Assembly (NCBI RefSeq): GCF_030373245.1
Contig: NZ_JAUCZF010000004.1
Span: forward strand, 1-64,000
Direction of reading: 5' to 3'
Length of the DNA stretch: 64,000 bases
DNA from: Hydrogenophaga sp.
Lineage (GTDB): Bacteria; Pseudomonadota; Gammaproteobacteria; Burkholderiales; Burkholderiaceae_C
Position numbers and translations under genes: made by a program. Shown here piece by piece: positions 1-64,000 of this stretch; position 1 is the first letter of the stretch; each line of letters starts with the position of its first letter. The notes beneath the pieces were generated by a model. It ran no database searches, was not told the DNA's origin, and saw only the letters and a program-made list of their open reading frames with translations.

Positions 1-181
1 CAAGTTCAGCGCGGTATCTGGATCACGGCCAAAACCGAGTTTTTCAACGGAATAGCTGCAAAACGGTCCTTGAAGAGTGCATTTCGTACGCCCTCACAGA
101 GTCAAATTCAGGCGGCAGTCAACTCCAGAAACCGGCCAGCAGAAAGCACTTCGGAAGGGATGCCCGCTGACCACACTGCGT

Positions 182-733
182 TCAGCGCTTGCCCATGCCT
201 TCATGGTGTGCATGCCCACTCCGTGCATCCGGACCGTGGTCGGCCAGCTGGGCGTCGAACCACTGGTGCAGGGCGGCGACCAGATGGGCTTGGTCGCTGG
301 TGTAGCTCAGTTCGGCGCCAGCTGGGATGTCGCGGTAGTCAATCGCGAGCTGGCCAGGCCGCGCGGCTTTGAGTTGGCCCAGACCGGGCATGTCGGCGCC
401 ATGGATGTGGCTGGGGCCGGAGAAGTCGCCTTTCAAGAACTGCTCGCGAATCTCGCGCAGGTGCTGGCGCACCAGGGTGATCTGTTCGGCATCGGCCGGG
501 TTGCGGGCCACCACTTGCTGCATGCCGCCGCCGGCGGTTTTGGCGAACACATGCTGGGTAGCGGTCAGGCTGAAGGGCATCACGTGGCCGCCGCGTGAGG
601 ATACGTCGGCTTGCCGGTCGGCGCTGGCCTGCTGGTGGGTGGCGTGGCGCATGCCCGCGTGATGGCCCATGGGGCTTTGCGCGCAACCTGCGAAAAAGGT
701 GGTGGCGAGGGCCAAAGCAGTGAGCGTTTTCAT
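182..733 (-). CDS. Small putative lipoprotein, function unknown
   Basis: ORF; start reset to MKTLTALALATTFFAGC, which gives a signal peptide with lipobox; upstream part of the ORF looks non-coding. Confidence 0.65.
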   Translation of the reverse strand: MKTLTALALATTFFAGCAQSPMGHHAGMRHATHQQASADRQADVSSRGGHVMPFSLTATQHVFAKTAGGGMQQVVARNPADAEQITLVRQHLREIREQFLKGDFSGPSHIHGADMPGLGQLKAARPGQLAIDYRDIPAGAELSYTSDQAHLVAALHQWFDAQLADHGPDARSGHAHHEGMGKR

Positions 734-809
734 GGTGTCTTCCGAATGGTGAACGACACCCATGCTAGTCCCAGACATGGTCTGGGCCGTTGACCCAGTT
801 CGGCAGACC

Positions 810-1139
810 TCAGGCCTTGATGTCGAGGAGCGCGCCCAGCATGTCGTCTTGCGTTTGCACGGTCTTGAGGCTGGCGGCAAAGCTGTAGAGGCTCACGCGC
901 TGACCCACCAGGTCTTCGGCCAGCTGGGTACCAAATTCAGAGCCGCCCGCCGGCTCTCGGCGAACCGATGCGATGACGCCGCCTGCGCCAGGCTGCGCGG
1001 TCTGCACCACGGTCTGCCGCTGGAAACCGGGGGTGGCCACGTTGGCGATGTTGTGTGCGTGTGTGTCCAGCCGCTGCTGGGCGGCGCGCATGCCGCTCAG
1101 ACCAATGGCGCTGGCGCTGGAGACTGCAGAGATGGGCAT
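810..1139 (-). CDS. Orphan flagellar basal-body rod-like protein
   Basis: 109 aa MPISAVSSASAIGLSGMRAAQQRLDTHAHNIANVATPGFQ; carries the rod-protein N-terminal motif (LxxxAHNIANxxTPGF). Confidence 0.65.
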   Translation of the reverse strand: MPISAVSSASAIGLSGMRAAQQRLDTHAHNIANVATPGFQRQTVVQTAQPGAGGVIASVRREPAGGSEFGTQLAEDLVGQRVSLYSFAASLKTVQTQDDMLGALLDIKA

Positions 1140-1299
1140 GGCGGGCGGTGGACGAACGGGAAAAAGTCGGGCTGTCTGGGAGTTATCGGCCAGTTCGCGG
1201 TGAACTGAAGCTGGTTGATTCGGCCATCCACGCTGAGCCCTGGCCAGGGCTTCAAATTGCTCAGCCCTTCCTGGGTGCTGGGGAGTGAGGGGCGCGCGA

Positions 1300-2181
1300 T
1301 CAGCTTTGCAGCAAGGGCCCGCTGTCAGACGACAAAGCCTCGTTGCAGTGGTGCGGCAGCTCGAAGCCGCGCGCCGCGTCTTCCACCGCCCAGGTACGGA
1401 TGACGGGGGCCTGCGTCTGCACATTGCCGAAGATGGTGGCGAAGGCCACGTCGGCGGCGTCGCGCCCGGTGCCGAAGCGCACAAAGGCCATGGGGATGGC
1501 GGTGCCCGATGGATCGAAGATGTACCAGCGGCCACCCAGGTAGGCCTCGACGTAGGCGTGGTAGTCGGGTGGGCCGAGCGCGGGGTCGGCGCCGTAATCG
1601 GTGCCGGTGGCGAAGCGCGCCGGGATGTTGCAGGCGCGGCACAGCGCGATCATCAAATGGGCAAAGTCGCGGCACACGCCGACCCGCTCGATCAGCGTGT
1701 CCACCGCCGAGGTGTTGCCGTTGGTGGTGTTGGAGGTGAAGGCGACCTGGCGCGTGACCCAGTCGCGGATCGCGAGCACGCGGTAGTAGCCCTGGGGCAG
1801 GTTGCCGAATTCGTTGTAAGCCAGGCGCAGCAGGCGGTCACTCTGGCAGTAACGGCTGGGGTAGATGTAGCCCACAGTCTCTGGCGGCAAGCGGTGCACC
1901 GGTACTTCGCCGATGGTGGCTGGGTCGGCGCGGTGGTGGTGGATGTCCACCGTGGCTGAGTAGCGCAGCTGAAGCGGGCCGCCGAGCGCATGCAGTCGCA
2001 GGTAGCGGTTACCGCTGGCCGCATCGGTGTGCACCCTGGCGTCAACGGGCTGGCTGATGAACAGCCGTTCCTCGGAGACGCGCTGCTGAGCGGTGTGAGC
2101 GGCGTGGATATTGAACATGAAGTCGGCCCCCTGGGGGTCGACCACATAGTCCAGCTCGATGTTCATTTCAATTCTGATCAT
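1300..2181 (-). CDS. Transglutaminase-like family protein
   Basis: GVCRDFAHLMIALCRACNIPARFATGTDYG...DYHAYVEAYLGGRWYIFDPSG: Cys/His/Asp transglutaminase-core pattern; start uncertain (2181 or 2166). Confidence 0.8.
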   Translation of the reverse strand: MIRIEMNIELDYVVDPQGADFMFNIHAAHTAQQRVSEERLFISQPVDARVHTDAASGNRYLRLHALGGPLQLRYSATVDIHHHRADPATIGEVPVHRLPPETVGYIYPSRYCQSDRLLRLAYNEFGNLPQGYYRVLAIRDWVTRQVAFTSNTTNGNTSAVDTLIERVGVCRDFAHLMIALCRACNIPARFATGTDYGADPALGPPDYHAYVEAYLGGRWYIFDPSGTAIPMAFVRFGTGRDAADVAFATIFGNVQTQAPVIRTWAVEDAARGFELPHHCNEALSSDSGPLLQS

Positions 2182-2222
2182 CGGCCATTGGAACCTCTTT
2201 TCGCGAGGCGTGCCGAGCAAGC

Positions 2223-4550
2223 TCAGTCGAAGGCGCGCAAGACCTCTTCTGCCGTGCCCGGTGCATTCATGCCCTCCGGCTTCCCGCCCGCCTGTGCAAC
2301 CGCATCGCGCAGCGCTTCAAACACGCTGATGGCCAACATGAAAGGCGGCTCGCCCACGGCCTTGCTGCCGTGCACGTTATCTTCCCGGTTGGCTTCGGGC
2401 CAGAGATCGACTTTGAAATGCGCCGGTATGTCGCCGGTGGCGGGGATCTTGTAGGTGCTGGGCGCGTGGGTAGACAGCACGCCCTTGCCGTTCCACACGA
2501 GCTGCTCCGTGGTGAGCCAGCCCATGCCTTGCACAAAGCCACCCTCGATCTGGCCGATATCCAGGGCCGGGTTGATGCTGTGGCCCACGTCGTGCAGGAT
2601 GTCCACCTTGAGCACGCGGCTCTCGCCGGTGAGCGTATCGATGCCGACCTCGCTGACCGCCGCACCATAGGCGAAGTAATAGAATGGACGACCGGTGAGG
2701 GTGGTCTTGTCGTAGTGGATCTTGGGGGTGCGGTAGAAGCCGTCGCTCCAGAGCTGGATGCGGTTGGCGTAGGCGGCGGCCACCACTTCGTCGAAGCTGC
2801 GGCTGCGCTTTTCCGTGATCACCTGTCCGCCTTCAAAACGAACAGCGCCGGCGCCCACGCCATCGAGCCCCGCCACGAATGCGGCGAGGTTGTCGCGCAC
2901 GTTGCGCGCCGCGAACTGGGCTGCCCGGCCGTTGAGGTCGGTGCCGGCGGAGGCGGCGGTGGCGCTGGCGTTTGGCACCTTGCTGGTGTCGGCCGCGGTG
3001 GACAGCACACGATCAAACGGAACGCCCAGCTCGTCGGCCACGATCTGTGCGACCTTGGTGTTCAGGCCCTGGCCCATTTCGGTGCCGCCGTGGTTCACCT
3101 GCACGCTGCCATCGGTGTACACGTGCACCAGCGCACCGGCCTGGTTGAACAGTGTGGCGGTGAAGCTGATGCCGAACTTCACCGGTGTGAGTGCAAGGCC
3201 TTTTTTGATCACGGGGCTGTTCGCGTTCCAGGCCGCGATCTGCTCGCGGCGTTCGCGGTAGCCGCTGGTGAGCGCCAGCTGGCTGATCAGGGGCTCCAGG
3301 ATGTTGTCTTCCACCTTCATCTGATAGTGGGTGACGTTTCTCTCCTGAATGCCATACAGGTTGCGCAACCGCACATCGAGCGGGTCCAACCCGAGCGCGC
3401 GTGCGATGTCGCTCAGGATGCGCTCGATCACGATCACGCCCTGCGGGCCGCCGAAGCCGCGAAAGGCGGTGTGACTCTGGGTGTTGGTGCGGCAGCGGTA
3501 GGAGCTGATGGCCACGTCTTCCAGGAAGTAGGCGTTGTCGGCGTGGAAGATGGCGCGGTCGGCCACCGGGCCCGACAGGTCGGCGCTGAAACCGCAGTTG
3601 GCCAGCATCTCCAGATCGAGTCCGCACAACAGGCCGGTGTCGTCAAAGCCGACGCGATAGTGGTATGCGAAGGGGTGACGCTTGCCGGTGATCATGAAGT
3701 CGTCATCGCGGTCCAGCCGCAGCTTGACCGGGCATCGCAGCTTGTTGGCGGCCACGGCGGCCCAGACCGCGAGGTGACCGGCCTGGGTTTCCTTGCCGCC
3801 AAAGCCGCCGCCCATGCGGCGGCATTCGACCGTGACCGCGTGGTTCGACAGCCCCAAGGCGTGCGACACCCAGTGCTGCACCTCGCCAGGATGCTGTGTG
3901 CTGGTGTAGACCCACCACTGGTTTTGCTCCAGCGGCAGCACGTAAGCAATCTGGCCTTCGAGATAGAAGTGCTCCTGTCCTCCGACTTCAAAGCGGCCTT
4001 CGAGCTGGTGAGGGGCGCGTCGCAGCGCGGCCTGGGCATCGCCTCGCTTCACATGCACCGCTGGCAATACGTAGTGCTCCAGCGCGTGGGCCTCGTGCAC
4101 GCTGAGCACGGCGTCGAGCGGCTCGATGTCGAGCAAAACCTGCCGCGCGGCGCGGCGCGCGGTCATCGCGTCGTCGGCCACCACCAGGGCAATCACCTGG
4201 CCCACGAACTGCACCGTGTCCAGGGCGAACACGGGCTCGTCGTGGGCGAACGCGGCCAGCATGGGGTCGCCCGGGATGTCGCCGGCATCGATCACGGCGC
4301 GCACGCCAGGCATGGCCAGCGTGGCGGACACGTCTACGCCGCGCAAGATGCCGTGGGCCACTGGCGAGCAGACCGGCGCGGCGTGCAGCGTGCCGCGCAC
4401 CTCGGGGATGTCGTCGATGTAGGTGGCAGCACCTTCCACCTGGGCGCGGGCGCTTTCGTGAGGCTGGGACTGGCCGGCGGCGCGCAAGGCTGGACGCCCA
4501 CGCTGCGCCGTTGCAGCGCTCGGGACCTGGATTTTTTGGGGTGAGTTCAT
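2223..4550 (-). CDS. xdhB: Xanthine dehydrogenase molybdopterin-binding subunit
   Basis: GGGFGGKETQ, FRGFGGPQG, HGGTEMGQGLNTKV motifs; start overlaps the xdhA stop (ATGA). Confidence 0.93.
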   Translation of the reverse strand: MNSPQKIQVPSAATAQRGRPALRAAGQSQPHESARAQVEGAATYIDDIPEVRGTLHAAPVCSPVAHGILRGVDVSATLAMPGVRAVIDAGDIPGDPMLAAFAHDEPVFALDTVQFVGQVIALVVADDAMTARRAARQVLLDIEPLDAVLSVHEAHALEHYVLPAVHVKRGDAQAALRRAPHQLEGRFEVGGQEHFYLEGQIAYVLPLEQNQWWVYTSTQHPGEVQHWVSHALGLSNHAVTVECRRMGGGFGGKETQAGHLAVWAAVAANKLRCPVKLRLDRDDDFMITGKRHPFAYHYRVGFDDTGLLCGLDLEMLANCGFSADLSGPVADRAIFHADNAYFLEDVAISSYRCRTNTQSHTAFRGFGGPQGVIVIERILSDIARALGLDPLDVRLRNLYGIQERNVTHYQMKVEDNILEPLISQLALTSGYRERREQIAAWNANSPVIKKGLALTPVKFGISFTATLFNQAGALVHVYTDGSVQVNHGGTEMGQGLNTKVAQIVADELGVPFDRVLSTAADTSKVPNASATAASAGTDLNGRAAQFAARNVRDNLAAFVAGLDGVGAGAVRFEGGQVITEKRSRSFDEVVAAAYANRIQLWSDGFYRTPKIHYDKTTLTGRPFYYFAYGAAVSEVGIDTLTGESRVLKVDILHDVGHSINPALDIGQIEGGFVQGMGWLTTEQLVWNGKGVLSTHAPSTYKIPATGDIPAHFKVDLWPEANREDNVHGSKAVGEPPFMLAISVFEALRDAVAQAGGKPEGMNAPGTAEEVLRAFD

Positions 4551-6169
4551 GCCAGGGCCTCCAGGGTGGCCGGGCTTTCCAGGTTGATGGCGGTGAGGCC
4601 CTGGCTTTCCAGCCAGAAGCGCTGCAGCAGGTTGCCCAGCACAGTCTGGCGGTAGTGGGCACTGGCGCGCATGTCGGAAATGGGCTGGAACTCGGCACGC
4701 AGGGTGGCCATGGCGGCCATCACGGTGTCGGCTGTCCAGGGTTGCCCGAGCAGTGCCGCTTCGGTCTGCCTCGCCCGCACCGGCGTGGCCGCGACGCCAC
4801 CGGCGCCGATGGACGCGGCCTTCACGTCGCCGTCCTTCACCGTCATCTGGATGGCCAGACACACGGCCGAGATGTCGTCGTCGAACCGTTTGCTGATCTT
4901 GTAGACCTTCATGAACCGTCCGGCCCCCACGCTCTCCACTGTGTTGGGTTCGCTGCCCCTCAAGGGGGCGCTCGCTGGCTTGGGGCGGCCCGGCGCGGCG
5001 CTCGGCGGATGTCCGGTGGGTCGCGGCACCTTGATCCAGGCCAGCAGTTCGTCTGCCTTCATCACGTTGGTTCGGTAGCCGGTGTACAGGTCTTCCAGCC
5101 GCAGCTCGCGGTGGGCGACCTGTTGTCGCCTCGCATCCCAGCGCATGAGCACCACGCTGGCGCCCAGGGCGATCAGCAAGGGCATGGAATCGCCAATGGG
5201 TGAGCCGTTGGCCACGTTGCCGCCCAGCGTGCCCGAGTTGCGCACCGGCAGGCCGGCAAATCGCTGGGCGAATGTTTGCAGCTGCGGACGCTCTTTCACC
5301 AGGGCGGCGAAGGCCTGCTGCAGGCTCACGGCCGCGCCGATGGCGATGTGGTGCGGGTAGGTCTCCACGCGCCTCAGCTCGCGGGCTGCGGTCACGTCCA
5401 GCACGCGGCTGAACTGGCGGTGCTGCTTGGTCACCCAGAGCCCCACATCGGTGCAACCGGCGACCACCTGGGCCTGGGGGTGGCGGGCTCTGGCCTGCAG
5501 CAATGCTTCCAGGGTTCGGGGGCGAAGGTAGGCCGCATCGTCTGTCTGACGCGTGGCGATGGACTTGAGCGCGGCCAGGGTGGCCCTCTCGTCCACCGTG
5601 CAGCCGGCGGGCAGGGGCAGGTTGCCCATGGCGACGGCGGCGTCGAGGATGGGCCGGTAGCCGGTGCAGCGGCACAGGTTGCCGGAGAGATCGGCCTGGG
5701 CCTGGGCTCGGGTGATACCCCGGCCGCCATCCGTGTTCTGGTACATCGCAAACAGGCTCATCACGAAGCCCGGCGTGCAAAAGCCGCACTGGCTGCCGTG
5801 GCACTGCACCATGGCTTCCTGGGCGGGATGCAGGCCAGAGGCGAGATCAGCCCCCGCGGGGGGCAGCGACCCGCGCAAGCGGTGCGGCGTGGGGGCTTCT
5901 CCAATGTCCTCTGCCGTCCACACCGCCATGCCTTCCACCGAATGCGCCAGCCGGATGCAGCTGTTGATGGCCTGGTAGCTCAGCTGGCCGCCGGTGGGCT
6001 CGCCGATCACCACGGTGCAGGCGCCGCAATCGCCTTCGCCGCAGCCCTCCTTGGCGGCTGTCAGGTGGAGGTCTTCGCGCAGCACCTGGAGCAAGGTGCG
6101 GTCGGCCGGCACGTTGTGCACCGTGACCGGCTCGCCACGGCGCACGAATCTCAGGGTTTGTACGGACAT
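4547..6169 (-). CDS. xdhA: Xanthine dehydrogenase small subunit (2Fe-2S + FAD domains)
   Basis: CGEGDCGACTVV and CGFCTPGFVMS / NLCRCTGYRPI cluster motifs, FAD domain; contains two unusual in-frame insertions (see findings). Confidence 0.93.
   Translation of the reverse strand: MSVQTLRFVRRGEPVTVHNVPADRTLLQVLREDLHLTAAKEGCGEGDCGACTVVIGEPTGGQLSYQAINSCIRLAHSVEGMAVWTAEDIGEAPTPHRLRGSLPPAGADLASGLHPAQEAMVQCHGSQCGFCTPGFVMSLFAMYQNTDGGRGITRAQAQADLSGNLCRCTGYRPILDAAVAMGNLPLPAGCTVDERATLAALKSIATRQTDDAAYLRPRTLEALLQARARHPQAQVVAGCTDVGLWVTKQHRQFSRVLDVTAARELRRVETYPHHIAIGAAVSLQQAFAALVKERPQLQTFAQRFAGLPVRNSGTLGGNVANGSPIGDSMPLLIALGASVVLMRWDARRQQVAHRELRLEDLYTGYRTNVMKADELLAWIKVPRPTGHPPSAAPGRPKPASAPLRGSEPNTVESVGAGRFMKVYKISKRFDDDISAVCLAIQMTVKDGDVKAASIGAGGVAATPVRARQTEAALLGQPWTADTVMAAMATLRAEFQPISDMRASAHYRQTVLGNLLQRFWLESQGLTAINLESPATLEALA
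4921..5015. repeat. Dispersed GC-rich repeat inside xdhA (copy 1)
   Basis: GCCCCCACGC-N18-CGCTGCCCC-TCAA-GGGGGC on + strand; same layout as copy 2. Confidence 0.7.
5843..5903. repeat. Dispersed GC-rich repeat inside xdhA (copy 2, opposite orientation)
   Basis: Reverse complement reads GCCCCCACGC-N18-CGCTGCCCC-CCGC-GGGGGC. Confidence 0.7.
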
Positions 6170-6214
6170 CTTGGGGTTCATGCGCGCCAGCATAGCGCGC
6201 AGCCGCTGGCACAA

Positions 6215-6232
6215 CATATGCTCAGGCATATG
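6215..6232. promoter_or_regulatory. Perfect inverted repeat CATATGC-TCAG-GCATATG between xdhA and lysR
   Basis: Seen directly; lies in the divergent intergenic region, LysR-type operator-like. Confidence 0.55.
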
Positions 6233-6275
6233 GCCAAAATGTCTGGCGCCCTCCCAACCAATAATGTCGACCGGT

Positions 6276-7232
6276 ATGAAATACGTGTCCATGTTCGACA
6301 AGATTGACCTGCACCTGATACGCGTGCTGCACACGGTGCTCACCGAGCGCAGCGTGTCGCGCGCGGCGCTGCGGCTGGGCATGTACCAGCCGGCAGTGAG
6401 CGCCTCGCTCAAGCGGCTGCGCGAGCTGGCGGGCGATCCGCTGCTGGTGCGCTCGGGCGCGGGCATGGTGCCCACGGTGGCAGGCCTGCGCATGATCGAG
6501 CCGGCGGCGCACATCTTGCGCTCGGCCGAGATGCTGTTTTCCGATGCGCGCAGCTTTGACCCGGCCACTGCCAGCCAGACCTTCAGCCTGGCCGCCAGCG
6601 ATTACATGGACCCGCAGTTTCTGCCCCAGCTGGTGTGCCAGCTGAAGGCGCACGCGCCCAGCTGCCCGATCGATATCCACCCCTTGTCGGCCGACGCCGA
6701 CTACCGCCACCAGCTCGCGCAGGGCCAGGTGGACGTGGTGATCGGCAACTGGCCCAAGCCTCCAGACGATTTGCACCTGGGCCGCCTGTTCGGCGACGAG
6801 GTGGTGTGCCTGGTGTCCAGCCAGCATCCGGCGGTCAAGCGCGGCTGGGATGCAGAGGCCTGGCTGGCGGCCGACCACATCGCGCCCATGCCCACCCACC
6901 CCGGTGCGCGCGGCGTGATCGACGACCACCTGGCCAGCCTGGGGCTGCTGCGCAAGATTGCCGCGCGCTGCCCGCACTTCGGTCTGATCCCGGCCATGGT
7001 GGCGGGCAGCCTGCTGGTGCTCACCACCGGGCGCCAGTATTGCGAACGCTTTGTGGACACGCTGCCAGTGCAGATCTTGCCGAGTCCCATCGTTTTCCCC
7101 CGCATGATGTACTACCAGCTCTGGCACGAGCGCACCCACGCCTCGGTGGCCGGGCGCTGGCTGCGCGACCAGATCAAAACCGCAGCCAGCTCGCTGCGCC
7201 GCATCGAGCACGATGTGCCCAACGCTGTCTGA
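6276..7232 (+). CDS. LysR-family transcriptional regulator
   Basis: N-terminal HTH (LIRVLHTVLTERSVSRAALRLGMYQPAVSASLKRLRELAGDPLLVR); divergent from xdhAB. Confidence 0.9.
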   Translation: MKYVSMFDKIDLHLIRVLHTVLTERSVSRAALRLGMYQPAVSASLKRLRELAGDPLLVRSGAGMVPTVAGLRMIEPAAHILRSAEMLFSDARSFDPATASQTFSLAASDYMDPQFLPQLVCQLKAHAPSCPIDIHPLSADADYRHQLAQGQVDVVIGNWPKPPDDLHLGRLFGDEVVCLVSSQHPAVKRGWDAEAWLAADHIAPMPTHPGARGVIDDHLASLGLLRKIAARCPHFGLIPAMVAGSLLVLTTGRQYCERFVDTLPVQILPSPIVFPRMMYYQLWHERTHASVAGRWLRDQIKTAASSLRRIEHDVPNAV

Positions 7233-7269
7233 GCCCTTTCGTCCCCGCCCTCCACCCCAGAAAGCCCAC

Positions 7270-8805
7270 GTGACCACCGCCCGATTGCAGCTCACCGGCA
7301 TCACCAAACGCTACCCCGGTGTGGTGGCCAACCAGGACGTTTCGCTCAAGGTCTTGCCGGGTGAGGTCCACGCCGTGCTGGGCGAAAACGGCGCCGGCAA
7401 GTCCACGCTGATGAAGATCATCTACGGCTCGGTCAAGCCCGACGAGGGCGCAGTGATGTTCAACGGTCACCCGGTGCACGTGCGCAACCCGCAAGAGGCG
7501 CGCACGCTGGGCATCAGCATGGTGTTCCAGCATTTCAGCCTGTTCGAGACGCTGACCGTGGCGGAAAACGTGTGGCTGGGGCTGGACAAGTCGCTCACGC
7601 TGCCTGAGGTCAGCGCCAGCATCACCGCCAAGGCAGCCGAGTACGGGCTGGACATCGACCCGGCGCGACCAGTGCACACCCTGTCGGTCGGCGAGATGCA
7701 GCGGGTGGAGATCATCCGCGCGCTGCTGACCAGTCCGCAGTTGCTGATCCTGGATGAGCCCACTTCAGTGCTCACGCCGCAGGCGGTCGAAAAGCTGTTT
7801 GTGGTCCTCAAGAAACTGGCGTCCGAGGGCTGCAGCATCCTCTACATCAGCCACAAGCTCAACGAGATCCGCGAGCTGTGCACCGCCTGTACCGTGCTGC
7901 GTGGCGGCAAGGTAACTGGCGTGTGTGACCCGCGCGAGGAGAGCAACGCCTCGCTCTCGCGCCTCATGATCGGCGCCGAACCGCCCGCGCTCACGGTGCG
8001 CGAGCAACACCTGGGCGACACTGTGCTCAGCGTGACCGGACTGACGCTTGCCAGCGCCGAGCCCTTTGGCACCGATCTGGCCGACATCGCGCTGCAGGTG
8101 CGCGCGGGTGAGGTGGTGGGGATCGCCGGGGTCTCTGGCAATGGCCAGGGCGAGCTGCTTCAGTCGCTGTCGGGCGAGGACATGCGCGCACCGCCAGGCA
8201 GCATCCAGGTGAGCGGGCGTGACGCTTCTCGGCTTTCGCCCGGGCAGCGGCGCGCCATGGGCCAGCACTTCGTGCCCGAGGAACGGCTGGGTCGAGGTGC
8301 CGTGCCCACGCTCTCGCTGGCGCACAACCTGCTGCTTTCGCGCCGCGACTCGCTGGGCGCTGGCGGCTGGATCCGGGTGGGCGCGCTCAAGGCGCAGGCG
8401 GCCGACATCATCCGCCGCTACAACGTCAAGGCCAACGGGCCGACTGCCGCGGCCAAGTCGCTCTCGGGCGGCAATCTGCAGAAGTTCATCGTCGGGCGCG
8501 AGATCGAAGCCAAGCCGAAGCTGCTGATCGTGAGCCAGCCGACCTGGGGCGTGGACGTGGGCGCATCGGCCCAGATCCGCGGCGAAATCCTGGCCCTGCG
8601 CGACGCCGGATGCGCGGTGTTGGTGGTGAGCGAAGAACTGGATGAGCTGTTTGAAATCTGCGACCGGCTGCATGTGATCGCCCGCGGCCGGCTTTCGCCG
8701 AGTGTGGACCGCGCCGCGGCCAGCATCGAGCAGGTGGGTGAATGGATGTCGGGCCTGTGGGATCAGCAGGCCAGCGCGCAGGAGGACCACCATGCTGAGG
8801 CTTGA
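7270..8805 (+). CDS. ABC transporter ATP-binding protein, nucleoside/BMP-type (two NBDs)
   Basis: Walker A GENGAGKST, SVGEMQRVEI signature, LLILDEPTSVLTP; second NBD LSGGNLQK; GTG start at VTTARLQL likely. Confidence 0.88.
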   Translation: MTTARLQLTGITKRYPGVVANQDVSLKVLPGEVHAVLGENGAGKSTLMKIIYGSVKPDEGAVMFNGHPVHVRNPQEARTLGISMVFQHFSLFETLTVAENVWLGLDKSLTLPEVSASITAKAAEYGLDIDPARPVHTLSVGEMQRVEIIRALLTSPQLLILDEPTSVLTPQAVEKLFVVLKKLASEGCSILYISHKLNEIRELCTACTVLRGGKVTGVCDPREESNASLSRLMIGAEPPALTVREQHLGDTVLSVTGLTLASAEPFGTDLADIALQVRAGEVVGIAGVSGNGQGELLQSLSGEDMRAPPGSIQVSGRDASRLSPGQRRAMGQHFVPEERLGRGAVPTLSLAHNLLLSRRDSLGAGGWIRVGALKAQAADIIRRYNVKANGPTAAAKSLSGGNLQKFIVGREIEAKPKLLIVSQPTWGVDVGASAQIRGEILALRDAGCAVLVVSEELDELFEICDRLHVIARGRLSPSVDRAAASIEQVGEWMSGLWDQQASAQEDHHAEA

Positions 8806-9850
8806 AGCCCGACCCCAGCCTTCGGCGGGCTGGAGCTATGCCTCCCCGCTGCTGGCGCTGGCGATCACGGTGGTGATTGGCGTCCTGTTGTTCGTGTTGC
8901 TCGGCAAGGACCCGGTGCGCGGCCTGCAGATTTTTTTCTGGGAACCGATCAAGAGCCCGTACGCCTTGTCCGAGCTCATGGTCAAGGCCACGCCGTTGCT
9001 CATCATCGCACTCGGGCTGGCGGTGTGTTTCCGCTCCAACGTGTGGAACATCGGCGCTGAAGGCCAGTACCTGATCGGCGCCATCTTTGCCTCGGGCGTG
9101 GCGCTCAGCGCGGGTCCGTCCACCAGCGGCTGGATCGTGGTACCGGTGTTGCTGGCCGGCGTGCTCGGCGGCATGCTGTGGGGCGGCATCACCGCGCTGC
9201 TGCGCGACCGCTTCAACGCCAACGAAATACTGGTCAGTCTGATGCTGGTGTACGTGGCCATCCAGGTGCTCAATTACCTGGTCTACGGCCCCTGGAAAGA
9301 CCCGCAGGGCTTCAACTTCCCGCAGACCAAGACCTTCGAGTCGGCGGCGCAGATCCCGCGGCTGATGGAAGGCTCCCGGGTCAATATTGGGCTGTTGCTG
9401 GCTTTGGTGGGCGTGGGCCTGGTCTGGGTGTTTCTGTTTCGCACCTACTCGGGCTTTGCCCAGCAGGTGGGTGGCCTGGCTCCAGCGGCGGCGCGGTACG
9501 CCGGCTTTTCTTCGCGCAAGGCGCTTTGGGTGGCGCTGCTGACGTCGGGCGGTGCCGCCGGCCTGGCGGGCGCTCTGGAGGTGGCCGGGCCGATTGGCCA
9601 GCTCACGCCGCATGTGCCGGTGGGTTACGGCTTTGCCGCGATCATCGTGGCGTTTGTGGGCCGCCTGCACCCGGTGGGCATCGTGTTCTCGGCCATTCTG
9701 ATGAGCATGTTTTACATCGGCGGCGAGTTGGCGCAGTCGCGCTTGGGCCTGCCCCGGTCGATCACAGGTGTGTTTCAGGGTCTACTGCTGTTTGCGCTGC
9801 TGGCTTGCGATACCTTGATCGCCTACCGCATTGTTTGGAAGAGGAGTTAG
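8792..9850 (+). CDS. ABC transporter permease (nucleoside/BMP-type)
   Basis: Multi-TM; NVWNIGAEGQYLIGAI motif; overlaps the end of the ATPase gene. Confidence 0.88.
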   Translation: MLRLEARPQPSAGWSYASPLLALAITVVIGVLLFVLLGKDPVRGLQIFFWEPIKSPYALSELMVKATPLLIIALGLAVCFRSNVWNIGAEGQYLIGAIFASGVALSAGPSTSGWIVVPVLLAGVLGGMLWGGITALLRDRFNANEILVSLMLVYVAIQVLNYLVYGPWKDPQGFNFPQTKTFESAAQIPRLMEGSRVNIGLLLALVGVGLVWVFLFRTYSGFAQQVGGLAPAAARYAGFSSRKALWVALLTSGGAAGLAGALEVAGPIGQLTPHVPVGYGFAAIIVAFVGRLHPVGIVFSAILMSMFYIGGELAQSRLGLPRSITGVFQGLLLFALLACDTLIAYRIVWKRS

Positions 9851-9853
9851 GAC

Positions 9854-10774
9854 ATGGAACCGATTGCCCTGCTCATCGCTGCCTCGCTCAACGCCGGCAC
9901 CGTGCTGGCCATCGCCGCGCTCGGTTTGCTGATCAACGAAAAAGCCGGCATCGTCAACCTGGGGGCCGAGGGCATGATGCTGTGCTCGGCGCTGGCTGGG
10001 TTCGCGGCGGTGGTGCACACCGGCAGCGGACTGGCTGGTTTTGTCGCTGGCATGGCGGCTGGCGCCATCCTTGCGGCGGTGTTCGGTGTGCTGGTGATAT
10101 GGCTCAACACCAACCAGTACGCTACCGGGCTGGCGCTCTCCTTGTTCGGAGGTGGGCTGTCCGCCTTTGCTGGTGCGAGCTACGTCAAGGCTTCGTTGCC
10201 CGAGCAGCCCAGCTTTGCGATTCCGCTGCTGTCGGACATTCCGTTCCTGGGCTCAGCCTTCTTCCGTCACCACCCCATGGTCTACGTGTGCATCTTTTTG
10301 GTGCTCGGCCTGATCTGGTTTTTGTATCGCACGCGCGCCGGATTGGTGCTGCGCAGCGTGGGCGAGAGCCCGGAGTCGGCGCATGCCCTGGGCTATCCGG
10401 TGCGCCGGATTCGCCTGCTGGCCGTGGTGGCTGGCGGCGCGCTGTGTGGCCTGTCGGGCGCTTACGTGTCCACGGTCTACACGCCGCTGTGGGTAGAGGG
10501 CATGATCGCCGGCAAAGGCTGGATCGCGCTCGCTCTCACCACCTTCGCTACCTGGCGACCGGCACGGGTCTTGCTGGGAGCCTACCTGTTCGGTGGCGTG
10601 ACCATGTTGCAGTTTCACTTGCAGGCGATCGGCGTCAACGTGGCCAGCCAGTTTCTGACCATGATGCCGTACCTGGCGACCATCGTCGTGCTGGTCCTGA
10701 TCTCGCGCAACCCGACTTGGATTCGCGTCAACATGCCCAGCTCGATCGGGAAGCCGTTTTATCCGGGTTCCTAG
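9854..10774 (+). CDS. ABC transporter permease (nucleoside/BMP-type)
   Basis: Multi-TM; NEKAGIVNLGAEGMMLC motif; follows first permease. Confidence 0.88.
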   Translation: MEPIALLIAASLNAGTVLAIAALGLLINEKAGIVNLGAEGMMLCSALAGFAAVVHTGSGLAGFVAGMAAGAILAAVFGVLVIWLNTNQYATGLALSLFGGGLSAFAGASYVKASLPEQPSFAIPLLSDIPFLGSAFFRHHPMVYVCIFLVLGLIWFLYRTRAGLVLRSVGESPESAHALGYPVRRIRLLAVVAGGALCGLSGAYVSTVYTPLWVEGMIAGKGWIALALTTFATWRPARVLLGAYLFGGVTMLQFHLQAIGVNVASQFLTMMPYLATIVVLVLISRNPTWIRVNMPSSIGKPFYPGS

Positions 10775-10890
10775 TGGCAGGGCTACGCTGCACAATTTCA
10801 ATGCCTCACAAGCGCCAACATGGTGCGTTTTGCCGCCGATAATGCTGTCCTGATTTCTTCTGGTTTTTTTCACCCAACCCCGAGGTTCCC

Positions 10891-12042
10891 ATGACCGACC
10901 TGAGAAAACGTTCCCTGATCAAAGCCGCCGCCGCCAGCGCGCTGGCCGGCAGCCTGCTGATGGCCTGCGGCAAGAAAGAAGAAGCCGCACCGGCCCCTGC
11001 GCCGGCCCCCGCAGCCGCCGAAGCGCCCAAGCCCGAGCCGATCAAGGCGGCCTGGGTCTATGTCGGCCCGGTCGGCAATGCCGGCTGGTCGTTCGCCCAC
11101 GACCTCGGCCGCAAGGCGGTTGAGGAGAAGTTTGGTGCCGAGGTGGTGACCACGTTCGTGGAAAGCGTGCCTGAAGGAGCCGACGCCGAGCGCGTGATCC
11201 GCGATCTGGCCCAGCAAGGCAACCAGATCATCTTCGCCACCTCGTTCGGCTTCATGGAGCCCATGCTCAAAGTGGCCGCCGACTTCCCGAACGTGAAGTT
11301 CGAGCACGCCACCGGCTACAAGACCGCACCCAACATGCGCATCTACGACGCCAGCTTTTACCAGGACACCTACCTGGCTGGCGTGATCGCGGGCACCATG
11401 ACCAAGAGCAACACGCTGGGCTATGTGGGCTCGTTCCCGATCCCCGAAGTGCTGCGCAACCTGAACGCCTACACGCTGGGTGCGCAGAGCGTGAATCCGA
11501 AGATCACGGTCAAGACGGTGTGGGTCAACACCTGGTTCGATCCACCGAAGGAAACCGAAGCCGCCCAGAGCCTGATTAACCAGGGTGCTGACGTGCTGCT
11601 GCAGAACACTGACTCCACCGCGGTGCTGGAAACCGCCGAGCGCAACGGCAAGTTTGCCTTCGGCTGGGACAGCGACATGAGCGCCTTCGCGCCGAACGCA
11701 CACCTGGCCTCGGCCGTCGTCTACTGGGGTCCGTACTACATCCAGGCGATCGAAGAGCTCAAGGCCGGCACCTGGGCGTCCAAGCGCACCGTCTGGGGTG
11801 TCAAGGAAGGGCTGAACGACCTGATCAAGGTGTCTGACAAGGTACCTGCCGAGACGGTGGCCAAGCTGGACGAGATCAAGGCCGGCATGAAGGCGGGCAC
11901 TTTTGAGGTGTTCAACGGCCCGATCATGGACAACACCGGCAAAGAGGTGCTGGCTGCTGGCGCCGTGGGCGACCAGGACTGGCGCGACAAGGTGAACTTC
12001 TTTGTCAAGGGCATCGAAGGCAAGGTGCCCGCCGGCAACTGA
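10891..12042 (+). CDS. BMP-family ABC transporter substrate-binding lipoprotein
   Basis: Lipobox SLLMACGKKEE; BMP-like AAWVYVGPVGNAGWSFAHDLGR and GADAERVIRDLAQQGNQIIFATSFGFMEP. Confidence 0.9.
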   Translation: MTDLRKRSLIKAAAASALAGSLLMACGKKEEAAPAPAPAPAAAEAPKPEPIKAAWVYVGPVGNAGWSFAHDLGRKAVEEKFGAEVVTTFVESVPEGADAERVIRDLAQQGNQIIFATSFGFMEPMLKVAADFPNVKFEHATGYKTAPNMRIYDASFYQDTYLAGVIAGTMTKSNTLGYVGSFPIPEVLRNLNAYTLGAQSVNPKITVKTVWVNTWFDPPKETEAAQSLINQGADVLLQNTDSTAVLETAERNGKFAFGWDSDMSAFAPNAHLASAVVYWGPYYIQAIEELKAGTWASKRTVWGVKEGLNDLIKVSDKVPAETVAKLDEIKAGMKAGTFEVFNGPIMDNTGKEVLAAGAVGDQDWRDKVNFFVKGIEGKVPAGN

Positions 12043-12115
12043 GGCCAATTGCACCCGCCCGGTCCTCCGGGCTTTGGGCTCACAGGGCCGCATCCGCCAG
12101 CCGGATGTCGGCACG

Positions 12116-12156
12116 GCCACCCCGCTGGCGCGATGCGCTGGCCGGGTGGCTTTTTT
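12116..12156 (+). terminator. Rho-independent terminator-like hairpin (GCCACCC...GGGTGGC-T6)
   Basis: Inverted repeat followed by TTTTTT, ending about 15 nt before the Rieske ATG. Confidence 0.65.
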
Positions 12157-12170
12157 CATAGGAGATACGC

Positions 12171-13142
12171 ATGACAGACAAGCCCCTCGCAACCGAACAA
12201 GGCTGGTGGTGGCCCGTGGCGCTGGATACCGATCTGGGCGCCGAGCCCCTGGCAGTGCAGCTGATGGGCCAGGCGCTGGTGCTGTGGCGCGATGGCCAGG
12301 GTGCCCCGGTGCTGATGACCGACCGCTGCCCGCACCGGGGCGCCCAGCTCTCGCTCGGACAGGTGCACGACGGCGTGTTGCAGTGCCCTTACCACGGCTG
12401 GCGTTTCAACGCCGAAGGTCGCTGCGTCGGGATTCCCGCGCAGCCCAGCTTCGTGCCACCCGCGACTCACACCGCTTGCCGCCACGGCGCGCGCAGCAAG
12501 CACGGCCTGATCTGGGCCAGCCTGGGCGACGCGGTGCACGAGCCGCCAGCGCTCAGGGGCCTGCCTTCGCGCCGACTGATCTACGGCCCCTTTGACGTTC
12601 ACACCAGCGCTCCGCGCGCGGTAGAGAACTTCCTCGACACAGCGCACTTCGCCTACGTGCACCGCGGCTGGCTGGGCGAGGCGTCCCACCCAGAGGTACC
12701 CCCCTACGACGTCACGACCACCGCCGACGGCCGGCCGGTGATCGAACAGTACAAAGCCTGGCAGCCGCGCGCCAGTGCCAGCTCGCCTGGCGGCGACTGG
12801 GTGGACTATCGCTACGAGGTGCTCAGCCCTTACAGTGCGCTGCTGACCAAGCGTGCCGAGGGCGGTGGACCTCAGGACAGCTACGTGGCCTGGGCCTGCC
12901 CCACCACCGAGGAGAGCTGTCGGCTCTGGTTTGCGCAGTACACCAGCGACGACCAGTCATCCGACGATGAGCTGCGCGATTTTCAGGTCACGATTTTTTC
13001 CCAGGATCAGCCCATTCTGGAATCGCAGCAGCCTCGGCGCCTGCCGATCAGTGGGGGAGAGCTCATGGGCTCGGCCGACCGACTGAGCGTGGCCTACCGG
13101 CGTTACCTGCAGCGTTGTGGCATTGCCTACGGCGTCTGCTGA
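12171..13142 (+). CDS. Rieske-type non-heme iron oxygenase
   Basis: CPHRGAQLS...CPYHGW Rieske cluster; ENFLDTAHFAYVH mononuclear-iron motif. Confidence 0.88.
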   Translation: MTDKPLATEQGWWWPVALDTDLGAEPLAVQLMGQALVLWRDGQGAPVLMTDRCPHRGAQLSLGQVHDGVLQCPYHGWRFNAEGRCVGIPAQPSFVPPATHTACRHGARSKHGLIWASLGDAVHEPPALRGLPSRRLIYGPFDVHTSAPRAVENFLDTAHFAYVHRGWLGEASHPEVPPYDVTTTADGRPVIEQYKAWQPRASASSPGGDWVDYRYEVLSPYSALLTKRAEGGGPQDSYVAWACPTTEESCRLWFAQYTSDDQSSDDELRDFQVTIFSQDQPILESQQPRRLPISGGELMGSADRLSVAYRRYLQRCGIAYGVC

Positions 13143-13153
13143 AAGGAGTCCAC

Positions 13154-14179
13154 ATGACCCAGCCTCTGTCGCCTGCCGAGCTCGCCCGCCGCATTCCCAA
13201 GGCCGAGCTGCACCTGCACATCGAAGGCTCGCTGGAGCCCGAGCTGATCTTCTCGCTGGCCCAGCGCAATGGCGTGAGCCTGCCGTACGCCAGCGTGGAG
13301 GCGCTGCGTGCGGCCTATGCCTTCACCGACCTGCAGAGCTTTCTGGACATCTACTACGCTGGCGCCAGCGTGCTGCTGAGGGAGGCCGACTTTTACGACA
13401 TGGCCTGGGCGTACTTCGAGCGTGCCCATGCGGATCGGGTCATCCACGCCGAGCTGTTCTTCGACCCGCAGACACACACCGAGCGCGGCGTGTCGATGGC
13501 GGCCGTGATCGGCGGCCTGTCGCGCGCCTGTGCCGATGCGCAGCAGAAGCTGGGCATCAGCGCTGCGCTGATCCTGTGCTTTCTGCGTCACCTGAGCGAA
13601 GACGACGCCTTCGCCACGCTGGAGGCCGCGCTGCCGCACCGCGCGCATTTCATCGGTGTGGGCCTGGATTCCAGCGAGCTCGGGCATCCGCCGAGCAAGT
13701 TTGAGCGCGTGTTTGCGCGCTGCCGCGAGCTCGGCCTGCACGTGGTGGCCCACGCCGGCGAAGAAGGACCGCCCGAGTACATGTGGCAGGCCATTGACCT
13801 GCTCAAGGTTGAGCGCATCGACCACGGAGTGGCCTGCCTGCAAGACCCGCTGCTGGTCGCCGAGCTGGCGCACACCCGGCTGCCGCTCACCGTGTGCCCG
13901 CTCTCCAACCTCAAGCTCAGCGTGGTGAACGACTTGAGTGCACACCCGCTCAAGCGGATGCTGGATGCGGGTCTGTGCGTGACCATCAATTCCGACGACC
14001 CGGCTTATTTTGGTGGCTACATGAACGCCAACTTTGTGCAGACCGTCGAGGCGCTGGGACTCACGCGCGACGAGGTGATCACGCTGGCCAGAAACAGTTT
14101 CGAGGCGAGTTTTGTGGATGCGGACCGGCGCAGTGCCTGCCTGCAGCAAGTGAGTTCGTTGGCAAGGGTGCAGGCCTGA
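13154..14179 (+). CDS. add: Adenosine deaminase family protein
   Basis: PKAELHLHIEGSLEPE, VVAHAGEEG, RIDHGV, VTINSDDPAYFGGY motifs. Confidence 0.9.
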   Translation: MTQPLSPAELARRIPKAELHLHIEGSLEPELIFSLAQRNGVSLPYASVEALRAAYAFTDLQSFLDIYYAGASVLLREADFYDMAWAYFERAHADRVIHAELFFDPQTHTERGVSMAAVIGGLSRACADAQQKLGISAALILCFLRHLSEDDAFATLEAALPHRAHFIGVGLDSSELGHPPSKFERVFARCRELGLHVVAHAGEEGPPEYMWQAIDLLKVERIDHGVACLQDPLLVAELAHTRLPLTVCPLSNLKLSVVNDLSAHPLKRMLDAGLCVTINSDDPAYFGGYMNANFVQTVEALGLTRDEVITLARNSFEASFVDADRRSACLQQVSSLARVQA

Positions 14180-14190
14180 GTGCGAAGGCC

Positions 14191-14532
14191 TCAGAGCACC
14201 GTCGATGGGGCCTGCAAGGCAATCGTGACCAGCGCACAGGCATCCGTGATGGCCAGCACACTGTGCATTGCATCGCCGGTCAGGTAGAGCAATTGCCCTG
14301 GCGCCAGTTGTGCACTTTCGCCATCCAGTCCGATCTCGATCTGTCCTGATACGCATTGAACCGTGATTTCTCCCGGCACCCGGTGCGGCGGCAAGCCTTT
14401 GCCGGCTGGGATCAGCAGGCGGATCACCTCCAGATCGCGCGATTTGAACAAGGCGGTCGCACTGAGCGCCCCGGCCGCAACGGCTGCAGCGATGTCGACC
14501 GGCTGCCCAGGATGGGTGTGTGGGATGGCCAT
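14191..14532 (-). CDS. Cupin-domain protein
   Basis: PHRVPGEITVQCVSGQIEIGLDG...LAPGQLLYLTGDAMHSVLA. Confidence 0.75.
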   Translation of the reverse strand: MAIPHTHPGQPVDIAAAVAAGALSATALFKSRDLEVIRLLIPAGKGLPPHRVPGEITVQCVSGQIEIGLDGESAQLAPGQLLYLTGDAMHSVLAITDACALVTIALQAPSTVL

Positions 14533-14594
14533 GGGATGACCATACGCTGTCTGCAGTGCGTTGTCACCCCGGACGACACTACAATCCTCGACAG

Positions 14595-14624
14595 CGAACC
14601 GGTGCTTCCCCGGTTCGTTTTTTT
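14595..14624 (+). terminator. Hairpin CGAACCGG-N7-CCGGTTCG followed by T7 (terminator/attenuator-like)
   Basis: Perfect 8-bp stem and T-tract just upstream of the second BMP-family gene. Confidence 0.65.
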
Positions 14625-14637
14625 GTTTGCGGAAGCC

Positions 14638-15762
14638 ATGTCGAGGAACACCATGTACAAAAACCTCGTGGCCCGGCGCGCCTGCGCCCTGGCGGTCACC
14701 TGTTTGCCTTTTTTCTTCTCCCCTGTGGTCTCAGCCCAAACGGCCCCGGCCGTGGCGCCGCCATTGAAGGTGGCGTTTGTCTACGTGGCGCCGCTGACCG
14801 AGGCCGGCTGGGTACGCCAGCACGAGCAGGGCCGCCTGGCGGTCGAGGCCGCGCTCGGCAACCAGGTGCAGACCCGCTACGTGGAAAACGTGGCCGAGGG
14901 CGCGGATGCCGAGCGGGTGATCCGCGACCTGGCGCGCCAGGGGCAACAGCTCATCTTCACCCCCAGCTTTGGCTACATGGAGCCCACGCTCAAGGTGGCG
15001 CGCGAGTTTCCGGATGTGAAGTTCGAGTCGATCACCGGCTACAAGACCGCGCCCAACGTGGCCACGGCCAACGCGCGCTACTACCAGGGACGTTACCTGG
15101 CGGGTATCGCGGCCGGACGTCTTGCCACGCAAGCTGGCTACGTGGCGGGCTTCCCGATCCCCGAGGTGGTGCAGGGCATCAACGCCTTCGCGTTGGGCAT
15201 GCGCTCGGTCAACCCGACAGCCACGGTGCGGGTGGTGTTCCTGGGTGAGTGGTTCAACCCGCCGCGCGAGCGCGACGCGGCGATGACGCTGATGAACCAG
15301 GGCGCCGAAGTGCTCGCTTTCCACACCGGCTCCACCGCGGTGATGACGGCCGCGCAAGAGCGTGGGCGTCTCGCGGTGGCCTATCACTCCGACATGAGCC
15401 GCTTTGCGCCCGATGCGCAGATCGCTGCAGTGACCCACCGCTGGGGGGATTACTACACGCAGCGGGTGAAGGCGGTGCTGGAGGGCCGCTGGGCCAGCGG
15501 CACGGTGTGGGGTGGCGTCAAGGAGGGGATGATTGCGATCGAAGGCTTTGGTCCCAAGACGCCGGCTGCGGTGCGCAGCGAGGTGCTGGCTCGGCAAACC
15601 GATCTGGCGGCGGGTCGCCTCAAGGTCTTTGCGGGCGGCCAGGCTGGCGTGAAGGACAACGCCGGTCGCCAGGTCATCGCGCCAGGGCAGAGTCTCTCGG
15701 ACGCCGATATCCAGGCCATGGACTGGGCGGTCGAGGGCGTGGTGGGCTCGTTCAGACCCTGA
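14638..15762 (+). CDS. BMP-family substrate-binding protein (second paralogue)
   Basis: Similar to 10891..12042 (GADAERVIRDLARQGQQLIFTPSFGYMEPTLKVA); non-lipoprotein signal peptide. Confidence 0.87.
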   Translation: MSRNTMYKNLVARRACALAVTCLPFFFSPVVSAQTAPAVAPPLKVAFVYVAPLTEAGWVRQHEQGRLAVEAALGNQVQTRYVENVAEGADAERVIRDLARQGQQLIFTPSFGYMEPTLKVAREFPDVKFESITGYKTAPNVATANARYYQGRYLAGIAAGRLATQAGYVAGFPIPEVVQGINAFALGMRSVNPTATVRVVFLGEWFNPPRERDAAMTLMNQGAEVLAFHTGSTAVMTAAQERGRLAVAYHSDMSRFAPDAQIAAVTHRWGDYYTQRVKAVLEGRWASGTVWGGVKEGMIAIEGFGPKTPAAVRSEVLARQTDLAAGRLKVFAGGQAGVKDNAGRQVIAPGQSLSDADIQAMDWAVEGVVGSFRP

Positions 15763-15870
15763 GGCAAGTGCCGGGGTGCGCTGCGTGCCATGTGCGGTTT
15801 CTCACGTGGCGTATCGACGCCATGCCCGGGGCGGTATGAACGGGTGCAGCGCCTTGGGTACAGTGTGCGG

Positions 15871-17154
15871 ATGATGCAAGCCTACCGCGCCGCCCTGCTG
15901 CGCTTTGACGACCAGCACCGGCCGGTGTACGACACCGACGGACTGTTGGTGACTGCGCCCGATCGGCGGGGTGTGCACACCGTGCGCGCGGCGGGGTCCC
16001 ACAGCGCCTTGATCGGGCAGTTCGCGGACCTGGAGGTGCATGACTGGCGCGACCACCTGATCGCGCCGGGCTTTGTCGACATGCATGTGCATTACCCGCA
16101 GACCGACGTGATCGGCTCGCCGGCCGATGGTCTGCTGCCCTGGCTGGAGCACTACACCTTTCCGCACGAAGCGCGCTTTGCGGATCCGGACTATGCACGC
16201 GGCGTGGCAGAGTTCTTTTTTGACGAACTGCAGCGCCACGGCGTCACCACCGCACTGACCTTTGCCACCTCGCACCCGGCCTCAGTGACGGCTGCGTTCG
16301 AGGCTGCGCAAGCGCGTGGCCTGCGATTCATCACCGGCAAGGTGCTGCAGGATCGCCACAGCCCGGACGGCGTGCGCGACGAAACCGAACAGAGCCTGAT
16401 CGACAGCGAAAACCTGTTGCAGAGCTGGCACGGCGTGGACCGGCTGGGCTATGCGATCACGCCGCGCTTTGCGCCGTCCTGCACGCCCGCGCAACTTCGA
16501 GGCGCAGGCGAACTCGCGGCGCGCCACCCCGATGTCTGGATCCAGTCGCATGTGGCGGAAAACCACGACGAGGTGCGCTGGGCGCACGAGCTGTTTCCTG
16601 AGGCGGGCAGCTACCTGGGCGTTTATGGCGACTTTGGTTTGTTGCGCGAGCGAGCCGTTTACGCGCACTGCATTCATTTGAGTCAGGGCGATCGCGCGCT
16701 CATGCAGCGCTCGGGCGCCGTGGCCGCGGTTTGCCCCACCAGCAACCTGTTTCTGGGCAGCGGTTTCTTCGACTACCTTGCGGCGGACTCTGCGGGCATG
16801 GCGTATGGTCTGGCCAGCGATGTCGGCGGCGGCACCAGCTTCTCGCCTTTCAAGACCATGCTCGCGGCCTACTTCGTGGGGCGCGAAGGCCAGAGCAAGC
16901 CAGGCCTGAGCCTGAAGCCCTCGCAGCTCTGGTGGCAGCACACGGCGGGCGCGGCGCAGGCACTGGGGCTGAAGGAGGTGGTCGGCAATCTGCAACCGGG
17001 CCACGAAGCCGACTTCGTCGTGCTCAACCCGCAGGCCTCGCCGCTGCTGGCGCGCCGCACGCAGCAGGCCAGTGACCTGGAAGAGCTGCTGTTTGCGCTG
17101 ATCGTGCTGGGCGACGAGCGCGTGGTCACGCGCACCGTCATCGCCAGTCGCTGA
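15871..17154 (+). CDS. guaD: Guanine deaminase
   Basis: APGFVDMHVHYPQTDVIGSPADGLLPWLEHYTFP; HCIHLS, SDVGGGTSFS motifs. Confidence 0.92.
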   Translation: MMQAYRAALLRFDDQHRPVYDTDGLLVTAPDRRGVHTVRAAGSHSALIGQFADLEVHDWRDHLIAPGFVDMHVHYPQTDVIGSPADGLLPWLEHYTFPHEARFADPDYARGVAEFFFDELQRHGVTTALTFATSHPASVTAAFEAAQARGLRFITGKVLQDRHSPDGVRDETEQSLIDSENLLQSWHGVDRLGYAITPRFAPSCTPAQLRGAGELAARHPDVWIQSHVAENHDEVRWAHELFPEAGSYLGVYGDFGLLRERAVYAHCIHLSQGDRALMQRSGAVAAVCPTSNLFLGSGFFDYLAADSAGMAYGLASDVGGGTSFSPFKTMLAAYFVGREGQSKPGLSLKPSQLWWQHTAGAAQALGLKEVVGNLQPGHEADFVVLNPQASPLLARRTQQASDLEELLFALIVLGDERVVTRTVIASR

Positions 17155-17157
17155 GCG

Positions 17158-18156
17158 TCAGCCGTATTTCAGCTCGGTCGCCTTGCCCCAGAACACCCGG
17201 TACATGAACACCGTGTAGCCGATGATCACGGGCAACGTGATCGCCACTCCCACAAAAATGACATTCAACGAGGCGGTGCTGATCGCGGCCTCCCACACGG
17301 TCATGCGGCCGATCACGATGTCAGGAAAGATGCTGTAGGCCAGACCGAAGAAGGCCAGCACAAAGATCAGCACCGTGTTGGCAAATACCAGCCAGCCGTA
17401 GCCAGCCACCACCAGGGCTGGCCGGGTCACGACCCAGCGCATGGCAAAGAACGCCAGCGCGCACATCAGCGGTACCGGCAGCAACGCAAAGACCTGGGGC
17501 ACGCCAAACCACTTGTCCAGCACACCGGTCTTCACCAGCGGGGTGGCGGCTGAAATCGCAAGCAGAGCCAACGCCATGGGCCAAATCGCGCGCCGTGCCC
17601 AGCGCACCGCGCGAAGCTGCAGCTCACCTTCGGTCTTCATGATCAACCAGCCCGCCCCGAGAAGCACGTAGGCCGCTGGCAGCGTGAGCGCAATCCCCAG
17701 GCTGAAGGCCCAACCCAGTGCGCCCGGTGCAAAGCCCGTGATGTAGCTGCCCAGCATCCAGCCCTGTGCTGCGCTGGCCATGAGCGAGCCAGCAAAAAAC
17801 GCGCGGTTCCAGAACGGCTTGTAGCGCGTGGGCGCCTTGACGCGAAAGTCAAACGCCACGCCGCGCAGGATGAGCCCGATCAGCATCACCGTCACCGGCA
17901 AGTAAAGCACTTGCAACACCACGCCGTGCGCAAAGGGAAAGGCGATCAGCAGCACGCCCACACCCAGCACCAGCCAGGTTTCATTGGCGTCCCAGAACGG
18001 ACCGATGCTGGCGACCAGGGTGTCCTTGTCGGCGTCGCTGGCCAGCGGCAGCAGCAGGCCTACCCCCAGGTCGTAGCCGTCCAGGATCACATACGCCAGC
18101 AGCGACAGGCCCATCACCGCCAGGAAAAACAGTGGCAGGAATTCAGCCCAGCTCAT
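17158..18156 (-). CDS. cydB: Cytochrome bd-type (CIO-like) oxidase subunit II
   Basis: ILDGYDLGVGLLLPLASD...PFWDANETWLVLGVG; start overlaps the subunit I stop. Confidence 0.9.
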   Translation of the reverse strand: MSWAEFLPLFFLAVMGLSLLAYVILDGYDLGVGLLLPLASDADKDTLVASIGPFWDANETWLVLGVGVLLIAFPFAHGVVLQVLYLPVTVMLIGLILRGVAFDFRVKAPTRYKPFWNRAFFAGSLMASAAQGWMLGSYITGFAPGALGWAFSLGIALTLPAAYVLLGAGWLIMKTEGELQLRAVRWARRAIWPMALALLAISAATPLVKTGVLDKWFGVPQVFALLPVPLMCALAFFAMRWVVTRPALVVAGYGWLVFANTVLIFVLAFFGLAYSIFPDIVIGRMTVWEAAISTASLNVIFVGVAITLPVIIGYTVFMYRVFWGKATELKYG

Positions 18157-19517
18157 ACCCCGGCCTTTCCAAGCAGCGCACCCGTCGGCGCTTCTGGCGC
18201 GTGTTGCTTCGGATGCTCGGCCATGTACTTGAGCACCCCCACATACGTCACGAGCAGCAAGCCGTAGACGACGAGGTAGGCGGTGAGCGTGAGGGCGATG
18301 TAGGGCGGTGGCACGGTGGTGGCGGCTTCGGCGGTGCGCATCAGCCCGTACACCAGGTAGGGCTGACGCCCGATCTCGGTCACGTACCAGCCCGCCAGCG
18401 TGGCGACCCAGCCGGAAAACGCCATGCCCGAGAGCACCCACAGCAGGGGTCGCGGCAAAGTCACCTCGGCTTCGCGACGCTGCTTCCACAGGCGCCAGGC
18501 CGTGAAGCTGGCGATCAGCAGCATCAGCGTGCCCACGCCCACCATCACGCGGAAAGCGTAGAACACCGGGGCCACCGGCGGGTGCGAGCCTTCGAACTCG
18601 TTCAAGCCCTGAATTTCGCCGTCCAGCTCATGCGTCAGGATCAGGCTGGCGAGCTTGGGAATTTCAATCGCGAAGTGCGTGGTGCGTTCTTGTTCGTCGG
18701 GGATGCCGAACAGCGTGAGCGGCGCGCCGCGTTGCGTGTCCCAGATGCCTTCCATGGCAGCCACCTTGGCGGGCTGGTGTTCCAGCGTGTTCAGTCCGTG
18801 CAGGTCGCCGGCCACAAATTGCAGCGGCATCACGGCAGCGGCGGTGAAAACGGCGGCGCGCAAGGCCTTGTGGGTGCCGCGTGTGGCACTGCCCTTGAGC
18901 AACTGCCAAGCGCAGAGACCTGCGATCAGAAAGGACGCGGTCAGCGCTGAGGCCAGCAGCTTGTGGGCTAGGCGGTAGGGGAACGAGGGATTGAAGATCA
19001 CCGCCAGCCAGTCGGTGGGAATGAACCGCCCGTTGATGATTTCATACCCCGCTGGCGTATGCATCCAGGAATTCAGGCTCAGGATCCAGAAGGCCGACAT
19101 GGTGGTACCGACGGCCACCAGGAACGTGGCGATCAGGTGCACCCGCTCGCTCACCCGGCCACGACCGAACAGCATGATGCCGAGGAAGCTGGCTTCCAGG
19201 AAAAACGCCGTCAGAACCTCGTAGCCCAGCAGCGGGCCAGAGATGTTGCCGGTGCGCTCCATGAAGCCGGGCCAGTTGGTGCCGAACTGAAAGCTCATCA
19301 CGATGCCCGAGACCACGCCCAGCGCAAAGGTGAGGGCGAACACCTTGGTCCAGAAGTAATAGGCCTCTTCCCAGGCCCCGTCGCGCGTCTGCACGAATCG
19401 AAGTCGAAAGAACAGCAGGAACCAGCACAGCGCGATCGTGATCGTCGGGAACAGGATGTGGAAACTGATGTTCGCGGCGAACTGGATGCGCGAAAGGATG
19501 AGGGCGTCGAATTCCAT
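18153..19517 (-). CDS. cydA: Cytochrome bd-type (CIO-like) oxidase subunit I
   Basis: SRIQFAANISFHILFPTITIALCW; GRQPYLVYGLMRTAEA; short Q-loop suggests the CIO type. Confidence 0.9.
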   Translation of the reverse strand: MEFDALILSRIQFAANISFHILFPTITIALCWFLLFFRLRFVQTRDGAWEEAYYFWTKVFALTFALGVVSGIVMSFQFGTNWPGFMERTGNISGPLLGYEVLTAFFLEASFLGIMLFGRGRVSERVHLIATFLVAVGTTMSAFWILSLNSWMHTPAGYEIINGRFIPTDWLAVIFNPSFPYRLAHKLLASALTASFLIAGLCAWQLLKGSATRGTHKALRAAVFTAAAVMPLQFVAGDLHGLNTLEHQPAKVAAMEGIWDTQRGAPLTLFGIPDEQERTTHFAIEIPKLASLILTHELDGEIQGLNEFEGSHPPVAPVFYAFRVMVGVGTLMLLIASFTAWRLWKQRREAEVTLPRPLLWVLSGMAFSGWVATLAGWYVTEIGRQPYLVYGLMRTAEAATTVPPPYIALTLTAYLVVYGLLLVTYVGVLKYMAEHPKQHAPEAPTGALLGKAGV

Positions 19518-19535
19518 GGTGGTGTGTTGGTGGTG

Positions 19536-20120
19536 TCAGGCGGCGTCGCTGGATGGCGACTTGCTGCTGCGTCCGGTGATGCGGTCCTTGATGCCCAGCA
19601 CCTTGGTCACGGTGCTGCCCATGCCCATGAGTTGCAGGGCGGTCTCCGGCGCGAGCTTCTGCACGTCGTCAAACCAGCTCATCAGGCGGTCGATCAGGTC
19701 GTGCATTTCGCGCATGCGCGCCTGGGCGTGTCTTTCGGCGTCACTGCGCGGGGTTTCCAGCAGCGCTGTACGCAGCATCGAGAGCGTTGGCTCGATCTCG
19801 CGCCGGCGGCGTTCTTCGGCCAGCACGCGGAAGATCTCCCACACGTCGTCTGGCGCTTCGAAGTACTCGCGCCGATCACCCGGCTGATGGCGCAGCCGTA
19901 CCAGGCGCCAGGCCTGCAACTCTTTCAGGCCCATGCTCACGTTGGAGCGGGAAAACGCGAGCGTGTCGGCGATCTCGTCGGCGTTGAGCGCCTGTGGCGA
20001 GATGTAGAGCAGGGCGTAAATCTGCCCCACGGTGCGGTTGATGCCCCATTTGCTGCCCATTTCGCCAAAGTGCGCAACGAACTCGCGGTTGAGATGAGGG
20101 AGCTGGTCTTGCAGTGTCAT
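19536..20120 (-). CDS. MarR/GbsR-like transcriptional regulator
   Basis: NRTVGQIYALLYISPQALNADEIADTLAFSRSNVSMGLKELQAWRLVR; upstream of cydAB on the same strand. Confidence 0.8.
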   Translation of the reverse strand: MTLQDQLPHLNREFVAHFGEMGSKWGINRTVGQIYALLYISPQALNADEIADTLAFSRSNVSMGLKELQAWRLVRLRHQPGDRREYFEAPDDVWEIFRVLAEERRRREIEPTLSMLRTALLETPRSDAERHAQARMREMHDLIDRLMSWFDDVQKLAPETALQLMGMGSTVTKVLGIKDRITGRSSKSPSSDAA

Positions 20121-20256
20121 GGCCAGGAGCTTATCCAGAACCTTCTGAATTTTCAGAGATTACTGAAATAACAGGATTTTGAGCAAGGCCTTCCCGGTTT
20201 TCCTGAGGACGGCGATCGGGCTGCTCCGGCGCTGGACATCCCTACAATGGCGCTCC

Positions 20257-20832
20257 ATGAGCATCAAGAGCGACAAATGGATCCGGCGCATGGCCGAGCA
20301 GCACGGCATGATCGAGCCCTTCGAGCCTGGGCAGGTGCGGCAAAACGCGGCGGGCGAGCGGATCGTGAGCTACGGCACCAGCAGCTACGGCTACGACATC
20401 CGCTGCGCACCCGAGTTCAAGGTCTTCACCAACATCCACAGCACGGTGGTCGACCCCAAGAACTTCGACGAAAACAGCTTTGTCGACATCAACAAGGACG
20501 TCTGCGTTATCCCGCCCAACAGCTTTGCGTTGGCGCGCACGCTGGAATATTTCCGCATCCCCCGCAACGTGCTCACCATCTGCCTGGGCAAGAGCACCTA
20601 CGCGCGCTGCGGGATCATCGTCAACGTGACCCCGTTTGAGCCCGAGTGGGAGGGCTATGTGACGCTGGAGTTTTCCAACACCACGCCGCTGCCCGCCAAG
20701 ATCTACGCGGGTGAGGGCTGCGCGCAGGTGCTGTTCTTCGAGAGCGACAAGGACGACGTCTGCGAGACCAGCTACAAGGACCGCGGCGGCAAGTACCAGG
20801 GTCAGGTTGGCGTCACCTTGCCCAAGACCTGA
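20257..20832 (+). CDS. dcd: dCTP deaminase
   Basis: [24 protein letters not shown]...[20 protein letters not shown]...[23 protein letters not shown]. Confidence 0.95.
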
Positions 20833-20850
20833 GAGCTTGGGCCCCGAGCC

Positions 20851-21546
20851 TCACTGCTTGGGCAGTTCGAACCGAAGCCGGCGCACTTGGCCGTTGGCAC
20901 CCGGAAAATCCTGGAACACGCCCTGCATGAGGTAGGGCATGACCTCGGCCAAGTCATCGTTGGGGCTCTCCTGCATCGCTGTGGCCTCGAACACGGTGCG
21001 CAATTCGCCACCTGTGCCCCGTTCACGGATGAGCAGGCGAAGCTCGCTGGCCTGCAGCGTGCGCGTCACCTCGCGGTCGCCTACATAGCGGCTGCCGAAT
21101 CGCTCTTGCACCCAGTAGCCTCCGTAGTACCGCGTGGGGTCGCGCCAGGCAGGCACGTAAACCCAGTCATCCACATAGACCGGCACCTGCTGGGTGCGTT
21201 GCCGCTCGGCCTGGCTGGCCTGCACTTCGACCACAAATCGGCCAGCACGGCCCTCGGGTGCCGGCACCAGGCCTCGCGCCTGGAGCTCGCGAGCCGCGAG
21301 AGCCTGGTAAGCACGCAGCTCCAGCTCACGTCCGGCCGCGGGAGTGGTGAAGCTGAAAGTCTGGCCGGCGGCATCGGCGGGCCACTGGTTGAAGCGCGTC
21401 ACCTTGGCGTCGATGGTGCTGGCGCAGCCGGCCAGGGCCAGCACCAGCACCGCAAAAACCACAGCGACGGTGATGCGGCACGCTGCGACCGCTCCCCAAC
21501 GGCGCTTGGAGGTGTTCAGGCAGACAGGTGAGGGCAGGGTTTGCAT
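20851..21546 (-). CDS. DUF4136-like lipoprotein
   Basis: Lipobox VLALAGCAST; YVDDWVYVPAWRDPTRYYGGYW region. Confidence 0.65.
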   Translation of the reverse strand: MQTLPSPVCLNTSKRRWGAVAACRITVAVVFAVLVLALAGCASTIDAKVTRFNQWPADAAGQTFSFTTPAAGRELELRAYQALAARELQARGLVPAPEGRAGRFVVEVQASQAERQRTQQVPVYVDDWVYVPAWRDPTRYYGGYWVQERFGSRYVGDREVTRTLQASELRLLIRERGTGGELRTVFEATAMQESPNDDLAEVMPYLMQGVFQDFPGANGQVRRLRFELPKQ

Positions 21547-21632
21547 AATGGCGGCTTGTCAGTCATTGGCGCTACACACCTTGGGACTGCATGGTGCAGA
21601 ACCGAGTTCCCCGCCGATCAGGAGAGCGTCAG

Positions 21633-22529
21633 ATGAAATGGGAAAACAACCGCCAGTCGGATCAGGTCGAAGATCGACGTTCGTCGCCCGGCGCAGGCGG
21701 GATGTTGGGCGGCGGACGGCGCACCGGCGGGCGCAGCCTTGGCCTGGGCACCATTGTCATCGCACTGGTGGCGGGCTGGATCTTTGGCATCAACCCGATG
21801 ACGATTCTGGGCGTGCTGGGCGGCGCGGGCGACATCGCGCCGAGCGCCCAGGTGCAGACGGTGCCCGCCTCCGGCGAAAAGCCGACCGATGAAATGGGCC
21901 AGTTCACCGCCGCAGTGCTGGGCGGGACCGAAGACGTGTGGAGCCAGCTGTTCCAGCAGGGTGGCGCCCAGTACCAGAAGCCCCGACTGGTTCTGTTTCG
22001 CGGCGCCACGCCCACGGCCTGCGGTACCGGTCAGTCGGCCATGGGCCCGTTTTACTGCCCGGGTGATCAAAAGGTCTATATCGATCTGAGCTTTTACGAC
22101 ACCTTGCGCCGCCAGCTCGGCGCGCCAGGTGACTTCGCCCAGGCCTATGTGATCGCGCACGAAGTCGGTCACCATGTGCAGAACCTGCTCGGCATCACGA
22201 CCAAGATGGAGCAGGCCCGCGGGCGGGTCAGTGAGCGCGAGTACAACGCACTGTCGGTGCGACTGGAGCTGCAGGCCGACTGTTTTGCTGGCATCTGGGC
22301 TCATCACAACGACAAAAGCAAAGGCATCATCGAGCCGGGTGATGTGGAAGAGGCGATGAACGCGGCCGCCGCCATCGGTGACGATGCGCTTCAGCGCAAG
22401 AGCCAGGGCATGGTGGTTCCCGACAGCTTCACCCACGGCAGCAGTGAGCAGCGCCAGCGCTGGTTCAATACCGGCCTCAGGACCGGCCAGGTGCAGGCCT
22501 GCGATACCTTCAACGCACGCACCCTTTGA
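21633..22529 (+). CDS. YpfJ-like neutral zinc metallopeptidase
   Basis: HEVGHHVQNLLG zinc motif; YCPGDQKVYIDLSFYD; LELQADCFAGIWAH. Confidence 0.9.
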   Translation: MKWENNRQSDQVEDRRSSPGAGGMLGGGRRTGGRSLGLGTIVIALVAGWIFGINPMTILGVLGGAGDIAPSAQVQTVPASGEKPTDEMGQFTAAVLGGTEDVWSQLFQQGGAQYQKPRLVLFRGATPTACGTGQSAMGPFYCPGDQKVYIDLSFYDTLRRQLGAPGDFAQAYVIAHEVGHHVQNLLGITTKMEQARGRVSEREYNALSVRLELQADCFAGIWAHHNDKSKGIIEPGDVEEAMNAAAAIGDDALQRKSQGMVVPDSFTHGSSEQRQRWFNTGLRTGQVQACDTFNARTL

Positions 22530-22638
22530 GGTGGATCAGGCCCCGAAAGAGGGTCAAAATGGGCAAAAAAAGCCTGAAGTGCGACAATAGGAGGCTAACG
22601 CCCAGCCAGGGCACCGCCTTTCGCGCCACGCATTTCTA

Positions 22639-24111
<1,473 letters not shown>

Positions 24112-24127
24112 TCCGCAGCGCTCGCGC

Positions 24128-24967
24128 TCAGCTTCTCTTGCCCGGGCGCTGAGCCTGCGCGCAGCGCACGTCGATGCGCTCCACGCCCCCCCGATCGTCG
24201 AGCAGGCGCGCAGCCGTGAGGCAGCCCCCCCAGACGCAGCCCGTGTCCAGCGGCAGCACATCAGCCCGTTGCACCCGACCCAAGGTCGACCAGTGGCCAA
24301 ACGCGACTGGTGTGCCGGCGGTGTGCCGACCGGGCGCCTCGAACCACGGCATGAATCCCGGTGGCGCGGCGCTGGCGCTGTCTTTGGTTTCGAACTCCAT
24401 CACGCCGTCGGCGGTGCAAAAGCGCAGCCGCGTCAATGCGTTGACGATCACGCGCAGCCGGTCGAAGCCGGCGAGATCGTCGCGCCAGCGGTCAGGCTGG
24501 TTGCCGTACAGGTGGTGCATGAAGTGCAGCCAGTCCGGGCCGCGCAACACTGCCTGCAGTTCGCCCGCCAGGGTCAGCGTCTGCGCCACGTCCCAGGCGG
24601 GCAGTACGCCGGCATGCACCATCAACCAGCCCTGCGCCTGCAAGGCCATGGGTCGGTGGCGAAGCCAGGTCAGCAGCGCATCGCGGTCGGGTGCATCCAG
24701 GATGTCGTCCACCGTGTCGTTGCGGTGTGGCTTGCGCACGCCGCTGGCGGTCGCGAGCAAATGCAGGTCGTGGTTGCCGAGCAGGGCCTGTGCGGCACCA
24801 TCCAGCGCAATCACGCGCCGCAACACCCCCAGCGAATCGGGGCCGCGATTGACCAGGTCACCGAGCAGAAAAACGGTGTCTCGGCTGGGTGAAAACGCCA
24901 GCTTGTCGAGCAACTGCCCCAAGGCAGCATTGCAGCCTTGTACATCCCCAATCAGGTAAAGTGCCAT
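24128..24967 (-). CDS. apaH: Symmetrical bis(5'-nucleosyl)-tetraphosphatase
   Basis: MALYLIGDVQGCNAALGQLLDKL...FLLGDLVNRGPDSL...LGNHDLHLLA. Confidence 0.92.
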   Translation of the reverse strand: MALYLIGDVQGCNAALGQLLDKLAFSPSRDTVFLLGDLVNRGPDSLGVLRRVIALDGAAQALLGNHDLHLLATASGVRKPHRNDTVDDILDAPDRDALLTWLRHRPMALQAQGWLMVHAGVLPAWDVAQTLTLAGELQAVLRGPDWLHFMHHLYGNQPDRWRDDLAGFDRLRVIVNALTRLRFCTADGVMEFETKDSASAAPPGFMPWFEAPGRHTAGTPVAFGHWSTLGRVQRADVLPLDTGCVWGGCLTAARLLDDRGGVERIDVRCAQAQRPGKRS

Positions 24968-24976
24968 ACACAAATT

Positions 24977-26287
24977 ATGGACATACTGCTGATTGCCTTT
25001 CTCACCTTGCTCAACGGTGCGTTCGCCATGTCCGAGCTGGCTCTGGCCTCCAGCCGCAAGGCGCGGCTGTCGGCCCTGAGCGAATCGGGCGACAAAGGCG
25101 CCAAGACGGCGCTAAAACTGCTCGAGAATCCGACCCAGTTCCTGTCCTCGGTGCAGGTGGGCATCACCTCCATCGGCATGCTCAACGGCATCGTGGGGGA
25201 AGCCGCCTTCAGCGACGACCTGGCGCTCGTGCTGCAATCCTGGGGGCTGGAGGACACCACCGCCAGTGTGAGTGCCACCGCGGTCGTGGTGGTGGTCATC
25301 ACCTTCATCACCATCGTATTCGGGGAGCTGGTCCCCAAGCGCATCGGTCAGCTCTACCCCGAGACCGTCTCGCGCTGGGTTTCTCGGCCCATGACCTTCG
25401 TGGCCCAGGCGGCCAAGCCGTTTGTCTGGCTGCTCTCGCACACCACGCACTGGATGTTGCGCCTGCTGCGCGTGGACGCCAATGCGGTGCAGCACGTGAC
25501 CGAAGAAGAGATCAACGCCAGCCTGGAGGAGGGCGTGGACGCGGGCCTGATCGAGGAACACGAACACCAGATGGTGCGCAACGTTTTCCTGCTTGACGAC
25601 AGGCAGCTCACGTCCATCATGGTGCCTCGCAGCGACATCGAGTGGCTGGACGCACAGGACCCCCTGGACGAAGCGATCCAGAAAGCCTGGACCACCGGGC
25701 ACTCGTGGTATCCGGTGTGCCGTGGCAACCTTGATGATGTGGTGGGCGTGATCCACCTGCCGCACATGCTCTCGCTGCAGTCGCAGCGCGTGACGGATGC
25801 CATTGGCCAGCATGTGAAGCCTGCGGTCTTCGTGCCCGAGACCCTGACGGGCATGGAGCTGCTGGAGCAGTTCCGCATCCGCTCCACGCGCATGGTGTTC
25901 GTGGTCGACGAGTACGGCGTGGTTCAAGGTTTGCTCACGCCGCTGGACATGCTGGAGGCCATCACCGGCGAGCTCTCACCCGAGCAACCGGTGGACGCGT
26001 GGGCGATTCCCAAAGAGAACGGTGCCTGGCTGATCGATGGCGCGATGCCGGTGGCCGAACTCAAGTCGCGCTTCGACATCGACGAACTACCCGACGAGGA
26101 CAAAGGCCGCTACAACACCGTCGCTGGCCTCATGCAGGCGGAGGCTGGGCAACTCATGGTCTTGTCGCAGTCGGTCGAGTGCGCAGGCTGGCGTTTCGAG
26201 GTGCTCGCGCTCGAAGGTCGGCGGATAGACCAGGTGCTGATCACGCCACTGGCGCCGCCTCCGGCGCCCGAGCCCGATCAGGACTGA
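24977..26287 (+). CDS. Hemolysin-like CNNM/CBS-pair membrane protein
   Basis: N-terminal TM domain, SVQVGITSIGMLNGIVGEA, IMVPRSDIEWLD, C-terminal CorC/HlyC-like domain. Confidence 0.9.
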   Translation: MDILLIAFLTLLNGAFAMSELALASSRKARLSALSESGDKGAKTALKLLENPTQFLSSVQVGITSIGMLNGIVGEAAFSDDLALVLQSWGLEDTTASVSATAVVVVVITFITIVFGELVPKRIGQLYPETVSRWVSRPMTFVAQAAKPFVWLLSHTTHWMLRLLRVDANAVQHVTEEEINASLEEGVDAGLIEEHEHQMVRNVFLLDDRQLTSIMVPRSDIEWLDAQDPLDEAIQKAWTTGHSWYPVCRGNLDDVVGVIHLPHMLSLQSQRVTDAIGQHVKPAVFVPETLTGMELLEQFRIRSTRMVFVVDEYGVVQGLLTPLDMLEAITGELSPEQPVDAWAIPKENGAWLIDGAMPVAELKSRFDIDELPDEDKGRYNTVAGLMQAEAGQLMVLSQSVECAGWRFEVLALEGRRIDQVLITPLAPPPAPEPDQD

Positions 26288-27207
26288 AGCGCCGAGCGCC
26301 GCACCGGGCCGACCGGGCGGTGTTCGAACAGCCAGTCCTTGAAGGCGCGTGTGGCGGCCGACAGCCGCTTGCCGCGCGGGTAGACTACGTGCCAGCGACG
26401 GATCAAGGGGAACCCCTGTACGTCGAGCTGCACCAGCTCCCCCAACGCCAGCTCGGCGACCACGGTGGTGGCCGACAGCACAGCCAGGCCAAGACCGCCA
26501 GCCACCGTCTGCTTGATGGCCTCGTTGCTGCCCACTTCCAGGCGGTTCTTCAGGGCAATGCCGCGGTCGGTAAAGAACTTTTCAGCGGTCAGGCGGGTGC
26601 CCGATCCGGGTTCGCGCAGGATGAACGGCTCCTGCGCCAGGCGCTTGGGTGCGATGCGCCTGCGTCCCACCAGCGGGTGGTCGGGCGGGGCCACCACCAC
26701 CAGCGGGTTGTCGGCGAAACCCTCGCAAACCACATCCATGTTCTCGGGCGGCTGACCCATGATGTAGAGATCGTCCTGGTTGTTGGCCAGGCGCTGCAGC
26801 AGCATCTCGCGGTTGCCCACCAGCATGGCGACCTCAATGCCTGGGTGAGCGGCGCAAAAACCCCCGAGCAGCTTGGGCACGGTGTACTTCACCGTGGTGA
26901 GGATGGCGAGCTTCAGGCTGCCGCGCTCCACGCCCTGCAGCGCAGCGAGGTCCTGCGACAGGCGCTCCATTCGCGTCTCGATGTCGGTGCAGGCCTCGGC
27001 CAGGGTTTCGCCAGCGGCCGTGAGGAAAATTTTCTTGCCCACCTGCTCGAACAGTGGCTGCCCCACCGTCTCCGACAGCTGCTTGACCTGCAGCGAGAGC
27101 GTCGGTGGCGAAAGGTGCAGCGCCTCTGCGGCACGTGCAAAGCTGTTGTGCTGAGCCACGGCGTGGAAGATGCGCAGCTGGTGCAGGGTGGCATGGCGCA
27201 GGTTCAT
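26278..27207 (-). CDS. cbbR: LysR-type regulator CbbR (first copy)
   Basis: MNLRHATLHQLRIFHAVAQHNSFARAAEALHLSPPTLSLQVKQL; divergent from cbbL. Confidence 0.9.
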   Translation of the reverse strand: MNLRHATLHQLRIFHAVAQHNSFARAAEALHLSPPTLSLQVKQLSETVGQPLFEQVGKKIFLTAAGETLAEACTDIETRMERLSQDLAALQGVERGSLKLAILTTVKYTVPKLLGGFCAAHPGIEVAMLVGNREMLLQRLANNQDDLYIMGQPPENMDVVCEGFADNPLVVVAPPDHPLVGRRRIAPKRLAQEPFILREPGSGTRLTAEKFFTDRGIALKNRLEVGSNEAIKQTVAGGLGLAVLSATTVVAELALGELVQLDVQGFPLIRRWHVVYPRGKRLSAATRAFKDWLFEHRPVGPVRRSALQS

Positions 27208-27225
27208 TCTTGGGTTCCTAATAAA

Positions 27226-27239
27226 TAGATAAAAATCTA
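27226..27239. promoter_or_regulatory. TAGAT-AAAA-ATCTA palindrome in the cbbR-cbbL intergenic region
   Basis: Perfect dyad in an AT-rich divergent promoter; plausible CbbR operator element. Confidence 0.5.
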
Positions 27240-27391
27240 CCGTTATGGTCTAAACAATTTACTTTTACTAATTCTATAAGCGATCAACAATTTGTTCCAG
27301 TTCAGCGCAACTGCGTCTCGCCAAGGGCTCACCACCGATGCCCTGGGCCTCGACGGAGACCACCGACCACCACGAACAGGAGCAAGACCGA

Positions 27392-28813
27392 ATGGCCACC
27401 AAAACCTACAACGCCGGCGTCAAGGAGTACCGCAGCACCTACTGGGAGCCGCACTACACCGTGAAAGACACCGACATCCTCGCCTGCTTCAAGATCACGC
27501 CGCAGCCCGGTGTGGACCGAGAAGAAGTGGCCGCTGCTGTTGCCGCCGAGTCGTCCACCGGCACCTGGACCACGGTCTGGACCGACTTGCTGACCGATCT
27601 CGACTTCTACAAAGGCCGCGCCTACAAGATCGAAGACGTGCCCGGTGACGACACCTGCTTCTACGCCTTCGTGGCTTACCCGATCGACCTGTTCGAAGAA
27701 GGCTCCATCGTCAACGTGCTGACCTCGCTGGTGGGCAACGTGTTCGGCTTCAAGGCCTTGCGCGCCCTGCGTCTTGAGGATGTTCGTTTCCCCATTGCTT
27801 ATGTGAAGACCTGCGGCGGTCCGCCGGCTGGTATCCAGGTCGAGCGCGACCGTTTCAACAAATACGGCCGCCCGCTGCTGGGCTGCACCATCAAGCCCAA
27901 GCTGGGGCTGTCGGCCAAGAACTACGGTCGCGCGGTCTATGAGTGCCTGCGCGGTGGACTGGACCTGACCAAGGACGACGAGAACGTCAACAGCCAGCCG
28001 TTCATGCGCTGGCGTGACCGGTTCGAATTCGTGGTGGAAGGCTGCCAGAAGGCAGAACGCGAGACCGGCGAGCGCAAGGGCCACTACCTGAACGTGACCG
28101 CACCCACGGTGGAAGAAATGTTCAAGCGGGCCGAGTTCGCCAAGGAACTGGGCGCTCCAATCATCATGCACGACTTCCTCACCGGCGGCTTCACCGCCAA
28201 CACCAGCCTGGCTAACTGGTGCCGTAACAACGGCATGCTGCTGCACATCCACCGCGCCATGCACGCCGTGCTCGACCGCAACCCGCACCACGGCATCCAT
28301 TTCCGCGTGCTGACCAAATGCCTGCGCCTCTCGGGTGGCGATCATCTGCACTCGGGCACGGTAGTGGGCAAGCTCGAAGGCGACCGCGAAGCCACCCTGG
28401 GCTGGATCGACCTGATGCGCGAACGCTTCATCAAGGAAGACCGCTCGCGCGGCATCTTCTTCGACCAGGACTTCGGCTCCATGCCGGGCGTCTTCCCCGT
28501 CGCTTCGGGCGGCATCCACGTGTGGCACATGCCGGCACTGGTCAACATTTTCGGCGATGACTCCTGCCTGCAGTTCGGCGGCGGCACGCTCGGCCACCCC
28601 TGGGGCAACGCGGCCGGCGCATGCGCCAACCGCGTGGCGGTGGAAGCCTGCGTGAAGGCGCGCAATGAAGGCGTGGCGGTCGAGAAAGAAGGCAAGACCG
28701 TGCTGATGGATGCAGCCAAGCATTCGCCCGAGCTCCAGATCGCCATGGAGACCTGGAAGGAAATCAAATTCGAATTTGACACGGTGGACAAGCTCGACGT
28801 AGCGCACAAGTGA
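27392..28813 (+). CDS. cbbL: RuBisCO large subunit, form I
   Basis: [55 protein letters not shown]. Confidence 0.98.
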
Positions 28814-28945
28814 ACCGGCCGATTTCGATCTATGACTTTGTCGCAAAGCCTTGCCGTGCCTTCAGCACCGTCTGCGGCTTTGCTTCGCGTCCTGAATCGA
28901 ACTTGACCGGTTCGGACGCAGCGTCACTTTTTTAAGGAACCCATC

Positions 28946-29299
28946 ATGAGCATGCAAGACTACACATCCCGTCTCTCCGACCCTGCCAGCCGCAAGTTCG
29001 AAACCTTTTCCTACCTGCCGCCCATGACCGATGCGGAGATCCGAAAGCAGGTTGAGTACCTGGTGAACAAGGGCTGGAACCCCGCCATCGAGCACACCGA
29101 ACCGCGCTACCTGGGTGACTCGTACTGGTACATGTGGAAGCTGCCCATGTTTGGCGAAACCGATGTGGACCGCGTGCTGGCCGAAGCGGCGGCATGCCGC
29201 AAGGCCAACCCTGACAACCATGTTCGCCTGATTGGCTACAACAACTTCAACCAGTCGCAGGGTACTTCGATGGTCATCTATCGCGGGAAAACTGTTTAA
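28946..29299 (+). CDS. cbbS: RuBisCO small subunit
   Basis: [35 protein letters not shown]...[12 protein letters not shown]. Confidence 0.97.
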
Positions 29300-29376
29300 C
29301 CCCCCGCGCCGCCTGCGGCGTCACCCTCCAGGGGGGCGATGCCTGTGGCCCGGCGAAGCCGGTTCCACGGCATCTC
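29300..29376. repeat. Dispersed GC-rich repeat between cbbS and cbbQ (copy A)
   Basis: CCCCCGCGCCGCCTGCGGCGTCACC-CTCCAGGGGGG...CCCGGCGAAGCCGG, shared with 51035-51111 and 52003-52084. Confidence 0.75.
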
Positions 29377-29579
29377 TGGTCACCTTAAGCGCGCCGGACG
29401 TACCGAGGGTTTTCTACTTGGTGTGCTCGTGAGCGTGGTGCGGAGTGGCCGACGCAGTGAGGTCAAGGGGGAGCCGGCCGTAGGCCGGCGGAAGACACGA
29501 ATGGAGTTGGCCGCGTCGCACCGCGCGGTGCAGGCCAACGCCGATGGACAACGAGTGCAAGGGCAGTGGAGACGAAAAC

Positions 29580-30383
29580 ATGAGTGAGCAACTCGACGCC
29601 TACCGCGTCGCCGCACAACCCTACTACCGCCCCGTCACTGACGAGGTCGAGCTGTACGAGGCCGCGTACTCGGTGCGCATGCCGATGATGCTCAAGGGGC
29701 CCACCGGCTGCGGCAAGACGCGCTTTGTCGAGTACATGGCGTGGAAGCTGAACAAGCCGCTGATCACCGTGGCCTGCAACGAAGACATGACAGCGTCCGA
29801 TCTGGTGGGGCGATTCCTGCTCGATGCGCAGGGCACTCGGTGGCAGGACGGCCCGCTGGCCATGGCTGCGCGGCACGGCGCCATCTGCTACCTCGACGAA
29901 GTGGTCGAGGCGCGGCAGGACACCACTGTGGTCATCCACCCGCTGACCGACAACCGCCGCGTGTTGCCGCTGGAGAAGAAAGGCGAACTCCTGAACGCGC
30001 ACCCGGACTTCCAGATCGTCATTTCCTACAACCCGGGCTACCAGAGCCTGATGAAGGACTTGAAGCAGTCGACCAAGCAGCGCTTCGGCGCGCTGGATTT
30101 CAATTACCCCGAACACGCCATCGAAACCGAGATCGTGGCGCACGAAACCGGCGTGAGTCCGGACGTGGCGGGCAAGCTGGTCGGCATCGCCGAGCGCGCG
30201 CGCAACCTCAAGGGCCACGGCCTTGACGAAGGCATCTCCACCCGCATGCTGATCTACGCGGGCAGCCTGATCGCCAAAGGCGTGTCCGCACAGGCCGCCT
30301 GCCGCGTGGCGCTCGTGCGCCCGATCACGGACGACCCGGACATGCGCGACGCTTTGGACGCCGCAGTTTTGACATTCTTCTGA
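29580..30383 (+). CDS. cbbQ: RuBisCO activase AAA+ subunit CbbQ
   Basis: [18 protein letters not shown] Walker [23 protein letters not shown]; downstream of cbbLS. Confidence 0.95.
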
Positions 30384-30390
30384 TCTCGCC

Positions 30391-32748
30391 ATGAGCGTCC
30401 ACCTCCACGACCACGCCGAGTGGACCGAGCAACTGGATGCGGCCTCGCGCGAACTGCTGGCGCACCGCTGGCCTGACGCGACCAAGGTGTTTTCCGCGCG
30501 CGGGCTGGACAACTACGTCAAGGGCGCCGCCGCGCTGCGTGGCCTCGGCCGGGGTCACGAACTGGTCAACGCCTGGATCGATGGCGCGCCGCAGGTGGCG
30601 CAGGAAATCGGCGAAGACGTGGTCGGCGAACTGGCGACCACTGCGCTCACGCTCGCGTCCAAGACCTCGGGCGCGGTAGTCGAGCTGGTGCTGGCCACGG
30701 CGCCCACCGCCGCGCGCCGCCTCGCCGACGGCGCGCTGTTCCTGCAGTACCTGCAGTTCCTCAATACGCTGGTGGCGCAGGCGCCGCGCGGCCTGCGTCC
30801 CATGCTGGGCCAGCTCGACGCGCTCCTCAGTCAGCTCACGCTGGGTGGCCTGCGGCGCTGGGCCACCTGGGGCGCGCAGGCGCACCGCACGAACTACGAA
30901 GAGCAGATCGCCTACTTCGGCCTGCAGTCCAAAGAGTCCCTGGCCATGCTGCAGAAGGAGCGCAAGGGTACGCTGCTGGTGGACGTGCAGCGGCGCATCA
31001 ACATGTATTTGCGAGCGCTCTGGGGCCGCGACTTTTTCATGCGCCCCACGGCCGGTGACTATGAATCGCGCGAGGGCTACCGCCCCTTCATCGAGGACTA
31101 CTTCATCCACCTGCCCGACGCCTACGACGCGGTCGACGGCAACGCCGGTGCGGTGGACGCCACGCAGCTCTACCGCGCCGCCGCTGCGCACGCCGCGGCG
31201 CACGTGGTGTACACCCGCCAGCCGATCTCGACCGAGTCGCTGAACCCCTGGCAGATGGCGCTGATCGGCTTGATGGAAGACGCGCGGGTCGAAGCCCTCA
31301 CGCTGGCGCGCTTTCCGGGCCTGCGACCGCTCTGGGCACAGTTGCACACCGTGCAGGTCACGCAACAAGCGACGGCCGGTGACTGGCTCAATCGTCTCGC
31401 GCGTGCGTTGCTCGATCCCGCGTACGAGGACAACCACCCCTGGATCGCCCAGGGCCGCGCGCTGCTGGTCGAGGCGCTGCCGCGCATGCAGGCCGATCCG
31501 CACGACAACACCGTGTCGTGGGAACTGGGCGTGCAGCTGGCGCACAGCTACCGCGAGCTCACAAAGGGGCCAGCCTTCCAGCCGCGCACGGACCTGCAGA
31601 CGGTCGCCTACCGCGACGACAACCGCTACTTCTGGGCCTTCGACGGTTTCGACTTCGAGCGCAGCATCGCCGCCGGGTACGAGCCGCCGCAGCAAGTGCG
31701 CAAGCAGGCCAACCTGATGGAGTTCGTCAACGAGCTCGAGGTGGAGGGCGCGGGCGACGACGCGCAGGAAATCTGGGTGCTGGGCACCGAGCTGTTTCCC
31801 TACGAAGACCTGGGCGTGTCGTTCAATGAAAGCGAAGGCCGCGAGCCGGTGCTGCCGCCGGCACACTACGGCGAGTGGGACCACATGATCCAGCTCGAAC
31901 GCCCGGCCTGGGCCACGGTGCAGGAGAGACGCCCCAAGGCCGGGGACGCGGCGGTGATCGACGGCATCCTGGCCGAGCACCGTCGCCTGATCGGCCGCAT
32001 GAAATACATCCTGGACGCGATGCAGCCGCAGGGCGTGCAGCGCATCCGCAAGCTCGAAGACGGCGACGAGATCGACTTGAATGCCGCGCTTTCGTCGTTG
32101 ATCGAGATGCGCATGGGCCGCCAGCCCGACCCGCGCATCATGATGCGCAGCGTGCGCAAGTTGCGCGACATCTCGGTCCTCGTCCTGCTGGATCTCTCGC
32201 AGTCAACAAATGACAAGGTGGCGGGTCAGGAACACACCGTGCTCGAACTCACGCGCTCTGCCTGCACGCTGCTGGCCGACGCAATCCACAAGGTGGGCGA
32301 TCCGTTCGCCATTCACGGCTTCTGCTCCGATGGCCGGCACGATGTGAACTACTGGCGCTTCAAGGACTTTGACCAGCCCTACGACGACACCGCCAAGGCG
32401 CGCCTGGCCGGCATGGAAGGGCAGCTCTCCACCCGCATGGGCGCGGCCATCCGCCACGCCACCACCGCCCTCAAGGCGCAGCGCAGCAGCAAGAAGCTGT
32501 TGTTCGTCATCACCGACGGCGAGCCGGCCGATGTGGATGTGCGCGACCCGCAGTATCTGCGCCACGACGCCAAGAAGGCGGTGGAAGAAGCCGGGCGCAA
32601 CGGTGTGATCACCTACTGCATGAGCCTGGACCCGCGCGCCGACCAGTACGTGAGCCGCATCTTCGGCGCGCGCAACTACCTGGTGGTCGACCAGGTGGAG
32701 CGCTTGCCTGAGAAACTGCCATTGCTGTACGCTGGGCTGACCCGCTAG
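30391..32748 (+). CDS. cbbO: RuBisCO activase adaptor CbbO (VWA domain)
   Basis: C-terminal VWA: VLVLLDLSQSTNDK...LLFVITDGEPADVDVRDPQYL; follows cbbQ. Confidence 0.95.
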   Translation: MSVHLHDHAEWTEQLDAASRELLAHRWPDATKVFSARGLDNYVKGAAALRGLGRGHELVNAWIDGAPQVAQEIGEDVVGELATTALTLASKTSGAVVELVLATAPTAARRLADGALFLQYLQFLNTLVAQAPRGLRPMLGQLDALLSQLTLGGLRRWATWGAQAHRTNYEEQIAYFGLQSKESLAMLQKERKGTLLVDVQRRINMYLRALWGRDFFMRPTAGDYESREGYRPFIEDYFIHLPDAYDAVDGNAGAVDATQLYRAAAAHAAAHVVYTRQPISTESLNPWQMALIGLMEDARVEALTLARFPGLRPLWAQLHTVQVTQQATAGDWLNRLARALLDPAYEDNHPWIAQGRALLVEALPRMQADPHDNTVSWELGVQLAHSYRELTKGPAFQPRTDLQTVAYRDDNRYFWAFDGFDFERSIAAGYEPPQQVRKQANLMEFVNELEVEGAGDDAQEIWVLGTELFPYEDLGVSFNESEGREPVLPPAHYGEWDHMIQLERPAWATVQERRPKAGDAAVIDGILAEHRRLIGRMKYILDAMQPQGVQRIRKLEDGDEIDLNAALSSLIEMRMGRQPDPRIMMRSVRKLRDISVLVLLDLSQSTNDKVAGQEHTVLELTRSACTLLADAIHKVGDPFAIHGFCSDGRHDVNYWRFKDFDQPYDDTAKARLAGMEGQLSTRMGAAIRHATTALKAQRSSKKLLFVITDGEPADVDVRDPQYLRHDAKKAVEEAGRNGVITYCMSLDPRADQYVSRIFGARNYLVVDQVERLPEKLPLLYAGLTR

Positions 32749-32776
32749 GCCCATTCCGAAGCACTCAGCTCACACC

Positions 32777-33088
32777 ATGATCCAAACCCGCACCCAAACC
32801 TACGCTGGCGTCGACCAGGAAGACAACCACGGAATGACCCTCACCGGGCGCATCATCCGCGACGCCTGGGTGTTCGACATCGTGCCCGAGGGCAACACCT
32901 TTGCCGGTAAGACGGCGGGTGATCTGCAGAACCTGTTTGAACAAGTTCACCAGGCCTGGGAGCCTTACGGCCAGCTGCCCAGCCGCCTGCCACCCGAGCT
33001 GGCAGAGCGCCACGCGCGCATCCATGCGCAGGCGGTTGCGTTGGCCAAGGCCGCAGGCTGGAGCGCAGAACTCGGAGACGATGACTGA
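32777..33088 (+). CDS. Small uncharacterised protein downstream of cbbO
   Basis: 103 aa soluble ORF directly after cbbO on the same strand. Confidence 0.7.
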   Translation: MIQTRTQTYAGVDQEDNHGMTLTGRIIRDAWVFDIVPEGNTFAGKTAGDLQNLFEQVHQAWEPYGQLPSRLPPELAERHARIHAQAVALAKAAGWSAELGDDD

Positions 33089-33281
33089 GCCTTCAGCCGG
33101 CGGCGGGCGTTCATCACGCGGCCTAGTTCAGTGTCCCCGGCGGTGTTGTTGCCCGTGCCGGCGCAAGCAGCGAGGCAAACAGGTAAGCGGGATTGTCGAA
33201 CCGCGGGATCGACTTGATGCGCTCGCTCAGGCCGAGGCCCTCGCGGCGTCCCGCGCGACCCTCTTGCCCTGAGTGCCGGCA

Positions 33282-33941
33282 TCAGCGGCGGCTGACCCGA
33301 CCGTCGCTGTCGTCTGGTGCATCGTTCGTGTCATCTGCGCCTCGCCCGCGGCGCCCCACGCGGCCATCGCTGTCGTCTGGTGCGTCCACGCCGCTGTCTT
33401 CCACGCCACGCGGGCGATTGCGACCACTGACATGGCCATCGGCGTGGTGGTTGGCTCCGTCATCGGCACCTCGACCACGGCGGCCCACCCGACCGTCGCT
33501 GTCGTCCGGTGCGTCCACACCACTGTCTTCCACGCCACGCGGGCGATTGCGGCCGCTGACGTGACCGTCGGCGTGGTGGTTCGGGCCGTCATCTGCCCCG
33601 CGGCCACGGCGCCCACCGTCCGAGCTGCTGCTGGAAGAAGACGATGACGATGACGAAGAAGAACTGCTGCTGGAACCACCGTCATCGCCACCGCGGCCGC
33701 GACCACGGCCACCGCTGTCACCGCCGGACGAAGACGAGGAGCCAGCGCCGTCGCCGCCTCGGCCGCGACCACGGCCTTGGCCGCCGCTGCCGCCGCCGCT
33801 GGACGAAGAGGAAGAGCCCGCGCTGTCGCCGCCGCGGCCCTTGCCGGAACTGCCGTCCTTGGCCAGGGCTGCGCCCGATGCCAGTGCCAGCGTGAGAGCT
33901 GCCACCAGGGCGGCTATGCGGGTTGTGTTGTGTGTGACCAT
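33282..33941 (-). CDS. Secreted Ser/Gly/RGRG-rich repeat protein, uncharacterised
   Basis: MVTHNTTRIAALVAALTLALASGAALA signal peptide, poly-Ser tract, SGGQGRGRGRGGD segments and tandem repeats. Confidence 0.65.
   Translation of the reverse strand: MVTHNTTRIAALVAALTLALASGAALAKDGSSGKGRGGDSAGSSSSSSGGGSGGQGRGRGRGGDGAGSSSSSGGDSGGRGRGRGGDDGGSSSSSSSSSSSSSSSSSSDGGRRGRGADDGPNHHADGHVSGRNRPRGVEDSGVDAPDDSDGRVGRRGRGADDGANHHADGHVSGRNRPRGVEDSGVDAPDDSDGRVGRRGRGADDTNDAPDDSDGRVSRR
33285..33610 (-). repeat. Coding tandem repeat, about 129-bp unit (two full + one partial)
   Basis: Protein repeat RRGRGADDGxNHHADGHVSGRNRPRGVEDSGVDAPDDSDGRVG occurs twice, then a shortened copy. Confidence 0.8.
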
Positions 33942-33973
33942 GGTTTTCTCCTGAAAGGTTGGGGTTCTGGGTT

Positions 33974-34058
33974 TGTGCGTGGGAAAAAATCCCACGCACA
34001 GCCGCAGTATGTGTGGGTAAATTTCCCACGTCAAGTGATTTGTGTGAAAATATCCCAC
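33974..34058. promoter_or_regulatory. Three phased GTGGG-N7-CCCAC palindromes
   Basis: Site 1 33974-34000 (perfect 11-nt arms TGTGCGTGGGA/TCCCACGCACA); site 2 34013-34029; site 3 34042-34058 (GTGTG left arm). Confidence 0.75.
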
Positions 34059-34099
34059 GAATTGGTTAAACTTTGTTCGCACACTTCTCCCGCTTCGCC

Positions 34100-35008
34100 A
34101 TGCCCCGCCCAGACAACACCCCCCAGCCCACCACCGACGGCAGCCAGCCTGGCGGGCCGTCGCCCGCGCTGGTGCGCGCCCTGCGTCAGTTGTTGCGTCC
34201 GCTCGTGCGGCTGATGCTGGCCCAGGGCATCACGTACCCGTACCTGGCGGACCTGCTCAAGGGCTTGTTTGTGGAAGTGGCCGAGAAGGAATTTCGACTC
34301 GATGCCCGACCGCCCACCGACAGCCGGGTCAGCCTGGTCAGCGGCGTGCACCGCAAGGACGTGAGCCGCCTGCGCCAGCTGCTGCAGACACCCGAGGCGC
34401 TGGAGCCATCGGTGGTGCCGCGCGGCGCGCAACTGGTCGCGCACTGGATGGGCGATGCCCGCTACGTTCAGGAGGATGGCAAGCCCCGACCGCTGGCCCG
34501 CCTGGCCAGCGAAGGCGGCGAGCAATCGTTCGAGGCGCTGGTGAGCGGCGTCAACAGCGACATCCGTTCGCGCGTCGTGCTCGACGAATGGCTGCGCCTG
34601 GGCGTGGTCCATCTCGACGACGAAGGCCGCGTGTGTCTCAACACCGGCGCCTTCGTGCCGACCCGTGGCGCCGACGAAAAAGCCTTCTACCTGGGCCACA
34701 ACCTGCACGACCATGCCGCCGCCGCGGTGCACAACGTGCTGGGCGGCCAGCCGCCTTTCATGGAGCGCAGCGTGCACTACAACGCGCTGGCGCCAGCTTC
34801 GGTGGATCGCCTGGCCAAGCTGACTGAGCAGGTGGGCATGAAAGCCCTGCTGGCGGTGAACAAGGCGGCCATGGAGGCCGAAGCGAAGGACAGCGCGGAG
34901 CGCCAGCCTGGCGAAAGCCCCCAGCGCATCACCATGGGCGTTTACTTCTACGCCGAACCTGCAGAGCTCGCCGAACCCGCGGGGCAAGGTGAAGGGATGT
35001 CGTCGTGA
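34100..35008 (+). CDS. DUF6502-like protein (putative regulator)
   Basis: LVRALRQLLRPLVRLMLAQGITYPYLADLLKGLFVEVAEKEF; no signal peptide or TM segment. Confidence 0.7.
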   Translation: MPRPDNTPQPTTDGSQPGGPSPALVRALRQLLRPLVRLMLAQGITYPYLADLLKGLFVEVAEKEFRLDARPPTDSRVSLVSGVHRKDVSRLRQLLQTPEALEPSVVPRGAQLVAHWMGDARYVQEDGKPRPLARLASEGGEQSFEALVSGVNSDIRSRVVLDEWLRLGVVHLDDEGRVCLNTGAFVPTRGADEKAFYLGHNLHDHAAAAVHNVLGGQPPFMERSVHYNALAPASVDRLAKLTEQVGMKALLAVNKAAMEAEAKDSAERQPGESPQRITMGVYFYAEPAELAEPAGQGEGMSS

Positions 35009-36363
35009 GCGCCGCGCCACGCAGTTCCCGGGCCAGTCTTCGCCAGCATGTACCAAGCAGGGCTGCGCCTGTGGGGTGGTGGGCACTGAGGCGTCCGGTG
35101 CGCTGGGCTTTTCCCCTGCTGGCAGTCCTTGTCCTCAGCGCCTGCAGCAGCATGGCCAGTCTGGCGGACCGCGTCGTGCTGCAACCGCTGGGCCAGGTGG
35201 TGCGCGCCGTGGGCGTGGGATCCGGCCATGCCGGCGATGCCTGCACCCGCATGGCTTCGCAGGTGAACCCCGCCCCATTGGCTCCGGGGCTGGGGGGCAC
35301 CGGCGCGCCAGCGTCCTCGGTGGCGGCCAACCCGGGCGGCCTCGGCGGCACCGGGCAGGTCGCGCAGCGTCCGGGGCTGGGTGGTACCGGGCAGGTGGCC
35401 GAGGGTGGCCTGGGTGGCACCGGCATCGTGGGCGTGGTGACCGGGTTCGGCAGCATCTGTGTCAACGGCGTGAAGGTGGATTTCGATGGCGATACGCCGG
35501 TGCAGCGCGATGGTCGACCGTCGTCTCTCAACGAACTCGCCGTGGGCCAGGTGGTGGCGCTGCGCGCTCAGGGTGAGGGCGAACGGTTCCAGGCTGAGCG
35601 CATCGCGGTGCTCGATGCTGTGGTGGGACCGCTGGGCATGCTTGACCGCAGCACCGGTCAGTTGGAGGTCATGGGGCAACGCGTGACCGCGCTCGAACTG
35701 CAGGATCTGGCGGGTATTGCTGTGGGCGACTGGGTGCGGGTGAGTGGGCAGCGGCGCGCCGACGGCGAGATCCGCGCCACCCGTGTGCAGGCGGTACCGC
35801 CGGGCGAGGCCTTGCTGGTCGGGTCCGCGTCGCGCGATCCCGCTGGCTGGCGCATCGGCGATGCGCGCCTTGAGCTGGGCAGCTATCTGTCAACCGTCAG
35901 CTGGCGTGAGGGCGGTGAGCTGCGCGTGAAGGGTCGGTGGACGGGCGAGCGCCTGCAGGTGCGAGACGCCCAGACTGACCCCACCCGAAAAGCCATTGGT
36001 CCGGTCAGCGAGGTGGTCCTGCAAGGCTACGTGCACGAACTGCGTGGGCGTGAACTCAGCCTGGGCTTCGAGTCCCTGTCGCTGGCCAATGTGCTGAAAG
36101 TGCTGGGCGGCCAGGTGGAGGCGCTGCGTGCGGGGCAGCCGGTGTGGGTGCGCGGGCGCGTGGACGCCGAGCAGCGGGTGGTGGTCGACCGACTGGAATT
36201 TCGCAACGAAGGACGCCGTGGCGGGGGCCGCAGCGGGCGGAGCTCCAGCGACGATCGCGACTCGGACGACAGCTCCAACAGCGGTTCTGGTAGCAGTGGC
36301 TCGGGCGGCGGAGATTCGGGCGGGCAGGGTCGCGGTCGAGGGCGCGGCCGCGGTGGCGACTGA
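35005..36363 (+). CDS. DUF5666-like lipoprotein with GLGGTG repeats and RGRG-rich C-terminus
   Basis: Lipobox LVLSACSS; four GLGGTG repeats; repeated OB-like segments; GTG start overlapping the preceding stop. Confidence 0.7.
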   Translation: MSAAPRSSRASLRQHVPSRAAPVGWWALRRPVRWAFPLLAVLVLSACSSMASLADRVVLQPLGQVVRAVGVGSGHAGDACTRMASQVNPAPLAPGLGGTGAPASSVAANPGGLGGTGQVAQRPGLGGTGQVAEGGLGGTGIVGVVTGFGSICVNGVKVDFDGDTPVQRDGRPSSLNELAVGQVVALRAQGEGERFQAERIAVLDAVVGPLGMLDRSTGQLEVMGQRVTALELQDLAGIAVGDWVRVSGQRRADGEIRATRVQAVPPGEALLVGSASRDPAGWRIGDARLELGSYLSTVSWREGGELRVKGRWTGERLQVRDAQTDPTRKAIGPVSEVVLQGYVHELRGRELSLGFESLSLANVLKVLGGQVEALRAGQPVWVRGRVDAEQRVVVDRLEFRNEGRRGGGRSGRSSSDDRDSDDSSNSGSGSSGSGGGDSGGQGRGRGRGRGGD

Positions 36364-36396
36364 GCAAGGCTGCCGCGGGGAGTGACGTCGACCCGG

Positions 36397-38754
36397 CTAG
36401 GGGCCGCGACCTTGAAACCATGCCCCCGGCAGCTGCGCGCGGACCTCGGCGCGTGCGTAGCGGTCGTCGAGCAGCCAGACCGTGCCTCGGTCTGATTCGC
36501 TGCGGATCACGCGACCCGCGGCCTGCACCACTTTTTGCAGACCGGGAAACAGGTAGGCGTAGTCGTATCCCTGGCCAAACCGCGCCTGCAGCCGTGCGCG
36601 CATCTGCTCATTCACCGGGTTGATCTGGGGCAGCCCCAGCGTGGCGATGAAGGCGCCGATCAGGCGCTGGCCAGGCAGGTCGATGCCTTCGCCAAACGCG
36701 CCGCCCAGCACCGCAAAGCCGATACCCTCGCTGGTGTCGGTGAAGCGGTCGATGAAGGCTTCGCGCTCGGGCTCGCTCATGCCGCGCGACTGTGCCCAGG
36801 TGGGCACGCTGCCGTGCCTTTCCTTCAGCCGGTCCAGCGCCTGCAGCAGGTAGTCGAAGCTGCTGAAGAAGGCGAGGTAGTTGCCTGGTTGGCGCTTGAA
36901 CTGCTGCGCCATCACGTCGGCCATGGGCGTGAGCGAGGCCAGACGATCACGCCAACGGGTGGAGATGTGGGGCGCCAGCTGCACCTGCAGCTGCTCGGGC
37001 GCGAATGGCGACGAGACTTCCAGGCGCGTGCTCTCCTCGGGCAGGCCGAGCATGTTGGCCACGTAGTCCATGGGCGCGAGCGTGGCGGAAAACAGCGTGG
37101 CGCTGTGGGCGCTGGTCCAGCGGTCCTTCAGCAGCGGTGCGGGGACGAGATTGCGCAGGCTCACCGCTGGGTGCTCGGGCTTGCCCGAAGCCCGACCATT
37201 GGCCCGACCATCACGCGCCAGGTCGCACAGGCTGTGGTCGCCAAAGCTCTCTGCCACGCGCAGAAAGTGCAGGGCGTCGAACCACCACTGCTGCAGCGCG
37301 CCGGTGGCGTGCGCCGGGTGCTGGGCGAAGTGTTCGCCGATGGCGTGGCAGGCCTCCTGCAGCGACTGCACCCAGTCGGTCGGCGGCTCGGCCAGTGCGG
37401 TGTAGGGCGCGTCGTGCTCACGCGCCAGCTTTCCCCAGCGGCGGTTCAGCGCATCCAGCGGTTTTTTCAGCGCCGGTGGCGCGCTCTGGCGCAACGCCTG
37501 GAAGGCACTGGGCGCCAGGCTTGCGCTGTGCATGAGGCGCGCGCGTTCGATCAGGTTGTGGGCCTCGTCCACCAGCAGGCTCACGCGCCAGCCGTTGGCT
37601 TCGGTGAGTGAGTGCCAGGCGGCACCGTGGTCGAAGTAGTGGTTGAAATCGCCCACCAGCACATCGCTCCAGCGCACCATTTCCTGCCCCAGGTAGTAGG
37701 GACACACGGTGTGGGCCAGCGCGGTCTCGCGCAACGTGGCCTTGTCCATCCACTGCACGGTGGCGGCCGCCGAGCGGGCCTCGGGCAGCCGGTCGTAAAA
37801 GCCTTGTGCCAGCGGGCAGGATGCACCGTGACAGGCCTTGTCGGGGTGTTCACAGGCCTTGTCGCGCGCCACGCGTTCGAGCACGCGCAGCTGCCCTGCG
37901 GTGTTCAGGCGCTGCAAGGCATCGAGTGCGAGCTGGCGCCCAGGCGTCTTGGCGGTCAGGTACAGGATCTTGTCCAGACCCTGCGCGGGCGCCGCCTTGA
38001 GCGCGCCAAACAGCGTGGCCATGGTCTTGCCGATGCCGGTCGGAGCTTGCGCCATCAGCACGCGCTCGTCGGCTTTCTCGCGCCCCTGGGCGCGGTACAC
38101 GTTTTGGCTCAGCTGGCGCTGGCCCGGCCGGAAGTCGGCAAAGGGAAAGGCCAGTGCGCGCAAGGCGGTGTCGCGCGCGCTTCGGTGCATGGCCTGCGCA
38201 CGCGCCCAGCCGAGGTAGCGCCGGCAGAGGGCGTTGAACTGCGTTTGCAGATCGCTGGCGCTCTGCGTTTCGGTGAGCTGTGTTTCTTCGCCGGTGTCGA
38301 TGTTGAAGTAAACGAGGGCCACCTCGATGCGCTCCAGGCCCAGCTGCTGGCACAGCATCCAGCCGTACACCCGCGCCTGCGCCCAGTGCAGCGCGCGCTG
38401 GTTGGGCGGGATCAGCGCCGCGTCGCCGCGGTGGGTCTTGATCTCTTCCACCCGAAGCGCTTGCGGGTCGAAGCCATCGGCGCGGCCGCTCACCGTCAGG
38501 GCCTCGAAACGCGCGCTCAGGCTCAGCTCGCGCTGGTAGCCCGTTGCGCGGCGCGCGGTCACGGTGCCGTGACCGGCCACGCCTTCGCTGCCGCTGGGCG
38601 ACGGGGTGAAGCGCAGGTCCAGATCACCCGCCCGCGCCGCGAAATCACACAGCGCGCGCACCGCCACCGCGAGCTCACCGGTCAGCGCATCGTCTGCCGA
38701 GATCAGCGAAGGCTTGGCGGTGGCAGAGTCGATGCGGGAAGCGGCGGCGTTCAC
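36397..38754 (-). CDS. DinG/XPD (Rad3)-like ATP-dependent DNA helicase with N-terminal nuclease-like region
   Basis: AQAPTGIGKTMATLFGALKA Walker A; LVDEAHNL; CEHPDKACHGASC-LAQGF...CPYYLGQ Fe-S cysteines; GTG start inferred. Confidence 0.85.
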   Translation of the reverse strand: MNAAASRIDSATAKPSLISADDALTGELAVAVRALCDFAARAGDLDLRFTPSPSGSEGVAGHGTVTARRATGYQRELSLSARFEALTVSGRADGFDPQALRVEEIKTHRGDAALIPPNQRALHWAQARVYGWMLCQQLGLERIEVALVYFNIDTGEETQLTETQSASDLQTQFNALCRRYLGWARAQAMHRSARDTALRALAFPFADFRPGQRQLSQNVYRAQGREKADERVLMAQAPTGIGKTMATLFGALKAAPAQGLDKILYLTAKTPGRQLALDALQRLNTAGQLRVLERVARDKACEHPDKACHGASCPLAQGFYDRLPEARSAAATVQWMDKATLRETALAHTVCPYYLGQEMVRWSDVLVGDFNHYFDHGAAWHSLTEANGWRVSLLVDEAHNLIERARLMHSASLAPSAFQALRQSAPPALKKPLDALNRRWGKLAREHDAPYTALAEPPTDWVQSLQEACHAIGEHFAQHPAHATGALQQWWFDALHFLRVAESFGDHSLCDLARDGRANGRASGKPEHPAVSLRNLVPAPLLKDRWTSAHSATLFSATLAPMDYVANMLGLPEESTRLEVSSPFAPEQLQVQLAPHISTRWRDRLASLTPMADVMAQQFKRQPGNYLAFFSSFDYLLQALDRLKERHGSVPTWAQSRGMSEPEREAFIDRFTDTSEGIGFAVLGGAFGEGIDLPGQRLIGAFIATLGLPQINPVNEQMRARLQARFGQGYDYAYLFPGLQKVVQAAGRVIRSESDRGTVWLLDDRYARAEVRAQLPGAWFQGRGP

Positions 38755-38786
38755 GAGAGCGGGGCAGAGATTGAAAAGGCATGGTA

Positions 38787-38802
38787 CTGGATATACAGTC
38801 AG
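38787..38802. promoter_or_regulatory. LexA/SOS-box-like CTG-N10-CAG
   Basis: TACTGGATATACAGTCAG between the divergent helicase and the MmcB-like gene, ending 3 nt before the ATG of the latter. Confidence 0.5.
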
Positions 38803-38805
38803 TCC

Positions 38806-39642
38806 ATGCCTTTGCCCGACACCGCTGACCCGCCTGCGTTGCCCGCCATCACGCGCCGCCACCATCAGCGCCTGCGCGAGGTGTACCGCTCGGCCGGCTG
38901 GCCCTGCGCCGACATGCTGGAGGTGGAACTGCTGGCGGCGGGTCTGCTGGAGCGGCGCTGCTCGCCCGAAGGCTTCGAGACCTTGCGGCTCACCGGCGCT
39001 GGCATCCAGGCACTGGCCAAGGCCCATGCCGGCAACCGGGCATCGCGCTCGCCGCACGAAGCGCTGGTGGCGCAGGTCGCCGAAGAACTGGGCCGCGCTG
39101 GCCGGCTGGCCTGGCGCGGGCTGAGCTTGCGCGTGGCGCTGCCGCGCGACCTGCTGGAGGGCGAGCCGGCGATTGACGCTGCACCAGTCGCCAGCGAGCC
39201 GCACCCGCTATGGCCGGTCGAGCCGACAGTTGAAGCAGCCGGCCGCGCACCCGATCGCGCCTGGTGCATGGCCATGCCCGACGTGTTTTCCATCCGCCGC
39301 AGCTCGGTCGAGGCCTACCTGGAGCCGGTGGTGCACGAGATCAAGGTCAGCCGCGCCGATTTGCTGGGTGACCTCAAGCGCCCAGCCAAACGCGCCGCCT
39401 ACCTCGCCATGGCCGGCGCCTGCTGGTACGTGCTCGGGCGTGACGCCAAAGGCCGTCCAATCGCCGAGGCCGACGAGGTGCCAGCCGAATGCGGCGTGAT
39501 GATCGCCACCGGCAGCCAGCTGGAAGTGGCGCGGCCCGCACCGCGCCGCGCGGTCGAGCGTCTGCCGCTGCAGGTCTGGATGTCGCTGGCGCAAGCCGCG
39601 CCGGCGGCGCGGCCAGAGGAAGATGCCCAAGGCTGGCTCTGA
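38806..39642 (+). CDS. MmcB-like (PD-(D/E)XK) DNA-repair nuclease-like protein
   Basis: VHEIKVSRADLLGDLKRPAKRAAYLAMAGACWYVLG motif typical of MmcB-related proteins. Confidence 0.7.
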   Translation: MPLPDTADPPALPAITRRHHQRLREVYRSAGWPCADMLEVELLAAGLLERRCSPEGFETLRLTGAGIQALAKAHAGNRASRSPHEALVAQVAEELGRAGRLAWRGLSLRVALPRDLLEGEPAIDAAPVASEPHPLWPVEPTVEAAGRAPDRAWCMAMPDVFSIRRSSVEAYLEPVVHEIKVSRADLLGDLKRPAKRAAYLAMAGACWYVLGRDAKGRPIAEADEVPAECGVMIATGSQLEVARPAPRRAVERLPLQVWMSLAQAAPAARPEEDAQGWL

Positions 39643-39735
39643 GGGCTTGCTGGGTTGCGTCCCTCGGGCGAGGGGTGCACGCGAGCGTGTTCTGGTTTAC
39701 GCTGCACCGCAGCAAAACCACCCCGGAGGTTCGCC

Positions 39736-40167
39736 ATGTTTCCCTGGTTCTGGACTTGGGCGCCCCAGTTGCACCTGCCGCTCAGCGGCGATGTGGCCCA
39801 GCGCATCGACCCGAGTGCCTGGTTCGCGGCCATCCCGCCGGAGGCGGGCAATGGCCACATTGAGCAGCAGGCCTGTGCGGTGGCGTCATACGGCAAACAG
39901 CTCGGCCTGATCACCGAGCTGCTGCTCGATGTGGCGCAACAGACGGCGCCACGGTCTGCTCAGGGGCAACAAGCGTTGCGCCAGTTGCAGGCCATTCGTG
40001 ACGAGATCGAAGGGTTGAAACTCAGCAGCTACGCCCAGCAGGCCGACGCGCTGGTGCGCCAAGCCCAGGCGCTGCAGGCGCGCCGGCCCGAGCTCGCGCA
40101 GCGCATGGTCGCTGGCCTGCAAGGCGATGCGGCGCCGGTACCGCGCCGCCGCCCTCGCGCTCAGTAG
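39736..40167 (+). CDS. Hypothetical phasin/coiled-coil-like protein
   Basis: 143 aa, helical, Gln/Ala rich; ATG after GGAGG. Confidence 0.55.
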   Translation: MFPWFWTWAPQLHLPLSGDVAQRIDPSAWFAAIPPEAGNGHIEQQACAVASYGKQLGLITELLLDVAQQTAPRSAQGQQALRQLQAIRDEIEGLKLSSYAQQADALVRQAQALQARRPELAQRMVAGLQGDAAPVPRRRPRAQ

Positions 40168-40394
40168 TGCGGCGGCAGCTCGTCGCGCGGGCTGCGCGGC
40201 GAGCTCATGCCAGCCTCGTCGCCCCCTTGCTGCCGCAAGCGGCTCACCTCGCGCAGCAGCAGGTCGATCTGTTCCTGTTGTTGCGCCACCTGCGCATTGA
40301 GCGCATCGAGCAGGTCTTCGGCGTAGCTGGCCTTGATCTCCAGCTCGGTCAGGCGCTGGTCGGTATCGGGTGACTGGGGGTTGTGGGTGCTCAT
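40161..40394 (-). CDS. slyX: SlyX family protein
   Basis: RLTELEIKASYAEDLLDALNAQVAQQQEQIDLLLREVSRL...SPRDELPPHY. Confidence 0.85.
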   Translation of the reverse strand: MSTHNPQSPDTDQRLTELEIKASYAEDLLDALNAQVAQQQEQIDLLLREVSRLRQQGGDEAGMSSPRSPRDELPPHY

Positions 40395-40506
40395 GCCCGT
40401 ATTGGACACGAACGGTGCCTGTCGCTGGGCAGTGCGGCGTGCCTGTAGTGGTCGGGCGAGACCCGGTGCGGGAGCTCGCCGGGTGCGGCCGCCTGCAACC
40501 GTGTCG

Positions 40507-41769
40507 TCAGCCCAGCATGGCCTTCCACATGCCGTTGCCCCAGCTGACCGCGCCGGCACCCGAGCGTTCGTTGTGCTGAGGGTCGACGGTGAATTTGAGC
40601 TTGGGCGCCTGCCCGGGTACCACGCTCGCGCTCACGTTGATGTTGATCGCTTCCTTGTGGGTCACGTTGGCCCAGCAGATACCCAGCGGCAGATCCACCG
40701 CGCCGCTGGCAGGTGCCGGCAGCTTGCCGGCCACTCGCTCCAGAATCGACTCGGCCACCTGCTGGCCGCTGCCAAAGGCCACATGCCCGCTCTTGGGCAG
40801 CGGTGTGCCCTGCGAATCGCCCACGACGTAGATGCTGTCGTCGACCTGGCTCTGAAAGCTCGGCAGCTTCACCGCGGCCCATCGCTCGCCCAGGCCCGCC
40901 TGGCGGATGAGGGCGGGCGCGCGCATCGGCAGCACCAAATTGGCGTGCGCGAAGGGTACATCGCCCGACGAGGTCGCCAGCTGGCGCTTGCCCATGTCCA
41001 CCCCGGTGATGGCTGTGTCAGGCAGGTACTCGATCTGACTTGCATACAGGCTCTTCATGCCGTTCAGGATCGGCTGCGCAATGGGCGGCGGCATCGGGTT
41101 CGGGTTGGCGTCGATCAGGATGATCTTGCCCTTGGTGCCACGCTGCTTCATCTGCTCGGCGATCAGGAAGGCGCGCTCGTAGGGCGCCGGCGGACAACGG
41201 TAGGGCGGCTTGGGCGCACTGATCACGAAGTTGCCGCCCTTGACGAGGAACTCGTCCACCTGCTGGCGCACCGCCAATTGCTCAAACGCGCGAAAACCCA
41301 CTGGCAACTGCGCGCGCGCCGCCGCATAACCCTGGATGCCTTCCTCCATGTAGTCCACACCCAGTGAGAGCACCAGAAAGTCGTAGGGCAGTCGCTGTGT
41401 GGCCGTCACCACTTCGCGCTTGACCCGGTCGATCTCGGTCACGCGTTCGCGCACGCGCCGCGCACCGAGCTGGTCGATGCGGGCATAGCTGCGCTGGAAG
41501 TCGCTGGCTGGCTGGTGACCGGCGATGTAGTGCGCGCTCAGCGGGCAAGACATGAAGGCTTCGTTCGGCTCAATCAGCGTCACGTCCACGCCACCGCCCG
41601 CCAGCAGGCCACGCACGGCGCCGAGCCCGCCCCAGCCGCCACCAACCACCACCGCGCGTGGTCGGGCGCCGGTGGACACCGCACACCCCGTGACCAGCAG
41701 CGTTGCACTGGCCGCGACCGCCTTCAGAAGGTGGCGCCGGCGGTTGGTGGAAAGGTCTTCTGGTTGCAC
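40507..41769 (-). CDS. FCSD-like (sulfide dehydrogenase family) FAD/NAD(P)-dependent oxidoreductase
   Basis: Tat/lipobox-like leader, VVVGGGWGGLGAVRGLL, EPNEAFMSCPLSAHYIAG, YRCPPAPYERA; similar to the SoxF-like protein at 56806; GTG start after GGAGGAG. Confidence 0.8.
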   Translation of the reverse strand: MQPEDLSTNRRRHLLKAVAASATLLVTGCAVSTGARPRAVVVGGGWGGLGAVRGLLAGGGVDVTLIEPNEAFMSCPLSAHYIAGHQPASDFQRSYARIDQLGARRVRERVTEIDRVKREVVTATQRLPYDFLVLSLGVDYMEEGIQGYAAARAQLPVGFRAFEQLAVRQQVDEFLVKGGNFVISAPKPPYRCPPAPYERAFLIAEQMKQRGTKGKIILIDANPNPMPPPIAQPILNGMKSLYASQIEYLPDTAITGVDMGKRQLATSSGDVPFAHANLVLPMRAPALIRQAGLGERWAAVKLPSFQSQVDDSIYVVGDSQGTPLPKSGHVAFGSGQQVAESILERVAGKLPAPASGAVDLPLGICWANVTHKEAININVSASVVPGQAPKLKFTVDPQHNERSGAGAVSWGNGMWKAMLG

Positions 41770-41800
41770 GGCAGTCTCCTCCAAAGTTGGGAATGCAAAA

Positions 41801-41830
41801 TACCCTACTGGGTACAGGGTCATAGTAGGG
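41801..41830. promoter_or_regulatory. Nested palindromes TACCC-TACT-GGGTA and CCCTACT-N14-AGTAGGG
   Basis: Seen directly upstream of the FCSD-like gene; operator-like. Confidence 0.55.
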
Positions 41831-41945
41831 TCGTCTGAGCGTTTCGAGTCCGAGGGAAAACCCCAGCGTGCAGCGCATCGCCGGGCCCTTCCAGCTCTTT
41901 ACAGCATCGCGCCATCGCGCTGCCGTACTGCGGTGCTAACCTGCG

Positions 41946-43169
41946 GTGCCATCTGCTGCCGCTGCCATGCACCACCGGTTTTCTGTGCGTTCACTGTTCC
42001 TTGGGTTCCGCTGTGCCTGCGTCGCATCGCTGTGCTGCGCTGCCTGGTGGGTAAGCGCCCAGGTACCCGCCATGAGCACAGCGCCGGCAACGGTCGCCGC
42101 GCCAGCGCCCGAGCGTGTCACTTCCCTGCGCTGGATCGGCAGTTTTGAAATCTCCACCGGCACCCTGTTTGAAGGCGTGGAGTTTGGCGGCATCTCGGGC
42201 CTGGACCGCGCGCCGGATGGCACCTATTGGGCCATTTCGGACGACCGGGGCGGCGAACGCGGCCCGCCGCGGTTTTATGCGCTGCGCCTCGATGTGGATC
42301 AGACCGGCTTTCACGGCGTCGCCATCAAGCGCATGGTGTTGCTGCAAGGGCCAGACGGGCAGCCGCTGCCCACCAGCGGGCCCAGCTTGGACCCCGAGGC
42401 CTTGCGCGTGGCGCCCAATGGCAACCTCTACATCGCCAGCGAAGGCCACTGGAGCCGCAACGCCAGCGCGCGGCACCAGCCCTTTGTGCGCGAGTTCCAG
42501 ACCGATGGCCGCTGGGTGCGCTCGTTCGAGCCGCCCCAAGCCTTTGACTACCTGGACAACGTCACCGCTGGCGCGCGCAGCAACAAGGTGTGGGAGTCGC
42601 TCGCCATCGCACCCAGCGGCGCGGTGTTCGTGGCCAATGAAGAAGCACTGATCGACGACGGCCCGGTGGCCACGCCGTCCCACGGCAGCTGGCTGCGTGT
42701 GCTCAAGCTCGACTCAGCGAGCGGCCAACCAGGCGCGCAGTACGCCTATGCGCTGCCGCCCATTCCATTGCGCCGCCCATCCAGCGAGGGTGCACCGGCG
42801 GTCAGCCGGGCTGACAACGGCCTCACCGATCTGCTGGCGGTGGACGAGACCAGTTTCATCGCCGTGGAGCGCGCCTATGTGCCGGGCCAGGGCGTCACCG
42901 TGCGGCTGGTGTTGATCCGCATCGAACCGAATACGACCGATGTGAGCGCGTTCAAAAGCCTCGTGGGTGCGGCGTTTCAGCCGCTGTCGCGTGAGGTGTT
43001 GCTGGAACTGCCCATTCCGCTTCAAGGCCTGCTGCTCGACAACATCGAAGCCATCGCCTGGGGCCCGGTGCTGGCCAACGGCAACCGCAGCCTGATCCTG
43101 GCGTCGGACAACAACTTTTCGCGATTGCAGACAACGCAGTTTCTGGCGTTGGAGGTGGTGTCGAGGTGA
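41946..43169 (+). CDS. Secreted esterase-like (phytase-like) protein
   Basis: Signal peptide; GGISGLDRAPDGTYWAISDDRG...LDPEALRVAPNGNLYIASEG pattern of the esterase-like phytase family. Confidence 0.8.
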   Translation: MPSAAAAMHHRFSVRSLFLGFRCACVASLCCAAWWVSAQVPAMSTAPATVAAPAPERVTSLRWIGSFEISTGTLFEGVEFGGISGLDRAPDGTYWAISDDRGGERGPPRFYALRLDVDQTGFHGVAIKRMVLLQGPDGQPLPTSGPSLDPEALRVAPNGNLYIASEGHWSRNASARHQPFVREFQTDGRWVRSFEPPQAFDYLDNVTAGARSNKVWESLAIAPSGAVFVANEEALIDDGPVATPSHGSWLRVLKLDSASGQPGAQYAYALPPIPLRRPSSEGAPAVSRADNGLTDLLAVDETSFIAVERAYVPGQGVTVRLVLIRIEPNTTDVSAFKSLVGAAFQPLSREVLLELPIPLQGLLLDNIEAIAWGPVLANGNRSLILASDNNFSRLQTTQFLALEVVSR

Positions 43170-43244
43170 GTGACCTGCATGAGACGGCGTTGGTGGGGGT
43201 CTTCGCGCCTCTCTGCCTGTCGGCTCAGCGACCGAGTGATATCA

Positions 43245-43272
43245 GTAAACGCTTGCAAATGATTGCATTTAC
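43245..43272. promoter_or_regulatory. Dyad-rich element upstream of hicA (TGCAA-ATGA-TTGCA within GTAAA...TTTAC)
   Basis: Inverted repeats seen directly about 15 nt upstream of the hicA ATG. Confidence 0.5.
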
Positions 43273-43287
43273 CGATAGCATTCCGCC

Positions 43288-43542
43288 ATGAAAACGAAGC
43301 ACAGCAAGACCCTGCGCGCGATTTTTGCCAGGCCCACGCTGCCGTCCATCGTTTTCGCGGACATCGAAGCCCCGATCGTGGCGTTGGGTGGCGAAGTGCA
43401 TGAGCGCGAAGGCTCACGCGTCAAGCTGGAGTTGCGTGGTGAGCAGTGGCGCTGCCATCGCCCGCACCCAGGCAAAGAAGCCAAGCGCTACCAGGTGGAA
43501 GAGGTCAGAGAACTGCTAGAACGAATCGGAGCGCAACCATGA
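43288..43542 (+). CDS. hicA: HicA-type toxin
   Basis: 84 aa dsRBD-like HicA; LELRGEQWRCHRPHPGKEAKRYQVEEVRELLERIG; overlaps hicB by ATGA. Confidence 0.8.
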   Translation: MKTKHSKTLRAIFARPTLPSIVFADIEAPIVALGGEVHEREGSRVKLELRGEQWRCHRPHPGKEAKRYQVEEVRELLERIGAQP

Positions 43543-43871
43543 ACACCATGCAATACCAAGGCTACACCGCACGCATCGAGTTTGACGAGCGCGACAGCAT
43601 TTTTGTGGGCCGCGTGCTTGGCCTGCGCAGCATCATCAGTTTCCACGGCGACACCGTGGCACAGCTGCGCAGCGAGTTTGAAGCGGCTGTGGACGACTTC
43701 CTGCAAGACTGCAAGGCGCAAGGCATCAAACCCGAGAAGCCCGCGTCCGGCAAGCTGATGCTGCGCGTGCCGCCCGAGGTGCACGGCGCTGCCATCGTGG
43801 CCGCCCAGGCGTCGGGCAAGAGCCTGAATCAATGGGCGACTGAGGTGTTGCAGGATGCGGCGCAGGTCTGA
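43539..43871 (+). CDS. hicB: HicB-type antitoxin
   Basis: YQGYTARIEFDERDSIFVGRVLGLRSIISFHGDTVAQLRSEFEAAVDDFL...LMLRVPPEVHGAAIVAAQASGKSLNQWATEVL. Confidence 0.85.
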   Translation: MNTMQYQGYTARIEFDERDSIFVGRVLGLRSIISFHGDTVAQLRSEFEAAVDDFLQDCKAQGIKPEKPASGKLMLRVPPEVHGAAIVAAQASGKSLNQWATEVLQDAAQV

Positions 43872-43892
43872 ACCTCTGATCTTGCAGGGTCA

Positions 43893-43914
43893 AATTGGAA
43901 TCTGACCCCAATTT
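43893..43914 (-). repeat. 22-bp flanking repeat AAATTGGGGTCAGATTCCAATT (left, inverted)
   Basis: Exact inverted counterpart of the right copy with one mismatch. Confidence 0.85.
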
Positions 43915-43923
43915 CTCCCTAGT

Positions 43924-44124
43924 ATGGATAGGAAGCTGAGCACCGAGTTTGGTACGTGGCTCAAGAGCAACCCTAATGCACAAAATAACTACCTTACAGT
44001 CAATCAAGTCACCTCTGCCCTAAATCATTTCGCCAACACAGCACCAGGATTCACTGAGACATATGGGTCTACTCAGCAAATCCTAAATAATGTCAAAAGC
44101 CGAAGATTGGATGTGACAAAATAG
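43924..44124 (+). CDS. Small low-GC ORF, unknown; possibly 5'-truncated
   Basis: 66 aa ORF with strongly different base composition from surrounding genes; no obvious RBS. Confidence 0.4.
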   Translation: MDRKLSTEFGTWLKSNPNAQNNYLTVNQVTSALNHFANTAPGFTETYGSTQQILNNVKSRRLDVTK

Positions 44125-44130
44125 CAATCT

Positions 44131-44556
44131 ATGGCCAAACCCCTGCCCCCAATGAACCCTCTGAAAGCAGCCATAGTCCGGACAGGGATAATTGTATTAA
44201 TTTTTTTAATGTTATTATTAGGACCCCAAACCGATATGTCAGTTTCGGGCCGTGAACTGGTATTCTTTTCTGGGTTCAGTCTGATTGTGGTTTTGGTAAT
44301 AATGCTTATCTATGAGGGCATATCAGCAGCTATCTCTTCGCTAAAAACTCTTGCAGCTTCAATTATCTTGTTTATGCTTTCGTTAGCACTGACGGCTGTA
44401 GCTTACATCGGATTCTATTTTCTTCTATCGAAAGTTCCTGACGTATTTCTTCGAGGAACCTCCATTCCCTCAGTAGTAATCACCCAATTTGCTGCTACTC
44501 TACAGCTTTGTTTGACTTTTTTTTCTATTTCGAGATATGCGCCGCAAGAGGCCTAA
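44131..44556 (+). CDS. Small low-GC multi-TM membrane protein, unknown
   Basis: 141 aa with about four hydrophobic segments; AT-rich codon usage. Confidence 0.6.
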   Translation: MAKPLPPMNPLKAAIVRTGIIVLIFLMLLLGPQTDMSVSGRELVFFSGFSLIVVLVIMLIYEGISAAISSLKTLAASIILFMLSLALTAVAYIGFYFLLSKVPDVFLRGTSIPSVVITQFAATLQLCLTFFSISRYAPQEA

Positions 44557-44600
44557 GAGCTAGATGCCGTTTTGAAGAGGGCTTCAGCTGCTTCACGGGG

Positions 44601-44622
44601 AAATTGGGGTCGGATTCCAATT
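44601..44622 (+). repeat. 22-bp flanking repeat AAATTGGGGTCGGATTCCAATT (right)
   Basis: Inverted relative to 43893-43914, one mismatch. Confidence 0.85.
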
Positions 44623-44900
44623 TGGTAATTTCACTATCAACACCTCAGTAAGATCATTTTTTGCCCATCCCTCGAACCGCTGACTCACGCCTCTCGGTCA
44701 CCTCACCGCCAACTTCATGCCCCGCCCACCCTTCACGCATTGGCGCCCCGCCGCACACGCCAGCCTCGCGTTAGCTGCATGCCTTGTCGCTGGTTGGCTG
44801 GCCCAAACAGCAATGAGCCATCAACGCCAAGGCGAGCGACAACTGCAACAGGCGCTTTCCCAGTCGCTGCAGCCGCGCGGCGAAATCAGGAAATTGAGGA

Positions 44901-44946
44901 AATTGGGGTCAGATTCCAATTCGGCGAATGGGGTCAGACTCCGATC
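44901..44946 (+). repeat. Two further copies: AATTGGGGTCAGATTCCAATT (44901-44921) and degenerate AATGGGGTCAGACTCCGAT (44928-44946)
   Basis: Same core as the flanking repeats. Confidence 0.75.
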
Positions 44947-44952
44947 AATCGC

Positions 44953-45261
44953 TCAAGCCGCTTCCGCGTGCAACCTCACCCCCAGCGCCTTCGCCACCTT
45001 GAGCACCGTGGCCAGGCTGGGGTTGCCGTTTTCGCTCAGCGCTTTGTAGAGGCTTTCGCGGCTCAGGCCGCTGTCCCGGGCGACCTGGGTCATGCCTTTG
45101 GCTCGGGCAATGTCGCCCAGTGCGCGGGCGATGCCGGCGGCGTCGTCGGGTGCGTCGCTGAGCCAGGCGTCGAGGTAGGCGGCCATTTCTTCCGGTGTGC
45201 GCAGCTGTTCGGCGACATCGTAGGCCATGGTCTGGGTCTTCTGGGCAGGGTTCTGGGTCAT
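44953..45261 (-). CDS. higA: HigA-like addiction-module antidote
   Basis: MTQVARDSGLSRESLYKALSENGNPSLATVLKVAKALGVRL HTH. Confidence 0.85.
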   Translation of the reverse strand: MTQNPAQKTQTMAYDVAEQLRTPEEMAAYLDAWLSDAPDDAAGIARALGDIARAKGMTQVARDSGLSRESLYKALSENGNPSLATVLKVAKALGVRLHAEAA

Positions 45262-45279
45262 GGCTGGCTCCTGTGTTTC

Positions 45280-45567
45280 CTAAAGGTGGCGGGCGAGTTC
45301 AAGCGCCGCCTCGATGTCTTGGCGCTGGCTGGACTTGTCGCCGCCAGCCAGCAGAATGATCAGCTCCCCGTTGCGTTCTGTGTAGTAAACACGATAGCCA
45401 GGACCCACATCGATCTTGAGTTCAGAGACGCCCTCGGTCAGGCGCCGGACTTGCCCTGGGTTGCCGTGCACCAGCCTGTCAACGCGTACCTGAATCCGCG
45501 CACGCGTGGTTCGGTCTCGCAATGCGTTGATCCAGTCCCGATAGGTTTCAGTCAGCTGCACACGCAT
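45280..45567 (-). CDS. higB: HigB/RelE-superfamily addiction-module toxin
   Basis: RDWINALRDRTTRARIQVRVDRLVHGNPGQVRRLTEGVSELKIDVGPGYRVYYT...LLAGGDKSSQ. Confidence 0.88.
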   Translation of the reverse strand: MRVQLTETYRDWINALRDRTTRARIQVRVDRLVHGNPGQVRRLTEGVSELKIDVGPGYRVYYTERNGELIILLAGGDKSSQRQDIEAALELARHL

Positions 45568-45576
45568 GGGTGAAGT

Positions 45577-45592
45577 GTATCCTATGGGATAC
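45577..45592. promoter_or_regulatory. Perfect palindrome GTATCC-TATG-GGATAC upstream of higB
   Basis: Seen directly, 10 nt upstream of the higB start; autoregulatory operator-like. Confidence 0.65.
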
Positions 45593-45642
45593 GATAGTTC
45601 AAGCGAATGAATGGCCTTCGATGGGTCATTGAAGGCGCTGCT

Positions 45643-47139
45643 TCACCGCACCCCCACCACCTTCACCAACTGCCCCACCCGGGGCTCAGAACCCCCGTCG
45701 TACAGGCCGTTGAGCAGCCGCAGCTGCCGCTCGGTGGACACACCCGGCGTCTGCAGCGCCGCAAACCCGCCGCGCGGGAAGGGCACGAGGTTCACTGCCC
45801 AAGGGCGGGCGTTGCGGGCGTCGGCGGCGCTCAGGGGGCGGAAGGTCTTTTCGGTGGCGTTCATGGCGGCCATGGCGCGGTTCCTGGCGGCGTCGTTGGC
45901 AGCCAGGTAGAGCAGGGCGTAGTTCGCGTTGTTGGGGCCGGTGACGATGGTGGCTTCCAGTGGCTGGGTCTGGCCGTTGTTCACCAGACGCGTGCCCGCG
46001 AAGTGGGTGGCCGCCAAGCCGTTGATGGTGCCGCGCGTGACTCGGCCCTGGTTGGCCTTGAGGCCGTCTTTCAGGATGGCGTCGTGCGTGGTGCCGGTCT
46101 TGGGTGGCACGGCCAGCATGCGCAGCGCGGCGTCGCCCTGTGGGCTGACGAAGCTGAGGGCGCTGGGGCTGTTCTGGATTCGCCAGCCGGGCTGGGCGGT
46201 GAGCCCAATGCCGAGCTCGGGGTGGTAGAAGTTCTGGCCGCGCACCAGGCCTTGCTCGGGGCTGTCGCCAAAGGTCATGCCGCGGATGGCCTGCAGGAAT
46301 CGCTCGCGCCCGTCATCGCCGTACTGCCCCTTGTGGGCGGCGGCGTTCTGGCGGATGGACTGCAGGCGCTGCACGTTGCTGGGGTGCGAGGCCAGCCAGT
46401 CGTCGCCCTCGCGCACCGGGCGGCCTTCGGCACGCGCCTGGTCGGCGGCGTAGACCTCTTGCGATTTCAGCACCTGGATCACGTCGACCATGTTGCTGGG
46501 GTTGTAGCGGTTGCGCGCCAGGTACTCGGCGCCCAGGGTGTCGGCCTGCAGTTCCTGCTCGCGGCTGTACTTGGCGATGTAGCCGGCGGCCACGCCCTGC
46601 GCCACCTGGCTGCTGAGGTCGGCCGCGCCGCTCACGCCCTGGCTCTCCAGCACCGCGCCGAGCACGCTGGCCGCGAGCACGCCCAGCCCGGCGTTCTGCT
46701 GGCGGGTGGCGCGCTGGGCGCCGTGGCGCGCAGTCACGTGGCCGATCTCGTGGCCGATCACACCGGCCATGTCGGCCTCGCTTTCCATGTAGGCCAGGAT
46801 GCCGCGCGTGACGTACACATAGCCGCCGGGCAGCGCAAACGCGTTGATCTCCGGGCTGTCGAGCACGGTGAAGGTCCAGGGCAGGGCGGGGCGGTGTGAC
46901 TGCGCGGCCAGGCGCTGGCCGACCTGGTTCACATAGGCCTGCAGCCGCGCGTCTTTCACCACGCCATATTCGGCCAGGATCAGCTCATGCCCCTTCTTGC
47001 CTTCGGCGATCTCGGTGCGCTCATCCATGGCCGAGAGCTCGGTCTTGCCGGTGACCGGGTTGACCACCTGGGTGCCGCAGCCGGCGAGCAGCGCAGCGGT
47101 GAGGGCGATGGCAAGGGAGAGGCGGCGGTTCGGTTGCAT
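45643..47139 (-). CDS. M48-family metalloprotease lipoprotein
   Basis: Lipobox LLAGCGTQ; GVIGHEIGHVTARHGAQR HExxH. Confidence 0.9.
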   Translation of the reverse strand: MQPNRRLSLAIALTAALLAGCGTQVVNPVTGKTELSAMDERTEIAEGKKGHELILAEYGVVKDARLQAYVNQVGQRLAAQSHRPALPWTFTVLDSPEINAFALPGGYVYVTRGILAYMESEADMAGVIGHEIGHVTARHGAQRATRQQNAGLGVLAASVLGAVLESQGVSGAADLSSQVAQGVAAGYIAKYSREQELQADTLGAEYLARNRYNPSNMVDVIQVLKSQEVYAADQARAEGRPVREGDDWLASHPSNVQRLQSIRQNAAAHKGQYGDDGRERFLQAIRGMTFGDSPEQGLVRGQNFYHPELGIGLTAQPGWRIQNSPSALSFVSPQGDAALRMLAVPPKTGTTHDAILKDGLKANQGRVTRGTINGLAATHFAGTRLVNNGQTQPLEATIVTGPNNANYALLYLAANDAARNRAMAAMNATEKTFRPLSAADARNARPWAVNLVPFPRGGFAALQTPGVSTERQLRLLNGLYDGGSEPRVGQLVKVVGVR

Positions 47140-47299
47140 ATGGTGTCTCCTGAGCGCGGTGGAGGTGGCGCCGATCAGCATGAAAAGTCAGTCAAAAGCA
47201 TGATACGGAGCCTGGGTGGTCGTGGGGATGCCATCTGCGGCGAAAGCGACAAAGTTCACGCACCGGCATCGCGGTGTGGCCGCAGGATCAAGGTGGTGC

Positions 47300-48274
47300 T
47301 CAGCTCAGCGTGGGGCTCACCGGCGGGCTCGGTGTACCGGCGGGGGCGAGCTGGGCGAACTGGCCGAACTTGGCGGCCAGGTGGGCTTCGCCGCGCTCCA
47401 GCATGTAGTAGCGAAAGGCCTCGGCTGGCGGCGAAAGCAGTTTGGACAGCGTGTGCACCACATTCCAGGCGCGCACGATGGGTGTGCCTTCCACATCCAG
47501 CACCGCGATGAGCCGGTTCTCCAGTTCCAGACCGATGGTGTGCAGCGAGAGAAAGCTGATGCCCATGCCCGCCATGACCGCCTGCTTGATGGTCTCGTTG
47601 CTGTTCATCTCCATCACCACGCGCGGCTCCAGCTGCGTTCGCTCAAAGAACTTTTCCATGGCGGCGCGGGTGCCCGACCCCCGCTCGCGCAGGATGAAGC
47701 CATAGGGCTGCAGCGCTTCGGCGGTGGGGTGGCCGATCTTGAGCAGTGGGTGATCGACCGGGGCCACGAACACATGCGGATGGGCGGCGAAGGGCTCGGC
47801 GCGCGTGGCCAGCTCAGTGGGCGGGCGACCCATGACCGCAATGTCCACGTCATTTCCGTGGAGCATCTTGACCAGTTGTTCGCGGTTGCCCACCGCCAGC
47901 CGAATCTCGATGCCCGCGTGTTCGCGCTGGAACTCCGCCAGCAATCGCGGTAGAAAGTACTTGGCGGTGCTGACCATGCCGATGGTGAGCGTGCCCACCT
48001 CCAGGCGCTGCAGGCGGGCGGCGGCGTCTTCGGCGTCTTTCAGCGTGGCGAGCATCTTGCGCGCGTAGACCAGCATGTACTCGCCAGCCGTGGTGAGCGC
48101 GACCTGGCGGCCTTTGCGGTCAAACAGCGGCAGGCCGACATGGCCTTCCAGCTCCTTGACCTGCATGGTCACGGCAGGCGGCGTAAGGTGCAGGACTTCG
48201 GCGGCGCGGGCAAAACTCAGGTGCCGCGCCACCTCCGTGAAAACCCTGAGCTGGCGGAAGGTGGTGTTTTTCAT
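47300..48274 (-). CDS. cbbR: LysR-type regulator CbbR (second copy)
   Basis: MKNTTFRQLRVFTEVARHLSFARAAEVLHLTPPAVTMQVKELEGHVGLPLFDR; divergent from the second cbb operon. Confidence 0.9.
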   Translation of the reverse strand: MKNTTFRQLRVFTEVARHLSFARAAEVLHLTPPAVTMQVKELEGHVGLPLFDRKGRQVALTTAGEYMLVYARKMLATLKDAEDAAARLQRLEVGTLTIGMVSTAKYFLPRLLAEFQREHAGIEIRLAVGNREQLVKMLHGNDVDIAVMGRPPTELATRAEPFAAHPHVFVAPVDHPLLKIGHPTAEALQPYGFILRERGSGTRAAMEKFFERTQLEPRVVMEMNSNETIKQAVMAGMGISFLSLHTIGLELENRLIAVLDVEGTPIVRAWNVVHTLSKLLSPPAEAFRYYMLERGEAHLAAKFGQFAQLAPAGTPSPPVSPTLS

Positions 48275-48289
48275 TAAGTAATTGCTTAA
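48274..48289. promoter_or_regulatory. TTAAG-TAATTG-CTTAA palindrome in the cbbR2-cbbY intergenic region
   Basis: Perfect dyad overlapping the cbbR2 start; plausible CbbR operator. Confidence 0.5.
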
Positions 48290-48388
48290 CTTAAATGTGA
48301 TCTATCGTGAATTTACCTTATTTAAGTGACTGCCTATAGTTAACCCACGACCCCGCTGACCACGGGGTCTCTTGAACAGGTGACCCCT

Positions 48389-49123
48389 ATGCTGAAAGCC
48401 CTTATCTTCGACGTCGACGGCACGCTGGCCGACACGGAAGCCGTGCACCTGGAGGCCTTCAACCACGCGTTTGACCAGGTTGGCCTGGACTGGCACTGGA
48501 CCCGCGAGGATTACACCCGCCTGCTGGAAATTTCCGGGGGCAAAGAGCGCCTGCGCCACCACTGGAACGTGGTGAATCCCGGCATGACCTCGCTGGAAGG
48601 TGGTGCGCTCACCGACACCATCAACCGGCTGCACGAGTTCAAGACCGCGTACTACGAGAACGCGGTCAACGAGGGCGCGGTGCAGCTGCGCCCCGGGGTG
48701 CTGGCGCTGATGAACGAAGCCCATGCCCAGGGCCTGAAGCTGGCCATCGCCACCACCACTTCACCAGTCAACATCGCCGCGCTGCTGCGCAAGGCCGTGG
48801 GCCCAGACTGGCGCCAGATGTTCCTCGCGGTGGGCGATGGCTCTTCTTCGCCGGTCAAGAAGCCGCATCCGCAGGTGTACCTGCAGGTGCTGGGCGACAT
48901 GGCCATGCAGCCCGCGGACTGCCTGGCCTTTGAGGATTCGGCCAACGGGCTGCGCGCAGCCATGGCAGCCGGGTTGCAAACCGTGATCACGCCCAGCGAC
49001 TTCACCGCCCACCAGGACTTCACCGGCGCGCTGCGCGTCTTGCCTGATCTCTCGGGCGTGTCGGTGGCGCAGCTGCGCGAATGGCTGGCCGCGGCACCGC
49101 ATTTGCCTGCCGCCACCCACTGA
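48389..49123 (+). CDS. cbbY: HAD-family phosphatase CbbY
   Basis: [24 protein letters not shown]...[12 protein letters not shown]; first gene of the cbb operon. Confidence 0.92.
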
Positions 49124-49137
49124 GCACCCGACCCGGA

Positions 49138-49833
49138 ATGACCAACGACATGATTCGCCTCGCCCCCTCCATCCTGTCCGCCGATTTCGCCCGTCTGGGC
49201 GAAGAGGTTCGCGCCATCGAAGCTGCCGGGGCCGATCTGGTGCACTTCGACGTGATGGACAACCACTACGTGCCCAACCTCACCATCGGGCCACTGGTGT
49301 GTGAAGCGATCCGGCCGCACGTGAAGATTGGAATTGACGTGCACCTGATGGTCGAGCCGGTGGATGCGCTGATCCCGCTGTTCGCGAAGGCCGGCGCCAA
49401 CCTCATCACGTTTCATCCCGAAGCCAGCCGCCATGTGGACCGCACGCTGCAGCTGATCCGCGACCACGGCTGCAAGGCCGGCCTGGTGTTCAACCCGGCC
49501 ACGGCGCTGGCGCTCATGGACCATGTGATGGACCGCCTCGACATCGTGCTGCTCATGAGCGTGAATCCCGGTTTTGGCGGACAGAAGTTCATCCCGTCCA
49601 CGCTGGACAAGCTGCGTGCCGCGCGCCAACGCATCACCGCCCACACCGAGGCCGGTGGACAGCCGATCTGGCTGGAAGTGGACGGTGGCGTGAAGGTGGA
49701 CAACATCGCGCAGATCGTGGCCGCAGGGGCCGACACACTGGTGGCCGGCAGCGCGGTGTTCGGCGCGCCCGATGAAGGCGGTGGCTACCGCACCGTGATG
49801 CAGCAACTCAGAACCAACGCTGTCCAGCGCTGA
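49138..49833 (+). CDS. rpe: Ribulose-phosphate 3-epimerase
   Basis: [52 protein letters not shown]. Confidence 0.97.
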
Positions 49834-49876
49834 CTCGATCGCGCACCGAATCATCCCTTCGAAAAAAGAGTTCACC

Positions 49877-50971
49877 ATGCCCACCCGCCGCCGCTTCACG
49901 CTCACGCAGTACCTCATCGAACAGCGCCGCCGCTTTCCCACCGCCAGCGGCGACTTCAACGCGCTGGTGCTCGACGTGGCACTGGCCTGCAAGGCCATCG
50001 CGCGCACCGTGGCCTTTGGCGACCTGGGCGGCATGATCGGCAGCCCCGAGGCGGTGACCACCACGGTGAACGTGCAGGGCGAAGAGCAGAAGCGGCTGGA
50101 CGTGATCAGCAACGACTACTTCATGCAGATGACGGAGTGGGGCGGTCACCTGGCGGGCATGGCCTCGGAAGAGATGGACCACCCGTACCAGATCCCGGCC
50201 ACCATCCCGCGCGGCAAGTACCTGCTGGTGTTTGATCCGCTGGACGGCTCGAGCAACATCGATGTGAACGTGACGGTCGGCAGCATCTTCAGCATCCTGC
50301 GCGCGCCACAGGACGTGATCGACAGCGGGCGCGATGTGGTCGAAGCCGACTTCTTGCAGCCCGGTACGCAGCAGATGGCTGCCGGCTACGCGCTCTACGG
50401 CCCGACCACCATGCTGGTGCTCACCGTGGGGCAGGGCGTGGCCGGCTTCACGCTCGACCCCAATCTGGGCCAGTTCATGCTCACGCACCCCAACCTCAGG
50501 GTGCCCGAAGACACGCAGGAATTTGCCATCAACGCGTCCAACAGCCGTTTCTGGGAAGCGCCCATCAAGCGCTACGTGGACGAGTGCCTGGCCGGCAAGA
50601 CCGGCCCGCGCGGCAAGGACTTCAACATGCGCTGGATCGCCAGCATGGTGGCCGAGGCGCACCGCATTCTCATGCGCGGCGGCGTCTTCATGTACCCGCG
50701 CGACACCAAGGACCTGAGCAAGAACGGCCGTCTGCGCCTGCTGTACGAAGCCAACCCGGTCGGCATGATCCTGGAGCAGGCCGGTGGCCGCGCCAGCACC
50801 GGTCGCGATCCCATGCTGAACGTCAAACCGACATCGCTGCACCAGCGTATCGGCCTGGTGTTTGGCTCCAAGAACGAGGTCGAGCGCATCGAGCGCTACC
50901 ACCGAGAACCCAGCGCCTACAAGGACGACGCCAACCCGCTGTTTGTAGAACGCTCACTTTTCCGAGACTGA
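49877..50971 (+). CDS. fbp: Fructose-1,6-bisphosphatase class I
   Basis: [26 protein letters not shown]; cbb context (CbbF). Confidence 0.96.
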
Positions 50972-51034
50972 ACTTTCAACACCATTCGATCAACCGCAGA
51001 CACCCATCCGCATCGCCTGCCGGGCTTTGTTCAA

Positions 51035-51111
51035 AACACCGCCGGGCCGGCTTTGCCGGACGGCTGGTGTTGCCCCCTTGAGGGGGTGACGCCGCAGGCG
51101 GCGCGGGGGTG
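51035..51111. repeat. Dispersed GC-rich repeat between fbp and prk (copy B, inverted)
   Basis: AACACCGCCGGGCCGGCTTTGCCGG...TTGCCCCCTTGAGGGGGTGACGCCGCAGGCGGCGCGGGGGTG. Confidence 0.75.
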
Positions 51112-51123
51112 ATAGGAGCACAC

Positions 51124-52002
51124 ATGTCAGAACGCCACCCCATCATCGCCATCACCGGTTCCAGCGGTGCGGGCACGTCCACCGTCACGCGCACCTTCCA
51201 GAACATCTTCCGGCGAGAGGATGTCACGGCAGCCATCATCGAGGGCGACAGCTACCACCGCTACGACCGCAAGTCGATGAAGCTGCAGGCCGCCGAGCAA
51301 GAGAAGGCAGGCAATGTCAACTTCAGCCACTTCGGTGCCGAGGCCAACCTGTTCGGTGAAATCGAAACGCTGTTCAAGACCTACAGCGAGACCGGCACCG
51401 GCAAGAGCCGCAAGTACCTGCACAACGCCGAAGAGGCCGCACCCTACCAGCAGGAGCCGGGCACCTTCACGCCCTGGGAGCCGCTGCCCGATGGCACCAA
51501 CATGCTGTTCTACGAAGGCCTGCATGGCGCGGTGGTCACGCCCGAGCACAACGTGGCGCAGTACCCGGACCTGCTGGTGGGCGTGGTGCCGGTGATCAAC
51601 CTGGAGTGGATCCAGAAGCTCTACCGCGACAAGAACATGCGCGGCTACAGCGCCGACGCGGTGACCGACACCATCCTGCGCCGCATGCCCGACTACGTGA
51701 ACTACATCACTCCGCAGTTCCAGTACACGCACGTGAACTTCCAGCGCGTGCCCATCGTGGACACGTCCAACCCTTTTGTCGCGCGCGACGTGCCCACGGC
51801 CGACGAGAGCATGGTGGTGATCCGTTTCGCCAAGCCCAAGGGCATCGATTTCCCCTACCTGCTGAGCATGATCAACGGCTCGATGATGAGCCGCGCCAAC
51901 ACCATCGTGGTCCCCGGCGGCAAGATGGAGCTCGCCATGCAGCTGATCTTCACGCCCTTCATCTGGCGGATGGTGGAGCGACGTAAACGCGCTCTGGCTT
52001 GA
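51124..52002 (+). CDS. prk: Phosphoribulokinase
   Basis: [37 protein letters not shown]; cbb context (CbbP). Confidence 0.97.
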
Positions 52003-52084
52003 CCCACCCCCGCGCCGCCTGCGGCGTCGCCCCCTCCAGGGGGCAACACCTGCGGCCCGGCATAGCCGGTTCCGCGGTGTTCTG
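52003..52084. repeat. Dispersed GC-rich repeat between prk and tkt (copy C)
   Basis: CCCCCGCGCCGCCTGCGGCGTCGCCCCCTCCAGGGGGCAACACCTGCGGCCCGGCATAGCCGGTTCCGCGGTGTT. Confidence 0.75.
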
Positions 52085-52145
52085 GAACCCATCCCCTCGC
52101 TCCCTGTTGGCCCGCTTACGGTCGCCATCATTTCCAGGAAATGAC

Positions 52146-54170
52146 ATGAACAACCCCTCTCCCGAACTCGCGAAGCAGATGGCCAATGCCATTCGCATGC
52201 TGTCCGTCGATGCGGTGGAAAAGGCCAAGAGCGGCCACCCGGGTGCACCCATGGGCATGGCGGACATCGCCGAGGTGCTGTGGAACCGGCACCTGAAGCA
52301 CAACCCGGCCAACCCACACTGGCCAGACCGCGACCGCTTCGTGCTCTCCAACGGCCACGGCTCGATGCTGATCTATGCGCTGCTGCATCTCACCGGCTAT
52401 GACCTGCCCATCGATGAGCTGAAAAACTTCCGCCAGCTGCACAGCAAGACTGCCGGCCACCCCGAGGTCGGTATCACGCCCGGTGTGGAGACCACCACCG
52501 GGCCGTTGGGCCAGGGCTTCACGAATGCGGTGGGCATGGCGCTGGCCGAAAAGCTGCTGGCGGCCGAGTTCAACCGCGAGGACGAAACGGTGAGCCACCA
52601 CATCGTCGATCACTTCACCCATGTGTTTCTGGGCGATGGCTGCCTCATGGAAGGCATCAGCCACGAAGCCGGCTCACTGGCGGGCACGCTTCGCCTGTCC
52701 AAACTGATTGCCTTCTACGACGACAACGGTATTTCCATCGACGGCCATGTGGAAGGCTGGTTCACCGACGACACGCCCAAGCGCTTTGAAGCCTATGGCT
52801 GGCACGTGATCCCGGGTGTGGATGGGCACGACCCGGTCGCGGTCGAGGCCGCTCTGGTGGCGGCGAAAAAACAGGCCATGCAACCGCACGGCAAGCCCAC
52901 GCTGATCTGCTGCAAGACCGTGATCGGCATGGGTTCACCCAACAAGGCCGGCACGCACGATGTGCATGGCGCTGCGCTCGGTGCCGCTGAGGTGCAGGCC
53001 ACGCGCGACGCGCTGGGCTGGACGGCCGCGCCCTTCGAGGTGCCTGCCGAAATCGGCCTGGCCTGGAACGCCGTGGAGCGTGGCGAGACGGCCGAGCGCG
53101 CGTGGCGCCAGCGTTTCGAGGCTTATCGCGTGCAATACCCGCTGGAAGCCGCCGAGTTCGAGCGCCGCATGGCGGGCGACCTGTTGCCCGCGTTCGAAAA
53201 ACAGCTGCCGGAGCTGTTCGCGGCTGTCGCGGCCAAGGCCGACGCCATCGCCACCCGCAAGGCGAGCCAGAATGCGCTGGATCTGCTGGCGCCGCTGGTC
53301 CCCGAGTTCTTCGGTGGCAGTGCCGACCTCACCGGCTCCAACCTCACCAACTTCAAGGGCTGCGTGAAGGCCGGCCGCGATGCCTGGGGCAACCACCTGA
53401 GCTACGGCGTGCGCGAATTCGGCATGGCCGCCATCATGAACGGCATCGCGCTGCACGGCGGCTACCTCCCGTACGGTGGAACCTTTCTGACCTTCAGCGA
53501 CTACAGCCGCAACGCCATCCGCATGGCCGCGCTGATGAAGCAGCGCGTGATCCACGTGTTCACCCACGACTCCATCGGCCTGGGCGAAGACGGCCCGACC
53601 CACCAGTCGGTCGAGCATGTGCCCAGCCTGCGCATCATCCCGGGGCTGGACGTGTGGCGCCCGGCGGATGGCCTGGAGACGGCGGTGGCCTGGGTCTGTT
53701 CTGTCGAGCGCCGCGATGGGCCGAGCGCCTTGTGTCTGTCGCGCCAGAATCTGCCGCGCGTGTCCGAGCACATCACGGCGGGTCAGATCCGCAGCGGCGG
53801 TTACTCACTGTCGGACATGGAGCGTCCGCAAGCGGTGATCGTGGCCACCGGATCGGAGGTCGAGATGGCGCTGGCTGCCCAGAAGGCCCTCGCTGGCGAG
53901 GGCATTGCCACCCGCGTCGTGTCCATGCCCTGCAGCAATGTGTTCGACCGCCAGCCGCGCACCTACCAGGACCAGGTGCTGCCAATCGACTTGCCCGCGG
54001 TGGCGGTGGAAGCCGCGCACCCGGACTTCTGGCGCAAGTACGTCGGGCGCACCGGTGCCGTGGTCGGCATCGCGACCTTTGGCGAATCCGCGCCAGCCAA
54101 GGACTTGTACGCGCACTTCGGCATCACCTCAGCCAAGGTCGTCGAGGCGGTGAAGGGGCTGCTGCCATGA
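52146..54170 (+). CDS. tkt: Transketolase
   Basis: [45 protein letters not shown]; cbb context (CbbT). Confidence 0.97.
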
Positions 54171-54856
54171 GCCATGCCTACGACCTCATCCTGTTCGATC
54201 TCGACGGCACGCTGATCGAGACGGCGCCTGAAATCGCCGATGCGGTGAACGACACGCTCGACGAGTTCGAATTGCCGCTGGTGACCCAGCAGCAGGTGAA
54301 CGACTGGATCGGCCACGGTACGCGCGAGCTGCTGATCCAGGCGCTGGCGTTTGTGGGCCACGAATCGGCCGATGTGGTGCGCAGCTCAGCACGCTTTCAG
54401 ACCATCGAGGCCGCCTTCAGTGGCCACTACCAGCGCCGCTGCGGCACGCGCAGCCATCTTTATCCCCAGGTGAGAGAGACGCTGCATACCTTGCGAGAAG
54501 CACGCGTGAAGCTGGTGGTGATGACGAACAAGGAAGGCCGATACACGCAGACCGTGCTCGATGCGCATCAGCTGGCTCCGCTGTTCGATCATGTGATTTC
54601 TGGCGACACGCTGCCAGTGAAGAAGCCCAACCCGGCAGGTGTAGAACACTGCATGGCCCGTTTCGGCGTGGCGCGCGCGCGCACCCTGTTCGTGGGCGAC
54701 TCATCCATCGACGTCGCGACCGCGCGCAATGCCGGCATCACCGTCTGGGCGCTGCCTTATGGCTACAACATGGGCGAGCCCATCGAAGCCTGCCAGCCCG
54801 ATCGTGTGATCGCTGATCTGTCGGCGCTGCGCGAGCCCCAGGGTACGGCGCGCTGA
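54167..54856 (+). CDS. gph: Phosphoglycolate phosphatase
   Basis: [49 protein letters not shown] overlap with tkt (CbbZ). Confidence 0.95.
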
Positions 54857-54917
54857 CACTGCGCCACTTCCGCGCGCTCGCATTCCACCCCATCGATTTT
54901 TTCAAGGACACCGCACC

Positions 54918-55985
54918 ATGGCACTCATCACCCTGCGCCAACTGCTGGATCACGCGGCCGAACATGGCTACGGCCTGCCGGCTTTCAACGTCAACAACAT
55001 GGAGCAGGTGCAGGCCATCATGCAGGCAGCTGATGCAGTCAACAGCCCGGTCATCCTGCAAGGTTCGGCCGGTGCGCGCTCCTACGCGGGTGAGCCCTTT
55101 TTGCGTCACCTGATCGCCGCCGCCATCGAGATGTACCCCCACATCCCCGTCTGCATGCACCAGGACCACGGCGCTGCACCGGCCATCTGTGCGCGCTCCA
55201 TCCAGTCGGGGTTCAGCTCGGTGATGATGGACGGCAGCCTGCTGGCCGACGGCAAGACGCCCGCGAGCTACGACTACAACGTGGCCACCACCCGCGAGGT
55301 GGTGGATCTGGCGCACGCCTGCGGTGTCTCGGTGGAAGGTGAACTCGGTTGCCTGGGTTCACTGGAAACCGGTAAGGCCGGCGAAGAAGATGGCCACGGC
55401 GCCGAAGGCGAGCTCGATCACTCCATGCTGCTGACCGACCCGGACGAAGCGGCCGACTTCGTGAGCAAGACGCAAGTGGATGCGCTGGCCATCGCCATCG
55501 GCACCAGCCACGGCGCCTACAAATTCAGCAGCAAGCCCAGCGGCAAGGTGCTGCGCATCGACCGCGTGAAGGAGATCCATCAGCGCATCCCCAGCGTGCA
55601 CCTGGTCATGCACGGCAGCTCCAGCGTGCCGGAAGACTGGCTGGCCATCATCAACCAGTACGGCGGCGACATGGGCCAGACCTACGGCGTGCCGGTGGAA
55701 GAAATTGTTGAAGGCATCAAGAACGGCGTGCGCAAGGTCAACATCGACACCGACCTGCGCATGGCCAGCACTGGAGCGATCCGCAAGCACCTGGCCGAAG
55801 ACCGCAAGAACTTCGACCCGCGCAAGTTCTACAAGGAAGCCACCAAGGCGATGCAGGCGATCTGCGCCGCGCGCTACGAGGCGTTTGGTGCGGCCGGCAT
55901 GGCATCGAAGATCACGAAGGTGCACAGCCTGGAGGCGATGCAGAAGCGCTACGACAAGGGGGAGTTGGCGGCGAAAGTGGCGTGA
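54918..55985 (+). CDS. fba: Fructose-bisphosphate aldolase class II
   Basis: [45 protein letters not shown]; cbb context (CbbA). Confidence 0.97.
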
Positions 55986-55991
55986 CCACTT

Positions 55992-56118
55992 GCGGGGAGG
56001 GGAGTATCAAGCCCCTCTGCCATCGAGGGGAAGCCAGCCCAGCACACGCCGAAGATCCGGCTTCGCCGGTCCGAGGGCGTGGTCCCCCTGGGGAAGCCGC
56101 GCGGCGGCGCAGGGGGGA
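55992..56118. repeat. GC-rich repeat between fba and the cytochrome c gene (copy D, divergent member)
   Basis: Multiple GC-rich hairpins incl. GATCCGGCTTCGCCGGTC and CCCCCTGGGGAAGCCGCGCGGCGGCGCAGGGGGG. Confidence 0.6.
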
Positions 56119-56121
56119 GCT

Positions 56122-56730
56122 CTACTTGCTGCTCACGTACTCGGCGACAGCGGCCATTTCCAGTTCGGTCATTTTCTCGGCCACCACGTGCATCACCGCG
56201 TTGTCGTTGGTGCGTTCGCGCTTGTTGAACGATTTGAGCTGGGTGTGGATGTAGCCCGAGAACTGGGTGGCCAGGCGGGGTAGGCTGGCCGTGCCTTCGG
56301 CCGCTGTGCCGTGGCAGCTCGCACAAGAGGGCACGCCGCTGAACTTGTTGCCGTTGTGGTAGACGTAGCGACCCATGGCGGCAAGCTGCGGGTCTTTGGC
56401 CTCTTCGCGGGGCAGACTCATTTTCTCGTAGTACTTGCCCAGGGCCAGCATTTCGTCGGGCGTGAGCTTGGCCACCATTTCGGCCATGGCGGTGCTCTTG
56501 CGCTGCCCGTTCTTGAAGGCTGCGAGCTGCTTGGCCACGTATTCGGCGTGTTGTCCGGCCAGGCGGGGAAAGATTTCACTGGTGGACTCGCCTTGTGCGC
56601 CATGGCACAGAAAGCAGGAGCCTCCAGCAATTTTCTTGGCGCGAGCTTCATCGGCCTGCGCCCAGGCAACCGAGCTGCCGAGCAGTGCCACGACGAGGCC
56701 AGCGAGTGCGGTGAATCGGACGGGTGTCAT
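56122..56730 (-). CDS. Dihaem c4-like cytochrome c
   Basis: Signal peptide; two haem motifs CFLCH and CASCH. Confidence 0.88.
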   Translation of the reverse strand: MTPVRFTALAGLVVALLGSSVAWAQADEARAKKIAGGSCFLCHGAQGESTSEIFPRLAGQHAEYVAKQLAAFKNGQRKSTAMAEMVAKLTPDEMLALGKYYEKMSLPREEAKDPQLAAMGRYVYHNGNKFSGVPSCASCHGTAAEGTASLPRLATQFSGYIHTQLKSFNKRERTNDNAVMHVVAEKMTELEMAAVAEYVSSK

Positions 56731-56805
56731 TGCATCACTTTTGACTGATATTTGAGAACGAAAAAAAAGCGCTCCGGTGAGACACCGGGGCGATTCTGAA
56801 GTTCG

Positions 56806-58089
56806 TCAGGCCAGGGTATCGGCCCAGATGTTGCGAGCCCAGCCCATGGCGTATTTGCCTTCGAGCTCGCTGGCGGCGGTGGACACACCGCCGGAGCCAG
56901 GTACCGTGAGCATGGTCTTTTTCTCTGCGTCGTACCGGTGCACGCTGGCCACGTGTACCGCCTCCTCGGCGGTGACGAAGCTGTAGCAGGTGTTGGCGTA
57001 GATCGGCAGTGCCTGCAGCTCCTGGCCGGCCAGCAGGGCGACCACGGCAGCCGCACAGTTCTTGCCGTGCTGGTTCGCCATGTGGCCCGACTTGGGCATG
57101 CCAGGCGCGGTCTGGATCGCGTCGCCGAGCACGTGCACATTCTTGACGGCTTTGGACTCGAAAGTCAGAAAGTCGACCTCGCACCAGCGCTTGTTGGCCG
57201 TGTCCAGCCCAGTCTTGCGGGCGATCTCGCCAGCGCGCATGTTGGGCACCACGTTGAGCACGGCGGCCTTGAAATCTTCGTTGAAGTCGAACTTCAAGGT
57301 GTTGGTGGCGGCGTCCACGTCGACCACGCGGTGCTTGGGCCGGTAGTCGATCATGCCGTCGTAGTGGTCTTTCCAGGCTTTCAGGAACAGGCCCTTCTTG
57401 GACTGGATGTCGTCGTTGGCGTCGAACACCACGACCTTGCTCTTGGGCTTGGCGGTCTTGAAGTAGCTCGCCACCATGCAGGCGCGCTCGTAGGGGCCGG
57501 GCGGGCAGCGGTAAGGAGCCAGCGGAATGGTGAGCGCGTAAACGCCGCCATCGGGCATGGCTTCGAGCTGCTTGCGCAGTGCCACCGTCTGCGGGCCGGC
57601 CTTCCAGGCGTGCAGCACCTTGTCTTGCGCGCCGGGCTTGGCCATGCCAGGCAGGCTTTCCCACATGAAGTCGATGCCGGGGGAGACGATCAGGCGGTCG
57701 TAAGGCAGTTCGCCGCCGCTGGCCAGCTTGACCATGCGCTTGTCCGGATCGATGCTGGCCACCATGTCGCGCACAAGTTTGATGCCGTGGCGTTTCTCCA
57801 GGTTGGAGTAGGGCGTGGTGATGTCGGCCATGGTCTTGTGGCCACCCAGCACCAGATTGGAGATGGGGCAGGAGATGAAGTCGGCGTTGGGCTCGATCAG
57901 GGTGACCTGGATGCGGTTGTCCGAGAACATGCGCAGGTACTTTGCAGCGGTGGCGCCGGCGTAACCGCCACCGACCACCACCACCTTGGCGCCGCTGCCA
58001 CCACCCGAGGTGGCGCAGCCGCTCATGAGGCCCAGACCGGCGACGGCAGAACCGGCGCCCAGCGTTTGTACAAATTGACGGCGTTGCAT
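56806..58089 (-). CDS. soxF: Flavocytochrome c sulfide dehydrogenase-like flavoprotein (SoxF)
   Basis: Tat-like leader MQRRQFVQTLGAGSAVAGLGLMSGC; VVVVGGGYAGATAAKYLR; CPISNLVLGG; YRCPPGPYERACM. Confidence 0.88.
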   Translation of the reverse strand: MQRRQFVQTLGAGSAVAGLGLMSGCATSGGGSGAKVVVVGGGYAGATAAKYLRMFSDNRIQVTLIEPNADFISCPISNLVLGGHKTMADITTPYSNLEKRHGIKLVRDMVASIDPDKRMVKLASGGELPYDRLIVSPGIDFMWESLPGMAKPGAQDKVLHAWKAGPQTVALRKQLEAMPDGGVYALTIPLAPYRCPPGPYERACMVASYFKTAKPKSKVVVFDANDDIQSKKGLFLKAWKDHYDGMIDYRPKHRVVDVDAATNTLKFDFNEDFKAAVLNVVPNMRAGEIARKTGLDTANKRWCEVDFLTFESKAVKNVHVLGDAIQTAPGMPKSGHMANQHGKNCAAAVVALLAGQELQALPIYANTCYSFVTAEEAVHVASVHRYDAEKKTMLTVPGSGGVSTAASELEGKYAMGWARNIWADTLA

Positions 58090-58100
58090 GGTATGGCTCC

Positions 58101-58403
58101 TCACTTCTTCTGGGCGGCGAAATAGGCGGAGATCTGCTGGAGCTGTTCGTCGCTGTAGCCCTTGGAGATCTGGTGCATGATGGTCGCGGGCTTGCGACCC
58201 GACTTGAAGTCCATCAGCTTCTGGTACATGTCGTCCTTGTCCTTGCCTGCCAGGGATTCATTGCCTTCGAGCGCGCGGCCCTCGGTGCCGTGGCAGTTGG
58301 CGCAGGCTGTAGCCCAGATGCGCACTTGGCTGACCTGGGCTTGCGCGCCCACGGTCGCGGCGCACAGCACGCTTGCTGCCAGCCATTTCATGCTTGTCTT
58401 CAT
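58101..58403 (-). CDS. soxE: Cytochrome c (SoxE-like partner of SoxF)
   Basis: Signal peptide; CANCHGTEGRA; directly upstream of soxF. Confidence 0.85.
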   Translation of the reverse strand: MKTSMKWLAASVLCAATVGAQAQVSQVRIWATACANCHGTEGRALEGNESLAGKDKDDMYQKLMDFKSGRKPATIMHQISKGYSDEQLQQISAYFAAQKK

Positions 58404-58689
58404 TGTTGTCTCCGCTTGAAGGGTTGAACCGGGGAATCCAGATCTGAAGAAGCTTGGCCAACGTGCGCCAGAGGCGCCTTCTATTGGTGCTTCCGCATAT
58501 TTAGATGGTTGATGCTAGCACTGGCATCTTGGCAGAACGAGCCGGTTAAACCCTAGCGCAAATGGAGTGCCTGAGCAAGGATTTGTCAGGCTGTCGTCAG
58601 AGGGTTCACTGCCGCGCGAAGCGAGTGCAGGCAGGCGCAGCTTGTCAGCCTCTGTTGGAATTGGGGTTTACACTAATCTGTATATAGGC

Positions 58690-58708
58690 ATTCAATCATA
58701 TAGTGAAT
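58690..58708. promoter_or_regulatory. ATTCA-N9-TGAAT inverted repeat upstream of soxR
   Basis: Seen directly in the soxE-soxR intergenic region; ArsR/SoxR-type operator-like. Confidence 0.5.
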
Positions 58709-58754
58709 ACATCGGCGCCCTCGACCGCGCCACCACCCCGACGGAGACAGTCTC

Positions 58755-59174
58755 TTGGATGACATGCACGAGGTATTCGAGTCTGTGGCGCGCTACTTCA
58801 GCGTGCTCGGCGAACCGACGCGCCTGCGCATCCTGCACGCGCTGTGCCAGGAAGAGCGCTGCGTGAACGACATCATCAGGGCCACCGGCCTGGCGCAGGC
58901 CAATGGGTCGCGCCACCTGGGTCTCATGTACCAGGCCGGCCTGCTGTCGCGCCGCCGCGAGGGCACGCAGGTCTTCTACAAGGTGGCCGATCCCATGTAT
59001 GTCGAGCTGTGTCGCAGCGTCACCTCACAGATCCAGAGCCGCGCCGAAGGCGCGGTTCGCCCGGTCAGCGCGGGCGCCAGCTCTGCCGCCAAAACCCTTT
59101 TCGCGCGCCAGGAAGCCCGTGGCTCGACGCGCCGTGTTCCCTCTGCCAACCACAAGGAAGAAGCCAGTGTCTAA
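58755..59174 (+). CDS. soxR: ArsR-family regulator SoxR
   Basis: VARYFSVLGEPTRLRILHALCQEERCVNDIIRATGLAQANGSRHLGLMYQAGLLSRRREGTQVFY. Confidence 0.88.
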   Translation: MDDMHEVFESVARYFSVLGEPTRLRILHALCQEERCVNDIIRATGLAQANGSRHLGLMYQAGLLSRRREGTQVFYKVADPMYVELCRSVTSQIQSRAEGAVRPVSAGASSAAKTLFARQEARGSTRRVPSANHKEEASV

Positions 59175-60510
59175 AGATCTGAGCGACGTGATCGGGCGCG
59201 TGCTGCCCGCACCTGAGAATTTTCTGAGTCCCGAACAAATTGAAGACGCTCGCAAGGCGCGCCGCCGCTTCATGGGCAAGGCCCTGGCCATGGGCGCCGG
59301 TGTGGCCGCCTCGGTCGGTGCTGCCTCGCGCGCGGTGGCTGCCGAGGGCGAAGACGCCATCCTCAAGTTGCCTGAGCACACCACGGGCCTGGGCATGCCG
59401 GTGGTCACCGACGGGTACGGCAAGCCCAGCAAGTGGGAGGCCAACCTGCAGCGCCGCCAGAGTCCGGGCCTGACGCGGGTCAACCAGGCCTCGGTGAGCT
59501 TCACGCCGTTGCAGGGTCTGTTTGGCATCATCACGCCCAGCGGCCTGCATTTTGAGCGCCACCATCAGGGCTGGTGGGACATCGATCCGTCCAAGCACCG
59601 CCTGATGGTCAACGGCCTGGTCAAGCGCCAGCGCGTGTTCACCATGGACGACCTGATGCGCTTGCCCAGCGTCTCGCGCATCCATTTCATCGAGTGCGGT
59701 GCGAATGGCGCCACCGAGTGGGGCAATGTGGCGGTGCCGACGGTGCAGTACACCCACGGCATGGTGAGCTGCTCAGAGTTCACTGGCGTGCTGCTTTCCA
59801 CCCTGCTGGAAATGTGCGGTGTGGACAAGAAGAACGGCAAGTACGTGCTGGCTGAAGGTGCGGACGGTTCGTCGATGACCCGCACCATCGCCATCGATCA
59901 GGCGATGGACGACTGCATCGTCGCCTGGGCCATGAATGGCGAAATGCTGCGCCCGGAAAACGGCTACCCGCTGCGCCTGGTGGTGCCGGGTGTGCAGGGC
60001 GTGAGCTGGGTCAAGTACCTGCGCCGCATCGAGGTTGGCGATCAGAAGTACGCCACCAAAGACGAGGCGGTGCACTACATCGATCTGATGCCCGATGGCA
60101 TGCACCGCCAGTACACCGGTATCCAGGAGTGCAAGTCCGTCATCACCACGCCATCGGCGGGCCAGACGCTGCTCGACAAGGGTTACTACAACGTGACCGG
60201 TCTGGCCTGGTCAGGGCGCGGTTCAATCAAGCGCGTGGATGTGAGCACAGACGGTGGGCGCAACTGGCGCACCGCCCGTCTGGAAGGACCGATCCTGAAC
60301 AAGGCCTTGACCCGCTTCAACATCGACTGGGTCTGGGACGGCAAGCCTGCCATCCTGCAGGCACGCGCCATCGACAGCACAGGCTATGTGCAGCCCAAGA
60401 TCAACCAGCTGCGTGCCGTGCGCGGTTCGCGCTCTGTGTACCACCAGAACGCCATCCAGAGCTGGCTGGTGTCCGAAAACGGTGAAGTCTCCAACGTGCA
60501 GGTGTACTGA
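59167..60510 (+). CDS. soxC: Sulfane dehydrogenase subunit SoxC (molybdenum)
   Basis: GTG start; IHFIECGANGATEWGN; GVSWVKYLRRIEV; Tat-like leader. Confidence 0.95.
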   Translation: MSKDLSDVIGRVLPAPENFLSPEQIEDARKARRRFMGKALAMGAGVAASVGAASRAVAAEGEDAILKLPEHTTGLGMPVVTDGYGKPSKWEANLQRRQSPGLTRVNQASVSFTPLQGLFGIITPSGLHFERHHQGWWDIDPSKHRLMVNGLVKRQRVFTMDDLMRLPSVSRIHFIECGANGATEWGNVAVPTVQYTHGMVSCSEFTGVLLSTLLEMCGVDKKNGKYVLAEGADGSSMTRTIAIDQAMDDCIVAWAMNGEMLRPENGYPLRLVVPGVQGVSWVKYLRRIEVGDQKYATKDEAVHYIDLMPDGMHRQYTGIQECKSVITTPSAGQTLLDKGYYNVTGLAWSGRGSIKRVDVSTDGGRNWRTARLEGPILNKALTRFNIDWVWDGKPAILQARAIDSTGYVQPKINQLRAVRGSRSVYHQNAIQSWLVSENGEVSNVQVY

Positions 60511-60511
60511 C

Positions 60512-61609
60512 ATGAACATCCTCGACAAGAACCTGATCAGCCCCGTCCGGGGTCTCGTTGCACTTGCCCTGGCTTGCGCTTCCTGGGGCGCTATCGCGCA
60601 AGACAAGCCCTGGCAAAACATGGGTCGCGATGCCACCCCCGCCGAAGTCAAGGCGTGGGACATCGATGTGCGTCCCGACTTCAAGGGTCTGCCCAAGGGC
60701 GCGGGCTCGGTTGACCTCGGCACCAAGGTGTGGGAAGACAAGTGCGCTTCCTGCCATGGCATTTTTGGTGAGTCCAACGAGGTGTTCACCCCCATCGTCG
60801 GCGGCACCACCCAGGAAGACATCAAGAACGGCCGGGTGGCTGCTCTGGTCGAAGGCGCCGCGGTCACCGTGCCGCAGCGCACGACCATGATGAAAGTCGC
60901 GACGCTCTCGACGCTGTGGGATTACATCAACCGGGCCATGCCCTGGAACAACCCCAAGACCCTCACACCCGATGAGGTGTTCGGCGTCACGGCCTACATC
61001 CTGAACCTGGCCAACGTCGTTCCGGCCGACTTCATCCTCTCGGACAAGAACATCGCCGAGGTGCAGCAGCGCATGCCCAACCGCAACGGCATGTTGTTCC
61101 ATGAGCCGCTGTGGAAGGTGACTGGCAAGGGCGATGTGAAGAACGTGGCCTGCATGAAGAACTGCGAGGTCGATCCCAAGGTGCGCTCGTTCCTGCCCGA
61201 CTTTGCGCGCGACGCCCACGGCAACATCGCCGAGCAGAACCGCGTGGTGGGTCCGGTGCGCGGTGCTGACACCACCCAGCCTGCGCCCAAGGGTCCGGTC
61301 GGCTCAGTGCCACCGCCCAAGGCGGTGGTGGTGGCCGCAGCCAGCGGCGGCGCAGCCGATGTGAAAGCGCTGCTGGGTGCCAACGCCTGCCTGGCGTGTC
61401 ACGGCATCAACAGCAAGATCGTCGGACCCGGCTTCAACGAAGTGGTGGCCAAGCACAAGGGCCGTGCTGACTTGGAGGCCTACCTCACTGGCAAGGTCAA
61501 GAACGGCGGCGTGGGCGTATTCGGCTCGATCCCGATGCCGGCCCAGCCCCAGCTGAGTGATGCCGACGCCAAGGCCATCGCCCAGTGGATCGCCGCGGGC
61601 GCGAAGTGA
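60512..61609 (+). CDS. soxD: Cytochrome c subunit SoxD
   Basis: Two haem motifs CASCHG and CLACHG; follows soxC. Confidence 0.95.
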   Translation: MNILDKNLISPVRGLVALALACASWGAIAQDKPWQNMGRDATPAEVKAWDIDVRPDFKGLPKGAGSVDLGTKVWEDKCASCHGIFGESNEVFTPIVGGTTQEDIKNGRVAALVEGAAVTVPQRTTMMKVATLSTLWDYINRAMPWNNPKTLTPDEVFGVTAYILNLANVVPADFILSDKNIAEVQQRMPNRNGMLFHEPLWKVTGKGDVKNVACMKNCEVDPKVRSFLPDFARDAHGNIAEQNRVVGPVRGADTTQPAPKGPVGSVPPPKAVVVAAASGGAADVKALLGANACLACHGINSKIVGPGFNEVVAKHKGRADLEAYLTGKVKNGGVGVFGSIPMPAQPQLSDADAKAIAQWIAAGAK

Positions 61610-61696
61610 GTGTCTGATCGCCCAACCAGTACCGAGCTTAAATATTCGGATTTACTCGTTAACCCCAACCGGCTTTTTCCAAGGAGACCGTAAGCT

Positions 61697-62035
61697 ATGA
61701 AAATGTTGTTGAAATCGATCGCGTTGGCCACGTCGGCGCTGCTGATGTCGGTCAGTGCGCACGCGTTGGATGCCGCGGCTGCCAAGGCCCTGGCCACCAA
61801 GAGCGCCTGTCTGGCTTGCCATGCGGTTGACAAGAAGCTGGTGGGACCGTCTTACAAAGACGTGGTCGCCAAGCACAAAGGTCAGGCCGATGCGCTGGAG
61901 AAAGTGGCCGCGCGCATCAAGTCCGGCGGCTCTGGCATCTACGGCCCCGTGCCGATGCCGGCGCAGCCGAATCTGAAAGACGACGAGTTGAAACTGCTCG
62001 CTGCCTGGGTGCTCGCCGGCGCCCCCGACAAGTAA
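61697..62035 (+). CDS. Monohaem cytochrome c resembling the SoxD C-terminal domain
   Basis: SACLACHAVDKKLVGPSYKDVVAKHKGQAD...PMPAQPNLKDDELKLLAAWVLAGA. Confidence 0.9.
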   Translation: MKMLLKSIALATSALLMSVSAHALDAAAAKALATKSACLACHAVDKKLVGPSYKDVVAKHKGQADALEKVAARIKSGGSGIYGPVPMPAQPNLKDDELKLLAAWVLAGAPDK

Positions 62036-62066
62036 ACTGTATCCATCCCATTCAAAGGAGTTCGAC

Positions 62067-62522
62067 ATGAACAATTCCCGCCGCACCGCCATCAAGACCA
62101 CGGGTGCTTTCGCCACCCTCGTCTCCCTCGGCATCGTGACCCAAAGCCAGGCCCAGGCCGCTGTTGACCGCGCCAGCTTCGCCGTCAAGACCCTGGACGA
62201 TGCCCTCAAGGCGATCGGTGGCACCCCAGCCACCAGCGACCAGGTGACCGTGGTGTCGCCCGATATCGCCGAAAACGGCGCCGTGGTGCCCGTGGGCGTG
62301 GTGTCCAAGCTGCCCAACACCACCGACCTGTATCTCATCATCGAGAAAAACCCGACGCCATTGGCCGCTGCTTTCATGATCGCGGCCGGGACCGCTGCCG
62401 ATGTGCAGACGCGCGTCAAGATGGGTCAGAGCACCAACGTGGTGGCCGTGGTCAAGGCCGATGGCAAGCTGTTCTCGGCCACCAAAGAAACCAAGGTCAC
62501 CCTCGGCGGATGCGGCGGCTGA
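62067..62522 (+). CDS. soxY: Sulfur carrier SoxY
   Basis: C-terminal GGCGG swinging arm; Tat-like leader. Confidence 0.95.
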   Translation: MNNSRRTAIKTTGAFATLVSLGIVTQSQAQAAVDRASFAVKTLDDALKAIGGTPATSDQVTVVSPDIAENGAVVPVGVVSKLPNTTDLYLIIEKNPTPLAAAFMIAAGTAADVQTRVKMGQSTNVVAVVKADGKLFSATKETKVTLGGCGG

Positions 62523-62583
62523 TTGCCCCGTCTTCACCCGACTTACCCCATTCCATTCATTCATTTCGATTCAGGAGTCCATC

Positions 62584-62895
62584 ATGGCTGATCCGATGCG
62601 CATCCGTGCCGCCCTCGCAGGCGACGAAACCACTGTCCGTGTGCTGATGTCCCACGTCATGGAGCCCGGCACCCGCAAAGACGCGTCCGGCGCTCTCATC
62701 CCCGCCCATTTCATTCAGGATGTCGAGGCCACTCACAACGGCAAGTCGGTGCTCAAGGCCATGTGGTCCGGCGCCGTGTCGCAAAACCCTTTCCTGTCGT
62801 TCAAGTTCAAGGGCGCTGCCAAGGGCGACAAGGTCACCGTCAAATGGTCCGACAACAAGGGCGAATCCCGTTCCGACGAAGCGACCATCGCCTGA
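62584..62895 (+). CDS. soxZ: Sulfur carrier partner SoxZ
   Basis: MADPMRIRAALAGDETTVRVLMSHVMEPGTRKD; follows soxY. Confidence 0.95.
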   Translation: MADPMRIRAALAGDETTVRVLMSHVMEPGTRKDASGALIPAHFIQDVEATHNGKSVLKAMWSGAVSQNPFLSFKFKGAAKGDKVTVKWSDNKGESRSDEATIA

Positions 62896-62974
62896 CCTGG
62901 GCGGTGATCGATACGGCCAGCCACACACGTTGCTGGCCGTTTGTTTTTTAGGTGAAAAAAGAGGAGACTTCCAG

Positions 62975-63793
62975 ATGAAAAAACCAATGTCCTACCGCCC
63001 GCTCCTGCTGGCTATTGCGATGTCCGCCGGACTGAGCGCTGCGCATGCACAGAGCTCTGCTGCCGATGGCATCGCCAAGTACCGTGAGATGCTTCAGGAT
63101 GGAAACCCGGCCGAGCTTTTCGAAGCCAAGGGAGAAGACCTCTGGAAGCAAAAACGGGGTCCCAAGAACGCGTCGCTGGAGCAATGCGATCTGGGCAAGG
63201 GCCCTGGAGTGCTCAAGGGCGCATTCACAGAGCTGCCACGGTATTTCAAGGACACCGGCAAAGTCATGGATCTGGAAACCCGACTGATCCATTGCATGGT
63301 GACGCTGCAGGGCTTCACCGAAGCCGATTTGTACAAAGCAGCTCCCACCATTGGAAGAGGCGAGGGCGCCAATCTGGTCGCGATCACAACCTTCGTGGCC
63401 ACGCAGTCCAAGGGCATGCGCTTCAATCTCTCTCAATCCCATGAGAAGGAAAAAGTCATGTACGAAGTGGGCAAGCGCGCATTCTTCGCGCGCGGCGGCT
63501 CACACGATTTTTCATGCTCCTCCTGCCACGGTGTGGACGGTGGCCGTATCCGCCTGCAGGATCTGCCCAACCTGACCAAGAACCCGGGAGACGGCGTGGG
63601 CTTTGCCGCCTGGCCGGCTTACCGCGTGTCCAACGCACAGATGTGGACCATGCAGAAACGCCTCAACGACTGCTACCGCCAGCAGCGCTTTCCCGAACCC
63701 AAATTCGGCAGCGACGTCACGATTGCACTGGGTGTGTACATGGGCGTGAACGCTCAGGGTGCCGAATCCATCGTGCCCGCCATCAAGCGCTGA
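62975..63793 (+). CDS. soxA: SoxA, monohaem type
   Basis: CSSCHGVDGGRIRLQDLPNLTKNPG; signal peptide; only one CxxCH. Confidence 0.93.
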   Translation: MKKPMSYRPLLLAIAMSAGLSAAHAQSSAADGIAKYREMLQDGNPAELFEAKGEDLWKQKRGPKNASLEQCDLGKGPGVLKGAFTELPRYFKDTGKVMDLETRLIHCMVTLQGFTEADLYKAAPTIGRGEGANLVAITTFVATQSKGMRFNLSQSHEKEKVMYEVGKRAFFARGGSHDFSCSSCHGVDGGRIRLQDLPNLTKNPGDGVGFAAWPAYRVSNAQMWTMQKRLNDCYRQQRFPEPKFGSDVTIALGVYMGVNAQGAESIVPAIKR

Positions 63794-63808
63794 TCAGGAG
63801 ACCCCAAG

Positions 63809-64000
63809 ATGAACAAGACCATGAAGATTGCGCTGATTCCCGCTGCTGCATTGTTGCTGGCCGCCTGCTCTTCGTCGCCCTCGGGGGCCGACTACGACAA
63901 GATTGCCCTGCAGGTGAAACAGAACTCGTTCCAGGCCAAAGGCATTGCCACCATGGACCGTCTGCAACCGGACGAAGCCAACAGCCTGTGCAGCGCTGCC
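63809..64000 (+). CDS. soxX: SoxX (partial, truncated by window end), lipoprotein-like
   Basis: MNKTMKIALIPAAALLLAACSSSPSGADYDKIALQVKQNSFQAKG; follows soxA. Confidence 0.75.
   Translation, partial: MNKTMKIALIPAAALLLAACSSSPSGADYDKIALQVKQNSFQAKGIATMDRLQPDEANSLCSAA

Follow-up and report, generated by a model that had tools for sequence, protein, structure and literature searches.

TIRYTs are RAYT-like transposases of the Y1/HUH type. Enzymes of the HUH superfamily cut single-stranded DNA and seal it again, and a short guide sequence adjacent to the target determines where they do so (PMC8266576). In TIRYT/TIRtron elements, according to the available part of Di Nocera et al. 2013 (PMC3733652), the Y1 gene is flanked by inverted repeats, the TIRs, which share the sequence GGGGWSAS and which also occur dispersed as single copies, as dimers or in groups. 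The available part of Quentin et al. 2018 (PMC6006769) places TIRYT-type enzymes mostly in TnpAY1 subclass 2.1. In RAYT/REP/REPIN systems a single transposase is likewise linked to short repeats, which are also found paired in inverted orientation, as dimers that form long hairpins. The Y1 gene with flanking inverted repeats, the GGGGWSAS sequence, the dispersed copies and the hairpin-forming dimers have counterparts in the genome described here. It also contains TIRs whose GGGG ends face inward around an AT-rich cargo and TIRs that lie at gene breakpoints, neither of which is described in the available parts of the two TIRYT papers (PMC3733652, PMC6006769).

The window analysed is a stretch of 64,000 nucleotides from Hydrogenophaga sp., whose draft genome comprises 3.86 Mb in 10 contigs and is 90.85% complete. 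An initial annotation had described a low-GC segment at positions 43893-44622, bracketed by 22-bp repeats that are inverted on the left and carry one mismatch on the right, with a 66-aa ORF and a small membrane protein inside. This description holds in each respect. The repeat, AAATTGGGGTCAGATTCCAATT, has three matches (Table 1), where none is expected by chance (0 in 100 shuffles); the third copy, exact and at 44900, had been overlooked, as had a degenerate fourth at 44930. In 300-bp windows between the outer 22-mer copies the GC content ranges from 0.39 to 0.47; the window as a whole and the genome are both at about 0.65. The segment itself, at about 0.42 in a genome of 0.65, is as sharply unlike its flanks as had been reported, and is presumably horizontally acquired DNA. 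A search for a source of the segment among plasmids and phages gave no match, and no transposase domain was found within it, again as first described. Two toxin-antitoxin modules flank the segment (43288-45567), HicAB to its left and HigBA to its right. With the whole region of both modules and the segment as query, HicAB or HigBA modules were found only separately and were never seen adjacent in the family.

Table 1. Features of the AT-rich segment and its surroundings, with positions in the window
Feature	Position	Strand	Remark
HicA toxin, left neighbour outside the unit	43288..43542	+	PF07927
HicB antitoxin, left neighbour	43539..43871	+	PF05534
Left 22-mer, solo TIR copy, no mismatch	43893..43914	-	GGGG end at 43909, directed rightward into the segment; matches host transposase TIR at C2:131375 and C2:132223
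AT-rich segment, presumably horizontally acquired	43915..44600	+	GC about 0.42
66-aa ORF, no family match	43924..44124	+	upstream frame closed by a stop within the left repeat
141-aa predicted four-helix membrane protein, near-orphan	44131..44556	+	starts 7 nt after the 66-aa ORF
Right 22-mer, solo TIR copy, one mismatch	44601..44622	+	GGGG end directed leftward into the segment
GC-rich gene, apparent 5' fragment	44717..44890	+	cut off at the third TIR copy
Third TIR copy, no mismatch	44900..44921	+	preceded by stuttered junction aggaaattgaggaaattGGGG
Degenerate fourth TIR copy, GGGGTCAGACTCCGAT	44930..44945	+	
HigA-like antidote protein, right neighbour	44953..45261	-	TIGR02684
HigB/RelE-family toxin, right neighbour	45280..45567	-	TIGR02683

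The repeats had been likened to REP ends, with a RAYT-like transposase to be sought elsewhere, and this proved correct: they form a genome-wide family that is tied to a RAYT-like Y1 transposase on another contig than the window. The genome has a single match to PF01797 (C2:131472-131798), in a gene at C2:131433-132128 that encodes a protein of 232 aa and scores 83.7 bits against NF047646 (NCBIfam, REP-associated tyrosine transposase; cut-off 80). The gene is bracketed by inverted TIRs at C2:131375 (+) and C2:132223 (-) with GGGG outermost, and the same arrangement is seen in several congeners. With GGGGTCAG the TIR conforms to GGGGWSAS, and its 17-bp core is GGGGTCAGATTCCAATT. By sequence comparison, the 22-mers are solo copies of the TIR of the single-copy TIRYT of the host; the repeats themselves are thus of a known kind. 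The host system probably falls in TnpAY1 subclass 2.1, although the C-terminal HTH of that subclass was not detected by Pfam in the approximately 100 residues that extend beyond the Y1 domain. A close relative of the transposase is present in 33 of 35 congeners, with a similar downstream flank in several; we take the gene downstream to be gltB, from inspection.

When the genome and its relatives were searched for the repeat, the TIR core had 12 exact occurrences in the genome, against none for a reversed-pattern control, and was found in 13 of the 35 congeners; 24 genomes representing other families in the order had none. A slightly degenerate core occurs in 93 of 401 family genomes. The TIR dimer was absent from the plasmids searched, and there was one exact match to the motif in viral contigs. 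Some copies lie in pairs on either side of the transposase, spaced by about 800-850 bp; others make up tight inverted dimers, which form long hairpins, and others are solo copies. A solo copy forms a weak hairpin (-3.2 kcal/mol, z -1.7) and has a GGGG head, whereas in REPs of the GTAG type the head is GTAG or GTGG and a GC-rich palindrome comes after it. The GGGG ends face outward both in the transposase element and in the short dimers. At 43893-44622 they point inward, into the AT-rich segment, which is therefore not built like a deleted transposase element.

Is this orientation peculiar to one locus? We surveyed 1.664 Mb (43% of this one draft genome, including every exact copy of the TIR core) for islands, defined by 300-bp windows below 0.47 GC; the GC thresholds were picked after the pattern had been seen. 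Such windows make up 0.41% of the total and form 21 islands. A TIR borders five of the 21, including five of the six with a GC of 0.45 or less; simple arithmetic (17 copies, 400-bp margins) gives an expectation of about 0.3 among the 21. In all five TIR-bordered islands the GGGG end of at least one TIR is directed into the island, at one end only in the islands other than the window segment. At eight of eight borders tested in three genomes the best GC change point was no more than about 75 bp from where the TIR begins. Around 15 TIRs of this genome the AT-rich DNA was on the GGGG side in six cases and on the other side in none (p=0.02). The association of inward-facing TIR copies with AT-rich joints is statistically strong in this genome. 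It may be a matter of local history and not a general property, since TIRs of other genera have no such polarity (AT-rich DNA on the GGGG side at 4 of 105, on the other side at 8) and show no clear enrichment of defence genes among 93 neighbouring ORFs, which gave a few helicase-type matches.

Some TIRs also coincide with breakpoints in genes. At C7:915 an internal piece of Rhs lies on the far side of the TIR, and its homology to the intact Rhs paralogue next door begins 3 bp past the repeat (92.8% over 610 bp). A few bases separate the GGGG end at C4:274725 from the start of an excalibur-domain gene fragment; a congener has the whole gene, which is 93% identical to the fragment. At 30 of 176 TIR sites, about 17%, the junction is stuttered; shuffling the flanks gave 0.3 such sites and swapping them 7.3. 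The stutter consists of short tandem repeats of the TIR's own flank plus GGGG, with breakpoints that vary within GGGGTCAG, and is strongly directional.

Several other loci deserve mention. At C4:270827-274857 (L023 2828-6872) there are six TIR copies in the same orientation within 4 kb, resembling a row of cassettes, and the unrelated segments between them carry a lipoprotein-like gene, a nucleotidyltransferase, an HTH regulator, a small AT-rich membrane protein and the excalibur fragment. Contig C7 contains two Rhs loci (L024 300-4951 and L026 2500-5001) with a TIR beside AT-rich small ORFs, and one of these loci has a displaced Rhs fragment. One gene, at L025 2180-2770 and with a metallopeptidase-like HELTHA motif, ends abruptly at a TIR, with no apparent continuation beyond it. 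An AT-rich stretch of one congener (L028 1-1600) encodes an OLD/AriA-like ATPase, of a defence type, next to a stuttered double TIR, which sits where an excalibur/cold-shock fusion gene has its 3' end.

Genes adjoining TIRs in this genome include those for a KAP-type NTPase (PADLOC PDC-S49, E 1e-159) and a nucleotidyltransferase-type protein (PDC-S09), as well as Rhs-associated small ORFs. The AT-rich KAP/PDC-S49 gene lies downstream of a gene that we take to be glnS, from reading its C-terminal sequence, and ends at a TIR whose GGGG end faces the gene. At the same spot in a second congener there is a likewise AT-rich gene for a DRT4 reverse transcriptase (E 6e-156), which also ends at a TIR with GGGG inward. 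These two loci (L023 6897-9499 and L086 1-2090) make the spot a candidate defence hotspot. As in the core defence hotspots of Pseudomonas aeruginosa, in the available part of their description (PMC10250203), different single defence genes occupy one conserved place; unlike those hotspots, each cargo here has one TIR border, in a comparison of two species.

The two ORFs of the window segment offer few clues to function. Searches of Pfam, NCBIfam, PHROG and PADLOC gave neither a significant match to a toxin or immunity family, and the 66-aa ORF had no homologues among the genome contigs searched. The 141-aa protein is hydrophobic. Structure prediction, which the initial annotation had recommended, gave a four-helix bundle (pLDDT 74, pTM 0.62), and the protein is predicted to lie in the membrane. 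A fold search with the model returned no significant match. Among 401 family genomes the protein has one remote relative, 27% identical and in another genus, and about 50 bp downstream of it is a TIR with two mismatches in the same orientation. Apart from this relative, neither the 401 family genomes nor 399 genomes of the order yielded a second copy of the segment. From their position alone, the 66-aa ORF is possibly the remnant C-terminus of a toxin-like protein and the 141-aa protein possibly an immunity protein.

How did the AT-rich DNA come to lie between TIRs? On balance we think it probable that the segment is horizontally acquired DNA that was joined into the chromosome at solo TIRYT TIR copies, and we infer that the transposase made the joints. 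The HUH enzyme would nick single-stranded DNA at TIRs and then rejoin it, by which TIR copies would turn into preferred joints; foreign DNA would land on the GGGG side of a TIR, and truncated neighbouring genes and short stuttered repeats would be left behind. The cargo in the window would then be a possible leftover effector C-terminus and a membrane immunity-type protein. Nicking and rejoining at TIRs, if real, would account for where the breakpoints lie, for foreign DNA on the GGGG side and for the stuttered junctions. Against this explanation, neither an empty site nor a second copy nor an excision product was found. A search for empty sites through the phytase-like and M48 peptidase flanks did give matches, but no conserved neighbourhood in relatives; the flanking genes are not syntenic there, so no empty site was available for comparison. 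Or, were the TIRs inserted later, as ordinary REPs would be, into the edges of an ordinary acquired island? Secondary insertion into such tolerant intergenic DNA could have taken place: REPs are extragenic and mostly downstream of genes, according to the available part of PMC3733652, TIRs of other genera lie in DNA of ordinary composition, and no TIR was present near the HicAB and HigBA homologues fetched from elsewhere. Random later insertion predicts neither TIRs within a few bases of the Rhs and excalibur breakpoints nor an inward GGGG end at all five islands, and we regard this passive coincidence as rather unlikely, though the most serious competitor.

Homologous recombination between dispersed TIR copies on incoming DNA, with the transposase uninvolved, would also produce a mosaic. 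The row of six same-oriented TIRs at C4:270.8-274.9 kb with unrelated segments between them speaks for it, as does the close match of the excalibur fragment to a congener's gene. About 22 bp is short for efficient RecA-dependent exchange, which counts against it, and stuttered junctions are not expected from it; we give this origin little credence. Less credible still is that the segment is a true non-autonomous cassette, its 0.7 kb moved whole by the transposase acting in trans on two inward-facing TIRs. The initial annotation had suggested a non-autonomous mobile unit from the look of the repeats and the lack of a transposase inside. Matching inverted repeats at both ends and the presence of a transposase in trans would agree with it, as would the TIR-like motif after the remote relative of the 141-aa gene, in the same orientation. 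In MITE- or REPIN-like non-autonomous transposons, though, the terminal repeats are oriented as in the parent element, and here they run the opposite way from those of the transposase element and of the short dimers; the segment is single-copy; and elsewhere only one end of an island bears an inward TIR. These results do not support a mobile unit. We return to joining at solo TIR copies as the reading we prefer. It could be extended to a DNA-capture system in which a domesticated HUH transposase and dispersed TIRs splice foreign single-stranded DNA onto GGGG ends, so that the host gathers defence, immunity and toxin-antitoxin genes, but we hold this wider proposal to be improbable, if less so than the last two origins.

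The role of RAYT and TIRYT proteins in their hosts is a long-standing question. If TIR copies mark or make entry joints for defence and immunity genes, this would give domesticated transposases a role that can be tested. If true, the TIRs would also serve as a sequence handle for finding foreign defence and immunity cargo.
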